Below are positions 1 through 64,000 of a stretch of 64,000 bases of DNA, piece by piece; within the stretch, counting starts at the first letter, position 1, and each line of letters opens with the position of its first letter. The notes beneath the pieces are model-generated. The model was not told the DNA's origin and did not search any database. It was given only the letters and a program-made list of their open reading frames with translations. The DNA is from Zhongshania aquatica (lineage in GTDB: Bacteria > Pseudomonadota > Gammaproteobacteria > Pseudomonadales > Spongiibacteraceae): NCBI RefSeq assembly GCF_027257955.1, contig NZ_JANZNQ010000002.1, forward strand, positions 248,001 through 312,000, given 5' to 3'. Made by a program: the position numbers and the translations under genes.

Positions 1-963
1 CCATTTGCCAAAATTGGACGAGGCCACAAATTTCTCTAGCGCCACTTCTAAGCGATAGCCCTTATCTTGTGGTATCAACCGCTCAATTTCGGTCACTGCC
101 TTATCGCTGGTATACCAGCTCACGTCCCGTAGCTCGGTAAAATCGGGGGGATAGATATCGGCGTTGTGAAACACCACTTCGTTATTATCGCGGATAGCAT
201 CACGAAAATACGTCGCGTACTTCTCGATCGGCATTACCTTAACTCTGCGCTCTACTGGGACATTGTCTTCTAGCTGCAAAGTCGCCTCAGTGATAACACC
301 AAGGCCGCCGTACCCACCGATGGCGCCATAAAAAATATCGGCATTTTCCGTGGGAGAGGCATCAACTATTGATCCGTCGGCCAACACTAATTTAAGACTC
401 AACACTGAACCAACCAATGGCCCCTCGCCAATATAGCGACCGTGAACATTGACACTTAGCGAGCCACCAACAGTAAAGTTGGCGTAGGTCTGCATGATTT
501 TTATCGACAAATTATGGGGATCGATTTCAGCCTGCAATTGCCGCCAACTGATACCGGACTGCACCGTGACTTGTTTCTGAACCGTATCTAGCGCCAATAC
601 TTTATTAAAGCGGCGCATATCAATATGAAGACTGTCTGGGTAAGCGGTCTGGCCGCCCTGACTATAGCGTCCACCGCCAATTGAAATACGCCCGCTGGTA
701 CTGCGAATCGCATCTTGAATTTCCTCGACGCTCTGCGGAGCAATCACCCTACCTACCCGCACCGCGTTTAAATGCGTCACATCATTAACAACATGTACCA
801 GGCGTGGTGCCACAAACTCGTCATCCCCAGATCGGATAACCACGACCGTGGTCGCCACCGCAGCCAACACTGCGACAAACACCGCGAGCAAGACTATACT
901 TTTAATCAATCGCCAACATAGGCTAACGCTACGACGCCATTTTGAAGTAGAAAAATCGGACAA
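1..963 (-). CDS. FAD-binding oxidoreductase, membrane-anchored (C-terminus cut by window edge)
   Basis: The minus frame is open from the left edge to about 963. A hydrophobic anchor at about residues 20-42 is followed by an FAD-linked oxidase (PCMH) domain. Visible signatures are GRISIGGGRYSQGG, TVGGSLSVNVHGR and GAIGGYGGLGVITEATL, typical of the FAD pyrophosphate-binding fold. No ATG lies in frame near the start. TTG at 963 is chosen because GGGAG sits 7 bases upstream; TTG at 969 is too close to it. The family oxidises alcohols, hydroxyacids or sugars; the substrate is unknown. The anchor implies an active domain facing the periplasm or attached to the inner membrane. It is divergent from the Tat-signal protein at 1024, about 60 bases away. 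Confidence 0.85.
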   Translation of the reverse strand, partial: MSDFSTSKWRRSVSLCWRLIKSIVLLAVFVAVLAAVATTVVVIRSGDDEFVAPRLVHVVNDVTHLNAVRVGRVIAPQSVEEIQDAIRSTSGRISIGGGRYSQGGQTAYPDSLHIDMRRFNKVLALDTVQKQVTVQSGISWRQLQAEIDPHNLSIKIMQTYANFTVGGSLSVNVHGRYIGEGPLVGSVLSLKLVLADGSIVDASPTENADIFYGAIGGYGGLGVITEATLQLEDNVPVERRVKVMPIEKYATYFRDAIRDNNEVVFHNADIYPPDFTELRDVSWYTSDKAVTEIERLIPQDKGYRLEVALEKFVASSNFGKW

Positions 964-1023
964 GCTCAAACTCCCGTTTTAATGTATAACAGCAGAATTC
1001 CTGTTAACGCAGTGAGCAAATAT

Positions 1024-2034
1024 ATGAATAATATTTCACGACGACAGTTTGCGAAATACCTATCATTACTGCCAATCTCGCTACTTACTCCGCCTGTTTT
1101 TGGCGCAAATGGCGACTCAATTGCCGATACTGATAGCGCTGTCACGCCCTTCCCAACCGTCGCCGCATTGGTGAATGATACCGCTGGCGGTAATTTTTCT
1201 TACATCTACCGCAATAATGAGCGGCGAGACCAGTTTTTCAATTTTCTGGTTAACGTTTTTCATCTTTATCCTGAAAACGAATTTCACGCCCTCATTCAAA
1301 GTTTTGCCGAATCCTATAGCGCAGACGAAAATGTCTACAAGCAACTACAAATGCACATTGGCGATATTAAGCCGTTTTTATCGGAATTAACATTTGCCTT
1401 ACCGGCATTAGCCAAACAAAAGCGCACAATGCTCAGCCAAACCTGCGAACTGTTAGATACTCAGCGTCGATATGAAGGCTACCTTGAGATAGGCTCGACA
1501 GGGCGATACTTAGACGCCCTCGAAGAATCATTAGACATAGTCGGGGAGCGCTTTTTTCTCGCTGACCAGCCACCGAGTTATTCGCTGACCGACATGCTCG
1601 ACCGCGGTCAAATAATGCTGGCGGGAAACTACATTCCGCTGGCCAATTACACAGCAACACTGTCACAAAGTATTCCAAAAAACTCTTTAGATTTGGTTAC
1701 GGTGTACATCGGCTTTCACCATTGCCCATTGCCGCTACGGGAGCAGTTTATTAGTTCTATCCGCGACGCCATGAAGCCAGGCGCTCACTTGATTGTTAGG
1801 GATCACGACGCCCATAACGACGACATGAAGGCCATGGTTGGTCTTGCTCACGACGTGTTCAATATGGGCACCGACGAAAGCTGGGCGTACAACGCGAAAG
1901 AACTGCGCCACTTTTACAGCTTGGCTTTTTTAGACGAGTGGTTAAGTAGCTCAGGCTTTCAAAACTTCGGCGAAAAGTTCTATCAAGATGGCGACCCAAC
2001 TCGAAATGCCTTGATGCTGTATAAAAAGGTGTAA
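1024..2034 (+). CDS. Class I SAM-dependent methyltransferase-like protein with twin-arginine signal
   Basis: ATG 1024 is preferred over 982 because it begins a clear twin-arginine signal: SRRQFAK at residues 5-11, then a hydrophobic stretch ending PVFGA. The rest looks like a Rossmann methyltransferase. A motif-I-like YLEIGSTGRY is followed by SLDLVTVYIGFHHCP and a post-motif MKPGAHLIVRDHD. The C-terminal part after this is also methyltransferase-like. SAM-dependent enzymes are normally cytoplasmic, so a Tat leader is odd; the leader may be vestigial, or the protein may be exported folded. The divergent partner is a membrane-anchored FAD oxidase. The fold is fairly sure; activity and substrate are unknown. 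Confidence 0.75.
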   Translation: MNNISRRQFAKYLSLLPISLLTPPVFGANGDSIADTDSAVTPFPTVAALVNDTAGGNFSYIYRNNERRDQFFNFLVNVFHLYPENEFHALIQSFAESYSADENVYKQLQMHIGDIKPFLSELTFALPALAKQKRTMLSQTCELLDTQRRYEGYLEIGSTGRYLDALEESLDIVGERFFLADQPPSYSLTDMLDRGQIMLAGNYIPLANYTATLSQSIPKNSLDLVTVYIGFHHCPLPLREQFISSIRDAMKPGAHLIVRDHDAHNDDMKAMVGLAHDVFNMGTDESWAYNAKELRHFYSLAFLDEWLSSSGFQNFGEKFYQDGDPTRNALMLYKKV

Positions 2035-2103
2035 AGAGAACATTCAATAAATCAACTATACACCGATGCCAATACACCCAAATTAGGACAGGAGCTACGC
2101 ATC

Positions 2104-2607
2104 ATGATCAATGTCCGCGGTAACGAGCAACATGCAGAAATTATTCTGCGTCCAAATTGCTCTGCTAGCTGGGATCAGAACCGTCGCATCATATTTGCAG
2201 TAATGAGCGTTAATGCGCTCTTTAGTGCGGGGTTTATTGCGGTTGGTGCATGGATGGTTTTACCCTTTATGGGTTTAGAATTACTGGCGATGTGGCTAAT
2301 TATGAGCCGCGTTTTTCAAACACTACAAATTCAACAAATTGTCAGTCTTAGCGATACCACCCTGAGCATTGATGTTGGACATCAACAGTGTGAACGGCGC
2401 TGGCGATGGCCTCGACAAACCAGTTGCGTATTGGTCACAGTGTTGCCTCATCCTTGGGATCCGCTGAAAATAAGCCTTAGCCACTGTGGCGAGCAGGTTA
2501 TTATTGGCGGTTTTTTAAATAAAGATGACAGTCAGCAGTTGCTCAACGCGCTGCGAAAACATTTACCTATTCGGCACTACAGCGAAGAAGTTATTGTCAG
2601 TATTTAA
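2104..2607 (+). CDS. DUF2244 family integral membrane protein
   Basis: This 167-residue protein has an N-terminal segment RPNCSASWDQNRR and two adjacent membrane helices at about residues 35-75, then a soluble C-terminal part. That order matches the DUF2244 family, usually found near respiratory genes in proteobacteria; no function is established. It starts at ATG 2104 after AGGA in the upstream GGACAGGAGC. It lies 69 bases downstream of the methyltransferase-like gene on the same strand, so cotranscription is possible. The next gene is convergent. Confidence 0.75.
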   Translation: MINVRGNEQHAEIILRPNCSASWDQNRRIIFAVMSVNALFSAGFIAVGAWMVLPFMGLELLAMWLIMSRVFQTLQIQQIVSLSDTTLSIDVGHQQCERRWRWPRQTSCVLVTVLPHPWDPLKISLSHCGEQVIIGGFLNKDDSQQLLNALRKHLPIRHYSEEVIVSI

Positions 2608-2639
2608 GGCCAGCAAAATATCAAAAGTTATCGAGGTAT

Positions 2640-3458
2640 TTACGGTTCCACCAGCAGCGACAACTCGCCCAAGTCGCCGAAGGACGCATAATAGCGCCCG
2701 GACGCTAGTGGCTGCATTTGCCCAATAGCGCCGGTTAACAGCCATTGGTCTGGATAAATAACCCAGCCTTGCTCAATTCGCTCATTGATCAAATTTAGTA
2801 ACATTTGCCACTGTCCGCCAATTAATGAATCACTTTGAGCGGCAAACAGGGGCATATCATCGAAATGCAAACCTACCGTGACGGCCTCGACATCTATACT
2901 GGCCGCAGTCACTGGCGTGCCAACCACAAAGCTATGCGCCGCCGCATTAGCGCGGACGATGTCAAAAACCGTAGGCGCGCCCTGAACTTTAAATCCAACA
3001 TCTGGCAATTCAACTGCGGGCGCAACAACATCGACCAGTGCTCTTAGGCTTTCCACATCCGCCACAGGATGCTTTATGGTTCGCTTCAAGCGGAAGGCAA
3101 GCTCCACTTCAATCATGCCCTTTTTAAAATTAGACAGACTGATGGCCTGAGTAGAATCTAAACTCGCACCGGGTAACAGCACGCCCATAATCGGCCGATC
3201 GCTGTGGAATTGTTGCTGAGACGCCAGCGAGGTGAGTCCCGCCTTGAACCCGTCGGGCAAGCGGCCGGCCAATTTTTTATCCAGATTGAGTTTTTGAGAT
3301 TGGTAGGCGCCCTGCCATCGCAACACGTTCAACGATTCAGGGGACTCGACCTCATCTGTTTCCGCAAAACCTATTGCGGTAGCACCCAGCAAACTGAGTG
3401 CTAACACGAACCTCATCACGCCCGAAGACAAATTCACACACCGCATATTCACACGCAC
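2640..3458 (-). CDS. Exported protein with 2-keto-4-pentenoate hydratase (MhpD-like) fold
   Basis: A signal peptide (MRFVLALSLLGATAIGFA) is followed by a full-length MhpD/fumarylacetoacetate-hydrolase-type domain: RPIMGVLLPG, then IEVELAFRLKR (normally the metal-binding PEIAF region), and a closing GRYYASFGDLGELSLLVE. Family members are normally cytoplasmic enzymes of meta-cleavage pathways that hydrate 2-hydroxypenta-2,4-dienoates. Here the leader predicts periplasmic location. Possible starts are GTG 3458, ATG 3446 and ATG 3416; the last two both keep the signal peptide. The gene follows the SIMPL gene on the same strand by about 36 bases. The periplasmic placement is unusual and the substrate unknown. 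Confidence 0.65.
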   Translation of the reverse strand: MRVNMRCVNLSSGVMRFVLALSLLGATAIGFAETDEVESPESLNVLRWQGAYQSQKLNLDKKLAGRLPDGFKAGLTSLASQQQFHSDRPIMGVLLPGASLDSTQAISLSNFKKGMIEVELAFRLKRTIKHPVADVESLRALVDVVAPAVELPDVGFKVQGAPTVFDIVRANAAAHSFVVGTPVTAASIDVEAVTVGLHFDDMPLFAAQSDSLIGGQWQMLLNLINERIEQGWVIYPDQWLLTGAIGQMQPLASGRYYASFGDLGELSLLVEP

Positions 3459-3494
3459 TAAAACCCACCGCCTCGTTGCAATACCGCATTAACA

Positions 3495-4220
3495 TCAATC
3501 AGAAAGGTAATATTCCACCGTCGAAACAACCCGAACCTTTTTAATATGAGGATTGTTTTTGTCCCGCTCACTAATCGAAAACTGGCCCTGTGAAGCACGT
3601 TTAATCTTACCCAGCACACTGTCTGAATCGGCAGCGAACTTTTCGGCAACGGCGCGCGCTTGGCGAGTCGCCTCCTCAATCATCGACGGTTTAACTTGAT
3701 TAAGCTTGGTAAAAATATACTCAGTCTGGGCCTGATAATTGTTACCGTTGAAGGCGATGCCTTTTTTGCCCAGATCAGACAATTGGCGGCTTACTTCACG
3801 CACTTTATCGATATTTTCAGAGTACACCGTCACGGTCTGTTCCGCGGTATAGCGGAAAGGAGAACCGCCGTTATTTCCGTACTGCTGTGCCGATTTATCG
3901 GTAATTGCAGGCGCAGAAACTGATATTTCGTCGCTGCTAAAGCCCTTGTCACGCAAAAAGGTTTTAATCGTCGCCACCCGTTCATCCAGTAGCAAATAGA
4001 GCTTTGGTAAGTCGTTATTCGCTTCCGTAAATTGTAAAGGCCAAATCGCAACGTCGGCGGTAAATTCTCGCTCAGACAGACCTTTTACGGTGACACTGCG
4101 TTCAAACTGCCGATATTGCGTCACCGCGGTACCCAACAGTAGGCCGAGTACAGCAAGCCCTAACACCAGAGACACACCCAAAATCAGCGCATTCGCCGTT
4201 GAGTTCTTTGAGCTAGTCAT
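3495..4220 (-). CDS. SIMPL domain-containing protein (DUF541/YggE family)
   Basis: This 241-residue protein has one N-terminal membrane helix at about residues 12-34 and then a SIMPL domain beginning with SVTVKGLSEREFTADVA, a hallmark of the family. The C-terminal part carries the ATRQARAVAEKFAADS segment seen in YggE-like proteins. The family is periplasmic or membrane-anchored and linked to oxidative-stress protection, but biochemical function is unsettled. ATG 4220 has GGGAGAAG upstream. It precedes the exported hydratase-like gene and probably shares a transcript with it. Confidence 0.88.
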   Translation of the reverse strand: MTSSKNSTANALILGVSLVLGLAVLGLLLGTAVTQYRQFERSVTVKGLSEREFTADVAIWPLQFTEANNDLPKLYLLLDERVATIKTFLRDKGFSSDEISVSAPAITDKSAQQYGNNGGSPFRYTAEQTVTVYSENIDKVREVSRQLSDLGKKGIAFNGNNYQAQTEYIFTKLNQVKPSMIEEATRQARAVAEKFAADSDSVLGKIKRASQGQFSISERDKNNPHIKKVRVVSTVEYYLSD

Positions 4221-4271
4221 ATCACTTCTCCCTATTCACTCTGTTATGTCGGCTATCGTTAAACCGCCTAT

Positions 4272-4736
4272 TTAAACGACCTTGAAAAAGACGCCGCGTG
4301 TTATTGACCGCAAATCCTCGGGCGCTAATTCTAATTCTAAGCCCCGGCGGCCAGCACTGATATAAACGGTAGAAAACTGCAGTGCCGACTCATCTATTAC
4401 CGTCGCTAATAATTTCTTTTGCCCCAAGGGACTAACACCACCGAGCACATAGCCAGTACTTCTCTCTACGTCCACCTGCGAAGCCATGGCCGCTTTTTTT
4501 GCGCCCAGCGCCTTTGCGGCCTGCTTCATACTTAACTGCTCAGAAACGGGTAATACCGCGACGGCTAGGGTCTTAGCGTCCAGCCTGATAACTAGGGTCT
4601 TGAAGACCTGTTGCGGCGCAACTCCGAGTTTCTCTGACGCCTCTAAACCATAGGATGTACTGGCAGCATCGTGCACATATTCATGAACAACATGAGCTAA
4701 TTTCTGCTTTTTCACTAAATTTATCGCTGGCGTCAT
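4272..4736 (-). CDS. ybaK: Cys-tRNA(Pro)/Cys-tRNA(Cys) deacylase, YbaK/EbsC family
   Basis: The 154-residue protein matches YbaK over its whole length. Signatures are MTPAINLVKKQK at the start, ASEKLGVAPQQVFKTLV, the conserved TGYVLGGVSPLGQKK loop, and the closing ISAGRRGLELELAPEDL. YbaK hydrolyses Cys-tRNA(Pro) made in error by prolyl-tRNA synthetase. ATG 4736 is chosen because GGAGAGGG directly precedes it and homologues begin with MTPA; an upstream in-frame ATG at 4781 would add a non-conserved leader. The next minus-strand gene is about 50 bases downstream. Confidence 0.92.
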   Translation of the reverse strand: MTPAINLVKKQKLAHVVHEYVHDAASTSYGLEASEKLGVAPQQVFKTLVIRLDAKTLAVAVLPVSEQLSMKQAAKALGAKKAAMASQVDVERSTGYVLGGVSPLGQKKLLATVIDESALQFSTVYISAGRRGLELELAPEDLRSITRGVFFKVV

Positions 4737-5053
4737 ACCCTCTCCAGACAGGCCTTGCTGAGCCCTGCAATTGACCGCCACAGTTCACTCTAGTTCCCGG
4801 CGAGCTTAGCTACAAATACACGGTTAAGTACGGCCAAGGGAATATCCAATGCTCCTAAGCACCGAAATACTCCAGCCGAACGTAAATTCCAGCCCTCATT
4901 ACGCCACTATGACCTCAAATACATCCCCATTCAGCACTATTAACGTTATCCCCAGCAGCAAACCCTTGCTCTCCGTATATGGCTAGGCGATCTGTCGTGC
5001 TAAAATCGCGCCCTTTCCCATTTTCACTACAGCCCGCAAGGTAAGAACGCAAT
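4737..5053. other. 317-base divergent intergenic region between ybaK and rimO
   Basis: No convincing gene is present. The region must hold the promoters of the two divergent genes. A TAAAAT hexamer at 5001-5006 could be the rimO -10, but no good -35 stands 16-18 bases upstream. AAGGTAAGAACGCAAT provides a weak ribosome site for rimO. Confidence 0.4.
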
Positions 5054-6379
5054 ATGAGTATGACAGACGCTAGAAAACGGGTTGGATTTGTGAGCTTGGG
5101 TTGCCCCAAAGCGCTGGTCGATTCCGAACGTATTCTCACCCAACTGCGTATCGACGGCTACGATATTGTGCCAAATTACGACGATGCTGATGTGGTGGTG
5201 GTGAATACCTGTGGCTTTATCGATAGCGCCAAACAGGAATCGCTGGACGCCATCGGTGAAGCCTTAAAAGAAAACGGCAAGGTTATTGTGACCGGCTGCA
5301 TGGGCGATGACGCAAAAATTCGCGCTGTTCACCCCAATGTCCTTGCGGTAAGTGGCCCCGCCGCCTACGAAGAAGTGGTTGGTGCGGTACACGAATGGGC
5401 ACCAGCAAATAAACAACATGACCCCTTTATAGATTTAGTACCGCCACAGGGCGTTAAACTCACGCCACGTCACTACGCGTATTTAAAGATTTCCGAAGGC
5501 TGTAATCACCGCTGCAGCTTCTGCATTATCCCGTCGATGCGTGGCGATCTTGTCAGCCGCCCCATCGGCAGCGTGCTAGAAGAAGCCAAGCGCCTTGTTA
5601 ACGCAGGCGTTCGCGAAATTTTAGTCGTTTCTCAAGACACTAGTGCCTACGGCCTAGACACCAAATATAAATTGGATTTTTGGGACGGCCGCCCCATTAA
5701 AACGCGCATGCTCGAACTGTGCGAGGCACTAGGTGAAATGGGCGTTTGGGTACGTTTGCATTACGTTTACCCCTATCCTCACGTCGATAACGTCATCCCG
5801 TTAATGGCCGAGGGTAAAATTCTGCCCTACCTAGATATTCCGTTTCAGCACGCCAGCCCGAAAGTGCTAAAAGCCATGAAGCGCCCAGCACACCAAGAAA
5901 AAACCTTGGAACGTATTAAGAAATGGCGCGAGATCTGTCCGGACTTGGTCATTCGCTCCACCTTTATCGTCGGCTTCCCCGGTGAAACCGAGGAAGACTT
6001 CCAGATATTGCTAGACTGGCTGAAAGAGGCGCAGCTTGATCGCGTGGGTTGCTTTGAGTACTCACCTGTTGAAGGTGCCACTGCCAATGAGCTGGAAGAT
6101 CAGGTGCCAGAGGATGTTAAAAATGATCGCTGGCAGCGGTTCATGGTCGTCGCCCAAGAAATCTCAGCACAGCGCCTACGCGCCAAAATCGGCACCCAAC
6201 AGGAAATCCTCATCGACACCGTCGATGAAGAAGGCGCTATTGGCCGCAGTGTGGCCGACGCACCCGAAATCGACGGCAAGGTGTACCTGGATGGCTTCAC
6301 CGACGTAAAACCCGGCGATGCTTTAGTCGTGAATATTATCGACTCCGACGACTACGATCTGTGGGCAGAACCTGCCTAA
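5054..6379 (+). CDS. rimO: Ribosomal protein S12 methylthiotransferase RimO
   Basis: RimO adds a methylthio group to the conserved aspartate of ribosomal protein S12. The 441-residue product has the N-terminal UPF0004 domain with three cluster cysteines ([20 protein letters not shown]), the radical-SAM motif CNHRCSFC near residues 150-157 and a C-terminal TRAM domain. [16 protein letters not shown] separates RimO from the tRNA enzyme MiaB. Length is normal. The stop TAA shares one base with the ATG of the following rRNA methyltransferase gene, so translation is probably coupled. Confidence 0.97.
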
Positions 6380-7101
6380 TGAACCTGCTGCTCCTGCAGC
6401 CTGATGACTTAGGCAAACATCCTGATAACGCTCATCACGTTACATTGCATGATGAGCGCGCAAAACACATTCGCGACGTTTTACGCGCCACCCGCGGTGA
6501 CACGCTCAAGGTTGGTCTATTAAACGGACTAACAGGTAGCGCTGAAATCACTGCGATAAACGATGCGAATGTCAGCCTCGAATTTACACTAGACACCCCG
6601 CCACCGGCTAAATTAGCGCTGACACTCCTGCTCGCGCTTCCACGTCCCAAAATGGCAAAACGAATTATTCGCGCCGCAACGGAATTGGGCGCAGCAGAAA
6701 TCATTTTGCTAAACAGCTATCGCGTAGAAAAAAGCTATTGGCAGAGTCCTCTGCTCAATGACAAAGCACTACTCAAAGCCATGTTAGAAGGCTTGGAACA
6801 AGCCGGCGACACCGTATTACCCAGGCTGCACCGAGCAATTCGTTTTAAGCCCTTTGTTGAAGATGAATTGCCAAGCTTATTAGCAAATAAAATAGGGCTG
6901 CTAGCTCACCCCTATGCAGACCAAGGCCCACCGCAATCCATAAAGCAAGAATGCCTGCTCGCCATTGGCCCAGAAGGCGGCTTTATTCCCTACGAATGCG
7001 AAAAATTTATAGCAGCGGGCATGCAAAGCTTTAGCCTCGGCCCCCGAATTTTGAAAACGGAAACCGCAGTGTCGACCTTGATTGGCCGTTTATTTTTGTA
7101 G
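6379..7101 (+). CDS. rsmE: 16S rRNA (uracil-1498-N3)-methyltransferase family protein (RsmE)
   Basis: This is a SPOUT-class RNA methyltransferase of about 240 residues. The C-terminal SAM-binding knot is visible as LLAIGPEGGFIPYE and SLGPRILKTETAVSTLI, the two signatures of RsmE. An N-terminal PUA-like region holds DERAKHIRDVLR. ATG 6379 overlaps the rimO stop by one base. RsmE methylates U1498 of 16S rRNA near the decoding centre. The 3' end overlaps the convergent DsbA-family gene by about 12 bases. Some gamma genomes carry two RsmE-like genes, so the exact target is slightly uncertain. Confidence 0.88.
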   Translation: MNLLLLQPDDLGKHPDNAHHVTLHDERAKHIRDVLRATRGDTLKVGLLNGLTGSAEITAINDANVSLEFTLDTPPPAKLALTLLLALPRPKMAKRIIRAATELGAAEIILLNSYRVEKSYWQSPLLNDKALLKAMLEGLEQAGDTVLPRLHRAIRFKPFVEDELPSLLANKIGLLAHPYADQGPPQSIKQECLLAIGPEGGFIPYECEKFIAAGMQSFSLGPRILKTETAVSTLIGRLFL

Positions 7102-7680
7102 CAAGGCGCGCTCTACATAATCCAATCTATCTTGACCAAAAAACATTTCTTCACCAATAAAAAATGTCGGCGCGCCAAATACGCGACGCTCTATCGCATC
7201 ATTAGTAATGTCTTTTAAGCGGCTTTTAACTTCATCACTCTCACACAGAGCGAGTACCTCAGCGGGATCAAAACCCGCAGTAGACAAGACCTCACTCACG
7301 CCCTCCACGGTTGTCATATCCTTTTCATCCACCCAGAGCGCAGTAAAAATGGCACTTATGTAAGTGTCAAACTTAGGACTATCTAAATAAGCGACAGCGC
7401 CACGCATCAGCATTAACGTGTTCACCGGAAAATACGGATTAAACCGGAACGGCGCCCCGTAAAAATCCGCCGCTCGCTGCAAGTCCATTACCATATAACT
7501 TGCCTTAGCCGGGATCATTGCCGGAGACTGATTCCCAGTAGCCTTAAATACGCCCCCCAATAACATCGGTTTTAAAACAAGCTCAGCACCTGTGCGATTC
7601 GCTAAAGCCGATAACTGTGTCCACGCCACATAACTTGCTGGGCTACCTACGTCAAAAAAGAATTCCACTGATTTAGTCAT
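7090..7680 (-). CDS. DsbA-family 2-hydroxychromene-2-carboxylate isomerase-like protein
   Basis: The protein begins VEFFFDVGSPASYVAW, the thioredoxin-fold start of the HCCA isomerase/kappa-GST branch of the DsbA family. It has FRFNPYFPVNTLMLMRGA mid-protein and the conserved GVFGAPTFFI-like segment RVFGAPTFFIGEEMFFGQDRL near the end. The CxxC of true DsbA is absent and serine takes its place, as in glutathione-dependent isomerases. ATG 7680 has AGGAATT upstream; the longer frame to 7713 overlaps the preceding SDR. It lies 14 bases after that SDR and faces the HxlR regulator, which suggests a regulated aromatic or electrophile pathway. The substrate is unknown. Confidence 0.85.
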   Translation of the reverse strand: MTKSVEFFFDVGSPASYVAWTQLSALANRTGAELVLKPMLLGGVFKATGNQSPAMIPAKASYMVMDLQRAADFYGAPFRFNPYFPVNTLMLMRGAVAYLDSPKFDTYISAIFTALWVDEKDMTTVEGVSEVLSTAGFDPAEVLALCESDEVKSRLKDITNDAIERRVFGAPTFFIGEEMFFGQDRLDYVERALLQK

Positions 7681-7694
7681 TATTTTAATTCCTA

Positions 7695-8447
7695 TTAAAA
7701 CGTTTCCTGCCAAGGTCGTAGATCAAATTCATGGGTCCAACAATCCTTTGGCTGGCTATGAATTTGCCAATACTGTTCGGCAATGTGTTCGGGATCAAGA
7801 ATTCCAGCCTGAGCCTTTGTGGCATATTTATCAGGGAAATTTTCTTGGATAAATGCAGTATCAATCGCGCCATCAATAATCGAATGCGCAACATGAATAC
7901 CCTGCGAACCAAGCTCCCGCGCCATACTTTGCGCCAATGCACGTAGCGCGAATTTAGCACTGGCAAAGGCGCTAAACCCGCTCCCACCTCGCAACGAAGC
8001 GGTTGCGCCGGTAAAAATAATTGTACCTTTATTGCGCGGCAACATTACTTTTGCCGCCTCACGGCCAGCTAGGAAGCCCGCAAATGCCGCCATTTCCCAC
8101 ACCTTTTTATATACCCTAGCGCTTGTCTCAGTGATCGAAAACATTACGTTCGCACCGATATTGAAAATGACCACCTCGACAGGGCCTATATCTCGCTCTA
8201 TAAACTCAAAGAGTTCAACCATGGCGTCCTCGTTGCGGGCATCACATGCTAAGGCATGAGCAATACCGCCTTCGGCCTCAATAGCTTCACGCAAGGGTAT
8301 CAAAGCATCAGCATTGCGACGTGTAGCCACGACAGTGAACCCCTCGCGCGCAAAACGCCGAGCAACTCCACTGCCAGTCGCATCACCGGCGCCAATCACC
8401 ACCGCCACGGGAGGTACGTCTTGCATATTAGCCATATAAAACACCAT
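7695..8447 (-). CDS. SDR-family protein with Phe in place of the catalytic Tyr
   Basis: This Rossmann short-chain dehydrogenase has a divergent nucleotide loop (VVIGAGDATGSGVARRF) and the central NIGAN in place of NNAG. The usual YxxxK is FASAK: the catalytic tyrosine is phenylalanine while lysine is kept, within GSGFSAFASAKFALRALAQ. I believe a recognised SDR subgroup carries this change, so it is probably not an error, but classical dehydrogenase chemistry is doubtful. Start candidates are ATG 8447, 8435 and 8426; the first abuts an inverted-repeat operator and 8435 has a weak GGTG upstream. It forms an operon with the isomerase-like gene. Confidence 0.85.
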   Translation of the reverse strand: MVFYMANMQDVPPVAVVIGAGDATGSGVARRFAREGFTVVATRRNADALIPLREAIEAEGGIAHALACDARNEDAMVELFEFIERDIGPVEVVIFNIGANVMFSITETSARVYKKVWEMAAFAGFLAGREAAKVMLPRNKGTIIFTGATASLRGGSGFSAFASAKFALRALAQSMARELGSQGIHVAHSIIDGAIDTAFIQENFPDKYATKAQAGILDPEHIAEQYWQIHSQPKDCWTHEFDLRPWQETF

Positions 8448-8494
8448 AAGTTCTTTTTTGGAACTAACAAAATGTAAGTTCCTTTTTAGAACTT
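8448..8494. promoter_or_regulatory. Two tandem inverted repeats, probable HxlR operators
   Basis: Two dyads of the same form lie in the 86-base divergent gap: AGTTC-N7-GAACT at 8449-8465 and AAGTTC-N7-GAACTT at 8476-8494. Their centres are about 28 bases apart, near three helical turns. HxlR-family dimers bind such short dyads next to divergently transcribed targets. The left site touches the first possible start codon of the SDR, fitting repression. The dyads are seen directly; binding by the adjacent regulator is inferred. Confidence 0.7.
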
Positions 8495-8533
8495 GTCAAT
8501 TTATTCTATGCACACTAACCACAGGACTTTTCT

Positions 8534-9037
8534 ATGCGCTGGGAAGAACTCGATCAACAAGCCTGCTCACTCGCACGCACACTTGCCGTCGTAGGTGACC
8601 GCTGGACACTATTGATACTGCGCGACTGCTTTCTTGGAGTGAGGCGATTCGATGCCTTTGAGCGACGACTTGGAATTACTCGTCACGTGCTCACCGATCG
8701 GCTTAAGAAACTGGTTAGTTATGGCATTCTGTATAAATCGCCCTACCAAGAACGTCCATTGCGAGAGGAATATCGGCTGAGCGAAAAAGGACTGGAATTA
8801 CATCCCGTCATAATGAGCTTAGTTAGCTGGGGCGACAAACACATGAGCGACGACCGCGGCGCGCCGATCATCCACATCCACAAAACCTGCGGCCATCAGA
8901 TGCACCCCACAACCAATTGTTCCGAATGTGGCGAAACGATTACAGCTAAAGATATAAGGGTAGAAGTAGGTAAGCAATGGCAGGGAAAGCTGGATGAGTT
9001 TCTGCCGAGCAGGGCTGACATTAGCGGCAAGAAGTAA
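8534..9037 (+). CDS. HxlR-family winged-helix transcriptional regulator
   Basis: The product opens with CSLARTLAVVGDRWTLLILR, the HxlR signature including the conserved cysteine and GDRWT. FDAFERRLGITRHVLTDRLK and SPYQERPLREEYRLSEKG (wing) complete the DNA-binding domain. A C-terminal tail has CGHQMHPTTNCSECGE, a possible Cys/His zinc site. These regulators often sense electrophiles or aromatic compounds through the N-terminal cysteine. ATG 8534 has AGGA 7 bases upstream. It is divergent from the SDR/isomerase operon across two matching inverted repeats. Confidence 0.92.
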   Translation: MRWEELDQQACSLARTLAVVGDRWTLLILRDCFLGVRRFDAFERRLGITRHVLTDRLKKLVSYGILYKSPYQERPLREEYRLSEKGLELHPVIMSLVSWGDKHMSDDRGAPIIHIHKTCGHQMHPTTNCSECGETITAKDIRVEVGKQWQGKLDEFLPSRADISGKK

Positions 9038-9116
9038 TCGGCGAGCGACTAAATTTCTATTCCCCTCTTGCTCTGCTAAAATACCGATCCGCTTGACTGT
9101 AACCTAGGATCACCCA

Positions 9117-9998
9117 ATGGCTTTTACCGATAAAGACGCTGTACCCTATAGCGGGGACGATCTCGTTCGCTATATCGACAAAGCACTAAAGGTGACACCT
9201 CCAAAATCACGGTTCCGGAAAATAAGTTATAAATTCATCAAGCATTTCTTCCAAACGCAGCTCATTGATACCGACAAGATTCCAGAGAAGCCCTGTCTTT
9301 TTGTCGCGAATCACGCGATGTATGCGATCGATGGTCCAATTTTTGGCATTCCCATGCTGGTCGAACAAGGCCGATTTTTACGTGCACTCAGCGACAAGTT
9401 TTTGTGGAATCCAATTAACGAGAATCTGCTGTTAAACCAAGGCGTTGTTATTGGCCATCCAGATGTTTGTTCTGCACTGATGGAAAACGGCAGTGACCTT
9501 ATGGTGTTCCCCGGTGGCGCCCATGAAGCCACCAAAACCGCCGACAAAAAATACCAGCTGCTGTGGAAAGAGCGTTACGGATTCATCAAGCTGGCAGCCA
9601 AACACGGCTACACCATTGTGCCGACCGCCATTGTTGGTCCAGAGGATTTTTACGACCACCTGCTCGAAGGTGAAGATTTACCCAACACCCTCGTAGGCAG
9701 AGCATTAACCAAATTCGGCGTGCTGAATGAGAATACCCGTAGTGATCTCTTGGGGCCGCTACCCATAGGGGTATTTGGTACGCTGATTCCAAAACCACAA
9801 AAATGCTATATCCAGTTTGGCGAACCGCTAGATCTAAGTAAATACAAAGGCAAACAACTGGCACAGAAAACGATGATTCCGCTGCGCCAGCAGGTTGCAG
9901 ACGAAATCAACGGCATGATCACCGGGCTGCTTAAAGCACGGGGAAAGGATAAAGCAAGAAGTGGTCGACTTCGGCGCCTGCTCACTAAGACACGCTAA
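9117..9998 (+). CDS. PlsC-type lysophospholipid/glycerol acyltransferase family protein
   Basis: The 293-residue protein carries the acyltransferase motif NHAMYAID (NHx4D) at about residues 65-72 and the second block VFPGGAHEATK, where glycine-rich FPEG-like residues bind the glycerol phosphate. The family transfers acyl chains to lysophospholipids or other alcohols at the membrane. The arrangement resembles the branch found beside diacylglycerol and wax ester genes; acceptor and donor are unknown. ATG 9117 has AGGA 7 bases upstream. The gene is monocistronic and convergent with the oxidoreductase module. Confidence 0.88.
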   Translation: MAFTDKDAVPYSGDDLVRYIDKALKVTPPKSRFRKISYKFIKHFFQTQLIDTDKIPEKPCLFVANHAMYAIDGPIFGIPMLVEQGRFLRALSDKFLWNPINENLLLNQGVVIGHPDVCSALMENGSDLMVFPGGAHEATKTADKKYQLLWKERYGFIKLAAKHGYTIVPTAIVGPEDFYDHLLEGEDLPNTLVGRALTKFGVLNENTRSDLLGPLPIGVFGTLIPKPQKCYIQFGEPLDLSKYKGKQLAQKTMIPLRQQVADEINGMITGLLKARGKDKARSGRLRRLLTKTR

Positions 9999-10024
9999 GC
10001 AGACGCCGTTTAGGATCTGAAACG

Positions 10025-11077
10025 CTAACGCAGACTTTCGTTTAATTTGTCCAAAACCTTCTGCCCTGGACAAAGCTCTGCAACACCCAAGTCACGCAGC
10101 GGTGTTTTGCTGGTGCCGAGAATCTCGTGTAAATCCTGTGAGTCCTCATCCATAAATAACAGGCCGGTGAGGATTTGATCCTTGGCTTTATAGTCCTTTA
10201 TGAGACGCAAGGCAGAACGGCGGCTATGTATATCAAGTTCTGGGTCAGCCTTGTGAAGATGGACCACTGAACCGTCATGCAGTGTCACCTCCTTAGATTG
10301 CCCCGCCTCGTATTCTGTTGAAATTTCTTGTTTAAACGGCACAAAGTCTACCGTGCCCGTCGCCGCAAGATGGTCACGAACGTGCTCATAGCCCTTGGTT
10401 GATTTAGGGTTATTGTTAAAAGTCACACAGGGCGAGATCACGTCAATAAAGGCAAAGCCACGATGACTAATCGCTGCTTTAATAAGCGGCACCAATTGCT
10501 CGCGATCACCAGAGAAACTGCGCGCCACAAAGGTAGCACCGAGCTGTAGGGCAATACTTGCAAGATCAATCGGCTCAAAATGATTAGGTTCGCCTTTTTT
10601 ACTAGCAGACCCTATGTCGGCAGTCGCTGAATCTTGGCCCTTGGTTAAACCGTAGCAGCCGTTGTTTTCAACCACATACATCATATTCAGATTACGGCGC
10701 ACTGCGTGGGTAAACTGCCCCATACCAATTGACGCGGTATCACCATCGCCAGACACACCAACATAAATCAGATCCCGATTGGCAAGATTCGCACCCGTTG
10801 CCACCGACGGCATGCGCCCGTGAACCGAGTTAAAGCCGTGGGAGTTACCTAAGAAATAAGTTGGGGTTTTAGACGAACAGCCGATACCGGAAAGTTTGGC
10901 GACTTTATGCGGCGCAATCGACAGTTCAAAACAAGCTTGGACTATGGCCGCACTAATTGAGTCGTGGCCACAGCCTGCGCACAAGGTAGAAATAGCGCCT
11001 TCGTAATCTTTACGAGTAAAGCCAAGATCGTTGCGCGGTAAATCGGGATGGCGAAATGCGGGACGAATATACGTCAT
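10025..11077 (-). CDS. korB: 2-oxoacid:ferredoxin oxidoreductase, beta (TPP) subunit
   Basis: This is the TPP-binding subunit of a 2-oxoacid:acceptor oxidoreductase. Signatures are LCAGCGHDSIS near the N-terminus, GIGCSSKTPTYF, the TPP/Mg motif GVSGDGDTASIG, and NNGCYGLTKGQ. It oxidatively decarboxylates a 2-oxoacid (probably 2-oxoglutarate) with CoA and passes electrons on. Length (350) is typical. The ATG shares a base with the korA stop, and AAGGAG lies 8 bases upstream inside korA. It is the last gene of a three-gene operon. Substrate choice between 2-oxoglutarate and other oxoacids is not decided by sequence alone. Confidence 0.92.
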   Translation of the reverse strand: MTYIRPAFRHPDLPRNDLGFTRKDYEGAISTLCAGCGHDSISAAIVQACFELSIAPHKVAKLSGIGCSSKTPTYFLGNSHGFNSVHGRMPSVATGANLANRDLIYVGVSGDGDTASIGMGQFTHAVRRNLNMMYVVENNGCYGLTKGQDSATADIGSASKKGEPNHFEPIDLASIALQLGATFVARSFSGDREQLVPLIKAAISHRGFAFIDVISPCVTFNNNPKSTKGYEHVRDHLAATGTVDFVPFKQEISTEYEAGQSKEVTLHDGSVVHLHKADPELDIHSRRSALRLIKDYKAKDQILTGLLFMDEDSQDLHEILGTSKTPLRDLGVAELCPGQKVLDKLNESLR

Positions 11078-12936
11078 TACACAGACTCCTTAGCCATTTT
11101 CTTTTTATGTAGCGGCCGAACATTGTCGCCTCGCAACACCGCAATAATTTCCTCGCGAATCTTGCGCGCAGAAATAGGCGTGCCGTTGTAATTTAAGATT
11201 GAAATTAAATCCCGCGGTGACACCAAACACTCGTTCACCAACAGCGTTCGCATTTGTGCGTCGCGGTTTTGATCGACAACAAACACGGTATCGTGCTGTT
11301 CGATAAAGGCATCGACTGATTTATGAAAAGGAAACCCCTTTATCCGCAGCGTGTCAACGGCAATGCCTTCAGCAGCCAAACTATCTACCGCTTCCAGTGT
11401 GGCGTCGCGACTGGTGCCAAAGTGAATGACACCAACGCTCGTGCCGCCCTTGCTGGCTTCAATCAGCTCTGGCATGGGAACGAGGTTTTTAGCGGTGTCC
11501 CACTTGGTCAGCAAACGCTGCATATTTTTTTCGTATGCGTCACCATCTTCGGTATACACCGCATATTCGTCCCGCGAGGTTCCGCGGGTAAAAAATGCAC
11601 CCTTGGTCGGGTGAGTACCCGGATAAGTGCGATAGGGAATGCCGTCACCGTCAACGTCTAAATAGCGACCAAAACGCTCGGTCATGGCTTCTAACTGCGC
11701 TTCGTTAAACACCTTGCCGCGCTCATATTCGCGGGTGTCATCCCACACCAGCGGCGGTGACATAGTGTCGTTCATACCCAGGTCGAGATCCGTCAACATT
11801 ATCACGGGAGTTTGCAGTGTTTCCGCCAGATCAAATGCTTGCGCGGTCATTTCAAAACAATCACGCGGGGTCGAGGGAAATAGCAAAACGTGTTTAGTAT
11901 CGCCGTGGGAAGCGTATGCACAGGCCAGCACATCAGATTGTTGAGTGCGAGTAGGCATACCTGTTGATGGCCCTGCTCGTTGCACATCGATAAGCACGGT
12001 AGGAATTTCTGCAAAATAAGCTAAGCCCAAGAATTCACTCATCAAGGAAATACCGGGGCCGCTGGTGGCGGTAAATGCGCGAGCGCCATTCCAGCTCGCA
12101 CCAATCACCATACCGATGGCAGCTAACTCGTCTTCAGCCTGCACAATGGCATAATTTTTACTGCCACTGCCGGGGTCAATACGCAGACGTTTACAGTATT
12201 TGTCAAAGCCGTCCACCACCGACGTCGATGGCGTAATGGGGTACCAGGCCGCAACTGTTGCGCCGCCGTATATCGCACCAAGCGATGCAGCCGTATTACC
12301 GTCTATAAGAATTTGATCGCCCACCGCATCACGACGCTCAACCCGAATTCCCAGAGGACATTTGTAATGCTCAATCGCGTAGTGATAACCAATTTCCAGT
12401 GCGCGAACATTGGGGGTTATCAACTTTTCCTTACCGCGAAATTGATCCGACACCAAGCCTGTTAACACATCGAATTCGATATCGAGCAATGCCGACAACG
12501 CGCCGACATAAATTATATTTTTGAACAGTTGCTGCTGCCGTGCATCGGTATATTCGCGCTGACAAAGATCTTTTAATGGCACGCCAATAAAATGGATATC
12601 GCTGCGCATCATTCGCAAGTCTAAAGGCTTGCTGGAGTCATAAAAGAAATAGCCGCCGGACTCCACTTCTTGTATGTCTTTCGCCATACTTTGTGGGTTC
12701 ATGCACACCATCATATCCACGCCGCCGCGACGGCCGAGATAGCCCTTTTCATTCACCCGCACTTCATACCACGTTGGTAAACCTTGGATGTTTGACGGGA
12801 AAATATTCTTCGGGCTTATCGGTAAACCCATACGAAATAAGGACTTTGCAAACATATTGTTAGCACTGGCCGAGCCGGTGCCATTTACGTTGGCAAATTT
12901 AATAACGAAATCGTTTACTGCTTCGATGCGTTTCAT
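11077..12936 (-). CDS. korA: 2-oxoacid:acceptor oxidoreductase, fused gamma-alpha subunit
   Basis: The 619-residue protein has an N-terminal gamma domain (about 1-190, NGTGSASANNMFAKSLFRMG) fused to an alpha domain (about 200-610). The alpha domain shows GNTAASLGAIYGGATVAAWYPITPSTS, the pyrimidine/CoA-handling TATSGPGISLMSEFLG, and AGPSTGMPTRTQQSDV. This is the usual arrangement of bacterial KorA. It forms the catalytic unit with KorB. One base separates its ATG from the stop of the flavoprotein gene upstream, so the three proteins are almost certainly made together. The module may feed electrons to the flavoprotein rather than to free ferredoxin. Confidence 0.92.
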   Translation of the reverse strand: MKRIEAVNDFVIKFANVNGTGSASANNMFAKSLFRMGLPISPKNIFPSNIQGLPTWYEVRVNEKGYLGRRGGVDMMVCMNPQSMAKDIQEVESGGYFFYDSSKPLDLRMMRSDIHFIGVPLKDLCQREYTDARQQQLFKNIIYVGALSALLDIEFDVLTGLVSDQFRGKEKLITPNVRALEIGYHYAIEHYKCPLGIRVERRDAVGDQILIDGNTAASLGAIYGGATVAAWYPITPSTSVVDGFDKYCKRLRIDPGSGSKNYAIVQAEDELAAIGMVIGASWNGARAFTATSGPGISLMSEFLGLAYFAEIPTVLIDVQRAGPSTGMPTRTQQSDVLACAYASHGDTKHVLLFPSTPRDCFEMTAQAFDLAETLQTPVIMLTDLDLGMNDTMSPPLVWDDTREYERGKVFNEAQLEAMTERFGRYLDVDGDGIPYRTYPGTHPTKGAFFTRGTSRDEYAVYTEDGDAYEKNMQRLLTKWDTAKNLVPMPELIEASKGGTSVGVIHFGTSRDATLEAVDSLAAEGIAVDTLRIKGFPFHKSVDAFIEQHDTVFVVDQNRDAQMRTLLVNECLVSPRDLISILNYNGTPISARKIREEIIAVLRGDNVRPLHKKKMAKESV

Positions 12937-12937
12937 A

Positions 12938-14719
12938 TCAGCCGCACTGCCCCGCTTTACTCACCGAGTAATAAAATTTCTGCATGTCCCACGCCGCTGT
13001 TGGGCAACGCTCCGCGCAAAGACCACAATGTAAACAGACGTTTTCATCTTTAATCATGGCGCGACCGGTACGCAAATCTGCCGACACATAAATATCTTGC
13101 TCGGTGTTGTTGGCAGGCATTTTTAAGGTTTGACGAACCTGATCCTCGTCGGCGCTATTCACCACAATACTCAGACAATCAGTGGGACAAATATCAACGC
13201 AGGCATCGCACTCAATACAGAGTTTTTCCGAAAACACGGTTTGCGCATCGCAATTCAAGCAACGCTGAGCTTCTTGAAAAGCAGTAGTAGCGTCGTAGCC
13301 AAGTTCCACTTCTAATTTGCGATTACTAAGGGTGAACTCCAGCTCTGCTTGGGGAACCTGATAGCGGTCGTCATTTTCAACCTGACTATCGTAGCTCCAC
13401 TCGTGGATACCCATTTTCTGACTAACCAAGGTCACTCCCGGCGGTGGTCGCTTGGCAACCGACTCGCCCTGGCAGTGCAGGTCTATAGAGATCGCCGCCT
13501 GATGTCCATGGGCAACGGCGGTGATGACATTCTGTGGGCCAAACGCTGAATCGCCACCAAAAAACACTGTCGGATTTGTTGATTGGAAGGTCGTTTCATC
13601 GACGATGGGCATATCCCATTTACCAAATTCAACACCAACGTCACGCTCTATCCACGGAAAAGAATTCTCCTGACCAATAGCGACCAGAACATCGTCACAG
13701 GGCACAATCACTGGTTCTTCGCCGGTAGAGACTAATCGGCGAGAACCACTTTCGTCATAAACAGCCTTAACGCGGTCAAAGCGCATTGCCACCAAGCGAC
13801 CGTCCTCAACAATAAACTCCTGCGGCACATGATTATCCATGATGGGAATGCCTTCATGCGCAGCGTCTTCTTTTTCCCAAGGCGAGGCCTTCATTTCCGC
13901 AAAAGGGCTACGCACAATCACTTTGACTTCGTCGCCACCCAAACGTCGAGCGGTACGACAACAATCCATCGCCGTGTTACCACCGCCGAGCACAATCACT
14001 TTTCTACCGACGCTTTCTACATGTTCAAAGGCCACACTCGATAACCAATCTATACCGATATGCACATTGGCGTCGGCGGCTTGGCGGCCGGGCAAATCTA
14101 AATCGCGACCACGGGGTGCGCCGCTACCGATAAAGACAGCGTCGTATTTTTTGTCTAAAATCGTTTTAAGGCTGTCTACATAGTGGTTGAAATGGGTGAT
14201 CACGCCCATGTCGAGAATGCGGTTAACCTCGTCATTCAAGACCTCTTCCGGTAGTCGAAAAGCCGGAATCTGGCTGCGCATGAATCCGCCGCCAGCACGC
14301 TGATCATCGTAAAGATCAACGCTATAACCCAATGGCATCAAATCTCGGGCAACGGTTAATGACGCTGGACCACCACCAATCAGAGCAATTCGCTTACCAT
14401 TTTTCTTCTTGGGGATAATCGGCATACGATCGCTGATATCGCCCTTATTGTCAGCAGCGACCCGTTTAAGCCGACAAATAGCGACCGGTTCTTCGTCGAT
14501 ACGTCCGCGTCGGCAAGCTGGCTCACAGGGCCGATCACAGGTACGACCAAGCACACCGGGGAATACATTAGACTCCCAGTTAATCATATAAGCGTCGGTA
14601 TAACGCTGAGCGGCAATTAAACGAATATATTCTGGCACCGGCGTATGTGCCGGGCAGGCATACTGACAGTCGACCACCTTATGAAAATACTCGGGGTCTT
14701 GGATGTTAGTGGCTTTCAA
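12938..14719 (-). CDS. GltD-like FAD/NAD(P) oxidoreductase with C-terminal 2x[4Fe-4S] ferredoxin domain
   Basis: The 593-residue protein has an N-terminal Fer4_20 region with four spaced cysteines (VDCQYACPAHTPVPEYIRLI, GRTCDRPCEPACRRG), then a two-dinucleotide-fold reductase (IALIGGGPASLTVARDL; VIVLGGGNTAMDCCRTARRLGG), and a C-terminal bacterial ferredoxin domain (CIECDACVDICPTDC; CLHCGLCAERCPTAAW). GltD itself lacks that ferredoxin tail. The architecture fits electron transfer between iron-sulfur clusters and NAD(P)H. As first gene of the korAB operon it is the likely electron partner of the oxoacid oxidoreductase. The role is inferred from domains and context. Confidence 0.9.
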   Translation of the reverse strand: MKATNIQDPEYFHKVVDCQYACPAHTPVPEYIRLIAAQRYTDAYMINWESNVFPGVLGRTCDRPCEPACRRGRIDEEPVAICRLKRVAADNKGDISDRMPIIPKKKNGKRIALIGGGPASLTVARDLMPLGYSVDLYDDQRAGGGFMRSQIPAFRLPEEVLNDEVNRILDMGVITHFNHYVDSLKTILDKKYDAVFIGSGAPRGRDLDLPGRQAADANVHIGIDWLSSVAFEHVESVGRKVIVLGGGNTAMDCCRTARRLGGDEVKVIVRSPFAEMKASPWEKEDAAHEGIPIMDNHVPQEFIVEDGRLVAMRFDRVKAVYDESGSRRLVSTGEEPVIVPCDDVLVAIGQENSFPWIERDVGVEFGKWDMPIVDETTFQSTNPTVFFGGDSAFGPQNVITAVAHGHQAAISIDLHCQGESVAKRPPPGVTLVSQKMGIHEWSYDSQVENDDRYQVPQAELEFTLSNRKLEVELGYDATTAFQEAQRCLNCDAQTVFSEKLCIECDACVDICPTDCLSIVVNSADEDQVRQTLKMPANNTEQDIYVSADLRTGRAMIKDENVCLHCGLCAERCPTAAWDMQKFYYSVSKAGQCG

Positions 14720-14952
14720 TGCGCCCCCTCAAATTATTATTAACAGCGAGTTGGGTTGCAGGTGTCGGTGGTCTCTCTGGGGCCGACACCCCTCAAAACG
14801 CCATGATTACACCACAGCGGAAACATAAATTCATTAGAAAAATGGCACCATAGTTCTGAATCTTTTTACACAGAACCTGTGCCGATGGATTTCATGGGAC
14901 TATCTTTAGCTCCCGGTGCTAAAACAACGTAAACCAATGAGGTATTTGCGCG
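14720..14952. promoter_or_regulatory. Upstream region of the oxidoreductase operon with a leader hairpin
   Basis: This 233-base gap separates the old-yellow-enzyme gene from the korAB operon. It contains a dyad GGTGTCGG (14761-14768) / CCGACACC (14783-14790), which would lie in the 5' leader of the operon, about 40 bases before its ATG. There is no U-tract, so it is not a simple terminator. A regulatory role is only a possibility. Confidence 0.35.
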
Positions 14953-16011
14953 CTACTCAACCCAAGGCCCGTAATCGACGTAGCCCGGCGCACCCTCAGT
15001 GTAGAGAGTAGAGGGATCGATATTTGCCAAAGGTAGCGACTGTTGAAATCGGCGGGGCAAATCAGGATTAGCGATGAACGCACGCCCGAAGGATATGGCT
15101 GCTATTTGTGGGTCAGCCAAGGCGGCTTCTGCTGACTCGCAGTGGTAGCTGTCATTCATGATCAAGGGGCCGGAAAAATGGGCCTTTGCCAGCGCAAGAT
15201 TATCCTGCAGAGACGGCATTCTTATGACATGTAAATACGCCAATCCGATTTTATCGAGTTCAGCAAGCAATGCTGAAAACGTCTCAACGTGGTCGGCATC
15301 GCTCAGGTCATTAAAGGGATTGCCGGGGCATATTCTTATTCCAAGCCGATCTGCACCGTCAACTGCTGCAAGCGCGGACAATAATTCCAATACAAACCGC
15401 AATCTGTTTACAAGCGAGCCGCCATAGGCGTCGCTGCGCTGATTACTTCCCGTAGACAAAAACTGCGCTGGCAAATAGCCACTGGTGCAATGCAATTCAA
15501 CACCGTCAAATCCCGCCGAGTAGGCGCGTTTTGTCGCTGCAACATAATCCAGAATAGTGCACTGAATGTCGTCAATAGTCATTTCGACGGGCGCAACAAA
15601 TTGCTGCATCCCCTGCTCTGTATAGATCTTACCGTTGGCGGTGATCGCCGATGGCGCCAAAGTTCTCGCCCCCGTCGCTTTATTATCGGGGTGAGCCACT
15701 CGACCGCAGTGCATCAGTTGCAACACAATTTTGCCGCCCTCGGCATGCACTGCGTCGCAAATTGCAGACCACGCAGCCTGCTGTGCATCCGTATACAGGC
15801 CAGGGGTTCGGCAATAGCCTTTACCCTCTGCACTGGGATGTGTGCCCTCGGTGATAATCAATCCCGCCGACGCGCGCTGACGATAGTATTCAGTCATTAA
15901 GGCATTAGGCATATCGCCATCGGCATCGGCCCTTGAGCGGGTCATCGGCGCCATTACCAAACGGTTTTTTAGGCTAATTTGGCCCAGCTTAACTTCACTA
16001 AATAAATGCAT
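14953..16011 (-). CDS. Old yellow enzyme family alkene reductase (NemA/OPR-like)
   Basis: The 352-residue single-domain FMN TIM-barrel shows RLVMAPMTRSRA at the N-terminus, GKIVLQLMHCGRVAHP, GFDGVELHCTSGYLPAQFLS (with the H-x-x-x/GYL substrate and FMN contacts), and SFGRAFIANPDLPRR near the end. NemA-type enzymes reduce activated C=C bonds with NADPH. One residue stands out: the usual HxxN pair reads HCTS here, so the substrate-anchoring asparagine is replaced. It is the last gene of the eight-gene operon, overlapping the previous stop by one base. Confidence 0.93.
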   Translation of the reverse strand: MHLFSEVKLGQISLKNRLVMAPMTRSRADADGDMPNALMTEYYRQRASAGLIITEGTHPSAEGKGYCRTPGLYTDAQQAAWSAICDAVHAEGGKIVLQLMHCGRVAHPDNKATGARTLAPSAITANGKIYTEQGMQQFVAPVEMTIDDIQCTILDYVAATKRAYSAGFDGVELHCTSGYLPAQFLSTGSNQRSDAYGGSLVNRLRFVLELLSALAAVDGADRLGIRICPGNPFNDLSDADHVETFSALLAELDKIGLAYLHVIRMPSLQDNLALAKAHFSGPLIMNDSYHCESAEAALADPQIAAISFGRAFIANPDLPRRFQQSLPLANIDPSTLYTEGAPGYVDYGPWVE

Positions 16012-16631
16012 TATCTCACCCTAATTTTAGGTGCTGCGGTGCCCCGCCGCATCGTTTTCAAAAATTCATTGACCGACGCTGGGGCGGCAACCTCTGGCAG
16101 ATCTGACGGCGCAGCACGCCAAAACTCTTGCCAACTTGGAAAAAGATCATGAAATGCGCCGTAATATGGTTCTCGTCCCGGCCAGCGCATTTTCATATCT
16201 CCTATCGGTGGCTTATTCAGATCGGTGGCATACCAGTAGCATGGCAGACGACGACGAAAGTACCAGCGACCATCGATGCGCTGGTAATCATCCCAATACA
16301 GCATTTGCATAATCACCCATTCACCGCCGCATTCGTGCTCGTTCTTAGAATACAGCACACCCACTGCATGATCCGGGTCACTAAACTCGATAATGTGATT
16401 TCCGACATGGTGGGAGGTACCGGTGAACTGATGACGCAGGGTGTCGTCGACCCACGCTTTTAAATGAGCACGTCCACTATGTTCTTTACTTACCCGAATA
16501 TCCGCAGCGAACAAATTCACATGGGCGTCTAAATCACGCATATCCAAAGACAGCGAATACTTTGCTACAAGCTGCCGAATTTCATCCAAGGACTCAAGCC
16601 TATCAATTCTCGCTTCTAATGATTCAGCCAC
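16011..16631 (-). CDS. Nuclear transport factor 2 / SnoaL-like domain protein
   Basis: This 206-residue protein starts with IDRLESLDEIRQLVAKYSLSLDMRDLDAHVNLFA, the typical opening of SnoaL-like domains (alpha+beta barrel, same fold as ketosteroid isomerase and ring-hydroxylating beta subunits). Family members are isomerases, dehydratases or cyclases acting on polycyclic compounds, but many are uncharacterised. Start is GTG 16631 with GGAG 5 bases upstream, two bases after the SDR stop. Placement within an operon of SDR and flavin reductases suggests isomerisation or dehydration of a ring intermediate. This is inference. Confidence 0.83.
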   Translation of the reverse strand: MAESLEARIDRLESLDEIRQLVAKYSLSLDMRDLDAHVNLFAADIRVSKEHSGRAHLKAWVDDTLRHQFTGTSHHVGNHIIEFSDPDHAVGVLYSKNEHECGGEWVIMQMLYWDDYQRIDGRWYFRRRLPCYWYATDLNKPPIGDMKMRWPGREPYYGAFHDLFPSWQEFWRAAPSDLPEVAAPASVNEFLKTMRRGTAAPKIRVR

Positions 16632-16633
16632 AA

Positions 16634-17413
16634 TTACTCCTCCCAGCTCGCCGAGCCAGTATTGAGTTCCGCCATACGACCGCCATCAACAGGGAGAACT
16701 GCGCCGGTGATATAGGATGATTCCTCGCTCGCCAAGAACAAGATCGCATTGGCGCATTCCCTCGGGTCGCCTATACGCTTTAAGGGAATCGTGCGGCCAG
16801 TCTTAGCTTGGCTTTCCTCATCAGGATTTACCGAGGTCATCGCAGGCGTTAAAAATGCACCGGGAACCACGACATTACAGCGAATTTTTGGTGCCCACTC
16901 GATAGCGGCATTGCGGCTCAAAGCAATCATTGCCGCCTTAGCAGCGCTGTAGGCCGCAGTGCCCGGTGAGCCAGCTAGACCGCATACCGAAGATACATTG
17001 ACCACTGTGCCACTATTCATTTCCAGCTGCGGGTAGGCTTCGCGCATTAAATACATCGCGCCATCTAAAGAAACCTGAAAATTCTGATGCCACCGTTTTG
17101 CACTATGATTTGCCAACATGGCTGGCACCATTAGCACCGCGTTATTCACCACAATATCCAGTCTGCCAAAACGTGCTATACAATCGACAACCATCTGCTT
17201 TACAGCGTCTTCCTTACTGACATCTACCGATAGCGGCAGACAGCGACCACCCAGCTCCTCAATCTGCTTAGCCACACTTTGCAAGGGCTCAATACGACGA
17301 CCACAGATCACCACGTCAGCACCTTCTTCGGCAAACCGAATTGCAGTCGCTGCGCCAATACCCTGCCCACCGCCGGTTATAATCGCGACTTTTCCGCTTA
17401 ATCGTTTGCTCAT
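16634..17413 (-). CDS. SDR family NAD(P)-dependent oxidoreductase
   Basis: A classical 259-residue SDR: nucleotide loop TGGGQGIGAATA, VNNAVLMVP in place of NNAG, catalytic Ser in NVSSVCG, YSAAK active-site pair, and the usual PVDGGR C-terminus. A basic residue following the second strand (ICGRRIEPL) favours NADP(H). It starts at ATG 17413 with AGGAG upstream. Probable role is oxidation or reduction of a secondary alcohol or ketone on the cluster substrate. Confidence 0.92.
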   Translation of the reverse strand: MSKRLSGKVAIITGGGQGIGAATAIRFAEEGADVVICGRRIEPLQSVAKQIEELGGRCLPLSVDVSKEDAVKQMVVDCIARFGRLDIVVNNAVLMVPAMLANHSAKRWHQNFQVSLDGAMYLMREAYPQLEMNSGTVVNVSSVCGLAGSPGTAAYSAAKAAMIALSRNAAIEWAPKIRCNVVVPGAFLTPAMTSVNPDEESQAKTGRTIPLKRIGDPRECANAILFLASEESSYITGAVLPVDGGRMAELNTGSASWEE

Positions 17414-17437
17414 TATTTACTCCTGCTTATTCTATGA

Positions 17438-19189
17438 TTACTTTGCAGCGAAGCTACAATGCCGACTGCCAAGCTCAAAATAGCAGCGCCCACCAATCCA
17501 TACTTTTTCAACTTTAAAATTCAATAAATCAGAATTTTTACCGAGTGGATTGCGATCTAACAAGACAAAATCTGCCTGTTTACCCACTTCTAATGAACCT
17601 ATGTTTTTTTCCTTAAAACTTTGCCATGCCGCGTCAATGGTGACACCGCGCAGCGCTTGAAGTGGCGTAATTCGTTGATCACCACCTAAGGCAGAACCAC
17701 TTCGTGTTTGCCGGGTAACCGCTGACCACATAAGGCGCCCCACATCCATTGGCACTACTGGGGAATCCAAATGCAGGGTAAAACGTAAGTCATCTGAAAG
17801 GGCATCTTGAAGGGGACTAATTCGCGCAGCGCGCTGCGGCCCCAAGAACTGATCGCGATGACGATCACCCCAAAAGTAAGTATGAGCAACAAAAAAACTT
17901 GGGGATATCTCTAAATCCTTCATTCTTCGCAATTGGTCAACTCGCGCCATTTGGCTGTGAACCAAAATCGTTCGAGTGTCACGGCGAGCGCATTGACCAC
18001 GAGCTTTTTCCACCGCGTCTAAAATCATCTGGATAGCAGCATCACCATTGCCATGAAGCGCAATTTGATATCCTCGACAATAATAGCCCTGTACCTCAAC
18101 ATCCAATTGTTGCTGGCTAACTCTTGCAAAGCCACGGTAATCAGCCGCTTCCTCCTCTGGCTGGCGGAAATAGGGCTCGCTTAGAAATGCTGTATATCCC
18201 TGAATACTGCCATCAACAATAATCTTGACCGCAGTCGCAGAAAACTTGTCAGTTTCTATATCACTCAAAGAGAAATCATCTTTCAATAAAGTCGATGACA
18301 TTTCTGCACTCAGCGGCCACACCACAACGCGCTGCGGAATACGCTGCAACTTAGACAGCCATCTCAGCCCAGAAAATAAGGACTGATCTACGCCGCCACT
18401 TTGCACTGTAGTGACACCGGCTGCGAGATAGGCTTGACTAGCATCATCAACCATAGCCAAAAAATCCGATGGCGAAAAATCCATCGCCAAACTTGCAGCT
18501 AAATCGGTCGCATGTTCCTGTAATAAACCGTTAGGCTCACCCGAGTCAGAATTGCGACCAATAACTCCCCCTTCTGGATCAGGAGTTTCTCGGCTTATAT
18601 TAGCTAAAACTAAGCCCGCAGAATTGACCAATGCCATATGCCCAGAGCTATGCAATAAAAAAATAGGGTGCTCTGTCGATACCGCATCTAGATCATGACG
18701 ATTCGGATGCCTGTGCTCTTTCAACAAACTATCGTCATAGCCAAAGCCAAATAACCACTCGCCATCATCAAGGGTGGCAAGCTTGGCTTCCAATTTCTGT
18801 TGAATATCAGCAACACTTGTCACGTTGCCAAGCGGCGGACTACTTAAATCAATGCCGACGGCCCGCAACCCAGTGCCCGGAAAATGGCCATGGGCATCAA
18901 TAAACCCCGGCACCAAGGTTTTACCTTGTAAATCATAAATGCGACTTGTTGCGCCCTTCAGCTTTAAAACTTCCTCTGTACTGCCAAGAAATTCAATCTG
19001 GGAACCACGTAAGATCATAGCCTCGACAATTGAATTATTCCCATTCATCGTCAATATATTGCCGTGAATAAAAACCTGCTCTTCAGGCAAGCTAGGCACG
19101 TTTCCTTTTAAATAAAAATAAGCCGAAATCAACACACCTACGATCAACAAAAAGGTGGCAAGTATTAGGCGTAAAACGATCGATCTCAT
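17438..19189 (-). CDS. Membrane-anchored amidohydrolase family 3 (YtcJ-like) protein
   Basis: One N-terminal helix (about residues 3-24) is followed by an amidohydrolase of the YtcJ type: VFIHGNILTMN, the metal site FIDAHGHF, a later LHGNGDAAIQMILD, HSQMARVDQ and the C-terminal return IGSLEVGKQADFVLLDRNPL. Related enzymes hydrolyse N-acyl, amide or cyclic amide bonds with metal ions. Start ATG 19189 with GGGG upstream is preferred to the TTG at 19204. The anchor would place the active domain on the periplasmic side. An amidohydrolase inside this operon could deconjugate an amide-linked substrate such as a bile-acid conjugate; this is speculation. Confidence 0.88.
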   Translation of the reverse strand: MRSIVLRLILATFLLIVGVLISAYFYLKGNVPSLPEEQVFIHGNILTMNGNNSIVEAMILRGSQIEFLGSTEEVLKLKGATSRIYDLQGKTLVPGFIDAHGHFPGTGLRAVGIDLSSPPLGNVTSVADIQQKLEAKLATLDDGEWLFGFGYDDSLLKEHRHPNRHDLDAVSTEHPIFLLHSSGHMALVNSAGLVLANISRETPDPEGGVIGRNSDSGEPNGLLQEHATDLAASLAMDFSPSDFLAMVDDASQAYLAAGVTTVQSGGVDQSLFSGLRWLSKLQRIPQRVVVWPLSAEMSSTLLKDDFSLSDIETDKFSATAVKIIVDGSIQGYTAFLSEPYFRQPEEEAADYRGFARVSQQQLDVEVQGYYCRGYQIALHGNGDAAIQMILDAVEKARGQCARRDTRTILVHSQMARVDQLRRMKDLEISPSFFVAHTYFWGDRHRDQFLGPQRAARISPLQDALSDDLRFTLHLDSPVVPMDVGRLMWSAVTRQTRSGSALGGDQRITPLQALRGVTIDAAWQSFKEKNIGSLEVGKQADFVLLDRNPLGKNSDLLNFKVEKVWIGGRCYFELGSRHCSFAAK

Positions 19190-19214
19190 AACAACAGGCC
19201 CCAAAAGTGATCTC

Positions 19215-21353
19215 TCACAAGCTCACCGCAAGTTCACGTGCACTTCGCATCGCCCCCTCGATATAGCCTATTTCCGCACAATCACCAATACGATGCACTT
19301 CAAGCCCACCGCTTGCCAATAATTCACTTAGCTGAGTATCAGGTTTTGCACCCAGCGCAATAATCACATTATCTGCCGGTGCGAACTCGTCATTATCGTT
19401 AAGTACATATTTGACCCCTGCCTCAGTAATTTTCTTTATCGTCACATTTCGCTGGAGTTCAACGCTGTGGTTTTTTAACTGATGCAAAACACGCCAACGT
19501 CTAACAATACTAAGTTCCGCACCGAGGTCAGCCCCCTCTTCCAGCACTGTCACTTTACGGCCGCGCTCTGCCAACAACTCCGCCACTTCAAGACCGACCA
19601 AGCCACCACCAAGAATACAAACTCGCTTACCAAGAGGCATATACCAGTGACTCAGCATTCGCAAAGTATCGATGTTGCGACTCAACCCAAATAGATGAGA
19701 TAGCTTTATCATGACGCGCTGGTGCCAATTCAATTTGCCGTTAGCCTCGCCAGCAAACAACATGTCGCGCAACTCTTCACCGTCCAACACATGAGAAAGT
19801 GACTTCCCCAAAATCTCCGGTGCCTTACGTCGGGCGCCTGTCGCCAGTATCACGGTATCAGCGCCTGATCTTAGTAAATCATCAGCACTGGCATTCCTAG
19901 CAAACTCAATCGTCACCGGAAGGGCATCAAGCTCTTTGCTTAAATAGGGAATCAAACGTCCGTTAGGTTCATAAGCCAGTGCTGCAACTCTTGCCGTACC
20001 CCCCAAGACATCGTCGCGCTCCCACAAACGAACCTTGTGACCCCGCGCCGCCAACACCCTTGCGGCTTCCATACCTGCGGGTCCACCGCCGACGACGACA
20101 ATGTCTCGCGGCTGATGCGTCAAACTAAGTTGTCCCAAGTCACTTTCATGGCCTGTTGCAGGATTTACCGCACAGCAAAGGGCTTGATTTATAAATATCT
20201 GACTGACACACACGTAGCAATATATACAGGGTCGAATACTGTCTTTGGCACCATCGCGAAGCTTATTTGGAAGATCGGGGTCAGCTAACAGCTTGCGGCC
20301 CATCGCCAAAAAATCAAAACTACCACTTTTAATATGCCGCTCTGCGACATCTGGTTCGATACGACCCACCGCAATAACAGGAATACTCAGCACAGCTTTG
20401 ATGGCTTTCGCAAAGGGAATAAAACCACCGGGTTCGTGCACCAGTGGCGCCTCTGTAAAACCAATAGCACTGGAATTATCTGCGTAGGCGCTAACATCAA
20501 TAGCATGGCAACCTGCTTCTTGCAGCAGGCGTGCAACAGCGACACTGTCTTCAATTCGACCACCACCGTCAACACGGTATTCATGGGCATCGAGTCGACA
20601 AATAATAGGAAAATCATTTCCAACTTCTTGCTTAATCGCGGCAATAATTTCTACTAATAAACGTGCGCGATTTTCTACGCTACCACCATAGCGATCTTCG
20701 CGACGATTACTATAAGGAGACAAAAATGAGGCAATTAAATATCCGTGTCCGGCATGTAATTCTATCGCGTCAAAACCAGCGGTGACCGCACGCCGGGAAG
20801 CGCTAACAAAGCTGGCAATTACCCAGTCGATATCGCGCTGATCCATTTCTTTGTAGCTTGGCCCTTTGCCATCTGGCCCGGCAGCGCGCACAAAGTTAGA
20901 AATTTCCCACGCCGTCAGACTTTCTAGCATATCGCCCCGCCGCCTCGCCGGTTTAGACGGCACTAACATAGGCCGACCTTCCGCCGTGTCTTCTTGCGCC
21001 ACTTTACCGCCGTGATTCAATTGCGCGGCAATTGCCGCGCCATGCGCATGTACCCGGCTTGTAAGCGCTTTTAATCCGACCAAATATTGATCCGACGAAA
21101 AACCAACCATGTTTGGCATAGTAGCCCCTTTGGGCCAAGACACAGCGGAGGTTTCTAAAATAATCAACCCCACGCCGCCAGCAGCGCGTGCCTCGTAGTA
21201 AGCAATTGCTCGCTCACTCAATGAACCGTCATCTTCAGCGAACTCAGATCCCATCGCTGCCATCACGATACGATTACGCAGTGATAAACCAGCAATACTC
21301 CCCGCCGAGAACATTTGTTCATAAGCAGGATCGATATTTTTATACTTAATCAT
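19215..21353 (-). CDS. FadH/BaiCD-type FMN-[4Fe-4S]-FAD enoate reductase
   Basis: The 712-residue protein has an N-terminal old-yellow-enzyme barrel (about 1-370; LRNRIVMAAMGS, AAQLNHGGK, DAIELHAGHGYLIASFLSP), an iron-sulfur motif CIYCYVC with following Cys residues (about 380-400), and C-terminal FAD/NAD(P)-binding domains (VVVGGGPAGMEAARVLAARGH; ILGGGLVGLEVAELLAERG). This is the layout of 2,4-dienoyl-CoA reductase and of bile-acid reductases BaiCD/BaiH. It reduces or oxidises an activated C=C bond. It overlaps the Rieske oxygenase gene by a few bases. The substrate is not predictable; the operon favours a polycyclic enone. Confidence 0.92.
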   Translation of the reverse strand: MIKYKNIDPAYEQMFSAGSIAGLSLRNRIVMAAMGSEFAEDDGSLSERAIAYYEARAAGGVGLIILETSAVSWPKGATMPNMVGFSSDQYLVGLKALTSRVHAHGAAIAAQLNHGGKVAQEDTAEGRPMLVPSKPARRRGDMLESLTAWEISNFVRAAGPDGKGPSYKEMDQRDIDWVIASFVSASRRAVTAGFDAIELHAGHGYLIASFLSPYSNRREDRYGGSVENRARLLVEIIAAIKQEVGNDFPIICRLDAHEYRVDGGGRIEDSVAVARLLQEAGCHAIDVSAYADNSSAIGFTEAPLVHEPGGFIPFAKAIKAVLSIPVIAVGRIEPDVAERHIKSGSFDFLAMGRKLLADPDLPNKLRDGAKDSIRPCIYCYVCVSQIFINQALCCAVNPATGHESDLGQLSLTHQPRDIVVVGGGPAGMEAARVLAARGHKVRLWERDDVLGGTARVAALAYEPNGRLIPYLSKELDALPVTIEFARNASADDLLRSGADTVILATGARRKAPEILGKSLSHVLDGEELRDMLFAGEANGKLNWHQRVMIKLSHLFGLSRNIDTLRMLSHWYMPLGKRVCILGGGLVGLEVAELLAERGRKVTVLEEGADLGAELSIVRRWRVLHQLKNHSVELQRNVTIKKITEAGVKYVLNDNDEFAPADNVIIALGAKPDTQLSELLASGGLEVHRIGDCAEIGYIEGAMRSARELAVSL

Positions 21354-22380
21354 TAGCAGTGTCCGAGATCAGGAATTGACCATACCAGCGTCTAAATTTC
21401 GCAAATGGGCCGTCGCCATCGCACAGCATTGGTTTTTCCAGATAGCGCTTACGTGCCCAGATAATTCTGTCTTCTTCCATTTGCTGACGAATATCATCAA
21501 TGATCGCCTGACCAACACGACTTGCACTGGCGCCGGCATCGGCGCGCTGAATAAACGCGTATTTCGCGCGTGTTAATCCGTCTTCAACCGGCGTCAAATT
21601 CGCCATCAGCACCGTTTCGCAAATACCGCTAAAGCGCACTACAGAAAGACCGGCGCCCACACTGCTATTTTCTATCCGGCCTTTCACTCTGCCTCTAGGG
21701 GTATCCATTTCAGATTCTAACAAACCAAAACGACAGTGATCCTCAAACCGCATTACCGTGGGTTCTGGTACCTGAGGTGTGCCGTGTACAAAACGAAAAT
21801 GAGCTGCGTCAACCGCGTTCTCGCCAATTTCTTGAGGATGAGTATCAATATCCCATTCGTATATTTTGAGTTCGCCCCAGGCATCATTTTCCGGCGATGC
21901 TTCTTCAATAAGTGGTGGCTCGTAAAGTGGCTGAACTCCCTGCGGGTGATACCACACATAGACACATTGATTGGCTTCACGCACCGGCCAAGACAGAGTG
22001 ACCTTTTCACAACGTGCAACCCGTGGTGGCATTTTGTCGGCGTAGGGAATATCGGTACATTCACCGTCGCCGTTGAAGGCCCATCCATGAAAGGGACACA
22101 CAATACTTTCACCGACAACGCGAGAGCCGCCGCCGGCTTGATCGCGGATACCATAACCAAGATGCGCACCCATATGTGGGCAGTAGGCATCGAGCACTTT
22201 AACGAGACCGGATTCAGTACGAAATATCACTAAATCGGAACCAAAATACGACAGCGGCTGGGACTCGCCCACCGCTAACTCCGCCGAATACAAAACTTGA
22301 AACCATCCAAATGGCATTGGCAAATCAACGCGAACCGCACCGGACTTAGTGGATGCAATTACCGATTTTAATTCAGACAT
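21346..22380 (-). CDS. Rieske [2Fe-2S] oxygenase, KshA-like
   Basis: The Rieske centre is CPHMGAHLGYG (CxH) and CPFHGWAFNGDGEC (CxxH), at about residues 70-115. The mononuclear iron site ENAVDAAHFRFVH fits the E-x3-D-x2-H-x4-H motif exactly. Organisation and size (about 344 residues) resemble 3-ketosteroid 9-alpha-hydroxylase oxygenase (KshA) and sterol desaturases of the Daf36 type. ATG 22380 with GGGG upstream is preferred to the in-frame TTG at 22386. No reductase or ferredoxin gene accompanies it here, so electrons must come from elsewhere. Confidence 0.92.
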   Translation of the reverse strand: MSELKSVIASTKSGAVRVDLPMPFGWFQVLYSAELAVGESQPLSYFGSDLVIFRTESGLVKVLDAYCPHMGAHLGYGIRDQAGGGSRVVGESIVCPFHGWAFNGDGECTDIPYADKMPPRVARCEKVTLSWPVREANQCVYVWYHPQGVQPLYEPPLIEEASPENDAWGELKIYEWDIDTHPQEIGENAVDAAHFRFVHGTPQVPEPTVMRFEDHCRFGLLESEMDTPRGRVKGRIENSSVGAGLSVVRFSGICETVLMANLTPVEDGLTRAKYAFIQRADAGASASRVGQAIIDDIRQQMEEDRIIWARKRYLEKPMLCDGDGPFAKFRRWYGQFLISDTAND

Positions 22381-22382
22381 GA

Positions 22383-23147
22383 TCAACCCCTTATTGCGCC
22401 GCCGCCATCAACAGACAATAGCTGACCGGTGATAAATGACGCACGTTCGGATAAAAGAAATGCAACAGCCTGAGCAATTTCCGCCGGCTCGCCAAGACGG
22501 CGCATGGGTGTGACTTTGTTCATTTGCTCTTCAGCTTTAGGCTGTTCTTGGAAATATTTTTCTAACCCCGGAGTACGGATCACACCGGGAGATACCGCGT
22601 TAATACGAATGCCACGTGCGGCATACTCCGCCGCCGAGCTCTTCGTTAATATATTGACGCCACCTTTCGCTGCGGCATAAGCAGTATTAAACGCTTGACC
22701 GCGCAATGAAGCATTCGACGATATATTGACAATCGCACCGCCGCCCTGAGCGAGCATCGCCTCAATCTCATATTTCATGCAGAGCCACGTATTGGTTAAA
22801 CACATCTCCAATGTTTGATCAAAAACATCGCGGGTAAACTCATGAATAGGGCCATTCCCGCGACTGACTGCTGCATTGTTACAGGCAATATCTAAACGCC
22901 CAAAAATACGAATAGTTTTAGTAAGCATCTCAGCAACATCGGATTCTGAACTCACATCGCAATAGATAAACTCTGCCTTTGTGCCGCGCTCCCGCAATAT
23001 GGCAACGCACTCTTCACCAGCTTCGGTGTTTATATCAACCACCGCTACAGAAGCACCTTGTTGTGCCAATTGTTCGCAAATAGCGCGTCCAATTCCGGCC
23101 GCACCGCCGGTTACTAACGCAACTTTATTAACAAGGTCTTCGCTCAC
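22383..23147 (-). CDS. SDR family NAD-dependent oxidoreductase
   Basis: A classical SDR of 254 residues: TGGAAGIGRAICE, NNAAVSRG, NISSNASLRG, YAAAK and the C-terminal LSVDGGGAIRG. An acidic residue at the end of the second strand (VVDINTEAGEE) favours NAD. It starts at GTG 23147, which overlaps the stop of the upstream membrane-protein gene by four bases (GTGA), with GGAG 7 bases upstream. It is probably a hydroxysteroid- or alcohol-dehydrogenase-like step of the operon; the substrate is unknown. Confidence 0.92.
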   Translation of the reverse strand: MSEDLVNKVALVTGGAAGIGRAICEQLAQQGASVAVVDINTEAGEECVAILRERGTKAEFIYCDVSSESDVAEMLTKTIRIFGRLDIACNNAAVSRGNGPIHEFTRDVFDQTLEMCLTNTWLCMKYEIEAMLAQGGGAIVNISSNASLRGQAFNTAYAAAKGGVNILTKSSAAEYAARGIRINAVSPGVIRTPGLEKYFQEQPKAEEQMNKVTPMRRLGEPAEIAQAVAFLLSERASFITGQLLSVDGGGAIRG

Positions 23148-23662
23148 AAGTACTCTCCTTTCATATTATCTTTTCGTTCATATGGGCATGTCGCCAGAAC
23201 TATTAACAGGGGCATAAGCAAGGCTGATAGCGCTGCGGTGTAAAGCGTTTTCGCCAAGGTATAATCGAATCTTGCTAGCTCAGATATACCAGTTAGGTAG
23301 AAGAGTGCAGCGAGTATTGGCACTGACAAAAGTGCTGCTACAACAGCCAAAACCGTAGCTCTAAGACTATTTTTGTAGGGCTTGAGAAAATGGCGGACGC
23401 GATACACTGATTGGGGAACACTGCTGAAGACAATCCCATTCTTCAATGTTTTCTTGGCTTGTAAGGGCAGTGCAATCACACTGAATAAAAAGACAAGAAT
23501 CAGCCCGGTTGCGGGAAAATCAATCATCATGCCATTAACTTGCCAAACCGGGATACTTGACTTTCCTGCGCTCAAGTACCACGCACACGCACCGTTAGCG
23601 GCACCATTGCTGATACCTGCCCCTAAAGACTCTTTCAAAATATAGCGTTCGGTGAGCCCCAT
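23144..23662 (-). CDS. Small multi-pass membrane protein of unknown function
   Basis: This 172-residue protein is not a family I recognise. Three hydrophobic segments are clear: about residues 52-69, 101-127 and 140-160. The N-terminal part has GAGISNGAANGACAWYL, glycine- and alanine-rich. It is the first gene of the eight-gene operon and its stop overlaps the start of the following SDR, so it is expressed with the catabolic enzymes. A substrate-transport or membrane-organising role is possible but unsupported. The start may lie slightly downstream. Confidence 0.65.
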   Translation of the reverse strand: MGLTERYILKESLGAGISNGAANGACAWYLSAGKSSIPVWQVNGMMIDFPATGLILVFLFSVIALPLQAKKTLKNGIVFSSVPQSVYRVRHFLKPYKNSLRATVLAVVAALLSVPILAALFYLTGISELARFDYTLAKTLYTAALSALLMPLLIVLATCPYERKDNMKGEYL

Positions 23663-23804
23663 ACCGCCTACCCCATTTGCACAATTGACTTATGATTATC
23701 TATGCCTTCATATTAGCCCTCACAATAATTCTCTAAAGCACAAAATCTTTCAGAATTGCCGACATTTCGCACCATTCAGATTTTATAAATATAACGGTCT
23801 ATAT
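23663..23804. promoter_or_regulatory. Divergent control region between AraC regulator and catabolic operon
   Basis: The 142-base gap holds an AT-rich element TAAAGCACAAAATCTTTCAG at 23734-23753 and a direct repeat TTTCAGAATT (23748-23757) / ATTCAGATTT (23774-23783), spaced 26 bases. AraC proteins bind direct repeats, so this is a plausible regulator site. A very similar sequence lies upstream of the TonB receptor gene at 27452. Binding is inferred. Confidence 0.4.
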
Positions 23805-24890
23805 ATGACTACGTTCAACAGACTACACAATGTTTCAGTGGGAAAATTTCGCCGCTTGCTTGATTACCTTGAAAAAGTAGGAATTGATGCCCGCGAAATG
23901 GCAACGCGCTCTGGCATCGACTTTGATCGAATAATGTCTGCAGCAAGTGACAGCGTCGTTGCCGGGCATAAATATTCAGCACTATATGAAAATGCAGCAG
24001 AGGCGCTACAAGAATTAGATATGTCGGTGCCATGGGGCGCAGGCATAGGCAGTGATGTGTTCAGATTCATGTGCTACAGCATCATCAATTGCCAAGATCT
24101 GGAGCAAGCCTTACTGCGCTCAGAGCGCTACCTAAAACTGCTATACCCAATAACTGGCTACAAAATCAGCGTACATGTGCATCCAGAATTTGCTGAATTG
24201 CGCTATGAATTTAATGGCGACAAACTAAGTAGACAGTTCACGCCAGATAGCTGGGACCGTACAGAGTATTCCGACACAGTTGCCAAGTCCTCTGGTATGC
24301 GAGTATGGCACGCATTTATGGGCTGGCTTGTCGGTCGCGACATTGAAATCGATTCACTCACTATTTCTGCTCCCGGTATTAGCGACGCCTACACAGAGAG
24401 TCTCAGTAAGGTTTTAGGAGTAGAACCACAGTTTAATGCAGACAGTACCTCACTGTTTTTTAGCACGGAATGCCTGCGATACCGCACTGTCCATACGCCT
24501 GAGTCACTTGAAGCATTTTTGCAAAATGCAGTCTATTCGCTCATCGCGCAAGACTCGCGCCCAGCAAGCACCGGCGCCGCAATACGTTCGCTACTCGCAA
24601 AGAGTGGCTACGGCAGCCTGCCGAGCTTTGAAAGCATGTCTGAAAATCTTCACATGTCACCCTCAAGCCTGCGCCGCAGATTACATGGCGAAGGCACGAG
24701 CTACCAAGAACTCAAGGATCAATACCGCTGCGATATTGCAATGCGGCAACTTAGGAACGAAAAACTGAAAATTCACGAGATCGGCGAACAGCTTGGTTTT
24801 CTAGAAGCGAGTTCGTTTATTCGCTCCTTTCGGAATTGGACTGGCATAACGCCCAAGCAGTTTCGAACGCAATTAGAAGAAAACGAATAA
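23805..24890 (+). CDS. AraC-family transcriptional regulator (arabinose-binding-like N-domain)
   Basis: About 361 residues. The N-terminal region matches the Arabinose_bd (PF12625) effector domain of OruR/VqsM-type regulators (VGKFRRLLDYLEKVGIDAREMATRSGID). The C-terminal 100 residues form a double helix-turn-helix: LHMSPSSLRRRLHGEGTSYQ, then LGFLEASSFIRSFRNWTGITPKQFR. ATG 23805 is chosen because homologues begin near this point and the longer frame from 23652 overlaps the divergent gene. It is positioned to control the eight-gene operon, probably as activator with a lipophilic ligand. Confidence 0.92.
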   Translation: MTTFNRLHNVSVGKFRRLLDYLEKVGIDAREMATRSGIDFDRIMSAASDSVVAGHKYSALYENAAEALQELDMSVPWGAGIGSDVFRFMCYSIINCQDLEQALLRSERYLKLLYPITGYKISVHVHPEFAELRYEFNGDKLSRQFTPDSWDRTEYSDTVAKSSGMRVWHAFMGWLVGRDIEIDSLTISAPGISDAYTESLSKVLGVEPQFNADSTSLFFSTECLRYRTVHTPESLEAFLQNAVYSLIAQDSRPASTGAAIRSLLAKSGYGSLPSFESMSENLHMSPSSLRRRLHGEGTSYQELKDQYRCDIAMRQLRNEKLKIHEIGEQLGFLEASSFIRSFRNWTGITPKQFRTQLEENE

Positions 24891-24921
24891 ACTCAGATTT
24901 TATACACTGTATTCCGAACAT

Positions 24922-24950
24922 AAAAATGGCGACTCAAAGTCGCCATTTTT
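24922..24950. terminator. Bidirectional intrinsic terminator between araC-type gene and TonB receptor
   Basis: A perfect 13-base inverted repeat AAAAATGGCGACT / AGTCGCCATTTTT with a three-base loop. A- and T-runs on either side allow termination on both strands, which fits the convergent genes. Confidence 0.9.
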
Positions 24951-24982
24951 ATTCTCCACATTAATGCTAGAGCTCCGTAAAT

Positions 24983-27340
24983 TCAGAAGTTATAACTTAA
25001 AGATAGGGCCAAGGTCCTAGGATTATTGTAACCGCCGGTCACAAAAGGTCCGACAACATAACTACTGGTAAGCACTCGTTTGTCCTCTAAGTTCTTACCC
25101 TGCAAAGCCACGTTCCAATGACGATCTTTGGTTTCAAAGGCAATCGAGGCATTTAGTAGATAGTGTTCTTCCTGTTGCTGAACATCACTAAACTGGGTGC
25201 GCGTATCGATGGGGCTATTGGTATATGAGGAGGTTCTCCACGACACATTACCAGCGGCAGTAATAGTGCCGTAGTCAGCTAGCTCCGTTTGGTACTGCGC
25301 GTTCAGCTGTGCTGTCCACTTGGGTGAAAACCCTATCTCAGTGAAGCGGGCAATATCTACACTCTGACCAGTTGAATCAGTGGTTTTATAGGATTTAACT
25401 GTACTGTCTAGATAGCCAACATTAAAACCGAGTAACACACTATCAGTTGCCGAGAAGCGTAATTCTAACTCACCACCCTGCCCAGTCATTTCACCCACAT
25501 TATCTACCGACTGGAGTAAATCGGAACCACTTAAATATACATAAGTGAACTGTTTATCCTGATAGTCGTTGTAAAACAATTCGGTGTTCAAACTTAGACG
25601 CCCAGACATCAATGTCGATTTCATACCTAGTGTGTAAGCCATTACCGTTTCTGGATCGAAAGGTGTTGTTAAACCGCCCTGCGTTTGAAATCCTCCAGCT
25701 TTGAAACCACCCGATACGCCACCGTAAAACAGTGTATCTTCGTCATAAAAATGCGACAGCTTAATCGCGGGTGTTAGCTCATTCCAATCGTCAGACGCCG
25801 CGGTATCAACCGGACCTGTGGTTTCAAAGTAACGCGTATACGGCGTTGCCCAACCGGCAAACATTGGCTGAGTTTCTGCCAGTGCTTCCTGACCTGGCGC
25901 AACGGCTACCACTGCGTTTGCAGGAAAACCTTGCAATAGAGCCAGCGCGTAAAACCCCTGCGTTAACGTTGAATGCTGTTCTATCGACTTGCTGTCTTTG
26001 GTATAGCGCGCACCTACCGACAACTGCCATTCGGGCATGAAATCCCAGTCTAAGGAGCCATAAATTGACTTAGATTTTACCTGCTGATTGTCATAGAAGG
26101 TATCCAAAGTATGGGTTTGAATCGCGCGTAAACGTGCATACTGCCGCGTAATGTTTTTATAATCTTGCTCACCGTCGAGGTAGTAGAGACCCACTACGCC
26201 TTTCAAGGTTTCGGCACTATAATTAAACTGCAATTCTTGACTGAAATCCTTACTTTCTACCGGACGTTCTGTAGTAATAAACTGCTGATCACTGCCATCA
26301 AAATCGAAGGGTTGATTGTTTTCCATTTTCCGCAATGACGTAACAGATTTCATCGTCCACTGCTCGTTAAAATCAGCGACGTAGTTAACAGCAAACGTAG
26401 ATGTTTCAATTTGATACTGATCGAAACCGCTTTTAAACTCCGAATTAATATTGTCTTTATCGCTAGGTAAACTCGAATCATTTGGCACTGTTTCTAGACC
26501 TGTACCGCCGAGAAAGGTATTCGCTCCAGTAATGACAAAATCGATACCGGACAACACATTTTTATCAATGGCGATACGCACAGGAACTCGCGGATCAGAG
26601 TGATCTTGCATTATGTCCGCACTGACCGACAACTCCTGACTATCACTAATACGCCAAAGCAGATTAGTACGGAATGCGCCTACGTCTTCCGTCCAATATT
26701 CATCACCGTTGCTGACATTTGTCTGAATGCCGTCGCGCTGGCTTTTTACAAAACCTACACCGCCATACAATCCACTTTCAGTGAGCGGTCCGGAAACCCC
26801 ACCCGATACTTCACGCGCATTAAACGATCCGAGCGTTACGCCGATATCGCCAATGACTTCATCACCGGGTTTACGGGTTACATATTTGATAGCGCCACCA
26901 ATGGTGTTTCGGCCATATAAATTACCCTGAGGCCCCTTTAATACCTCAATACGCTCAATATCATAGGCCTTCAATAGCGAACCGGTGGTGCGATTTAAAT
27001 AGACATCGTCAATATAAATGCCGACACCCTGATCAAAGCCTGGATCATTACCAATACCACGAATAAATACCTGTACCGCACCGGCAACCAAGCCGCCGGT
27101 ATCACTTAACACCACATTGGGTGTCATTCTTTGTAAATCAGTAATGTCACTAACCTGTGCAATTTTAAGCTGATCACTGCTGAACGCGCTCACCGCCATC
27201 GGTACTTCTTGTAAGTTTTCAGCGCGCTTCCTCGCAGTAACAACCACCTCCTCCATCATGGGGTTCGCGGCAAATGCCGGCACCGCCGGTAACGCCATTC
27301 CGATACATATCAGGCTGCTTGCCACTGTATTTTTATTCAT
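24983..27340 (-). CDS. TonB-dependent outer-membrane receptor
   Basis: A signal peptide (MNKNTVASSLICIGMALPAVPAFA) precedes the TonB-box-like MEEVVVTARKR, a plug domain (LQEVPMAVSAFSSDQL; VFIRGIGNDPGFDQGVGIYIDDVY; IEVLKGPQGNLYGRNTIGGAI) and a 22-strand-type barrel ending LALSLSYNF. ATG 27340 has GGAAG 6 bases upstream. The sequence resembles the iron-complex-receptor-like TonB family expanded in sphingomonads and marine gammaproteobacteria that use steroids and other hydrophobic carbon sources. Placement between two oxygenase operons suggests it imports their substrate. The ligand is not predictable from sequence. Confidence 0.93.
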   Translation of the reverse strand: MNKNTVASSLICIGMALPAVPAFAANPMMEEVVVTARKRAENLQEVPMAVSAFSSDQLKIAQVSDITDLQRMTPNVVLSDTGGLVAGAVQVFIRGIGNDPGFDQGVGIYIDDVYLNRTTGSLLKAYDIERIEVLKGPQGNLYGRNTIGGAIKYVTRKPGDEVIGDIGVTLGSFNAREVSGGVSGPLTESGLYGGVGFVKSQRDGIQTNVSNGDEYWTEDVGAFRTNLLWRISDSQELSVSADIMQDHSDPRVPVRIAIDKNVLSGIDFVITGANTFLGGTGLETVPNDSSLPSDKDNINSEFKSGFDQYQIETSTFAVNYVADFNEQWTMKSVTSLRKMENNQPFDFDGSDQQFITTERPVESKDFSQELQFNYSAETLKGVVGLYYLDGEQDYKNITRQYARLRAIQTHTLDTFYDNQQVKSKSIYGSLDWDFMPEWQLSVGARYTKDSKSIEQHSTLTQGFYALALLQGFPANAVVAVAPGQEALAETQPMFAGWATPYTRYFETTGPVDTAASDDWNELTPAIKLSHFYDEDTLFYGGVSGGFKAGGFQTQGGLTTPFDPETVMAYTLGMKSTLMSGRLSLNTELFYNDYQDKQFTYVYLSGSDLLQSVDNVGEMTGQGGELELRFSATDSVLLGFNVGYLDSTVKSYKTTDSTGQSVDIARFTEIGFSPKWTAQLNAQYQTELADYGTITAAGNVSWRTSSYTNSPIDTRTQFSDVQQQEEHYLLNASIAFETKDRHWNVALQGKNLEDKRVLTSSYVVGPFVTGGYNNPRTLALSLSYNF

Positions 27341-27515
27341 TTTCATCTTCCGTCTTATTAGTGTTTTAAGGTAGAACACCGAGACCACATGGTTTATTCA
27401 TAATGCGTTGTTATGCTTTTACAGTATCTAGAGTACGCTTTAGGCAATAAATAAAGACTACAAAATCATTCATAAATATGATCGAATTTGCTCACTCGCT
27501 ATAGCCCTAAGAAAC
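27341..27515. promoter_or_regulatory. TonB-receptor upstream region with candidate regulator motif
   Basis: The gap between the second Rieske gene and the receptor contains TAAAGACTACAAAATCATTC at 27452-27471, followed by a short dyad TCATA-AA-TATGA. The motif recurs at 30266 and, with a two-base deletion, at 23734 in front of the AraC-type regulator and operon. Confidence 0.35.
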
Positions 27516-28619
27516 TCACCCACCACCGCCAAAAAGGCCTAGTTCTCTATCTTGGCAACGACTCTCAAGGGGTGGCAGCGCCAATCCCTCGGTGTGATGG
27601 ATTCCATTTACGGACTCTTGAATGGCAATAGCATCGTCACTCCCACGATAAAACTGCTTGTGCCAAATTCTCCCTGTATTGAAAGGACCATCACTCTTCA
27701 ACTGCAAAACTCGCAGCGCTGGCTTTTTATTTTTCCAAATACCAAAATCTGCGGCTAACGAATCAAGGGCGCCAGCTTGGAGTTGTCGAGCTTCGTTAAT
27801 GTCAATATCACTGGGTTGATCAACCCCACTATTAACCAATAAGCCATGCCACAATTTAACGCGACCATCTGTAACGGGCGTATTTGCGATTAGCTCGATA
27901 CTTTCAATGTCACCAAATCGTTGATGAGACAGCAACACTCCCGGCCCGGTATACCAAGTAGTGGTTTGCAACATAGCTTGATACTCCTTATGAAACCCGC
28001 CCTGACGCTGAATATAAATATGATCACGAAATTCGTTCTCAAAGTACTCGCAGGGCGCACCATGTGTCGGCCCCAAATGGCGCGCATCAGCCATATTGTC
28101 GATGATTTCTTGAGGGTGTACGTCTAATTCACCGAGATGATCCAGCTCCCAATGTATCCATTGTGGCTGCTGCCACTGCGCTAAATGTGGCGCTCTATAG
28201 GAAGGCCCCGCGCCTGCGTGATCATGCCACATCCATATACAGCCTAAGGACTCATGAACAGGATAGCTCTTAAGTCGGGCTGAGCGAGGTTTAGGCCCGT
28301 CGAAATAAGGAATATCGTCGCACACGCCGTCAGCACCAAAACGCCAGCCATGATAGGGGCAGCGAATCGAGTCACCTTCGATCTGAGCACCATCTTTTGC
28401 GATCACAGCGCTATCGCCGGCCGCAATATGGCATTGCATGTGTGGACAGTGTGCATCCAATAAAATCGGGGTACCGCTCTCACCCCGGTATAAAGCTAAA
28501 TCCTTATCAAAGAAGTGCAAGGCTAGCGGTTTGTGATTCAACTCACTTGCTTCTGCAATCAAAAACCACCCGCGAGGGAATTGCTCTGGTCCCAGACCGT
28601 AATCTTGTGTCGTTGCCAT
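27516..28619 (-). CDS. Rieske [2Fe-2S] oxygenase (second copy, KshA-like)
   Basis: Rieske ligands are CPHMQCHIAAG and CPYHGWRFGADGVC; the mononuclear iron site is DNMADARHLGPTH, which fits D-x3-D-x2-H-x4-H. The order PYF-DGPKPRSARLKSYPV after the cluster is like that of the oxygenase at 21346, so the two are paralogues of moderate similarity. ATG 28619 has AGGAG upstream, and the gene lies 9 bases after the SDR at 28629. It lacks a linked reductase. Hydroxylation or desaturation of a polycyclic substrate is likely. Confidence 0.92.
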   Translation of the reverse strand: MATTQDYGLGPEQFPRGWFLIAEASELNHKPLALHFFDKDLALYRGESGTPILLDAHCPHMQCHIAAGDSAVIAKDGAQIEGDSIRCPYHGWRFGADGVCDDIPYFDGPKPRSARLKSYPVHESLGCIWMWHDHAGAGPSYRAPHLAQWQQPQWIHWELDHLGELDVHPQEIIDNMADARHLGPTHGAPCEYFENEFRDHIYIQRQGGFHKEYQAMLQTTTWYTGPGVLLSHQRFGDIESIELIANTPVTDGRVKLWHGLLVNSGVDQPSDIDINEARQLQAGALDSLAADFGIWKNKKPALRVLQLKSDGPFNTGRIWHKQFYRGSDDAIAIQESVNGIHHTEGLALPPLESRCQDRELGLFGGGG

Positions 28620-28628
28620 TGCGATCTC

Positions 28629-29390
28629 CTAGTAGCTATCGGGTCTAAACATGGCGTCATGACCGCCATCGACATATAAAATTGAGCCCGTTACAAAGCT
28701 CGCCTCATTGCTTAATAAAAAGCCGATAGCCTGCGCTATATCGCGGGTCTCACCAGCACGCCCAAGCGGAATAGTCGATAGAAACTCCGCAATAGCCTTG
28801 CCGTACTCTGGATGATTTTCAGCATCAGCAGTCATTGCGGTTCGGGTATAACCGGGCGCCACAGCGTTTAAACGAATACCGCGGCGTGCATAGTCCGGCG
28901 CATTGCGGCGCATCCATTTTGATATTGCCTGCTTGGCGCCACTATATGCACCATGCCCAGTGATTTTGAGTAGACTTTCCGCGATGCCATTTCGATCAGC
29001 TGCTAGCAAAGCATTGACGTAGTCCATTTCAGTTGACTGCGATGCCGAGTTAGACGACACCAATACCACCGCTCCAGACTTCATCGCTAACAAATCGCCA
29101 AGCCCTATTACCAAGTCGATTGAACCAAAGTAATTTACCTGTGGAATGGCGCTTACATCGCTAAACGTACTTCCCACGCCAGCACAACATACCAATCCAT
29201 CAAGTCCGCTTTTGGCAAGCGCTCTACACTGCGCCACCGCATTTTCTCGACCGGATGGGGTCACCAAATCCGCATTTATCTGCGCGCTAATCCTGTCCAG
29301 ACCAATCACCGTTTCACCATCGTCAATCAAGCGTTGGCAGACTGCTGCGCCTATTCCCGACGAGGCACCACTCACTATATACAGCCCCAT
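28629..29390 (-). CDS. SDR of the HsdA (3-alpha-hydroxysteroid dehydrogenase)-like group
   Basis: The protein starts GLYIVSGASSGIGAAVCQRL, has a short acidic strand end (LDRISAQINADL) and skips the long central insert as HsdA does: GLDGLVCCAGVG, then VNYFGSIDLVIGL and YSGAK. The C-terminus DGGHDAMFRPDSY resembles the HsdA ending (DGGIDAVMRPTQF, from memory of Comamonas HsdA). HsdA interconverts 3-alpha-hydroxy and 3-keto steroids. A paralogue with DGGHDAMLRPDQF sits at the right edge of the window. Specificity for steroids is plausible, not proven; coniferyl-alcohol-type dehydrogenases share the pattern. Confidence 0.9.
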   Translation of the reverse strand: MGLYIVSGASSGIGAAVCQRLIDDGETVIGLDRISAQINADLVTPSGRENAVAQCRALAKSGLDGLVCCAGVGSTFSDVSAIPQVNYFGSIDLVIGLGDLLAMKSGAVVLVSSNSASQSTEMDYVNALLAADRNGIAESLLKITGHGAYSGAKQAISKWMRRNAPDYARRGIRLNAVAPGYTRTAMTADAENHPEYGKAIAEFLSTIPLGRAGETRDIAQAIGFLLSNEASFVTGSILYVDGGHDAMFRPDSY

Positions 29391-29450
29391 ACTATTTCCT
29401 TCTGTCGCTGAATGACGGCGCCAAAACTGAACGCCGTATTCAGGGAATAT

Positions 29451-30227
29451 TTAACCCAAAAACGCTTGTCCGCCATCCAAGCCAATAGTCTGGCCATTTA
29501 CATACCGGCAGGCATCACTGCACAGCATGGCGACGAAGTCACCGATGTCTTCTTTGCATTCACCAATGCGGCGCAGTGGGATCGTTGCGATAAATTCCGC
29601 CGCTTCTTCAGGCCTGCTTTCGGTCCAGCACGCTAAGCCCGGAGACATTGCATGGGGCATAATCACATTGCAGCGAATCCCCTCGGCGCCCCATTCACAT
29701 GCCGCCGCGCGGCTTAATGATCGCGTTGCTTCTTTTACCGCCGCATACGCGCCATAGCCGCTCATGTCCCAGCGCTTTGCTGCAGAGGACGCCAAATTAA
29801 TAATCACGCCGTCGCCGCGAAGATGGGGATAACATAATTTCATTAATCTCAGTGTTGCCATCGGGCCGGACTGCCATCCCGCCTCGATCTTACTTTCGTC
29901 AACATCTAGCAAGCTTCCTAGCGGCACTTCCTGCGCGTTATTCACCAAAATATTGATGCCGCCATACTCCGCAACTGCGGTGCTTACCGCCTGTGCCAGT
30001 TCTTCACTATTCTTAACATCAAGCGAAATTACTAATCCGCTACCCCCCATTTCGCTTATCACGGCCAAGGTCGCGTTAAGCTTTTCCAAGCTGCGTCCTA
30101 ATAAGACGACACTCGCCCCGCTGGCTGCCAGCGAAAGCGCGATACCTCGGCCGACTCCCTGGCCAGCACCACTTACAATGGCCGTTTTATTTTTCAAGTT
30201 TTGCAATGTCACCACCACCTTTAGCAT
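29451..30227 (-). CDS. SDR family oxidoreductase
   Basis: A classical SDR of about 250 residues: SGAGQGVGRGIAL, VNNAQEVPLG, NLASSAAKRW, YAAVK and GLDGGQAFLG at the end. LLGRSLEKL after strand two favours NADP(H). It is most like the SDR at 16634. Start is uncertain: ATG 30227 has AAGG immediately before it, while TTG or GTG codons a few residues in have better spacing. It leads the three-gene operon SDR-SDR-Rieske and is divergent from the luciferase-like gene. Confidence 0.9.
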   Translation of the reverse strand: MLKVVVTLQNLKNKTAIVSGAGQGVGRGIALSLAASGASVVLLGRSLEKLNATLAVISEMGGSGLVISLDVKNSEELAQAVSTAVAEYGGINILVNNAQEVPLGSLLDVDESKIEAGWQSGPMATLRLMKLCYPHLRGDGVIINLASSAAKRWDMSGYGAYAAVKEATRSLSRAAACEWGAEGIRCNVIMPHAMSPGLACWTESRPEEAAEFIATIPLRRIGECKEDIGDFVAMLCSDACRYVNGQTIGLDGGQAFLG

Positions 30228-30454
30228 CCTTATTTAAGAATGATGGTAGCTCTGCAGCGGAAAGATAAAGACAACAAAACCAACTGGATTTATAGACATT
30301 TTCGCCAACGCGGTTGGCCTGACTCATATTGCTTACGAAATTGACTTGAAACGTGCTAAGCGCCGCCGCAAAGAGAAAATAGAATGCCTGTATCCGCTTA
30401 TCGCTCCGAGTACGAATGCAAATCCATCCTAAGCGGCATTTTTTGGGGAATATA
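30228..30454. promoter_or_regulatory. Divergent control region with motif shared with the TonB-receptor promoter
   Basis: The 227-base gap carries TAAAGACAACAAAACC at 30266-30281. Upstream of the TonB receptor, TAAAGACTACAAAATC occurs at 27452-27467, identical at 14 of 16 positions. GGGGA 7 bases before ATG 30455 is a strong ribosome site for the luciferase-like gene. A shared regulator is inferred. Confidence 0.35.
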
Positions 30455-31321
30455 ATGAGATTTAGCTACAACCCAAGCATGTGCGAATTTTCGCAATATT
30501 TGCCTTTAACCATTGCCGCAGAAGAAGCTGGCTTTCACAGTGTTTCCTTTCCTGACAGCCTTTGCTATCCAGAGCACTCGTCCTCTGAGTATCCCTACAA
30601 CGACAGTGGCTCACGTGAATTTTTGAAGGACTTACCCTTCGCAGATGCGCTGGTGATGATTCCCTATCTTGCCGCACGCACGTCGAAAATTCGTTTTAAT
30701 ACCGCCGTTTATAAACTGGCCGTGCGCCAGCCAGTTGTTGTTGCAAAACAACTATCTACCCTTGCGGTCATTACCGGCGGTCGATTCGATTTTGGTGTCG
30801 GTCTCAGCCCATGGCCAGAGGATTTCGAGGCCTGTCAGATACCATGGGAAAAGCGCGGGCAGCGCTTTGATGACCAAATTCATATTATTAGAGCTCTACT
30901 GTCCGGTGAGTTTTTTTCTTACCAAGGCAAACAGCTTTCCATCGCGAGCTTAAAATTGTGCCCAGTCCCAGCAGAACCGGTTCCGATATTGATTGGTGGG
31001 CATTCTGATGCAGCCCTGCGACGCGCCGCAATGTTGGGCGACGGTTGGATAGGCGCTGGCGCAAGCGCTGAGGAATACCGCGGTTTAATCGATAAACTCC
31101 ATAGTTACCGAAAAGAAGCTCAAAGAGATCATCTACCGTTTGCTATCCACGTGAGCTCTATCGATGCCTATACCCAGAACGGCCAAGATACGCTTGCTGA
31201 AATAGGCGTAGACGAATGTCATATTGCTTTCCGAAATGCCTACTCTGGCAAACCAGACACACAAAGCGTCGAGCAAAAAATTGTCCAACTACATGATTTC
31301 GCGAACCAATTTATACGCTAA
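30455..31321 (+). CDS. Luciferase-like (LLM) flavin- or F420-dependent oxidoreductase
   Basis: The product of about 288 residues is a luciferase-like TIM-barrel: MRFSYNPSMCEFSQYLPLTIAAEEAGFHSVSFPD, then RTSKIRFNTAVYKLAVRQPVVVAKQLSTL, GGRFDFGVGLSPWPEDFEA and PILIGGHSDAALRRAAMLGDGWIG. These are the standard family blocks. Enzymes of this class use FMNH2 or F420 to oxygenate or reduce ketones, thiols and others; the cofactor is not clear here. ATG 30455 with GGGGA upstream is chosen over 30416. It is divergent from the SDR-SDR-Rieske operon and probably belongs to the same pathway. Confidence 0.88.
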   Translation: MRFSYNPSMCEFSQYLPLTIAAEEAGFHSVSFPDSLCYPEHSSSEYPYNDSGSREFLKDLPFADALVMIPYLAARTSKIRFNTAVYKLAVRQPVVVAKQLSTLAVITGGRFDFGVGLSPWPEDFEACQIPWEKRGQRFDDQIHIIRALLSGEFFSYQGKQLSIASLKLCPVPAEPVPILIGGHSDAALRRAAMLGDGWIGAGASAEEYRGLIDKLHSYRKEAQRDHLPFAIHVSSIDAYTQNGQDTLAEIGVDECHIAFRNAYSGKPDTQSVEQKIVQLHDFANQFIR

Positions 31322-31347
31322 AACAGCCAAACCGAGTCCCTGAGTCC

Positions 31348-31404
31348 CGTAGCGAGTATGCGTTATCGCTACGTCTTTCCGCCGATCTCCGTCGGCGGTT
31401 TTTT
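31348..31404 (+). terminator. Intrinsic terminator after the luciferase-like gene
   Basis: Two hairpins lie in series: CGTAGCGA (31348-31355) / TCGCTACG (31366-31373), and CCGCCGA (31379-31385) / TCGGCGG (31392-31398) followed by six T at 31399-31404. The second is a textbook intrinsic terminator. Confidence 0.88.
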
Positions 31405-31533
31405 CCCGCACATCTCTGAATAACGACAGGTCAGCCTGTACAAAAAACACACAATTTTTGGGATAGTCCTGCAATTATTATGGTCTGTGCTAGGGTAGAC
31501 AGTATTTAGCTACCTTGGCCAAAGGAGTTTGCA

Positions 31534-34173
31534 ATGCAATCAACCGACCATCTGCGCACCACACTGACAGTTGACGGCACAGACTACGACTATTTCGATA
31601 TCAACAAATTAGGTGATGACCGCCTATCACAACTACCAAAATCGCTGAAAATACTGCTGGAAAATCAACTGCGTCATTTTGACGGCGACTCAGTCAATGC
31701 AGATATTATTGTCGCTTTCTCACGCTGGTTAGATAAACCCGATGGCGGAGAAGACCTAAACTTTTCACCAGCACGGGTACTGATGCAGGATTTTACCGGT
31801 GTTCCCGCCATTGTCGATTTAGCCGCCATGCGTGATGCCGTGGCCAAGCGCGGTGGCGATGTATCTGCCATTAACCCGCAGATTCCTGTGCATTTAGTCA
31901 TTGACCACTCAGTCACGGTTGATCAGTTCGGATCACCCCAAGCCTTTGGCGAAAATGTGGCCAACGAAATGGCGCGCAACGATGAACGCTATCGCTTTTT
32001 AAAGTGGGGCCAGTCGGCATTCAAAAATTTCAATGTGGTGCCGCCAGGCACCGGTATATGCCATCAGGTCAACCTTGAGTACTTGGCTAAGGTGGTTTGG
32101 CAAAATGACGCAGGCGTGGTCTACCCCGATACGGTGCTGGGCACCGACAGCCACACCCCGATGGTAAATGGTTTGGGTGTATTAGGCTGGGGCGTCGGCG
32201 GTATTGAGGCCGAAGCCGCGCTGCTGGGACAACCCTATTCAATGATGCTGCCACAGGTAGTTGGCTTTGAATTAAACGGTAAATTAAAAGACGGCGTGAC
32301 CGCCACAGACTTAGTATTGACCGTTGTACAAATTCTGCGCCAAGAGGGCGTCGTCGGAAAATTCGTAGAATTTTATGGCGACGGCTTGGCCGAATTAAGC
32401 GTTGCTGATCGTGCAACCATCGCCAATATGGCACCAGAGTACGGCGCAACCTGCGGCTACTTCCCTGTTGATGAGGCCACCCTCGCCTATATGAAGCTGA
32501 CCGGACGCGCCAGCGAGAATATCGCGCTCACCGAAGCCTATTGCAAAGCCCAAGGAATGTGGCGAAATGCCGGCGATCAACCTACATTTACCCGCACCGT
32601 CAAACTCGACTTAAACACCGTAGAGACAAGCTTAGCTGGCCCAAGTCGGCCACAAGATCGAGTAGCGCTGGGTGATTTAGGCCAAGCCATGCGTGACTAC
32701 TTAAAAGCAAATGATAGAGATGTAAACGAAACGGCAAAAATCCCTGATATGAATCTAAAACTTCATCACGGCGATGTCGTTTTAGCAGCCATTACCAGCT
32801 GCACAAATACGTCTAATCCAGACGTGATGATTGCCGCCGGATTGCTTGCACGCAAAGCCCGCGAACGGGGACTTCGTGTTAAGCCATGGGTGAAGACTTC
32901 TTTAGCACCAGGTTCAAAAGTCGTCAGCAAATATTTGACGGACAGCGGCCTACAGGAGGATTTAAATTCGCTGGGATTTGATCTTGTCGGCTATGGTTGC
33001 ACTACCTGTATTGGCAACTCAGGTCCGCTGCCGGATCCTGTCGCCACCGCCATCGACAGCAAAGATATGGTGGTATCTGCACTGCTGTCTGGCAATCGTA
33101 ATTTCGACGGACGCATACATCCGCAAGTTAAGGCGAGCTGGTTGGCATCTCCCCCGCTCGTTGTTGCTTATGCACTCGCTGGAAGCACCTTGCTGAATAT
33201 GCAAGAGGATCCACTAGGTACCGACAGCAACGATATGCCGGTGTATCTAAAAGACCTCTGGCCAAGCAATGAAGAAATACATGAGATTCGCAAAATAGTC
33301 AGCGGCAGCATGTATCGCGACGCCTACGATGATGTGTATCTCGGCACCGAAGAATGGCAGGCCATAGAAGTTGAAAAAACCGACACTTATCAATGGCAGA
33401 CAGATTCTAGCTATATTCGCTTACCTAGCTTTTTTGAATCGCCCTCATTCGCTGGGGAGGAATTCCCTACCCTGCGTGGCGCGAGAATCCTCGGATTATT
33501 TGGCGACACCATCACCACCGATCATATTTCTCCAGCAGGAAAAATTGCGGCAGACAGTCCCGCAAGTCACTACCTGCAAAGCTTGGGCGTCGCACCGGAT
33601 GATTTCAACTCCTACGGATCGCGCCGTGGCAACCATGAAGTGATGGTACGCGGCACCTTTGCCAATACGCGGCTTCGCAATAAACTCGTCGATCGCGAGG
33701 GCGGCTATACCCTATCGCCTGACGGCAAGAGCGTGATTCCAATCTATAAAGCCGCAATGAAATACCTAGAAAGCAAAACACCGCTGGTGGTGGTTGCCGG
33801 TAAGCAATACGGCACTGGCTCCAGTCGTGACTGGGCGGCAAAAGGCACATTATTACTCGGTATAAAGGCGGTGGTTGCAGAAAGCTTTGAGCGTATCCAT
33901 CGTTCGAATCTGATCGGTATGGGAGTAATGCCGGTCGAGTTCGACAAAGAAATTCCGCAAGAAATGCTAGACCTTCAGGGCGACGAATACGTCGATATTG
34001 TGGCGTGTGAAGCTACACTTTCGCCAAAGCAAAAGGTCAGAATAGTGCTCTCACGAAACGACGGTAGCCGTCACGAAGTATTGGGAACACTGCGGATAGA
34101 CACGCGAGAAGAGATGTCTTACTTTCGTCACGGTGGCATTTTGCAGTATGTTCTTGCAGAGTTGGCTGAATAG
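31534..34173 (+). CDS. acnA: Aconitate hydratase AcnA
   Basis: Isomerises citrate and isocitrate in the TCA cycle via a [4Fe-4S] cluster. The 879-residue protein is full length for the AcnA/IRP type. GTDSHTPMVNGLGVLGWGVGG, the cluster ligands in TSCTNTSNP and GCTTCIGNSGPL, and the swivelling domain YGSRRGNHEVMVRGTFAN with GTGSSRDWAAKGT are all intact. ATG 31534 has AAAGGAG upstream. It is monocistronic; a weak hairpin follows the stop. Confidence 0.97.
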   Translation: MQSTDHLRTTLTVDGTDYDYFDINKLGDDRLSQLPKSLKILLENQLRHFDGDSVNADIIVAFSRWLDKPDGGEDLNFSPARVLMQDFTGVPAIVDLAAMRDAVAKRGGDVSAINPQIPVHLVIDHSVTVDQFGSPQAFGENVANEMARNDERYRFLKWGQSAFKNFNVVPPGTGICHQVNLEYLAKVVWQNDAGVVYPDTVLGTDSHTPMVNGLGVLGWGVGGIEAEAALLGQPYSMMLPQVVGFELNGKLKDGVTATDLVLTVVQILRQEGVVGKFVEFYGDGLAELSVADRATIANMAPEYGATCGYFPVDEATLAYMKLTGRASENIALTEAYCKAQGMWRNAGDQPTFTRTVKLDLNTVETSLAGPSRPQDRVALGDLGQAMRDYLKANDRDVNETAKIPDMNLKLHHGDVVLAAITSCTNTSNPDVMIAAGLLARKARERGLRVKPWVKTSLAPGSKVVSKYLTDSGLQEDLNSLGFDLVGYGCTTCIGNSGPLPDPVATAIDSKDMVVSALLSGNRNFDGRIHPQVKASWLASPPLVVAYALAGSTLLNMQEDPLGTDSNDMPVYLKDLWPSNEEIHEIRKIVSGSMYRDAYDDVYLGTEEWQAIEVEKTDTYQWQTDSSYIRLPSFFESPSFAGEEFPTLRGARILGLFGDTITTDHISPAGKIAADSPASHYLQSLGVAPDDFNSYGSRRGNHEVMVRGTFANTRLRNKLVDREGGYTLSPDGKSVIPIYKAAMKYLESKTPLVVVAGKQYGTGSSRDWAAKGTLLLGIKAVVAESFERIHRSNLIGMGVMPVEFDKEIPQEMLDLQGDEYVDIVACEATLSPKQKVRIVLSRNDGSRHEVLGTLRIDTREEMSYFRHGGILQYVLAELAE

Positions 34174-34185
34174 TTTTGTGGGAAA

Positions 34186-34221
34186 CACGGCGGCTTCCTC
34201 TAGTTTTTAAATGCCGCCGTG
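34186..34221 (+). terminator. Probable terminator hairpin after acnA
   Basis: A perfect nine-base stem CACGGCGGC (34186-34194) / GCCGCCGTG (34213-34221) starts 13 bases after the acnA stop. The T-tract after it is poor, although the loop contains TTTTT, so efficiency is uncertain. Confidence 0.6.
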
Positions 34222-34325
34222 ATTACATTAATTCCCATGAAAGTCGCTCAACGCTGGATTCTCGCTAGCAAAGATACGCAACTCAGTGACATACTGACTG
34301 CGGAATATAATACGGAGCATGGTGT

Positions 34326-34673
34326 ATGAAAATTCATGTCGAGGTGGAAATAAGCCCAGAAGAAATGCGTCGTTTGGTTGGGCTTCCAGACGCTCAGCCA
34401 CTCTGGGATGCGGTATACAAACGTATCGGTGAAGGCGACTCAGAAATGATTCAGCAAATGGCCAAAACGGCATTTACTGAGGGCATGAAAACCATCGATT
34501 TATCGGCGCGGGTACTTAAGTCTCTCAGTGGCTTTGCAACTAGTCGCAAGGCCGCCGATAAAACCGCAGCGGAAACAAAGTCATCGACCACAAGCGACGA
34601 AAAAGCTCCAAAACCAGCGGCTAGTAAAGCTGCTCCCACCCGCCGCAGCGCGTCCAGTAAAAGTAAAACTTAA
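34326..34673 (+). CDS. Small conserved protein (DUF6489-like)
   Basis: The 115-residue protein starts MKIHVEVEISPEEMRRLVGLPDAQPLWDAV, a pattern I associate with DUF6489, then a helical part ending with ARVLKSLSGFA, and a low-complexity Lys/Ala/Thr/Ser tail from about residue 78 (rich in AAETKSS, PKPAASKAAP). The first domain is acidic and the tail basic. It lies 33 bases before the GNAT-nitrilase gene and is probably cotranscribed. Function is unknown. The family assignment is tentative. Confidence 0.72.
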   Translation: MKIHVEVEISPEEMRRLVGLPDAQPLWDAVYKRIGEGDSEMIQQMAKTAFTEGMKTIDLSARVLKSLSGFATSRKAADKTAAETKSSTTSDEKAPKPAASKAAPTRRSASSKSKT

Positions 34674-34706
34674 TCGCTACTCTCGCCCAAACTAGAGAAC
34701 GTTACC

Positions 34707-36293
34707 ATGGCAAATACAACCGCGGGCAGCAAAAATATTGCTGCCTCTGGCAAAGTCCTGCGGGTTCGCACCGCAACACTGGCAGATATACCGGCAATTG
34801 CAGCGCTATCTAAGCGCGTCTACACCGGCACTGGTATTGACCCTTACTCTCGCGCTGAATTACGCGGCCAACTTAATAATTTCGCTGAGGGGAAATTCGC
34901 AGTCACCCTAGACGAAGAAATTGTCGGCTATTGCGCGACCTTTCGAGTCAGCGGCGAGGTCTGCTTAAGACCACACAGCTGGGCGTCTATTACAGCAAAT
35001 GGCTACGGCACCCGACATGACCCCGAAGGGGAATGGCTATACGGTATGGAGGTGTGCGTAGACAGCAGCGTTCGCGGCTACCGTATTGGTCAGCGGCTCT
35101 ACAATGCCCGTAAAAAATTGTGTGAAGAACTCGGCTTAAAAGGCATTGTTTTTGTTGGTCGCCTACCAAGTTTGGCGCGACGCATTAAAAAATATGGCAC
35201 CGCCGAAAACTACCTGGACGCCGTGGTAAATCAAAGAACGCGGGACCCAGTATTGTCGTTCCAGCTCCGCAATGATTTTGAAGTCATCGACCTCATGCCA
35301 AACTATTTGGTCGATGACAAAGACTCAATGGGTTATGGCGTGCATCTGGTATGGCACAACCCGAAAGTTGAAACTGCCGCGAATGTCGCGCACACAAAAC
35401 GTCATGGTGGTCGTCAACCAGACACTGTCAGGGTGGGCACGGTGCAATATATGCAGCGGCGCGTGACCTCATTCGTCGAGTTCATGTCTTTCATCGAATA
35501 CTTTGTCGACGTGGTTGCCGACTACAAAGGCGACTTTGTGGTATTCCCGGAGCTCATCACCCTGCAGTTGCTGTCTATCGAAGATCAAGAGTTAACACCG
35601 ATTCAGTCTATCGAAGCACTGACCAAATATACGCCTCGCTACGTTGAAGCGATGCAAGACTTAGCCGTGCGATACAACATCAATATCATTGGTGGATCGC
35701 ACCCTACTCGCGTCGCCAACGGCAGGGTTGAAAATATCTCCTACGTCTTCCATCGCGACGGACGCGTCGATGAGCAGGCGAAAATTCACCCCACGCCAAA
35801 TGAGGTGTATTGGTGGAATATTGAAGGTGGCAACGAGTTACAAGTTATCGATACCGATTGCGGCCCCATCGGCGTGTTAATTTGCTACGACTCTGAATTC
35901 CCAGAGCTTGGTCGTCACTTGGTAGATCAGGGCGCGGAAATTCTGTTTGTGCCTTTCTGTACCGACGAGCGCCAAAGCTATATGCGAGTGCGCTATAGCT
36001 GTCAGGCTAGAGCCGTTGAAAATCAGGTCTATGTGGTTATGTCTGGCAATGTCGGCAACTTACCCAACGTGGCCAATATGGATATTCAATACGCGCAGAG
36101 TTGCATTCTCACACCGTGTGACTTCCATTTTGCCCGTGATGGTATCGCCGCCGACACCACCCCGAATGTGGAAACCGTGGCCATTGCTGATTTGCGTCCT
36201 GAATCTTTACGGATAGCTCGCAACAGCGGCACGGTGCAGAACTTACGTGATCGCCGTCACGACCTTTATCAAATGAAATGGCGGGGGAATTAA
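34707..36293 (+). CDS. GNAT acetyltransferase-carbon-nitrogen hydrolase fusion protein
   Basis: Residues about 17-200 form a GNAT N-acetyltransferase (RVRTATLADIPAIAALSKRVY; VRGYRIGQRLYNARKKLCEELGLKGI as the acetyl-CoA region). Residues about 240-520 form a nitrilase-superfamily hydrolase with the catalytic Glu in FPELI, Lys in AKIHPTPNE and Cys in GVLICYDSEFPE. The fusion is a recognised architecture in proteobacteria, but its substrate is not settled. A coupled acylation and amide hydrolysis is the natural inference. It is monocistronic or paired with the DUF6489-like gene. Confidence 0.93.
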   Translation: MANTTAGSKNIAASGKVLRVRTATLADIPAIAALSKRVYTGTGIDPYSRAELRGQLNNFAEGKFAVTLDEEIVGYCATFRVSGEVCLRPHSWASITANGYGTRHDPEGEWLYGMEVCVDSSVRGYRIGQRLYNARKKLCEELGLKGIVFVGRLPSLARRIKKYGTAENYLDAVVNQRTRDPVLSFQLRNDFEVIDLMPNYLVDDKDSMGYGVHLVWHNPKVETAANVAHTKRHGGRQPDTVRVGTVQYMQRRVTSFVEFMSFIEYFVDVVADYKGDFVVFPELITLQLLSIEDQELTPIQSIEALTKYTPRYVEAMQDLAVRYNINIIGGSHPTRVANGRVENISYVFHRDGRVDEQAKIHPTPNEVYWWNIEGGNELQVIDTDCGPIGVLICYDSEFPELGRHLVDQGAEILFVPFCTDERQSYMRVRYSCQARAVENQVYVVMSGNVGNLPNVANMDIQYAQSCILTPCDFHFARDGIAADTTPNVETVAIADLRPESLRIARNSGTVQNLRDRRHDLYQMKWRGN

Positions 36294-36309
36294 TAGCAAA
36301 ACGCTGAAT

Positions 36310-36367
36310 GGGAGACGGGAAACGCTACAAAATCGAAAGCCCGGTTTCTTTGCATTTTCCGTCTCCC
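36310..36367. terminator. Inverted repeat in convergent gap (probable bidirectional terminator)
   Basis: GGGAGACGG (36310-36318) pairs with CCGTCTCCC (36359-36367), with AAA/TTT next to the stem. An inner GAAA/TTTC stem is present in the loop. It lies between the convergent GNAT-nitrilase and msrA genes. The long loop is unlike a classical terminator. Confidence 0.5.
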
Positions 36368-36385
36368 GTCAAGCATCTCCCTCCT

Positions 36386-37030
36386 TTACAAAGCGCAGCT
36401 CACACCTGTGCCGCCCAAACCGCAGTAGCCACCGGGATTTTTATCGAGATATTGCTGGTGGTAAGGCTCGGCATAATAGAACTCACCGGCCATCACAATC
36501 TCGGTTGTCACTTCTGGCAACCCCCCTTTGGCCAAGGCGTCTTGATACACGACTAAAGATGCCTTGGCTTTCTCTTGCTGCTCAGGCGTAGAGCAGTAAA
36601 TACCAGAGCGATACTGGGTGCCGACATCATTACCCTGCCGCATTCCCTGGGTGGGGTTGTGGCTTTCCCAAAATAGTTTAAGCAGAGTTTGAAAACTGAC
36701 TTGTCCGGGGTCAAATACCACCAGCACCACTTCGTTGTGGCCAGTCATACCCGAGCAAACTTCTTCATACGTCGGATTCGGAGTGTGCCCGCCGCTGTAA
36801 CCCACGGCGGTTGTGTAAACACCTTTCTGTTGCCAAAACTTACGCTCGGCCCCCCAAAAACAGCCCAAACCAAACACAACCTGCTCCATACCCGCTGGGA
36901 AGGGTGGCGTTAGCGAGGTTTTTAACACCGTATGCATGGCGGGTACTGCCATTTTTTCGGCGCGACCTGGCAAGGCCTGATCAGCACTCGGAATCACGGC
37001 AGGTTTGCGATAGCGATCAAAAATACTCAT
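36386..37030 (-). CDS. msrA: Peptide-methionine (S)-S-oxide reductase MsrA
   Basis: Repairs methionine-S-sulfoxide in proteins. The catalytic motif [11 protein letters not shown] sits at about residues 55-65, followed by the conserved [23 protein letters not shown], where NPTYEEVC is typical. The C-terminal [12 protein letters not shown] holds the resolving cysteines. The 214-residue length fits the long E. coli-type form. ATG 37030 has GGAG upstream. It is divergent from speD and convergent with the GNAT-nitrilase gene. Confidence 0.96.
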
Positions 37031-37244
37031 TTTTCGGGCTCCTCTGAAAACGTTCGTGGCCTAGCGCTACTATGCCCTGAATACCCCGTATGCCGCCACC
37101 CCCGCTAATCACGAAAAAACACTGATTGCTCAATGACTTTGGCATCGGCCAGCAGGGGGATTTTTCCGGGATTTTTTATTGCTATTTGGGGTGAAACACG
37201 TTTAAATCGCCGGCTCTTTAACCAACGCGGGGGATTTATGCTAA

Positions 37245-37700
37245 ATGAAAAGCTTAGATCATATGCCTTCTCTGGAGGCCGGCGCAGCCACGTGTAATCC
37301 GATTACACAATCGGACGAAAATCTAGACCACTTCATTCTTCGTGACGGCGTAGCGTACGCAGGCACACACCTTATCATCGACCTTTGGGGCGCCTCCCAT
37401 CTCGATGAGCTTCCCCGCATGGAAAAAGCGTTCATTGACTGTGTCAAAGAATGTGGTGCAACGTTGCTGCACATCCATATGCACCACTTTACCCCCAACG
37501 GTGGTATTTCAGGTGTTGCGGTGTTAGCTGAGTCTCATATTAGCGTCCACACCTGGCCAGAACGCGATTATGCTGCGTTTGATGTCTTCATGTGCGGTGA
37601 CGCCAAGCCCGAACTGGCAGTGGAAATCCTGCAAAAGGCCTTCTCCCCCTCGCGTATCGAGGTAGGTGAAAACCTGCGCGGGAGAATGGACGATGTCTGA
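37245..37700 (+). CDS. speD: S-adenosylmethionine decarboxylase proenzyme
   Basis: Makes decarboxylated SAM, the aminopropyl donor for spermidine. The 151-residue protein has the autocleavage site in [13 protein letters not shown], where cleavage before Ser creates the pyruvoyl group, and the following [11 protein letters not shown]. This is the short class 1B form. ATG 37245 has GGGGG 11 bases upstream; ATG 37260 would also be possible. The end overlaps the speE start by eight bases, so the two are translationally coupled. Confidence 0.94.
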
Positions 37701-38541
37701 GTGGTTCGACGAAACACTCCACGACGCCTACCATCAGGGCTTTAAAGTTCGCGAGGTCTTGTTTGAAAGCAAGACTGAGCATCAGCATTTAATCATTTTT
37801 GAATCCGGCAGCTTCGGCAGAGTAATGGCGCTCGACGGCATTATTCAAACCACCGAACGCGACGAGTTCATCTACCATGAGATGCTGGCGCACACACCCT
37901 TATTTGCCCACGGCAATGCCAAAAATGTCCTTATTATTGGCGGCGGCGACGGCGGCTTATTGCGTGAAGTATTGAAACACCCCGAAGTTGAAAGCGTTGT
38001 ACAGGTTGAAATTGACCAGGCCGTGATCGACATGTGCGTACAATATTTGCCCAATCATTCTGCCGGTGCTTATGAAAATTCACGTGCGGAAATCGTGATC
38101 GGTGACGGCATTGATTTTGTTTCGCAATGCGATCGCCAGTTTGACGTTATTTTGTCTGACAGCACTGACCCGATCGGGCCAGGTGAAGTTTTATTCACAT
38201 CGCCGTTCTATCAGGGTATTCAGCGTTGCCTGAAGCCGGGCGGGATATTTGCAGCACAAAATGGCGTTGCCTTTATGCAGCCTGAAGAAGTGAGTACTAC
38301 CTATAAACGCCTGTCGCCACTATTTGCCGATACTGCGTTTTACGCAGCCGCAGTGCCAAGCTATGTGGGTGGTATTATGACCTTTGCTTGGGCCAGTGAA
38401 ACCAGTGCACCACGCGAACTCGATTTAAGTACGCTGACCAATCGCTACCTTGCCAGTGGCATCAAAACGCGTTACTACAATCCAGCCCTTCACATGGGTG
38501 CCTTCGCGCTTCCACAATACCTTGTGGACAGCTTAGGATAA
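37693..38541 (+). CDS. speE: Spermidine synthase (polyamine aminopropyltransferase)
   Basis: Transfers the aminopropyl group from decarboxylated SAM to putrescine. The 282-residue protein has the [17 protein letters not shown]-type motif at about residue 82, the [13 protein letters not shown] proton-transfer and acceptor-site segment, and an N-terminal beta-domain beginning with WFDE. ATG 37693 lies within the end of speD. Size is typical. Confidence 0.96.
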
Positions 38542-38543
38542 GC

Positions 38544-38581
38544 TTGAATACCAGCAAGCTCCCGAATTTGCTGGTATTCAA
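38544..38581 (+). terminator. Terminator-like hairpin after speE
   Basis: A perfect 14-base stem TTGAATACCAGCAA (38544-38557) / TTGCTGGTATTCAA (38568-38581) starts right after the speE stop. No U-tract follows, so it may instead block RNA decay. Confidence 0.55.
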
Positions 38582-38825
38582 CTGTAAACACAGTGTCGCA
38601 ACCCAGCAATATCCCCCACTATCCATTCGTCGCCCAGAGCGCTTTTTGCACCTCAATGGCTGACAGCTGTCACAGATTATTGATAGGGTAGAAAAATGAC
38701 GAGACTAAACCATAAAAAGGTTTCAAAATCAGCGCTCGCGAAAATAGCGTAAACTATCGCCAACGCGTTAACTAAGGGCCCGATAACATATCGGGAATCG
38801 CCAAACACCAACAATGGCCGTATAA

Positions 38826-41081
38826 ATGAAATTTCGTTTCCCCGTTGTCATCATTGACGAAGACTTTCGCTCAGAGAATATTTCAGGTTCAGGTATTCGT
38901 GATCTTGCCGATGCCATAAGTAAAGAAGGCATGGAAATCGTTGGCCTGACCAGCTACGGCGATTTAACTGCTTTCGCCCAACAGGCTAGCCGAGCATCTT
39001 GTTTTATTTTGTCGATAGACGATGAAGAGTTCGGTGACGGCAGTGACGAAACCGTTGGTCAAGCGCTGGAGTCCATCGCCGAGTTCATGACCGCGGTACG
39101 CCAACGCAACACTGACATCCCGGTATTCCTATATGGTGAAACACGCACCTCGCGCCACATTCCTAATGAAATATTGCGCGAACTGCACGGCTTCATTCAT
39201 ATGTTTGAAGACACCCCGGAGTTCGTTGCTAGGCACATCATCCGCGAAGCAAACAAATACCTGTCGTCGTTAGCACCACCATTTTTCAAAGCTCTGATGA
39301 ACTACGCGAGCGACAGCTCCTATTCATGGCACTGCCCCGGCCACTCCGGCGGCGTGGCATTTTTAAAGAGCCCAGTTGGGCAGATGTTCCATCAGTTCTT
39401 TGGCGAAAATTTACTGCGCGCCGACGTGTGCAACGCGGTAGAAGAGCTTGGGCAACTACTGGATCACACAGGTCCGGTCAGTGCCAGCGAAAACAATGCC
39501 GCCCGTATCTTTGGCTGTGATCATTTGTTCTTTGTTACCAACGGCACATCAACATCAAACAAAGTGGTGTGGCACTCTACCGTCGCGCCCGGCGATATCG
39601 TGGTCGTTGACCGCAACTGTCACAAATCGATTCTGCACAGCATTATTATGACCGGCGCTATACCGGTGTTCTTAATGCCAACGCGTAACCACTACGGCAT
39701 TATCGGCCCGATTCCAAAGAGCGAATTTGATCCCGCCGCGATTCGCAAAAAGATTGAAGAGCACCCGTTTGCCCGGGATGCAGTCGATAAAAAGCCGCGG
39801 ATTTTAACCATAACCCAAAGCACCTACGACGGGATTGTGTATAACGTCGAAGAGATAAAAGACATTCTCGACTCAACCATCGATACCCTGCATTTCGATG
39901 AAGCGTGGTTGCCACACGCAGCCTTCCATACCTTCTATCACAATATGCACGCAATTGGTTCTGGTCGTCCGCGCTCAGACGACACGCTAGTATTCGCAAC
40001 GCAATCGACTCACAAATTATTAGCTGGGTTGTCGCAGGCGTCGCAAATTCTGGTACAGGACGGCACCCAAAGAAAGCTAGATACCCACAGGTTTAACGAA
40101 TCTTACCTCATGCATTCATCTACCAGCCCTCAGTACGCGATTATCGCGTCCTGTGACGTGGCTGCGGCGATGATGGACCCACCAGGCGGCACAGCACTAG
40201 TAGAAGAGTCTATTCTTGAGGCCTTGGACTTCCGTCGCGCAATGCGCAAAGTTGATGCCGACTATGGTGACGATTGGTGGTTCCGCGTGTGGGGACCAGA
40301 AACACTGGCAGAAGAAGGTATTGGCGATCGTGACGACTGGGTCATTCACTCAGACGACAGCTGGCACGGATTTGGTGAAATTGAATCGGGCTTCAATATG
40401 CTCGACCCCATTAAAGCCACCATCATCACGCCAGGCTTGGATGTCGACGGAAACTTTGACGACATCGGTATTCCAGCCTCAATTGTCAGTAAGTACCTAG
40501 CAGAACACGGTATCATTATTGAGAAAACGGGCATGTATTCGTTCTTTATCATGTTCACCATCGGCATCACGAAAGGCCGCTGGAATTCGATGGTAACCGA
40601 ACTACAACAGTTTAAAGATGACTACGATCAAAACTTACCGCTGTGGCGGGTAATGCCGCAATTTGCAGAAAAATACCCACTGTACGACAAAGTTGGCTTG
40701 CGCGACCTATGTAGCAATATCCACAATGTGTATAAAGAATACGATCTCGCTCGCATCACTACCGAGATGTATTTGTCTGAAATGGAGGCCGCAATGATTC
40801 CGGCCGACGCATGGTCGAAAATGGCTCACAGACAAGTTGAGCGCGTGGCGATTGATGAACTGGAAGGACGGATCACGGCAATGCTAGTGACACCCTATCC
40901 GCCGGGTATTCCATTATTAATCCCAGGCGAACGGTTTAACAAAACCATCGTTCGGTATTTACAATTTGTACGCGACTTTAACTCTCGCTTCCCAGGCTTC
41001 GAAACAGACTGCCATGGCTTGGTAAAAGAACGGATAAATGGGATTGATCACTACTTTGTAGATGCAGTAATTGATAGCTAA
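38826..41081 (+). CDS. Orn/Lys/Arg decarboxylase (AdiA-like)
   Basis: A PLP fold-type I decarboxylase of 751 residues with an N-terminal response-regulator-like wing domain (about 1-140). The PLP-binding lysine is in QSTHKLLAGLSQAS, and the core has CPGHSGGVAFLKSP and LHFDEAWLPHA. STSPQYAIIASCDVAAAMMD and WWFRVWGPE in particular resemble biodegradative arginine decarboxylase AdiA. Lysine- and ornithine-specific members share most of these blocks. Its position 284 bases after speE suggests that it supplies agmatine or putrescine to the spermidine pathway. Arginine as substrate is most likely; ornithine cannot be excluded. Confidence 0.9.
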   Translation: MKFRFPVVIIDEDFRSENISGSGIRDLADAISKEGMEIVGLTSYGDLTAFAQQASRASCFILSIDDEEFGDGSDETVGQALESIAEFMTAVRQRNTDIPVFLYGETRTSRHIPNEILRELHGFIHMFEDTPEFVARHIIREANKYLSSLAPPFFKALMNYASDSSYSWHCPGHSGGVAFLKSPVGQMFHQFFGENLLRADVCNAVEELGQLLDHTGPVSASENNAARIFGCDHLFFVTNGTSTSNKVVWHSTVAPGDIVVVDRNCHKSILHSIIMTGAIPVFLMPTRNHYGIIGPIPKSEFDPAAIRKKIEEHPFARDAVDKKPRILTITQSTYDGIVYNVEEIKDILDSTIDTLHFDEAWLPHAAFHTFYHNMHAIGSGRPRSDDTLVFATQSTHKLLAGLSQASQILVQDGTQRKLDTHRFNESYLMHSSTSPQYAIIASCDVAAAMMDPPGGTALVEESILEALDFRRAMRKVDADYGDDWWFRVWGPETLAEEGIGDRDDWVIHSDDSWHGFGEIESGFNMLDPIKATIITPGLDVDGNFDDIGIPASIVSKYLAEHGIIIEKTGMYSFFIMFTIGITKGRWNSMVTELQQFKDDYDQNLPLWRVMPQFAEKYPLYDKVGLRDLCSNIHNVYKEYDLARITTEMYLSEMEAAMIPADAWSKMAHRQVERVAIDELEGRITAMLVTPYPPGIPLLIPGERFNKTIVRYLQFVRDFNSRFPGFETDCHGLVKERINGIDHYFVDAVIDS

Positions 41082-41115
41082 CTAATACGTACTGCATTAT
41101 TAAACAGAGACTATT

Positions 41116-41149
41116 AGGCCAGCGAGCATAAACGTGCGCTGGCCTTTTT
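41116..41149 (+). terminator. Intrinsic terminator after the decarboxylase gene
   Basis: Stem AGGCCAGCG (41116-41124) / CGCTGGCCT (41137-41145) with an inner GCA/TGC pairing and five T at 41145-41149. Confidence 0.9.
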
Positions 41150-41503
41150 ATTGCAAATAATGTCTTGAAACAAAAGTGTCGCAAGCAACGACAAGCGTGC
41201 GCAGAAAAATTTACAAAACGCCACTTAATGAGTCCGTTTTCAGAGTAACAAAAATGTCACAAAGAGTAGCAACTGACAGTTAACCGAAATCACCATGCCA
41301 AAAACCGTCAAAATTACCCCCTTTTATAGAAACCTGTGATACAGATCTCAAAACTACCCAAGAACCATGCATAGTATTCACGCCATACGCACTTATACTT
41401 ACCTCGCAGCAAAACTATAATACTGCGTTAGCATACGCATCTGCGCCGAACTGACTCCAAGTACGATTTAACGGATTGGAATTGGAATTATCGACTAATT
41501 AGG
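41150..41503 (+). promoter_or_regulatory. Long upstream region of the repeat protein gene
   Basis: No gene is seen in these 354 bases. A perfect TATAAT at 41416-41421 is a candidate -10; the best -35 at the 17-base spacing (41393-41398) is poor, so an activator may be needed. That would give an mRNA leader of about 75 bases. AGG directly precedes ATG 41504. Confidence 0.4.
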
Positions 41504-44197
41504 ATGAACAGTATTATGTTTTTAAAACCGCCATCAAGCCTTGCATCTGCCATCATTTTATCCACCGCAGCGAGCCTCTCACTCACCTCCGCCGCCAATG
41601 CACAAGACGTTACTAGAATTCTCAATATAGGCGCCTTACTGGCACCCAAAAGCGCCCAAGGTGTAGCTAATAGCAAGTCGATTCTAGCCCCCATCACCAA
41701 ACCTCTCGGTGACTCACTTGCGCCTTTAGTTGATGCCGTAGACATTGCGCTCGACCCACTGACAGACCCTATCGACGACCAGCTCGGCGCCCCATTACTT
41801 GGTGCACTAGCGCCAATTACAGATCCACTACTCGACGCTCTTCAGCCGGTAACCGATCCCGTTGATGGCATCATTGCTGATCTAACAGGTGGCAGCGTAA
41901 GCGACGCACTGAGCAATATAGATAAAAATGTGGCTGACGGAGATGGCATTGTTAACGATCTACTCGGCGGACCACAGGTTCCCGGCAGCGGCACAGAGGC
42001 TGGCGAGGTGTCGCCACTCGGTTCGATCAGCGCTGCTTTGGGTGCATCACTCGAACCTCTTATCAACGCCATTGATCTCGGTCTAGACCCACTTACCGAC
42101 GTCGTTGACGATCAATTACTAGAACCAGTTCTCGACGCACTAGCACCGGTATCCGACCCTTTGCTTAAGGCTATTGAGCCTGTCACGGACCCAGTAGACG
42201 GCCTAGTAGCCGACTTGACCGGTGGCAGCCTTGAGGACGCCCTAACAAATATTGACGACAATACTGCAGACGGAAACGGTGTCGTAAACGACCTTCTCGG
42301 TGGCGAAATAGCCAACACCGCTAGCGGCACCGAAGCGGGAGAGGCATCGATCTTGGCCCCGATATCCGAACCACTCGGCCAGTCCTTAGACAACCTTATT
42401 ACAGCTGTAGACACCGCATTAGACCCGATTACAAACGCGGTCGATGATCAGCTTGGCGCGCCACTATTAGATGCCTTGGCGCCTGCCGTCGATCCACTAC
42501 TGGATGCCGTACAACCTGTCACCGATCCAGTGGATGGCTTAATCGCAGACTTAACTGGCGGTAGTGTTGAAGATGCCCTGACGAATAGCGACGACAACAC
42601 CGCTGACGGCGACGGCATTGTTAACGACTTACTTGGCGGCAACAGCGCGTCATCAGCAGGCGATGGCAGCGAAACCTCGCCTCTCGGCCCAATTTCCACC
42701 TCCCTTGGTGAAGGCTTAGCCACATTAATCGACGCTATCGACACTGGCCTAGACCCGTTGACTGACGTGGTTGACGATGAGCTATTAGAGCCAGTTCTTG
42801 AGCAACTAACACCGGTTACCGAGCCCGTATTAGCCGCACTTGAGCCCGTTACCAGTCCTGTTGATGCGCTAGTGTTCGACCTAACCGGCGGCAGCTTAGA
42901 AGACGCCCTCACCAACAACGATGACAATACCACGGACGGAAATGGCCTCGTCAATGACCTACTTGGCGGCGGCAGTGAAAACACCGACAGTGGCAGCGAA
43001 GCCGGAGAGAGCTCTGCCTTGGCCCCCATTACTGGCCCCTTAGGCGACTCAATCAACAATCTGGTCACAGCCCTAGATACAGCACTTGACCCTATTACTG
43101 ATGCAGTTGACGATCAAGTTGGGGAGCCATTATTAGATGCCTTAGCACCAGCAGTAGATCCGTTACTAGATGCTGTACAACCAGTAACCGACCCTGTCGA
43201 TGGCATTGTTGCGGATGCTACCGGCGGCAGTCTTGAGGACGCGCTGACGAATACCGACGACAACACCGCTGACGGTGATGGCATTGTCAATGATTTGCTC
43301 GCCGGCAACAGTGGGGATACCGGTGAAACATCGCCACTTGAACTAGTAACCGAGCTCGCAGGTGATGCACTCGCTCCATTAATTGACTCACTAGACGAAG
43401 GCCTAAACCCATTAACCGATGTGGTTGATAGCCAACTGGGCGAAGAGCTAATCGCTGCGCTATCACCTGCAGTAGATCCAATCTTGTCGATGGCAGCGCC
43501 TATCACCGATCCACTGGATGGCGCGGTAGCCGACCTCACTGGCGGTAGCTTGGAAGACGCACTAACCAACAACGACACCAACACCAGTGACGGCAACGGT
43601 ATTGTGAATGACACACTCGGTGGCGGCGTGAATGGAAACGGCAGTTTAGGCGGCGGCCTAGGGAATGGCCCCTTCGATCAACCAGCACTGATTGCACTGC
43701 TAGATCGCGACCTGATGGCGAGCAACCCCAACAGCGGCCAAGGTAGCTGCGCAGATCAGGACGCCGATGGTGTGTGTGACGAGCAAGATGAATGCCCTGA
43801 AACACCCATTGGCAAAGCAGTACTTGCCAACGGGTGTCACCTCAGTGAAGCTGCACCGCTGCGTTTGGATGGTGTTTTCTTTGAGTTTAACAGTGCTACG
43901 CTAACTGCAAACGCCACCAGAATTCTCGATCAAGCCGCTGCGGTAATCCAACAATCTGACGCTAAAATGATCGAAGTAGCTGGCCATACCGATGACAAAG
44001 GCAGCGACATGTACAACCTAAACTTATCGCAAAACCGCGCGCAATCAGTAAAGCGTTACCTGACCGACCATGGCGTAGAAAGCGATCGCCTAAGTGCTCA
44101 GGGTTACGGCGAAAGCAAACCCATTGCCGACAATCTTAGCGATGCAGGCCGTGCAGAAAATCGCCGCGTCGAACTGTCAATAATCAACGCCGAGTAA
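41504..44197 (+). CDS. Secreted six-repeat acidic protein with C-terminal OmpA domain
   Basis: The 897-residue protein has a signal peptide (about 1-34, ending ANAQD), six acidic repeats of about 97 residues (60-707), a short Gly/Asn-rich spacer, a thrombospondin-type-3-like Ca motif with Cys residues (DQDADGVCDEQDECPE, about 751-766), and an OmpA peptidoglycan-binding domain (about 787-895; FFEFNSATLTANA, VAGHTDDKGSD, LSQNRAQSVKRYL). Each repeat reads roughly LDPLTDxVDDQL...PVTDPVDG...DLTGGSLEDALTN...NDLLGG. The start could also be ATG 41516. It is followed after 65 bases by a TpsB-like transporter gene. Probable location is periplasm or outer-membrane surface, tethered to peptidoglycan; function unknown. 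Confidence 0.85.
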   Translation: MNSIMFLKPPSSLASAIILSTAASLSLTSAANAQDVTRILNIGALLAPKSAQGVANSKSILAPITKPLGDSLAPLVDAVDIALDPLTDPIDDQLGAPLLGALAPITDPLLDALQPVTDPVDGIIADLTGGSVSDALSNIDKNVADGDGIVNDLLGGPQVPGSGTEAGEVSPLGSISAALGASLEPLINAIDLGLDPLTDVVDDQLLEPVLDALAPVSDPLLKAIEPVTDPVDGLVADLTGGSLEDALTNIDDNTADGNGVVNDLLGGEIANTASGTEAGEASILAPISEPLGQSLDNLITAVDTALDPITNAVDDQLGAPLLDALAPAVDPLLDAVQPVTDPVDGLIADLTGGSVEDALTNSDDNTADGDGIVNDLLGGNSASSAGDGSETSPLGPISTSLGEGLATLIDAIDTGLDPLTDVVDDELLEPVLEQLTPVTEPVLAALEPVTSPVDALVFDLTGGSLEDALTNNDDNTTDGNGLVNDLLGGGSENTDSGSEAGESSALAPITGPLGDSINNLVTALDTALDPITDAVDDQVGEPLLDALAPAVDPLLDAVQPVTDPVDGIVADATGGSLEDALTNTDDNTADGDGIVNDLLAGNSGDTGETSPLELVTELAGDALAPLIDSLDEGLNPLTDVVDSQLGEELIAALSPAVDPILSMAAPITDPLDGAVADLTGGSLEDALTNNDTNTSDGNGIVNDTLGGGVNGNGSLGGGLGNGPFDQPALIALLDRDLMASNPNSGQGSCADQDADGVCDEQDECPETPIGKAVLANGCHLSEAAPLRLDGVFFEFNSATLTANATRILDQAAAVIQQSDAKMIEVAGHTDDKGSDMYNLNLSQNRAQSVKRYLTDHGVESDRLSAQGYGESKPIADNLSDAGRAENRRVELSIINAE
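41681..43624 (+). repeat. Six tandem in-frame ~97-codon repeats in A-B alternation
   Basis: Units lie at about 41681-41971, 42014-42304, 42350-42640, 42680-42970, 43016-43303 and 43334-43624, separated by linkers of about 10-15 codons. Units 1, 3 and 5 share openings such as LAPI...PLGxS and DDQLGxPLLDALAP. Units 2, 4 and 6 share openings such as PLGxI and DPLTDVVDxxL. The true period is therefore a two-unit block of about 670 bases repeated three times. Unit 6 is the most diverged of the B type. Confidence 0.88.
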
Positions 44198-44262
44198 CCA
44201 CAACACCTGCGGCCCGTCACAAGGCGGGCTAATGAATTCTTTTACTTTTTAGGGAGAGTACC

Positions 44263-45936
44263 ATGGCAATCGATTTGCCCCCGGTAATACCACCACAGTT
44301 AGCAACCCCCGCACAGGTCAGCGCGTACAGCGCAGTCTCTGCCACCGAGATCTCAGCTACCATCAACGGCACCAATGTGCGGGTCTTAGGGAACCGCTAC
44401 CTATCAGACAGCGATGTTAAAGGCGTTCTTAGCGCCGCCAAAACGCCAGCCGAAGGTATCATCAATCTGACCAAACGCTACTACCAAAGCGGCCACTTGC
44501 TCGTCAGAGTGCGCTATGCCCGAGAAGGCAACGACGTGGTGGTGTTTGTCGAACAACTCACCTTGTCAGAAATTAAAGCAGATGCGGATATTCTTCCCTA
44601 CTTTGACGGCCTTAACGGCGACACCGATTTAAGTTTTTCCGAATTTGATAAAGCCCGCATCCTAGCGAACCTAAAAGCAGAGCGCGGCGGTTACGAATAC
44701 AGCATGTCATACGAAGAAACCGGCACCAATGCGGTTGCTTTGGTCATGACAAAAACCGCTGTCGAAAAATACGACAGCACAGACCTTATTTTAGAGGCAA
44801 ACAACAAAGGCAGCCGTTTCCTTGGCCGCTATTTCGGCTTAGCCGGTGTTAAACACCGCTTTGAAAGTGGCACAGAGCTGTCTCTTGCCTACCAAACTGC
44901 GTTTACAGACTTAGGCGAATCCCGCGACGGTGAAGACCTCGATCAATTCAGTCTCTCCATTGATCACCCCTTTGTTAGCGGCCTATACGGCATCGACTTG
45001 TCGTATGTTGAATACAGCCGCGACCCTAAATTTGCTCAAACTCGGCAGGGATTATGTTTGCTGGGCTTACTAGACTGTGGCACCACGACCACGATCACGA
45101 CAGTAAATCTTGATGCGGAAATTCTCCAAGCCGCGTTCCACGGCGAACAAATTCTGTTCAGCAACGTCGAGTCACGTATCTCTTTAACTGAGAAGCTTAC
45201 CCATACTGACTCCACCCTAGAACAGGCAGGAACCAAAGGAAAATTACTTGAGGAAACCTATCAGGTCATCGACATTGGACTTAAATATCAAAAAACGCAG
45301 TACAAAACCGAGGAATTGCCCGCGGCACAACTCTATGTCGGCCTGAACTTTTTAGCCGGTTATGGCGACGGTGGCACGCTGGACAATTACGACGAATACC
45401 AGGCCGCCTACAAAACTCAATTTCCTGGCACGGCTGTCCCAGATGTAGTTCCGGCAGCACGTACGGCGGAATTCCTCGCCCTGTTACCCAACGCGCGGTA
45501 TATGGTTGGTATTGCAGATGACACCGTTCTGTCGTTTTCTGCCAATGGCCAATTTGCCGATGAGCAGCTGCCACAGCAGCAGCAATATGTATTGGGTGGC
45601 ATGAACACCCTAAGCGCTTACTTACCCGGCGTTTTAATCGGTGATCAAGGCTACTACGTAGATGCCAGTCTGGAGAAAACCTTTACGTTTAACGACTTTA
45701 AAATTTCACCGTCTGCGTTTATCGAGTACGGTGCTGCGTGGTTTAACAATACCAATAGTGAGCTGGGAGATGTTCAAAGCATCGCCGATGCCGGTGTTAA
45801 GTTAAGAATAGAATTTAGCGACTACCTATTCACAGAGTTTGTTGCCGCCCTGCCTGTTTACGACGATGTGGCTAATAGCGACGAACTAGATGCTTTAGAG
45901 GCAGACTTCTTCTGGCGCATTCGCTTTACCTTTTAA
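44263..45936 (+). CDS. ShlB/TpsB-like POTRA-barrel outer-membrane transporter
   Basis: The 557-residue protein has a POTRA domain at about 25-110 (RVLGNRYLSDSDVKGVL; YYQSGHLLVRVRYAREGNDVVVFVEQ) and a C-terminal barrel with a TpsB-type QQQQYVLGGMNTLSAYLPGVLIGDQGYYVDASLEK and a terminal F (FFWRIRFTF). This is the two-partner-secretion transporter family. ATG 44263 has AGGGAGAG upstream. The in-frame TGA at about 44232 blocks any extension, and the N-terminus MAIDLPPVIPPQLATP is not a signal peptide. The partner substrate is presumably the repeat protein upstream. Either an unusual targeting route or a degraded start is implied. Confidence 0.85.
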   Translation: MAIDLPPVIPPQLATPAQVSAYSAVSATEISATINGTNVRVLGNRYLSDSDVKGVLSAAKTPAEGIINLTKRYYQSGHLLVRVRYAREGNDVVVFVEQLTLSEIKADADILPYFDGLNGDTDLSFSEFDKARILANLKAERGGYEYSMSYEETGTNAVALVMTKTAVEKYDSTDLILEANNKGSRFLGRYFGLAGVKHRFESGTELSLAYQTAFTDLGESRDGEDLDQFSLSIDHPFVSGLYGIDLSYVEYSRDPKFAQTRQGLCLLGLLDCGTTTTITTVNLDAEILQAAFHGEQILFSNVESRISLTEKLTHTDSTLEQAGTKGKLLEETYQVIDIGLKYQKTQYKTEELPAAQLYVGLNFLAGYGDGGTLDNYDEYQAAYKTQFPGTAVPDVVPAARTAEFLALLPNARYMVGIADDTVLSFSANGQFADEQLPQQQQYVLGGMNTLSAYLPGVLIGDQGYYVDASLEKTFTFNDFKISPSAFIEYGAAWFNNTNSELGDVQSIADAGVKLRIEFSDYLFTEFVAALPVYDDVANSDELDALEADFFWRIRFTF

Positions 45937-45944
45937 AGACGCAC

Positions 45945-45982
45945 CCAAGCAATATTCGGCACGATTGCCGAGTATTGCTTGG
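45945..45982 (+). terminator. Intrinsic terminator-like hairpin after the TpsB-like gene
   Basis: A 16-base stem CCAAGCAATATTCGGC (45945-45960) / GCCGAGTATTGCTTGG (45967-45982) with one G-U pair and a six-base loop begins 9 bases after the stop. The T-tract is short (ATTTGG). Confidence 0.75.
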
Positions 45983-46494
45983 ATTTGGCCAAACCCTCTC
46001 CCCAAACCACCCTCACAAGCCATCTTGACTTTTCTCAGTCAGCGCCATTTAATTGGCTGGCCTGAACTTTGCTTGCACACAAGTGTCTGAACAAACATCC
46101 TAAATAACGCCAAATGCGTACATAGGATGTTAAAAGACAGATTTAGGCAATTGATAATAACCTCATATTGGCTCGCTTTTCCTCGTAAAAGCCCGCGTAA
46201 CAAGGTTCTCAGCACCGCAGGTGCTTACACCGACACTTCGGATCAGTTGCTCAAAATACGATGGTTTTATTCAGGCCACCCGAGCAGGTGTTGTAAAAAC
46301 CACTATTTTGATGACCTATGCAGCGACCTACACACGTGGTCGCACCAATAATGGTCAATAAATCACATAGTACTTAAACTAAAAATAACATTGTCATTAG
46401 GCTGTCACAGACAACAGAGATAGTAGTTATCGGTAGCGAATACCGAAGCAAGAAGATGATGGAAGAAGGCGCAGAGAGCGCGAAGGAGAAAAAA
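45983..46494. other. Intergenic region of about 510 bases with several hairpins and no clear gene
   Basis: Three dyads are visible: AACATCCTA (46094-46102) / TAGGATGTT (46123-46131), AGCACC (46211-46216) / GGTGCT (46220-46225) and GCGACC (46323-46328) / GGTCGC (46338-46343). No reading frame has a good ribosome site and codon pattern. The region could hold a small RNA or a leader for the tiny gene at 46495, but this is not shown. Confidence 0.4.
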
Positions 46495-46677
46495 ATGAAC
46501 AAACAAAGTAACGATATGAACGTAAAGAACCTATGTAGCCGTAAGTTGTGGGAATTATTGAAAAACGCCGAATGGCAGAGCAATACTGAACGTTTTGCAA
46601 TTGAAAGTGAATTATCTGGCCGCCGTCACTATGTTAAGGAACTCGAGCAGCTTAGCGACCGAGAAACCAGGCATTAA
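46495..46677 (+). CDS. Small hypothetical protein, 60 residues
   Basis: ATG 46495 follows AAGGAGAAAAAA, an excellent ribosome site, which favours a real gene over a chance frame; the longer frame to 46456 lacks one. The product has KNLCSRKLWELLKNAEWQ and ELSGRRHYVKELEQL, a charged helical pattern with no membrane segment. I do not recognise a family. The 3' end overlaps the convergent F-domain gene by about 25 bases. Moderately sure that it is translated; function unknown. Confidence 0.55.
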   Translation: MNKQSNDMNVKNLCSRKLWELLKNAEWQSNTERFAIESELSGRRHYVKELEQLSDRETRH

Positions 46678-47593
46678 TCAAGACGGTATAAGGCAGTAAC
46701 CCCAGCAACAACCACGGCAAGCTGCCGGACCAGAACGTTAATTGATCTTCACAAGTGCGATGAATGGTCAAGCCCAACTGGGCTGGCACCTGCTTGGCAT
46801 CGCCCATCTTAGAAACAGACGGCAACTCCACCCCCGCTAAAACCCCACTGCGTAACAGTGCAGTGGAAAATCGTTCCCCCGCCTCCACTTCCGCTGCCAA
46901 CTTAAAATATCGACGATTGATCGGTGCATCTGGCAAGCGCCGAGCAGACTGTTTTAGCGACTGAGGCAAGGTAAATCCAGCACCAATACAGTCGGCGATA
47001 TGATTCATATAGTGGTAGCTTTGGTATTGCGACAGTGCGCCACCAAGCCCAGGAATACGATAACCCAGCCCCACAAAACCCTTTCGTAAACTGCGAGAAC
47101 GTAACACCAACAGCAGCGCGCCATATATCATCGCCACGGGTAGTAAACCCGCTACCGATGCCTGCAGTGTCTCGCTCAAGGTAAACACTCCAGCGCCCAA
47201 ACCCGACAACGGCAGCAGGACTGCACAGAGAATTACCAGCAAAAGAGGAAGACGTGCGTGATCTTTTAAGCGCTGTTGAAATTCGGCTTGCAATCGATAG
47301 TGTTCGGCAAGACGCAAATACATTTTAGCGAGATTGCCAACCGCTAAGCCCAACTGCAAAAACTGCAATTCCCAGTCAAGAAAAACACCGCCATCACGCA
47401 ACTCTTCCAGCACCACCCTCTGGCCATCTGCAAATTTAGCGGCCACATCATCTAACTGCGCTCGACGGGCAGCCTGCTGCCCCTGACTCAGTAAGGCAAC
47501 AATCTGGTCCCAATTATTCTCACCGGACTGGCGGGCCTGATACAGTGACTGAAAAAGCACAAAGCGTTGTGCTGGAGAAAATCCAGAGGACAT
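46652..47593 (-). CDS. Orphan type II secretion system F-domain protein (GspF/PilC-like)
   Basis: About 313 residues with the T2SF organisation: a cytoplasmic helical domain (ELQFLQLGLAVGNLAKMYLRLAEHY), membrane helices at about 118-142, 145-165 and near the C-terminus, and a second cytoplasmic domain (YQSYHYMNHIADCIGAGFTLPQSLKQSA...EVEAGERFSTAL). GspF proteins are inner-membrane platform components and are usually about 400 residues. No pilin, ATPase or secretin gene is adjacent, so this is a lone member; it may serve a system encoded elsewhere. It is convergent with the small gene at 46495. Confidence 0.82.
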   Translation of the reverse strand: MSSGFSPAQRFVLFQSLYQARQSGENNWDQIVALLSQGQQAARRAQLDDVAAKFADGQRVVLEELRDGGVFLDWELQFLQLGLAVGNLAKMYLRLAEHYRLQAEFQQRLKDHARLPLLLVILCAVLLPLSGLGAGVFTLSETLQASVAGLLPVAMIYGALLLVLRSRSLRKGFVGLGYRIPGLGGALSQYQSYHYMNHIADCIGAGFTLPQSLKQSARRLPDAPINRRYFKLAAEVEAGERFSTALLRSGVLAGVELPSVSKMGDAKQVPAQLGLTIHRTCEDQLTFWSGSLPWLLLGLLPYTVLINAWFLGR

Positions 47594-47741
47594 CTAAAAT
47601 TCCGTTTTCAACATATAAAGACAGCGGCCACAAGAGTGGGTATGTGACGCACAAGGCTTTATACTTTAGCACAGCTAAAAACTGCGATGGCAGGCATAAT
47701 AACAGCCACGGCAGAGCTTTCTACCGCCCATAAGGAATAAC

Positions 47742-48224
47742 ATGATCATTCGCCTATTTTTCGCCGTCGTCGTTTTATACGGCATCTATCGATTTGTAAA
47801 ACTTGTGCAGAGTAAACCCCCAGAAGAACGACGCGGTTATTACATGACCTTGCTTATTGGCTTGGGTGCGGCAGCACTGGTCTTATTGTCAATCACTGGC
47901 CGTGTTCCTCTGATTGCTGGCATTATTGGCGGTGCACTGCCCTTTGTACGCCAGTTGGCGTTGAAATATATTTACCATCGCATCGGTACTAGCAAACAAA
48001 AAGACAGCGCAGAAAAAGCCCAGCCCACAGCCTCAGCCATGCCAATGAATAAAGCCCAAGCACTATCAACACTTGGCTTACAGGCTGGCGCCAGCAAAGA
48101 AGAGATCATTAGCGCACATCGCAAACTCATGCAAAAATTCCACCCTGACCGGGGCGGCAATGATTTTCTGGCCAGCCAGATCAATCACGCCAAAGATACG
48201 TTATTAGATGACAACATCGCATAA
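47742..48224 (+). CDS. Membrane-anchored J-domain protein
   Basis: The 160-residue protein has N-terminal hydrophobic segments (about 2-20 and 33-68) and a C-terminal J domain of the short Tim14 type (ALSTLGLQAGASKEEIISAHRKLMQKFHPDRGGNDFLASQIN). The HPD tripeptide needed to stimulate Hsp70 ATPase is present. Such proteins recruit DnaK to the membrane. ATG 47742 has AAGGAATA upstream. It is the first of a run of plus-strand genes leading to htpX; cotranscription is possible. Confidence 0.88.
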   Translation: MIIRLFFAVVVLYGIYRFVKLVQSKPPEERRGYYMTLLIGLGAAALVLLSITGRVPLIAGIIGGALPFVRQLALKYIYHRIGTSKQKDSAEKAQPTASAMPMNKAQALSTLGLQAGASKEEIISAHRKLMQKFHPDRGGNDFLASQINHAKDTLLDDNIA

Positions 48225-48306
48225 ATGAAAAGCGCGTGTTCAAGCGACACTTCAAACACGTTAAAATTAATTTCATTCTCTCTAATTAACACGATTTAAG
48301 GTATCA

Positions 48307-48651
48307 ATGGCGAACGTATTTGTTATTCAAAATCAGCACGGACACTACCTAAGCAAGCAACTTGAATGGGTTGATGGTCGCGATAAACGCGTACTATTTC
48401 GCACTGTTCATCGCGATGAAGCCATCAATATGGTTTTTGAGCAAAGCAGCAAAAACATTGAACTACGTGCTCACCCGCTAGAGTGCGAAACCGATGATAG
48501 CGCGCAACCTAAAGTGGAAGCTGGCCCACCTATCATGAGTCAACATGAGGATTTACTGGGCGAGGAAAACCCGGACGCAGATCGCGGCAATTCAGATAAA
48601 GGTGAAGGCGAACCTTTGGCTGTAGAGACCGATGAAAAAAATACTCTTTAA
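48307..48651 (+). CDS. Conserved hypothetical protein
   Basis: The first 60 residues form a compact domain (VFVIQNQHGHYLSKQLEWVDGRDKRVLFRTVHRDEAINMVFEQ) that resembles small bacterial proteins annotated only as hypothetical. The remainder is an acidic disordered tail rich in Asp, Glu and Gly. No catalytic or membrane features are seen. AAGG lies 6 bases before ATG 48307. It lies between the J-protein and htpX, so a role in membrane protein quality control is possible but unsupported. Confidence 0.65.
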   Translation: MANVFVIQNQHGHYLSKQLEWVDGRDKRVLFRTVHRDEAINMVFEQSSKNIELRAHPLECETDDSAQPKVEAGPPIMSQHEDLLGEENPDADRGNSDKGEGEPLAVETDEKNTL

Positions 48652-48714
48652 CTTGAAACTGAGCTCACTAACCACCATCTAATAGTCAGTATCAATTTAC
48701 CGGAATCTTACCTA

Positions 48715-49602
48715 ATGATGCGTATTTTGCTGTTCCTAGCCACCAATATGGCCATTGTTCTAGTAGCCAGTATTACCCTGAGTTTGCTCGGTGTTGAAAG
48801 TATCATGGCCCAAAACGGCGTTGATCTTAACCTAAGCTCTCTGCTGGTATTTTGCGCCGTGTTCGGCATGGCGGGATCACTGGTATCGCTGTTTATTTCC
48901 AAATGGATGGCAAAGCGGTCCACACGCACTCAGATCATCGAACAACCAGCCAATAGCAACGAGCGCTGGTTGGTAGAGACCGTTGCCGAATTGGCGCAAA
49001 AAGCCGGTATCGGTATGCCAGAAGTCGGTATATTCCCCTCACCACAGGCCAATGCCTTCGCGACAGGTTGGAACAAAAATTCTGCCTTAGTAGCCGTATC
49101 AGAGGGTTTGCTAAAACAAATGAAACCCAATGAAATACGCGCCGTACTCGCCCACGAAATCGGCCACGTCGCCAATGGCGATATGATCACCTTGACCCTA
49201 ATTCAAGGCGTAGTGAATACCTTTGTGATGTTCTTCGCTCGCATTATCGGCCACACCGTAGACCGCGCCGTCTTTAAAACAGAGCGCGGCCACGGCATTG
49301 GTTTTTACATTACGACCTTCATTGCAGAAATGGTGCTCGGCATTCTCGCGTCAACTATCGTCATGTGGTTCTCGCGCTGGCGTGAATTTCGGGCCGACGC
49401 GGCCGGCGCCAGCCTTGCCGGTCGCAACGATATGATCGCTGCACTGCAACGCCTGCAGTCCCAACAGGATTTACCCGTGGATATGCCCGGCGAAATGACC
49501 GCTCTCGCCATCAGTAGCCAGAAGAAAACAAACTTGGCTGCCCTATTCAGTTCGCATCCACCGCTAGAAGTACGAATTCAGGCGCTTCGAGACGCCCAGT
49601 AA
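48715..49602 (+). CDS. htpX: Membrane metalloprotease HtpX
   Basis: Zinc protease of the inner membrane that degrades damaged membrane proteins. The 295-residue protein has two N-terminal helices (about 4-24 and 36-57), the zinc motif HEIGH at about residue 146, two further helices at about 160-182 and 195-220, and the third ligand in [11 protein letters not shown]. All are diagnostic of HtpX and the length is typical. Its stop overlaps the ATG of the class II aldolase gene by one base (TAATG). Confidence 0.96.
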
Positions 49603-50246
49603 TGGGCTCAAGTAGTGAGAGCGCCCAGCTCGTTGCCGCATTACACGGCATGAGCAGCGCGCAACTCAGCCCCGGCGCCAGTGGCAACGCGTCTGTCAAA
49701 ACAAGCGATGGCGGCATGTTAATTTCTGCCACAGGACAAGTAGCCGCCAACGCTAGTCCTGCTGAGTTGGTATACATCAGTCCCGATGGTCAGATCGCCG
49801 GGGGCCAATTAAAGCCATCAAGCGAATGGCATATGCATTGGCAAATTTACCAAGATCACCAGAATGCGGGCGGTATAGTCCACTGTCATTCGCGCTTTGC
49901 CACTGTATTGGCCTGCCAGCGAAGAGAAATACCGGCATTCCACTATATGGTAGCCATTGCGGGTGGTAACTCAATTCCCTGCGCTCCCTATGCTATATAC
50001 GGTAGCAAAGAGTTGTCTGAGCTTGTTAGCTTAGCCCTTAGCGATCGTAAAGCGTGCTTACTCGCAAACCACGGTCAGATTGCATACAGCAGTGATCCCA
50101 TCAGAGCACTTGCGCTTGCGAAAGAAGTAGAGGAACTGGCAGCGAATTATTATTTCAGTTTGCAAAACGGCGGCCCAAGCCTACTGAGTGAACAAGAAAT
50201 GTGTGACGTATTAGCCCAATACGCGAATTACGGACGCCAAACATAG
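49602..50246 (+). CDS. Class II aldolase/adducin family protein
   Basis: The 214-residue protein has the fold's metal-site pattern: GASGNASVK near the N-terminus, HCHSRFATVL with two zinc histidines, and LLANHGQIAYS with the third. FucA, AraD and methylthioribulose-1-phosphate dehydratase share these. The residues that set specificity cannot be read with confidence. It overlaps the htpX stop by one base, so it is translated with it; the functional link is unclear. Confidence 0.88.
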   Translation: MGSSSESAQLVAALHGMSSAQLSPGASGNASVKTSDGGMLISATGQVAANASPAELVYISPDGQIAGGQLKPSSEWHMHWQIYQDHQNAGGIVHCHSRFATVLACQRREIPAFHYMVAIAGGNSIPCAPYAIYGSKELSELVSLALSDRKACLLANHGQIAYSSDPIRALALAKEVEELAANYYFSLQNGGPSLLSEQEMCDVLAQYANYGRQT

Positions 50247-50334
50247 CTTATCAAGATCGCACCATTTTATTGCAATATTACCAAGCATTGACCACTCCCT
50301 AGCTAAAACGCCCTGTGTTACTCTCTCCGTCGGT

Positions 50335-50370
50335 TGCGCCAAAAACAAGCGCATGCTTTGTTTTGGTGCA
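50335..50370 (+). other. Imperfect stem-loop upstream of the porin-like gene
   Basis: TGCGCCAAAAACAAGC (50335-50350) pairs imperfectly with TGCTTTGTTTTGGTGCA (50354-50370). It lies about 100 bases before the ATG, in the probable leader. No T-tract follows; function unknown. Confidence 0.3.
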
Positions 50371-50468
50371 CCCAAATACGGATATATATAAAAATATCAC
50401 ACAAAGGAAATGGCTGTGTCACAAACGAAATATATCGTGGTGCTCAGTTCTTATGGGGAGTAACTAAA

Positions 50469-51263
50469 ATGAAAAAGATATTATTAGCAAGTGCCATCGC
50501 GTTGGCAGCAACGGGCCAAGCATACGCAGATTATCAATTTGAGGTGGGCGGTGTTTATACCGACGGTGAAATTGCCAATATCGACTACGACGGCTTTGGC
50601 ATAGCCGGTGAGTTCCACTTCGACAGAGTCGATACCAGTAAAGGCCCACTGGCAGAAGCCAGCTTCCTCGACAAGTCCTCTTTTATTAATTTTAGCTTAC
50701 TTAGCGTCGAACCAGACTTAGCTGGTGCTGACGATGTCGATACCACCAGTTTCGGCGGCCGTTTTGTCACCGCGACAAATATCATCATTGAAGCGGATTG
50801 GACTAACGTAGACTCTGGTAACAGTGACGACGACACCGTTAGCATTGGCGTGGGCACCTATTTAAACGAAAACACCGACGTCGTAGTAAGCTACACCTCT
50901 GAAGACGACAACAATACTGACGTAGATTACCTTAACGTTGCGTTTCACGGCGTAAACGCATTGAACCAAGGCGCGTCTGTTGCCTTTGATGTTGACGTTG
51001 GCTATATCGATACCGACAACGACAGCGGCTTTCAAATCGCAGTTGGCGGTACGTATTACTTTAATTCGATGTTTGGTCTTGGCTTGAACGCGGCAGTTCT
51101 CGATGTAGGTGATACCTCCAGCGATACTATTAGCATCGAAGCCAGTTTCTTCCCAACTGAGCAGGTTGAAGTTTTTGCTATGATCTTTGACGGCAGTATT
51201 GAGAACAATAATGTTGATGTAGATTCAGATGGCATTCTTCTTGGCGCAGCAGTTCGTTTCTAA
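50469..51263 (+). CDS. Putative outer-membrane beta-barrel (porin-like) protein
   Basis: A signal peptide (MKKILLASAIALAATGQAYA) precedes about 245 residues of alternating hydrophobic and acidic strands such as YQFEVGGVYTDGEIANIDYDG and FIEADWTNVDSGNSDD-like hairpins, ending with an aromatic F (GILLGAAVRF). This is the pattern of small Gram-negative barrels, perhaps a putative porin family. ATG 50469 with GGGGAGTAA upstream is preferred to 50334. Very Asp-rich loops point to a marine or cation-rich setting. Transported solute unknown. Confidence 0.78.
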   Translation: MKKILLASAIALAATGQAYADYQFEVGGVYTDGEIANIDYDGFGIAGEFHFDRVDTSKGPLAEASFLDKSSFINFSLLSVEPDLAGADDVDTTSFGGRFVTATNIIIEADWTNVDSGNSDDDTVSIGVGTYLNENTDVVVSYTSEDDNNTDVDYLNVAFHGVNALNQGASVAFDVDVGYIDTDNDSGFQIAVGGTYYFNSMFGLGLNAAVLDVGDTSSDTISIEASFFPTEQVEVFAMIFDGSIENNNVDVDSDGILLGAAVRF

Positions 51264-51283
51264 AATGAATTACCGCTAAGACC

Positions 51284-51318
51284 AAAGCCCTGCAGCGCAA
51301 AGCTGGCAGGGCTTTTTA
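51284..51318. terminator. Intrinsic terminator after the porin-like gene
   Basis: Stem AAAGCCCTGC (51284-51293) / GCAGGGCTTT (51306-51315) followed by TTTATTT. It lies between convergent genes and may also act weakly for hrpB. Confidence 0.9.
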
Positions 51319-51342
51319 TTTACCGAGAAAACACGCGAAGAA

Positions 51343-53877
51343 CTATTTTTGAGAAGGCCTAGGTTTTAGGCGCGCAGTCGCAACGGCAGTTGTTGGATCA
51401 TCCGGCCACGGATGTTTTGGATATCTTCCCTTCATTTCCTTTTTTACATCTTGGTAACTACCCTGCCAAAAACCAGCCAAATCTTGGGTAACCTGTAAAG
51501 GTCTGCGTGCAGGTGAAAGCAAATGTACCGTCAACACCTGCTTACCATTCGCCACCCGCGGTGTTTCGTGGCAGCCAAACATTTCCTGTAATTTCACCGC
51601 CAATACCGGCGGTGATTGTGAATAGTCTATTTTCTTCGTTGAGCCAGAAGGTACAGAAAATAACTCAGGCGCCAAAGCATCTAAAGCCTGCTTCTGCGGC
51701 CAGTCCAATAGCGCAGTCAACATCCGACTTAAATCCAAACGCCGAATATCTTGCATTGAGTTCACCCCAATCAAATAGGGTGACAACCACGCATCTAAAT
51801 TCGCAAGCAAACCTTCGTCGCTGACATCAGGCCAATTGCCCGGCTCACACCCTAGCTGCGCTAACAAAGTCACCCGCGCTCGCCACTGCAGAACAGCCTC
51901 AGGCCAATCCATAAGATCCAATCCACGCCGACGCACAAACGCGAGCAATGCCTCTCGCTTTTCATTTTCCGGCACCGAGTTAAGCGTCTCGCTCTGCAGA
52001 ACGAGTCCGCCTACTGAGCGACGTCGCTCTGCTATAAATCGTCCCTTAGCTTCGCTCCATTCTGCGATGCAATGGGTTTCCACCATGTCAGCTAAGGTAC
52101 TATCAAAATGGGTAGCGGCTAGTTCGGCGGCCAAATAAATGGTATCGCTGCGACTTCCCGTTGTACCGCCAAGCGCTGCGGCGACTAGATAGGCTGCAGA
52201 ATTTAAACCGTCTCCCTCCTGAAGCATTGCGGCTCGGCCATTACTTAACACATAGTCTCGACCGCGAACTCGGCGCTGTTTGGCAATGCGATCAGGATAA
52301 GCAAAGGCCAATAACAAACCTTCATCTACACCAGCAAGCCCAACGCTGGCCTCTTTAATAGTGCTTCGTGACAATATGCGCAAAAATTGCTGCTGCTGTT
52401 TTTTTATCCTCGCTATAACGCCTTTAGATTGACGTTCTACAGGGCGCTCTCCACGCAACATTTCCAAACGCAAAAGAATATCGCCACTTCCCTTTGGAGC
52501 AAAATCCCTTTCACTCAAAATAGCAGCCAACTCGCATGCGAATGTTGCATGGCCTAATTCACGACCTTTGATCAACATATGTGCTAAACGAGGATGTACC
52601 GGCAAGCTCGCCATCGCCTCACCGTGCGGGGTAATACCAAAACCCTTGTTATTTTTTTCTATTGCACCTAAGACACCAAGTAAATCTAATGCCTGTTGAA
52701 ACGCCGCAGCCGGTGGTATGTCCATCCAACGCAACTCGCCCGGGTCGCTGATTCCCCAGCGCTGTAATTGCAAACAAAGACTGGCCAAGTCGGCCTGTGC
52801 AATCTCTGGCGAGCTAAACGCCAGCAATTCATTATTTTGCGACTCACTCCAAAGTCGATAGCAAACACCGTCGGTCAGTCGCCCCGCGCGGCCAGCACGT
52901 TGTTCAGCAGAGGCGCGAGACAGGCGCCGAGTTTCTAAGCGACTCATCCCAGTTCGGGGGTCAAAAGAAGGCACTCGAGACAATCCACTGTCAATGACAA
53001 CTGTAATACCATCAATTGTTAAGCTGCTCTCAGCAATACTGGTGGCAAACACCACTTTTCGGACACCAGATGCGGTCGGCTCAATAGCGCGCTGCTGGTC
53101 CGCAAGACTCAAATCGCCATAGAGTGGTGTCAGTATCACCTTGTCACTTGAATACTCGCCGGACAATGCCGTCACACAACGCCGTATCTCTGCCTGCCCA
53201 GGGAGAAAGACTAAGATACTGCCACTATTTTCATCCAGCGCCTGTCGCACCGTCGCACAAACACGATCAATCAAATGCTGCTCTGGTCGATATGAAGAAC
53301 CATAGCGCAAAGTAACCGGAAACTGACGCCCCACACTGCGCACTACCGGCGCGCCATCGAGTAATGCCGCAACTTTATCGCCATCTAATGTCGCCGACAT
53401 TAAAAGTAGTTTTAGCGGCACATCACGTAAATCATTAAATAATTTTCGGCTTTCAAGTGTTAATGCCAAACCCAAATCTGCATCTAGACTGCGTTCATGA
53501 AACTCATCAAAAATGAGCAATCCCACACCCGCCAACGAGGGATCGTCCTGCAACATGCGCGTCAACACGCCCTCGGTCACAACCTCTATGCGCGTTTTTT
53601 CACCCACCACAGTTTCCATCCGCATTCGATAGCCCACGGTTTCGCCAACCCGCTCACCGAGCAAGAAGGACATTCGTGTGGCAGCGGATTTTGCTGCAAT
53701 TCTACGGGGTTCTAAAAGAACAATACGTTGCCCTACAAGCCATGGCTCAGATAATAACGCTAAGGGAACAAGCGTCGTTTTACCAGCACCGGGAGGCGCT
53801 TCCAATACGAGCTCGTGCCCAGTTTCTAGAGCAGAACAAATATCAGGAATCACGGATTGAATGGGTAAATCAGCCAT
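51343..53877 (-). CDS. hrpB: ATP-dependent helicase HrpB
   Basis: DEAH-box helicase of about 844 residues with motif I APPGAGKTTLVPLALL, motif II DEFHERSLDADLGLAL, SAT motif LLMSATLDGDKVA, motif VI EQRAGRAGRLTDGVCYRLWS, and the HrpB-specific C-terminal domain (RPLQVTQDLAGFWQGSYQDVKKEMKGRYPKHPWPDDP). The cellular role of HrpB in gammaproteobacteria is not settled. ATG 53877 (MADLPIQSVIPDIC) is preferred to 53895 by similarity to the family start. It is convergent with the porin-like gene. Confidence 0.96.
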   Translation of the reverse strand: MADLPIQSVIPDICSALETGHELVLEAPPGAGKTTLVPLALLSEPWLVGQRIVLLEPRRIAAKSAATRMSFLLGERVGETVGYRMRMETVVGEKTRIEVVTEGVLTRMLQDDPSLAGVGLLIFDEFHERSLDADLGLALTLESRKLFNDLRDVPLKLLLMSATLDGDKVAALLDGAPVVRSVGRQFPVTLRYGSSYRPEQHLIDRVCATVRQALDENSGSILVFLPGQAEIRRCVTALSGEYSSDKVILTPLYGDLSLADQQRAIEPTASGVRKVVFATSIAESSLTIDGITVVIDSGLSRVPSFDPRTGMSRLETRRLSRASAEQRAGRAGRLTDGVCYRLWSESQNNELLAFSSPEIAQADLASLCLQLQRWGISDPGELRWMDIPPAAAFQQALDLLGVLGAIEKNNKGFGITPHGEAMASLPVHPRLAHMLIKGRELGHATFACELAAILSERDFAPKGSGDILLRLEMLRGERPVERQSKGVIARIKKQQQQFLRILSRSTIKEASVGLAGVDEGLLLAFAYPDRIAKQRRVRGRDYVLSNGRAAMLQEGDGLNSAAYLVAAALGGTTGSRSDTIYLAAELAATHFDSTLADMVETHCIAEWSEAKGRFIAERRRSVGGLVLQSETLNSVPENEKREALLAFVRRRGLDLMDWPEAVLQWRARVTLLAQLGCEPGNWPDVSDEGLLANLDAWLSPYLIGVNSMQDIRRLDLSRMLTALLDWPQKQALDALAPELFSVPSGSTKKIDYSQSPPVLAVKLQEMFGCHETPRVANGKQVLTVHLLSPARRPLQVTQDLAGFWQGSYQDVKKEMKGRYPKHPWPDDPTTAVATARLKPRPSQK

Positions 53878-53975
53878 ATTTGGCTCACGCTCCAAATTAG
53901 CGGCGGTTATGTAGGCGATGAAGTATAGAATAAGTACACGCGAAATAGCGCGACTGTTGAAATCTAAAACACAGT

Positions 53976-54689
53976 CTAGTCAAGCGACAAACTAAATACT
54001 TCTTCTGAACTTAAATATCGGCTCTGTCCGGGAGCCAAACCAAGATCCAGCTCAACAGGCCCGACCGAATGGCGATGCAGAGTTAATACTTCATTCTGAA
54101 ATCGACCAAACATACGCTTTATTTGATGGTAACGGCCCTCTACCAAACGCAATCTAGCGCAGTAGTCAGAAAGAATCTCTAATTTAACAGGGCGCGTTGT
54201 TATACCTTCGTAATCAAAATACATTCCATTGAGAAATGCATCGACATAACGCTCATCCAAAGGCTCTGCTAAGGTGACCGTGTAGGTCTTTTCGATATTT
54301 CGCTCAGGTAAACTCAAAGCACGTGACCACTGCCCATCATTGGTCAGCAACAATAGCCCCGTAGAATTAAAATCTAAACGGCCAGCAATATGTAAATCAA
54401 CAGACGGTGGATCAACAAGTAAATCCAAGACCGTTGTGTGATGTGCATCCTTGGTCGCGCTCACCACACCAGCGGGCTTATTCATCATCAAGTAGCAAGG
54501 CACTCGGGCCTGTAAAACCGTATCGTCTACAACGACGTGGGAAAACTGTCCAATCGGGTAGGCAATCTCAGTAACAATCACGCCATCGACCTTAACCCGT
54601 TTCTTCGCAAGAAGACCACGCACATCACCGCGCTTAATCCTCATTTGGACACTAATAAATCGATCAAGACGCGAGGAATAAGACTGCAC
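53976..54689 (-). CDS. rsuA: 16S rRNA pseudouridine synthase of the RsuA/RluBEF family
   Basis: The protein of about 237 residues has an N-terminal S4 domain (RLDRFISVQ; RGDVRGLLAKKRVKVDG) and the catalytic motif GRLDFNSTGLLLLTNDG with the nucleophilic Asp, ending in RYHQIKRMFG. It isomerises a uridine in rRNA; RsuA acts on position 516 of 16S rRNA. GTG 54689 is chosen because AGGG lies 8 bases upstream. The nominal start at 54779 lies inside the terminator hairpin at 54751-54810, so a longer product is unlikely. Confidence 0.9.
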   Translation of the reverse strand: MQSYSSRLDRFISVQMRIKRGDVRGLLAKKRVKVDGVIVTEIAYPIGQFSHVVVDDTVLQARVPCYLMMNKPAGVVSATKDAHHTTVLDLLVDPPSVDLHIAGRLDFNSTGLLLLTNDGQWSRALSLPERNIEKTYTVTLAEPLDERYVDAFLNGMYFDYEGITTRPVKLEILSDYCARLRLVEGRYHQIKRMFGRFQNEVLTLHRHSVGPVELDLGLAPGQSRYLSSEEVFSLSLD

Positions 54690-54750
54690 AGACACACTAC
54701 CCTGTATAATTGACTCCCTTATTATATTCGCTAAGCGTTCTTTTACCCAT

Positions 54751-54810
54751 GTAAAAAGCCGGCTGACATGAAGCTGCATCTTGCAATTTCACACCAGCCG
54801 GCTTTTTTAC
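54751..54810 (-). terminator. Terminator downstream of the CsbD-lipoprotein operon
   Basis: A 15-base stem GTAAAAAGCCGGCTG (54751-54765) pairs with CAGCCGGCTTTTTTAC (54795-54810) across a long loop of 29 bases, with one bulge. Runs of A and T on both sides allow termination on either strand. Confidence 0.75.
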
Positions 54811-54849
54811 ATCAGAATCGGCTTTACCCGATTCCAACTACAAATAGAC

Positions 54850-55068
54850 TTAGCTATGGTCGTCTATTTCATCTTTTACTTCTTCAACGCCCTCTTTATA
54901 AGCGTCACCAACATTTTCCATACCTTGGTCAATTCGCTCCCCAGCTTTTTCAGCCGCGCCCTTTTCTTCACAGGCACTAACGGCAAAAACCGCTGTAGCT
55001 ATCAGAAAAAAGGCAACTAAAACTTTACTATTCCGTGTCGATTTCATACTTCTAAGAATATTTCTCAT
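54850..55068 (-). CDS. Small lipoprotein downstream of csbD-like gene
   Basis: The 72-residue product has a signal peptide with hydrophobic VLVAFFLIATAVFAVSAC, where VSAC is a lipobox, then a charged helix (KGAAEKAGERIDQGMENVGDAYKEGVEEVKDEI). The mature protein would be a 40-residue lipid-anchored acidic helix. The ATG at 55068 overlaps the csbD stop (ATGA), so it is coupled to it; ATG 55047 is the alternative start. A stress role is inferred from the CsbD partner. Confidence 0.72.
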   Translation of the reverse strand: MRNILRSMKSTRNSKVLVAFFLIATAVFAVSACEEKGAAEKAGERIDQGMENVGDAYKEGVEEVKDEIDDHS

Positions 55069-55268
55069 TTTTCAAATTTCTCCATAATTTGATTTAATTT
55101 TTTAGCAACAGATTCTTTAGAGTCGCCATATTTTCTCTGTATTTTTGCAGCTATCTCATCAATATTGCCTTCTGCTTGCAATACTTCATCGTCGGTAAGA
55201 TCACCCCACTGCTGCTTTACCTTTGCAGTAAATTCACGCCAATGACTTTCTACTTGATCTTTGTTCAT
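55065..55268 (-). CDS. CsbD-family stress-response protein
   Basis: The 67-residue protein matches CsbD across its length: WREFTAKVKQQWGDLTDDEVLQAEGNIDEIAAKIQRKYGDSKESV. CsbD proteins are induced by general stress in Bacillus and proteobacteria; molecular function is unknown. ATG 55268 has GGAG 9 bases upstream. It overlaps the following lipoprotein gene by four bases. Confidence 0.9.
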   Translation of the reverse strand: MNKDQVESHWREFTAKVKQQWGDLTDDEVLQAEGNIDEIAAKIQRKYGDSKESVAKKLNQIMEKFEK

Positions 55269-55438
55269 AGTCTTTTACTCCATATAGTTAAGACATTAAC
55301 ACCACAATAAAAAATACATGTGTCGTTTTATTTCTGCATTCCCGATATCTGACAAGAAGAACCTAGCGATTGTTCCTTTTAAACACAAAACTATGACTTA
55401 TTAACAATACCTTACTTTTATTCATATTTTTCACGGCT

Positions 55439-55464
55439 AAAAAAAATCCGCTAAATAGCGGATT
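55439..55464 (-). terminator. Intrinsic terminator of the zinc-type TonB receptor gene
   Basis: Read on the minus strand, AATCCGC-TATTTA-GCGGATT is followed by eight T in total (complement of 55439-55446). It lies about 40 bases after the receptor stop. Confidence 0.92.
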
Positions 55465-55504
55465 ATAAGAAGTTGTCAAAAATATGAATTTTTATGGCCG
55501 ACCG

Positions 55505-57565
55505 CTAAAAACGTACTCGAAACACCAGCTCGATATTACGTCCAGATTCCGGCGCATAGTCTCTTATAAATGATGCACTGCTACGTATTTCTTCATCGCC
55601 CAAATTACGACCATTCAACATAATAGTGTAATCATTACCGGCCAACTCAAAGTCACGAGAGACACTCGCATCTACTCTACTATAACCCGCTGTGGATGCC
55701 TCGTTCAGGCCCGGCTTATTTTGGGCTTGCGCATGCACATAACTAACATCCGCCTGCCAATCTTGCCAAACCCAGCCAATGCTCATGCCGTCGTGCGCTG
55801 GTGGCAAGCGTGGCACATTTTGCCCATCATCCAACTCTGCCGAAATACGATCACCAAATAATGTAAGCACATATTGGTGTTCTGCATTTACGGGTGAATA
55901 ATTGTAAGTAAGTTCGTATTCCGCGCCCTTAAATACCGCGTCCTGCTGGCGATACTGCAAAATATCAGTATCACCGCTTTGCAAACCAGTATTATCGAGA
56001 TAAATAAAATCAGAAAACTGATTATGGAATACGGTCAATTTAGCACTGAAATCGCCAAGATCTCCGCGCAAGCTTAAATCAGCATTCCGTGATTTCTCTG
56101 TTACTAAACTTTCATCTCCCACCTCGATAGCGCCAGTCGCGCCATGAACCACATAGCTATCCGCTGTATTTCCGATATTCGCATATCGCTCTTCCGCATT
56201 TGGCGCTCGCTGGGATTCAGACAATGCCAACGACAATGTCCACACGTCACTGATATCGTATAAACCCGCTAGCGAGGCGCCAAAATTGGTTTCGTTATGG
56301 TTATCGGCCACCCCTTGCGAAATATCAAGACGATCAATATCCGCACGCAAACCAGCCTCAACAGTCCACTTATCGGCGTGGTAGTCCTCAAGCCAAAATA
56401 GGCCGACGCTTTGGGTGGTATTTTCAGGTACAAACGACTCCTCCCCCAACGCGGAGAAATCTGCATTTAACCATTGCAACCCCCAAACTCCATGCCATTG
56501 TCCCCATGGACTATGGGAAAGCTCTATACGCCCAGCCCATGCCTCTTTGCTAAATGTAGTACCAATCGCGCCATTTGCCTCTACCTCCTGATGCTGATAA
56601 TCACTGTAACTTAGCCGCCAACGCATCAGGTCAATCGGTCCATCAAAATGGCGATCACCTGCCATATCCCAACGGGTTTGATCAATAACAAGATTTACCC
56701 CTTCCTCACCATGTTCCTCATGTTCGTGATCAGCGTGATCCTCATCTTCGTCGTGGTCCTCCTCATGATGATGGACACCCGATGGAATACCATAGTGGTT
56801 ACTGAGCTCGGTGTAACTCAAACCCCAGTAGCCTTCGTCAAAGTGATAGCTGCTCCCGACAGTTAAACGTCGAGTTCTGCCATTGGCATTACCGATAAAT
56901 CCGTCGGTACTCTCATCTACATCTTCAATATTACGCGGGTTAGTTGCCAAGCCTGGAATTTCTGGGTCTGCCCAATCTCGATACAAACCATCAACGTGTA
57001 CTACCCAATTACCGTCACCAGCATCAACACGAAATACGCCACTACGACCATCGTCAACACTGCTACTGCGCAATTCCGCGACTCCGCTCACTCCGTCTAT
57101 CGGCTTAACGGGAATACGACCGTCCACCACATTTATCACCCCACCAATGGCGCCACCGCCATAAAGCAAGGTCGACGGGCCACGCAATATCTCAATACTA
57201 TCTGCCAGAACAGGCTCTACCGACAGTGCGTGATCTGCACTATTGCTAGACACATCTAGTGCCGGTAGACCGTTTTGTAGTACTTGCACCCTCGGGCCCT
57301 GCTGGCCACGAATGACTGGCTGCCCGACCGCCGGACCAAAACTAGCACTACTTAGCCCAGGGGAATTATTTAGGGTCTCGCCTATTGTTGCGGCTGCTTG
57401 CCGACGCAACTCATCACCATCTAATACCGTTACCGGCAACGCGGTCTGTGCTTCTTTTTTATGCATGGGCATAGTCACCAACACATGTTCCAAACGAGTA
57501 TTTTCCTTGGCAAAAGCAGGCGTAGCGACAAACACCACCAACGGCGGTAATAAATATTTTTTCAT
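55505..57565 (-). CDS. TonB-dependent receptor with His-rich loop, ZnuD-like (probable zinc uptake)
   Basis: Signal peptide MKKYLLPPLVVFVATPAFA, then a plug (ALPVTVLDGDELRRQAAATIGETLNNSPG; IRGQQGPRVQVLQNGLPALDVSS; ILRGPSTLLYGGGAIGGVINVVDGRIP) and a 22-strand-type barrel ending ELVFRVRF. A loop at about residues 262-287 is extremely His/Asp/Glu rich (starting HHHEEDHDEDEDHADHE), as in neisserial ZnuD, which binds zinc. The small His/Cys membrane protein upstream fits a zinc uptake pair. Zinc specificity is inferred; other divalent metals are possible. Confidence 0.9.
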   Translation of the reverse strand: MKKYLLPPLVVFVATPAFAKENTRLEHVLVTMPMHKKEAQTALPVTVLDGDELRRQAAATIGETLNNSPGLSSASFGPAVGQPVIRGQQGPRVQVLQNGLPALDVSSNSADHALSVEPVLADSIEILRGPSTLLYGGGAIGGVINVVDGRIPVKPIDGVSGVAELRSSSVDDGRSGVFRVDAGDGNWVVHVDGLYRDWADPEIPGLATNPRNIEDVDESTDGFIGNANGRTRRLTVGSSYHFDEGYWGLSYTELSNHYGIPSGVHHHEEDHDEDEDHADHEHEEHGEEGVNLVIDQTRWDMAGDRHFDGPIDLMRWRLSYSDYQHQEVEANGAIGTTFSKEAWAGRIELSHSPWGQWHGVWGLQWLNADFSALGEESFVPENTTQSVGLFWLEDYHADKWTVEAGLRADIDRLDISQGVADNHNETNFGASLAGLYDISDVWTLSLALSESQRAPNAEERYANIGNTADSYVVHGATGAIEVGDESLVTEKSRNADLSLRGDLGDFSAKLTVFHNQFSDFIYLDNTGLQSGDTDILQYRQQDAVFKGAEYELTYNYSPVNAEHQYVLTLFGDRISAELDDGQNVPRLPPAHDGMSIGWVWQDWQADVSYVHAQAQNKPGLNEASTAGYSRVDASVSRDFELAGNDYTIMLNGRNLGDEEIRSSASFIRDYAPESGRNIELVFRVRF

Positions 57566-57771
57566 TAGAAAGCTTTCCCGTGTATCACGTCATCGCAATC
57601 GGCAGCGCAAGGCGCTACCAAGTCATTTTGTTGATTAGGAAATAGCGAAGCTCAACCCGAATTAAGCATTAGGCGCGGTGAAGCTCTTTGATTGCCACAA
57701 ACTGCAACCAGCAAAGCAACCAGTAACTAGACGTTACAGTGAACAATCAGCGATTCGATATTTCCAAATAA
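57566..57771. promoter_or_regulatory. Gap between the His/Cys protein and ZnuD-like receptor
   Basis: I looked for a Zur-type palindrome in these 206 bases and could not find a convincing one. Nothing else is recognised; the two genes may share a transcript. Confidence 0.3.
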
Positions 57772-58062
57772 TTAAGCGAAAACGTTTTCAGGCGGGGCAC
57801 GAGCAGGAGGGCGTAGCGGAAGCAGCGGCAAGACCACTGCAATTGCAACAATATCACTGACCTCGACAACAGTGCGGGTAATCTCAGCACTTATTGCCGT
57901 GGACGGTAAAGCGGCAGCGTTATAATGGCAGGCCACACAGACGTCGAGCGCCGTGTGATCTGCAACATGGACGTGATTACCCTGCAGCCAAACAGACCAG
58001 CTAAGGCAAAGTAATAATACTGCCAGTAGCGATATGCGGTTCTTATGGGCCAATCTAGTCAT
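57772..58062 (-). CDS. Small membrane protein with His and Cys metal-binding-like residues
   Basis: The 96-residue protein has a signal anchor or N-terminal helix (about 11-28) followed by GNHVHVADHTALDVCVACH, a His/Cys-rich patch with a CxxCH-like CVACH, then a second hydrophobic stretch near 66-84. DUF2946-like proteins of this sort often precede metal or cobalamin TonB receptors; I am not sure of the family. It precedes the ZnuD-like gene on the same strand. CVACH lacks partners for a typical cytochrome, so metal binding is more likely than heme. Confidence 0.7.
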   Translation of the reverse strand: MTRLAHKNRISLLAVLLLCLSWSVWLQGNHVHVADHTALDVCVACHYNAAALPSTAISAEITRTVVEVSDIVAIAVVLPLLPLRPPARAPPENVFA

Positions 58063-58153
58063 TAAGTATTAGATCTGCAGGACAATCATGTTGAAACGAA
58101 GTATGACACTAGAATAGTCGGTCAATATGACAATTCTAGCGTCGCGGTGCAAT

Positions 58154-58873
58154 TTAGGCGTCGAAATCTATGCCTAAACGACGACCCACTATTTCGTATG
58201 ACTCAACCACATTGCCTAAACCTTGGCGGAAGCGATCTTTGTCTAGTTTTTCGCGGGTGTCAGCATCCCATAAACGGCAGCCATCGGGAGAAAACTCGTC
58301 GCCCAAATGAATTTGGCCATCACTAAACACACCGAATTCAAGCTTGTAATCAACCAACAACATGCCGGCATCAGCAAACATGGCTTTGAGCACATCGTTC
58401 ACTTGAAAGGTCAGCTCTTTCATACGATCCAATTGAGCATCATTGGCCCAACCGAAGGAGCGAATGTGGTATTCGTTAATCATGGGATCGTGCAGGGCAT
58501 CGTTCTTAAGAAACATTTCGAAGGTCGGTGGGTTCAATTCCTTACCTTCCTCAACACCCAAACGCTTAACAATCGAACCCGCAGCAATATTACGCACCAC
58601 ACATTCGATAGGCAGCATATCCAGCTTTTTAACTAAGGCATCGTTATCAGACAACAGTTTTTCAAAATGCGTGGGTATCCCGGCAGCTTGCAGCGCCTGC
58701 ATAATAAAAGCATTGAACTTATTGTTCACCATGCCTTTGCGATCCAGCTGCTCTACCCGCAAACCGTCGAAGGCTGAGGTGTCGTTTCTGAAATTGAGGA
58801 TATAACGGTCAGGATCATCAGTTTTGTAGACTGACTTAGCCTTGCCGGAATACAACTCTTCGCGTTTTTCCAT
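58154..58873 (-). CDS. purC: Phosphoribosylaminoimidazole-succinocarboxamide synthase PurC
   Basis: Purine synthesis: joins CAIR with aspartate using ATP to give SAICAR. The 239-residue protein starts [22 protein letters not shown], the standard PurC N-terminus, then [23 protein letters not shown] and [15 protein letters not shown] 58873 is chosen because of GAGG 7 bases upstream; ATG 58891 gives a non-conserved extension. It is last in the dapA-bamC-MBL-purC operon. Confidence 0.97.
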
Positions 58874-58898
58874 GGTTTGCCTCATTAGCACAAGAAGA

Positions 58899-59657
58899 TC
58901 ACGCTATTTCAAGCCAGTCGAAACCAGCTTCTTGGTCAGCAGACAGCAGCGCGTCACTGTTTGCTAACATAGGTTCTATTGCCGCCCTCGCCAATGCGGG
59001 GGTGTTATTCTGCTCGCTCAAATGGGCCATCACCACATGCTGCAAATGACCCACTTCTGCCTCGGCAAGTAAACTCGCCGCCTGCTGATTATTCAAATGC
59101 CCCCAATCGCCTCCCACCCGTTGTTTCAAAGAATACGGATACGGGCCATTGGCCAACATAGTCACATCGTGATTACATTCTAAAAGCAAGGCATCACAGC
59201 GTCGGTAGTGCTCCCGAACGAAGGGCGTAATACTACCTAAATCCGTGAGAAGCCCAAATGTTTTTTTTTGATATCTGAAAACAAACTGACAAGGTTCACG
59301 TGCATCGTGGGGCACCGCTACCGGCGTGACCGCAATTCCGCCAATATCAAGTTCCTGCCCAAGCTCCATATTGCGCCAATGATGTGAAAGCCTGAGCTGG
59401 CCATATTCACCGGTACCGTAGCTACAGTAGACAGGTAATTTATATTTACGCGCGAGTGGCAACACACCTTTAATATGATCACTGTGTTCATGGGTAACCA
59501 AAATTGCTGCCAAATCAGTCGGTGATCGCCCCAATCTCGCCATGCGCCGTTCGGTTTCCTTTATGGTAAAACCGCAATCGATTAGCACACAGCTCTGATC
59601 TGTCTCAAGCAGGGTAGCGTTGCCTTTACTGCCGCTACCCAGTGATGCAAAGCGCAC
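58899..59657 (-). CDS. MBL-fold metallo-hydrolase (YycJ/WalJ-like)
   Basis: The 252-residue protein has [14 protein letters not shown] at the start, the metal motif [10 protein letters not shown] (HxHxDH) at about residues 54-63, [13 protein letters not shown] and [10 protein letters not shown]. This fits the YycJ branch of metallo-beta-lactamase fold proteins, probable nucleases or phosphodiesterases whose role in gammaproteobacteria is unclear. The start GTG 59657 overlaps the bamC stop by one base. Part of the dapA operon. Confidence 0.92.
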
Positions 59658-60694
59658 TAATACAAATACCCCATAATGCGATTAAGCAGCCTTTCACGCT
59701 CAGCTTCGCGAAGACGACGGCCTTTTTGGTAATTTAAATAGATCCGCGCTTCCTCAGGACCCATTTCTTTCATTTCAACTACGTAGCGGCTCAAACCGTT
59801 ACGGCGAGCGCCAAAGGTTTTAGCAAACCAACCCGGTTGCTCGATTTCTGGATCGACATAGGTCAACCAGTATTTATTCACTTCGCGACGGTCATCTTCG
59901 ATTTCAAAGCCAGCTTTCACCAAAGCCAAGCCTAACGCAGCCCAAGCGCGGTCAAGAGGAAGCAGCAACAATAAATGTCGGCTATCTGGGCTACCATCGC
60001 CCCCTTCAATAAAGATTTTACCCTTGCTATCAGAACGTTGCGCAAGTATCGACACCGCACCTGCGGTTTCTTGATCAGCTAAATACTGGGCAACAACGCG
60101 AACCATTTGCGATTCACGTTTTGAACTATCCGACTGTTTTGGCCACTGTTCATTGCCATTAATCTGCACCAGTACATGAATTTCGCTAGTGCCCTGCTGC
60201 ACACCCTCTTCGAGGCGGAAGCGAAAACGTTCACGGCTCGCGCCGTCACCATCGGGATCTCGCCACTGGGTTTCAATAATGGCAGCCTTACCATCAGCCT
60301 TAGCAATTTCTAAACCTGCCCGACCAAGGAAAACCCGCATCCGAGGCCAAACTTGGTTCGGGTCGCCGTCCATTAAAATCCAGCTACGATCTTCTAAGGT
60401 CTGAATTTTCACCTCTGAAGTGCCGACGTTTTTCGCCAGCGACTCAGGGCGAGACACTTCAAACTTACCCGGCAACGGCTTGTGAGTCTCTATGCCAGGC
60501 ACCACATACTGATCATCAAGGGTTTCTGATTTAATCCCAGGTGGTAACACCAACGGCGCAGTCAACTTGGCCTTACGATAATCTTGTCCGCGGTCGCGGA
60601 ACATGCCATCACCACCAAAACAGCCCGACAATAGCGTCAGCCCCAGACTTATTATTGTTAATCGAAAACCGGTGCTGCACATAAAATTGCTCAT
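59657..60694 (-). CDS. bamC: Outer-membrane protein assembly factor BamC
   Basis: The lipoprotein of 345 residues has a signal with lipobox LLSGC, then the extended N-terminal region and two helix-grip domains. PPGIKSE-like and WPRMRVFLGRAGLEIAKAD, typical of BamC (NlpB), are present. It anchors to the inner face of the outer membrane as part of the Bam complex. It follows dapA with no gap (stop TAG then ATG). Length agrees with E. coli BamC (344). Confidence 0.93.
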   Translation of the reverse strand: MSNFMCSTGFRLTIISLGLTLLSGCFGGDGMFRDRGQDYRKAKLTAPLVLPPGIKSETLDDQYVVPGIETHKPLPGKFEVSRPESLAKNVGTSEVKIQTLEDRSWILMDGDPNQVWPRMRVFLGRAGLEIAKADGKAAIIETQWRDPDGDGASRERFRFRLEEGVQQGTSEIHVLVQINGNEQWPKQSDSSKRESQMVRVVAQYLADQETAGAVSILAQRSDSKGKIFIEGGDGSPDSRHLLLLLPLDRAWAALGLALVKAGFEIEDDRREVNKYWLTYVDPEIEQPGWFAKTFGARRNGLSRYVVEMKEMGPEEARIYLNYQKGRRLREAERERLLNRIMGYLY

Positions 60695-61573
60695 CTAGTC
60701 TATTAATCCTGCTTGCGTTAACGCTTCGGCGACCCGAGGTTGTGCCGCTTCACTCAATAGAGTCAACGGCAAACGAATACCGTCTTCCATCATACCCATG
60801 GCTAACAACGCCCATTTTACGGGGATTGGGTTAGCTTCTACGAATAGGCGATCGTGGAGGATTCGCAAGGGTGCATCGGCGGCGGCAGTCGCTGCCTTAT
60901 CTCCAGACATGGCCGCAACACACACTGCTTTTACAGCCGCAGGAGCAATATTTGCCGTCACCGAGATATTGCCTTTGCCACCCAACAACATTAATTCTGC
61001 TGCCGTTGCGTCATCGCCGGACAATACATCAATCTTGTCTCCCACCGCGTCAATCAATTCTTTCCCACGCGCTAAATCGCCAGTGGCGTCTTTGATCGCA
61101 ATAATATTGCGATGTTCCGCTAAACGTATGGTGGTTGAATTCAACATATCGCAAGCTGTACGGCCGGGCACATTGTACAAAATCTGGGGGATATCGACTG
61201 CATCAGCAATCGCCATGTAATGACGATACAACCCCTCTTGAGTGGGCTTGTTATAATAAGGCGTAACCAATAGGCAAGCATCTGCGCCAACCTCACAGGC
61301 TACTTTCGTCAATTCAATCGCTTCAGCGGTCGAATTTGCACCGGTACCCGCAACAACCTTGATACGTCCAGCAACCTGATCGACACATGCCTTGATGACC
61401 ATTTTATGCTCATCCATCGCAAGAGTGGCAGACTCACCGGTGGTACCCACCGCAACTATCCCATCTGTACCCTGTTCTATATGCCATTCAATCAGACGCG
61501 ACAACGCTTGCCAGTCAATACTGCCATCGCTGTGCATCGGGGTTACTAGGGCAACCACACTACCCGAAATCAT
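60695..61573 (-). CDS. dapA: 4-hydroxy-tetrahydrodipicolinate synthase DapA
   Basis: First committed step of lysine and diaminopimelate synthesis, condensing pyruvate with aspartate semialdehyde. The 292-residue TIM barrel has GTTGESATL, the Tyr motif ILYNVPGRTACDM, and the Schiff-base Lys in IIAIKDATGDL. Full length. It leads the operon dapA-bamC-MBL-purC, the same neighbourhood (dapA-nlpB-purC) as in E. coli. Confidence 0.97.
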   Translation of the reverse strand: MISGSVVALVTPMHSDGSIDWQALSRLIEWHIEQGTDGIVAVGTTGESATLAMDEHKMVIKACVDQVAGRIKVVAGTGANSTAEAIELTKVACEVGADACLLVTPYYNKPTQEGLYRHYMAIADAVDIPQILYNVPGRTACDMLNSTTIRLAEHRNIIAIKDATGDLARGKELIDAVGDKIDVLSGDDATAAELMLLGGKGNISVTANIAPAAVKAVCVAAMSGDKAATAAADAPLRILHDRLFVEANPIPVKWALLAMGMMEDGIRLPLTLLSEAAQPRVAEALTQAGLID

Positions 61574-61753
61574 GCCGGTATCTCCAATTTTGGTGCAAGC
61601 CGCTAATGGTACTGGCCAGTGCCACGCAGCTCAAGGGACAAATGAATGTAAACCAGTTACGCTTAGCGACTTTCGCGAAACGAATTCACTTTCGCGCAGT
61701 CAAACTCTCATGTAAAACCCATGTTTTGCCGAACTGAGACAGGAGAAAACCCA

Positions 61754-62239
61754 ATGCGTTTCCTAGCCATAGTATTACTGTTCATTTTGGCGCCGATGAG
61801 TATAGCCGATCCTTGGCGGACAGACCCCATGACACCAACAGATGAAAAATACATGGAGGACAGCCGAAACCAACTAAACGACCTAAGTCGCATGGAGCTT
61901 GGCAGAAGTTTTGGCGAGAGCCGCGACAATGATTTGCGTCTAATCCAAACCTTGCTAGACCGTAAAATCGTCACCGGCGACCAAACCCGCCTTCTTCAGG
62001 CAATGGGCATTGTCATCGGCGACCACCTGCTTAAAGAGAATAATCTGAAATGGGTAATTTATACTGACCGAGTCGGGCGCAGTCGCGCACTGGAAGTGCC
62101 CTTTAAAGATGAGGCCATATTCCCCGTCACCCAAATATCAAGCCGCGCAGCGGTTGATGCCGACATTGATGTAAAGGCTATCTACCAAAGACTAGAGTCT
62201 GAAATTGATCGAGCCAAAAAGAAAATCATCGTACGCTAG
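61754..62239 (+). CDS. Exported protein with DUF3806-like domain
   Basis: A signal peptide (MRFLAIVLLFILAPMSIA) is followed by about 143 residues containing RLLQAMGIVIGDHLLKENNLKWVIYTDRVGRSRAL, a pattern I associate with DUF3806, and the ending FPVTQISSR. No function is known. ATG 61754 has AGGAGAAAA 9 bases upstream; the in-frame start at 61721 does not. It is divergent from dapA and followed by a strong terminator. Confidence 0.75.
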   Translation: MRFLAIVLLFILAPMSIADPWRTDPMTPTDEKYMEDSRNQLNDLSRMELGRSFGESRDNDLRLIQTLLDRKIVTGDQTRLLQAMGIVIGDHLLKENNLKWVIYTDRVGRSRALEVPFKDEAIFPVTQISSRAAVDADIDVKAIYQRLESEIDRAKKKIIVR

Positions 62240-62253
62240 CCATAATATTTGAC

Positions 62254-62284
62254 GAAGGGCGGCTCAAATCACCGCCCTTCTTTA
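62254..62284. terminator. Intrinsic terminator after the DUF3806-like gene
   Basis: Nine-base stem GAAGGGCGG (62254-62262) / CCGCCCTTC (62272-62280) with loop CTCAAATCA, then TTTA. It lies in the convergent gap with the AEC transporter gene. Confidence 0.82.
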
Positions 62285-62294
62285 GCCCCCCTAA

Positions 62295-63179
62295 TTACAC
62301 ACCTAAAAAATACAGTAAGACCGGAATACTGATAAAGCTGATCAAGGTTGAACTGACTACTATTCCCGCCACCACATCCGGTTCACGATTGTACTGCAAG
62401 GCCAACAAATAATTGAACACGGCCGCAGGCATCGCTGATTGCAATAGCACTACCTTGCGCTCCAGACCTTCCAGATTCAAAACATAGACTGCGGCAAAAC
62501 CGCCAGCTAGCCCGATGAATAATCGCAACACGCCCAGCCCAACTGATTTTCCGGCCGCATTTAGCTTAAGCGAACTCAATGACACACCTAGGGTAATCAG
62601 CATAAGGGGAATAGAAAGCCCACCCAACAAACCTAGGGTATTCTGGATCGATACCGGCAGACTCCAATGATTAAAAATAAGCAGACACGCGATGATGCCA
62701 GCATAAATAATGGGAGAGCTAAGCACCCCTTTCACCATAGCCTTGCCGCTCAGCACCGCCGCGCCAAAGGAGAAATGGGCAATCGTTGTGGTTAAGAAGA
62801 TACCCAGACCAATCGCCAAACCTTCTTGACCAAAGGCAAAAAGACACAGCGGCAGCCCCATATTACCGAAATTGCCAAATACCAAGGGCACCACAAAATT
62901 ACGCATATTAATGCGCAAGACCAAACAGGCAACGGCGGCAAAAAGCGCAGAAAACGCCAACATACAAACACTGGCAAGCAATACATGCTGAAGAAGGTCA
63001 GATGAAATAACCGTTTGCCCCAAGGTGCCCACAATCAAGGCAGGCGCACCTACCCACAGTACAATACGGCGCACAAACTCGTGATCAAAGGGTTGCTTAA
63101 ACCGAACCCAAAATACGCCAATGGCGGCGCAGAATATAACGGGCAGAATAATGGGAATAAGGGGAGAGATTAGCGACAT
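62295..63179 (-). CDS. AEC family transporter (auxin efflux carrier/malate permease type)
   Basis: About 294 residues, almost entirely hydrophobic with ten predicted helices in two halves. It starts SLISPLIPIILPVIFCAAIGVFWVRF and has GNFGNMGLPLCLFAFG in the first half and the second-half repeat LGVSLSSLKL. Such proteins export or import small organic acids or amino acids. GGAG 5 bases before ATG 63179. Substrate unknown. Confidence 0.92.
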   Translation of the reverse strand: MSLISPLIPIILPVIFCAAIGVFWVRFKQPFDHEFVRRIVLWVGAPALIVGTLGQTVISSDLLQHVLLASVCMLAFSALFAAVACLVLRINMRNFVVPLVFGNFGNMGLPLCLFAFGQEGLAIGLGIFLTTTIAHFSFGAAVLSGKAMVKGVLSSPIIYAGIIACLLIFNHWSLPVSIQNTLGLLGGLSIPLMLITLGVSLSSLKLNAAGKSVGLGVLRLFIGLAGGFAAVYVLNLEGLERKVVLLQSAMPAAVFNYLLALQYNREPDVVAGIVVSSTLISFISIPVLLYFLGV

Positions 63180-63355
63180 TTAAACTCCAGCATTACAGTC
63201 ATAAAGATCGACCGTCGGCAGGCATTATCAAGCTAAGATGCGGTATTTCCAAGGGCGAAACCTGAATTCGAGAATAAAGCGAACATCTAGTTAGCCGCCA
63301 CATTCGTAACCATTGCGATAACAGCAATTCATATTTTTAAGCCATTAGAGGGTAT

Positions 63356-63580
63356 TTGATTCAAGTGAACAGCTTAAACCCCAAAAAGCTTCTAAACAGT
63401 AAATGGACATCAAGCCACCCCCAACACAAAGAAAAACATTTTCTTGTTCGGGAAGTGGAATACGACGAAAACGGCCTCGTAGTCCTCTGCCTAATGGAAG
63501 CCGTTATGACGAAACGGGAATTTGAGATTGACTGGCGAGATTTAAAAAACCAGACCCACTGGCGTATAGGCTGGCAGTAA
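63356..63580 (+). CDS. TIGR02450 family Trp-rich protein
   Basis: The 74-residue protein shows NPKKLLNSKWTSSHPQHKEKHFLV and AVMTKREFEIDWRDLKNQTHWRIGW, which match the TIGR02450/DUF2805 pattern of four tryptophans. Function unknown. Start TTG 63356 has GAGGG just upstream; GTG 63365 has poor spacing. It is a single gene between the AEC transporter and the SDR at the edge. Confidence 0.82.
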   Translation: MIQVNSLNPKKLLNSKWTSSHPQHKEKHFLVREVEYDENGLVVLCLMEAVMTKREFEIDWRDLKNQTHWRIGWQ

Positions 63581-63600
63581 AACCGCCAGCTATACCAAAC

Positions 63601-64000
63601 TTAGAATTGATCCGGTCGCAACATCGCGTCGTGACCACCATCAACAAAGACGATAGATCCCGCCATAAAACTGGCCTTACCGCTCAGCATAAAACACACC
63701 ACATCGGCGATCTGCTCAGGTTTGCCAATTGCACCTAGGGGAACACTGTCTCCGAAATCCTTCATAACTTGACCAAGCTCTTTATCAGCAAGGACTTTAT
63801 TACTCAGTGGTGTATCAATTATGCCCGGCGCCACCGCATTTAATCGCACGCCTTGACGGGCATAGTCTGGCGCATTGCGCCGCAACCAACAGCTAAGCGC
63901 ATGTTTTGAACCCGCATAGGCCGTATGACCATCTTTGCTATCACTCAATTCACAGGCCTCAGTCTCACGGTCATCGAGCAGTAAATCGACATACTCATCG
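63601..64000 (-). CDS. SDR of the HsdA-like group (N-terminus beyond window edge)
   Basis: The frame is open to the window edge; about 133 C-terminal residues are visible. YAGSK holds the active-site Tyr and Lys, followed by WLRRNAPDYARQGVRLNAVAPGIIDT and the C-terminal FVDGGHDAMLRPDQF. The last part is nearly the same as that of the SDR at 28629 (DGGHDAMFRPDSY), so the two are paralogues. The visible part of the substrate-loop region differs. 3-Hydroxysteroid dehydrogenase-like activity is possible. Confidence 0.9.
   Translation of the reverse strand, partial: DEYVDLLLDDRETEACELSDSKDGHTAYAGSKHALSCWLRRNAPDYARQGVRLNAVAPGIIDTPLSNKVLADKELGQVMKDFGDSVPLGAIGKPEQIADVVCFMLSGKASFMAGSIVFVDGGHDAMLRPDQF

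Follow-up and report, generated by a model that had tools for sequence, protein, structure and literature searches.

How can a transporter of the two-partner secretion type serve a protein that ends in a peptidoglycan-binding-type domain? The question is raised by two adjacent genes of Zhongshania aquatica on contig NZ_JANZNQ010000002.1 (positions 248,001 to 312,000, a stretch of 64,000 nucleotides, here the window). Both lie on the plus strand. The first encodes an OmpA-tailed repeat protein (P0001, 897 aa; 41504..44197) and was defined from its ORF, a Pfam match, and a neighborhood scan; the second encodes a TpsB-like transporter without a signal peptide (P0002, 557 aa; 44263..45936) and was defined from Pfam, profile comparison, and predicted fold. 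The gene coordinates, the shared strand, and the 65-base gap given in the original prediction were all exact on recheck. The gap holds a GC-rich hairpin (44211..44230, plus strand), found in a hairpin scan of 73 related loci, and the ribosome-binding site AGGGAG immediately upstream of the transporter start (44251..44256, plus strand). Hairpins of at least 6 pairs, at least 4 of them GC, occur between the genes at 35 of the 73 loci, mostly where the gap is longer, and at 33 loci the score was reached by at most 1 of 20 shuffles. Such hairpins may lead to unequal amounts of the two proteins. Elsewhere in the window are a fusion of an acetyltransferase with a carbon-nitrogen hydrolase (34707-36293) and a lone type II secretion F-domain protein (46652-47593, minus strand).

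The repeat protein and its transporter

P0001 has the layout first described for it, with a signal-peptide-like start, six acidic repeats, and a C-terminal OmpA domain. The start spans residues 1 to 33 and ends in ANA (41504..41602, plus strand); signal peptides of partners and transporters alike were judged by our own heuristic and inspection, not by a dedicated predictor. Repeat comparison placed the six repeats, of about 110 residues each, at residues 61 to 707 (41684..43624, plus strand). As cut here they are 96 to 112 aa long with pairwise identities of 55 to 79%, and the 647 residues that they cover contain 127 Asp and Glu against 3 Lys and Arg. Each repeat closes with a DxNxxDGxGxVND-LLGG-like stretch, and these ends are possible calcium sites. 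A bacterial-collagen identity of the repeats was rejected, as PF15984 scored 25.5 bits, below its cut-off of 31.1. By inspection, an Asp-rich linker with four cysteines (residues 749 to 778; 43748..43837, plus strand), thrombospondin-3-like by eye, precedes the OmpA domain (residues 792 to 887; 43877..44164, plus strand). This domain matches OmpA (PF00691) with an E value of 7.5e-26 and 90.8 bits against a curated cut-off of 27.2, and it carries the strict peptidoglycan-binding motif, which together place P0001 in the OmpA C-terminal family. The YiaD and PA1041 models scored best for the tail, yet under their curated cut-offs. The C-terminal domain is thus shared with OmpA-domain envelope proteins such as YiaD, PA1041-type anchors, and Pal; unlike these, P0001 has about 650 acidic-repeat residues before the domain and a dedicated TpsB-like neighbor.

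The transporter was originally proposed to be of the TpsB type, and a Pfam match, profile comparison, and predicted fold all bear this out. P0002 matches ShlB (PF03865) with an E value of 1.8e-7, as do 49 of the 52 members of the transporter family, and no other Pfam family, the POTRA model included, was matched by these 52 members at an E value of 0.01. Profile comparison with ordinary TpsB proteins gave, for the stretch from residue 37 to the C terminus, a probability of 99.8% and an E value of 4.7e-28. In its predicted fold, modeled with a pLDDT of 90.9, P0002 matches CdiB and FhaC along the full length from residue 33 or 35 on, with two POTRA domains and a barrel. Two POTRA domains are therefore supported by the profile comparison and the predicted fold despite the missing Pfam match. 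Secondary structure of the model and profile comparison place POTRA-like domain 1 at residues 37 to 98 (44371..44556, plus strand) and POTRA-like domain 2 at residues 100 to 166 (44560..44760, plus strand); the predicted fold places the beta-barrel at about residues 173 to 557 (44779..45933, plus strand). P0002 is thus predicted to have the TpsB arrangement of two POTRA domains followed by an Omp85/TpsB-fold barrel. A single short helix at residues 16 to 25, modeled with lower confidence, is the one candidate for the N-terminal plug helix H1 of TpsB proteins. The sequence profile of the transporter family matched no TpsB chain in the PDB.

Comparison of relatives showed two cysteines within one loop in 71 of 73 Spongiibacteraceae barrels and none in the other two; in P0002 these are C265 and C272 (45055..45078, plus strand). 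The last residue is aromatic in 71 of the 73. From the paired cysteines and the aromatic C terminus, we infer that the barrel protein probably reaches an oxidizing compartment and the outer membrane. Outside the Spongiibacteraceae, 8 of 51 family members have a single cysteine, so that the pairing is weak there.

The pair resembles two-partner secretion (type Vb; CdiB and FhaC) in its two POTRA domains and barrel and in the exported repeat-rich partner alongside. It differs in that the partner bears an OmpA tail and that no TPS domain was found. The N-terminal TPS beta-helix domain of TpsA proteins (PF05860) is absent from P0001 by Pfam, as first noted, and from all 10 other passengers searched. 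It was likewise absent from all 19 genomes searched, 13 of them of the genus, with eight further family genomes (G013-G020) outside this search; as a positive control, 21 of 75 genomes sampled from the class did yield the domain.

Linkage and codivergence in the Spongiibacteraceae

In the window genome there are three such barrels, and an OmpA-tailed gene precedes each of them. Of 57 related genomes scanned, 24 matched, 21 strongly and 3, from other families, weakly; the 21 are all the genomes sampled from the window's family. From these 21 Spongiibacteraceae genomes, we took 71 regions with 73 barrel genes. An OmpA-domain ORF was found by profile directly upstream on the same strand, at a distance of 16 to 209 nt, for 71 of the 73 barrel genes. 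A diverged OmpA-like ORF upstream of a further one (L065), seen by eye, brings the total to 72; the last (L093) has an exported upstream partner without an OmpA domain. The linkage in other genomes, which had been proposed as a check, therefore holds, and the pairing of barrel and partner is a conserved module, beyond chance. Distances between barrels and distances between partners correlated with a Spearman coefficient of 0.47 over 72 pairs, compared with a mean of 0.016 (standard deviation, 0.033; maximum, 0.170) in 500 within-genome shuffles, showing that the two genes diverge together and are co-inherited in the Spongiibacteraceae.

The barrels form five groups plus one single barrel, and each has a characteristic range of partner lengths. 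In the window's group, partners range from 481 to 1618 aa, and their repeat arrays vary widely. Another group (L080, L084, L087, L088, and L090) has a long charged, partly Ser-rich partner C terminus where others end with the OmpA domain. Two loci from two genomes of the genus (L060 and L066) carry tandem pairs in which each barrel has its own OmpA-tailed partner. The 209-nt gap belongs to a locus (L091, 878-1657) where the partner gene stops within the OmpA domain, a shortened or broken copy. The plasmid collection contained no match.

The transporter family starts without a signal peptide

To leave the cytoplasm, a barrel protein of the outer membrane is expected to depend on a cleavable signal peptide. 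By heuristic and inspection, the transporter family lacks the N-terminal Sec signal peptide of TpsB proteins, and all 73 Spongiibacteraceae barrels start M-A/P-I-D. The start is MAIDLPP in 60 barrels, including P0002 (44263..44283, plus strand; conserved on comparison of relatives), MAIDFPP in 8, MAIDFPS in 2, MPIDLPP in 2, and MAIDMLP in 1. Unlike CdiB and FhaC, then, P0002 has no signal peptide, and 34 residues precede its first POTRA domain versus about 57 in FhaC (chain numbering). By eye, the eight ordinary TpsB homologues have hydrophobic, signal-like starts. In the transporter family, the first residues belong to the most conserved positions, unlike those of signal peptides.

A ribosome-site-like sequence lies within 20 nt of the start in 68 of the 73 barrel genes, the frame is open for a median of 6 codons upstream, and a stop codon immediately precedes the start at no fewer than 10 loci. 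In 12 of the 73 barrels, a hydrophobic uncharged 10-mer occurs within the first 45 residues; by inspection these stretches lie near residues 28 to 38, which in the model belong to POTRA strand 1, and not at the protein start. In 49 distant members, the frame tends to be open upstream of the start (median, 32 codons), and one weak hydrophobic stretch was found there. All 40 relatives from the order of Solimonas likewise lack a signal peptide and have an M-[APSTG]-[IV]-type start, apparently with GTG or TTG as the start codon in 3. No MAID-type start was found in the ORF of the Frateuria relative (L157). A small residue at position 2 generally leads to removal of the initiator Met. Because position 2 is small wherever the start is clear, Met is probably removed from these transporters.

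Two other explanations of the conserved start were rejected. MAIDLPP does not serve as an export tag in general: a degenerate pattern had 43 DNA matches in the 13 genomes of the genus, of which 42 were barrel starts and the remaining one was antisense to a ParA-like ORF. One further match came from a genome of the order, and reversed patterns gave 0 matches. If MAIDLPP is a tag at all, it is therefore private to the transporter family. A hidden RNA-level signal was also rejected, since high synonymous identity was not consistent across groups: over the first seven codons it was 0.889 and 0.810 in two groups and 0.481 and 0.547 in two others, with 0.733, 0.517, and 0.565 in control genes.

The lid-lock motifs are altered

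The lid-lock motifs, as defined in PMC4490367, are (V/I)RG(Y/F) at the tip of loop L6 and (F/G)xDxG on strand 13. Both TpsB motifs are altered in the transporter family. Motif alignment of P0002 places LSAY (residues 450 to 453; 45610..45621, plus strand) at the first and FIEYG (residues 486 to 490; 45718..45732, plus strand) at the second, and in all 73 Spongiibacteraceae barrels, unlike in type Vb transporters, the Arg is gone and FxExG stands for (F/G)xDxG. The Arg was present in 0 of 11 distant members and 8 of 8 ordinary homologues. It is kept in 11 of 40 Solimonas-order members, always before Ala or Ser and not Gly, so its loss is not universal. Glu replaces Asp in 11 of 11 distant and 38 of 40 Solimonas-order members; the eight ordinary homologues have Asp in 6, Glu in 1, and Thr in 1. 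With the Arg-Asp lid lock absent, the transporter mechanism may differ.

Relatives outside the Spongiibacteraceae

A scan of named genomes yielded 55 loci, 45 of them in the Spongiibacteraceae. Of 369 genomes sampled from the class, 10 gave a match, which in five was weak and came from proteins of the ordinary type. The order to which the Solimonas genome belongs, which we take to be Nevskiales, had matches in 42 of 85 genomes, one of them partial; our set from this order comprised 40 of 47 places after omission of six already included and the partial one. At 23 of these 40 loci, an exported, mostly low-complexity protein is encoded directly upstream of the barrel, and none of the 23 has an OmpA match. 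The heuristic found no clear partner at the other 17. In a tree, the transporter family formed one clade (support, 0.92) apart from the eight ordinary homologues, with the Frateuria relative inside it, and the Spongiibacteraceae barrels formed one clade (0.99).

Two loci suggest how the window protein may have arisen. The gene order is repeat protein, OmpA protein, and barrel at one (L149) and repeat protein, barrel, and OmpA protein at the other (L289), and the separate OmpA proteins share 52.5% (158 aa) and 39.8% (196 aa) identity, respectively, with the tail of P0001. Because the repeat and OmpA proteins are separate neighboring genes there, the window protein resembles a fused form of two proteins that belong to a single system. 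With the OmpA domain absent or separately encoded in other lineages, the constant core is the repeat protein and the transporter. Solimonas aquatica (L153, 5363-10199) has tandem small exported partners of 156 and 141 aa with a barrel lacking a signal peptide. Very small exported partners of about 120 to 127 aa lie upstream of the barrel at L270-L274 and L280-L284, possibly a minimal version of the system.

A proposed model of surface display

The pair is a real, conserved module related to two-partner secretion and not an ordinary pair of that kind. The original prediction stands in its pairing, TpsB type, and lack of a TPS domain; it missed the absent signal peptide, the altered motifs, and the optional nature of the OmpA tail in the wider family. 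Our main reading, to which we give a probability of about 0.5, is a two-gene surface-display module in which the barrel lets the repeats through and the OmpA tail keeps hold of the cell wall. The repeat protein would enter the periplasm by means of its own signal peptide, and its N-terminal and repeat parts would pass through the barrel to the cell surface. The C-terminal OmpA domain would remain in the periplasm bound to peptidoglycan, so that the repeats are displayed and not released. The transporter itself would use Sec without a signal peptide on its way to the outer membrane; the best candidate for directing it along this route is the conserved N terminus A-I-D-L-P-P, left after Met removal. 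Several findings count against this reading: the barrel protein has no signal peptide to take it out of the cytoplasm, the Arg-Asp lid lock is missing, the family profile matched no TpsB chain in the PDB, the heuristic showed no clear partner at 17 of 40 Solimonas-order loci, and the cysteine pairing is weak outside the Spongiibacteraceae. A wider claim, which we hold tentatively, is that the family is a separate Omp85/TpsB branch that dropped the signal peptide, acquired a new export route read from the short N terminus M-[APSTG]-[IV]-x-[LF]-P-P, rewrote the lid lock, with Glu for Asp and the Arg either lost or in a changed context, and displays cell-wall-anchored repeat proteins.

According to PMC3297439, intimin and invasin (type Ve) combine a periplasmic peptidoglycan-binding part with surface-displayed repeats, and the layout proposed for the window pair is alike. 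Those proteins are one chain of barrel, anchor, and repeats with an N-terminal anchor, unlike the two chains and C-terminal anchor here. For export, a review (PMC5963308) describes SodA of Rhizobium leguminosarum as exported without a signal sequence, a precedent for recognition by Sec. SodA is a soluble enzyme, unlike the predicted outer-membrane barrel of the window. In the titles and abstracts of the literature searched, we found no OmpA-tailed or signal-less TpsB protein.

The alternative that survives best, although unlikely, is an envelope tether, not a secretion system, in which the barrel stays closed in the outer membrane and the OmpA-tailed partner, from the periplasmic side, binds peptidoglycan and the POTRA domains of the barrel protein. 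The loss of the lid-lock Arg would suit it, as would the OmpA domain, the most constant domain of Spongiibacteraceae partners, with the strict peptidoglycan-type motif in P0001 and in 62 of 73 partners. However, the exported repeat or low-complexity partner persists in the 23 passenger-like Solimonas-order loci without an OmpA match, and the wide variation of the repeat arrays in the window's group is a better fit to surface display. We consider it improbable that the transporter resides in a compartment other than the outer membrane, the linkage reflecting co-regulation only: its missing signal peptide would be accounted for, but not the TpsB-type barrel fold, the paired cysteines, the aromatic C terminus, and the adjacent exported partner. 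An ordinary two-partner secretion pair whose substrate has merely diverged is disfavored to a similar degree; it would explain the TpsB-type fold and gene adjacency, and the lack of a TPS domain, the signal-less transporter, and the changes in both lid-lock motifs speak against it. Least probable is a signal peptide hidden by a start or frameshift overlooked in ORF calling, which the usual need of outer-membrane barrels, the starts of the ordinary homologues, and the hydrophobic 10-mers of 12 barrels favor but the ribosome-site-like sequences, the short upstream frames and stops, the near absence of upstream hydrophobic stretches in distant members, and the conserved first residues contradict.

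The absent signal peptide is the most surprising feature of the module, and a conserved TpsB-type barrel family without one makes signal-independent export directly testable. The Arg-Asp lid lock is deemed common to Omp85 proteins, and its absence here offers a natural test of its necessity. If the display model is true, the repeat proteins of such pairs would make up a kind of surface layer anchored to the cell wall, and the number of repeats in it would differ among species.
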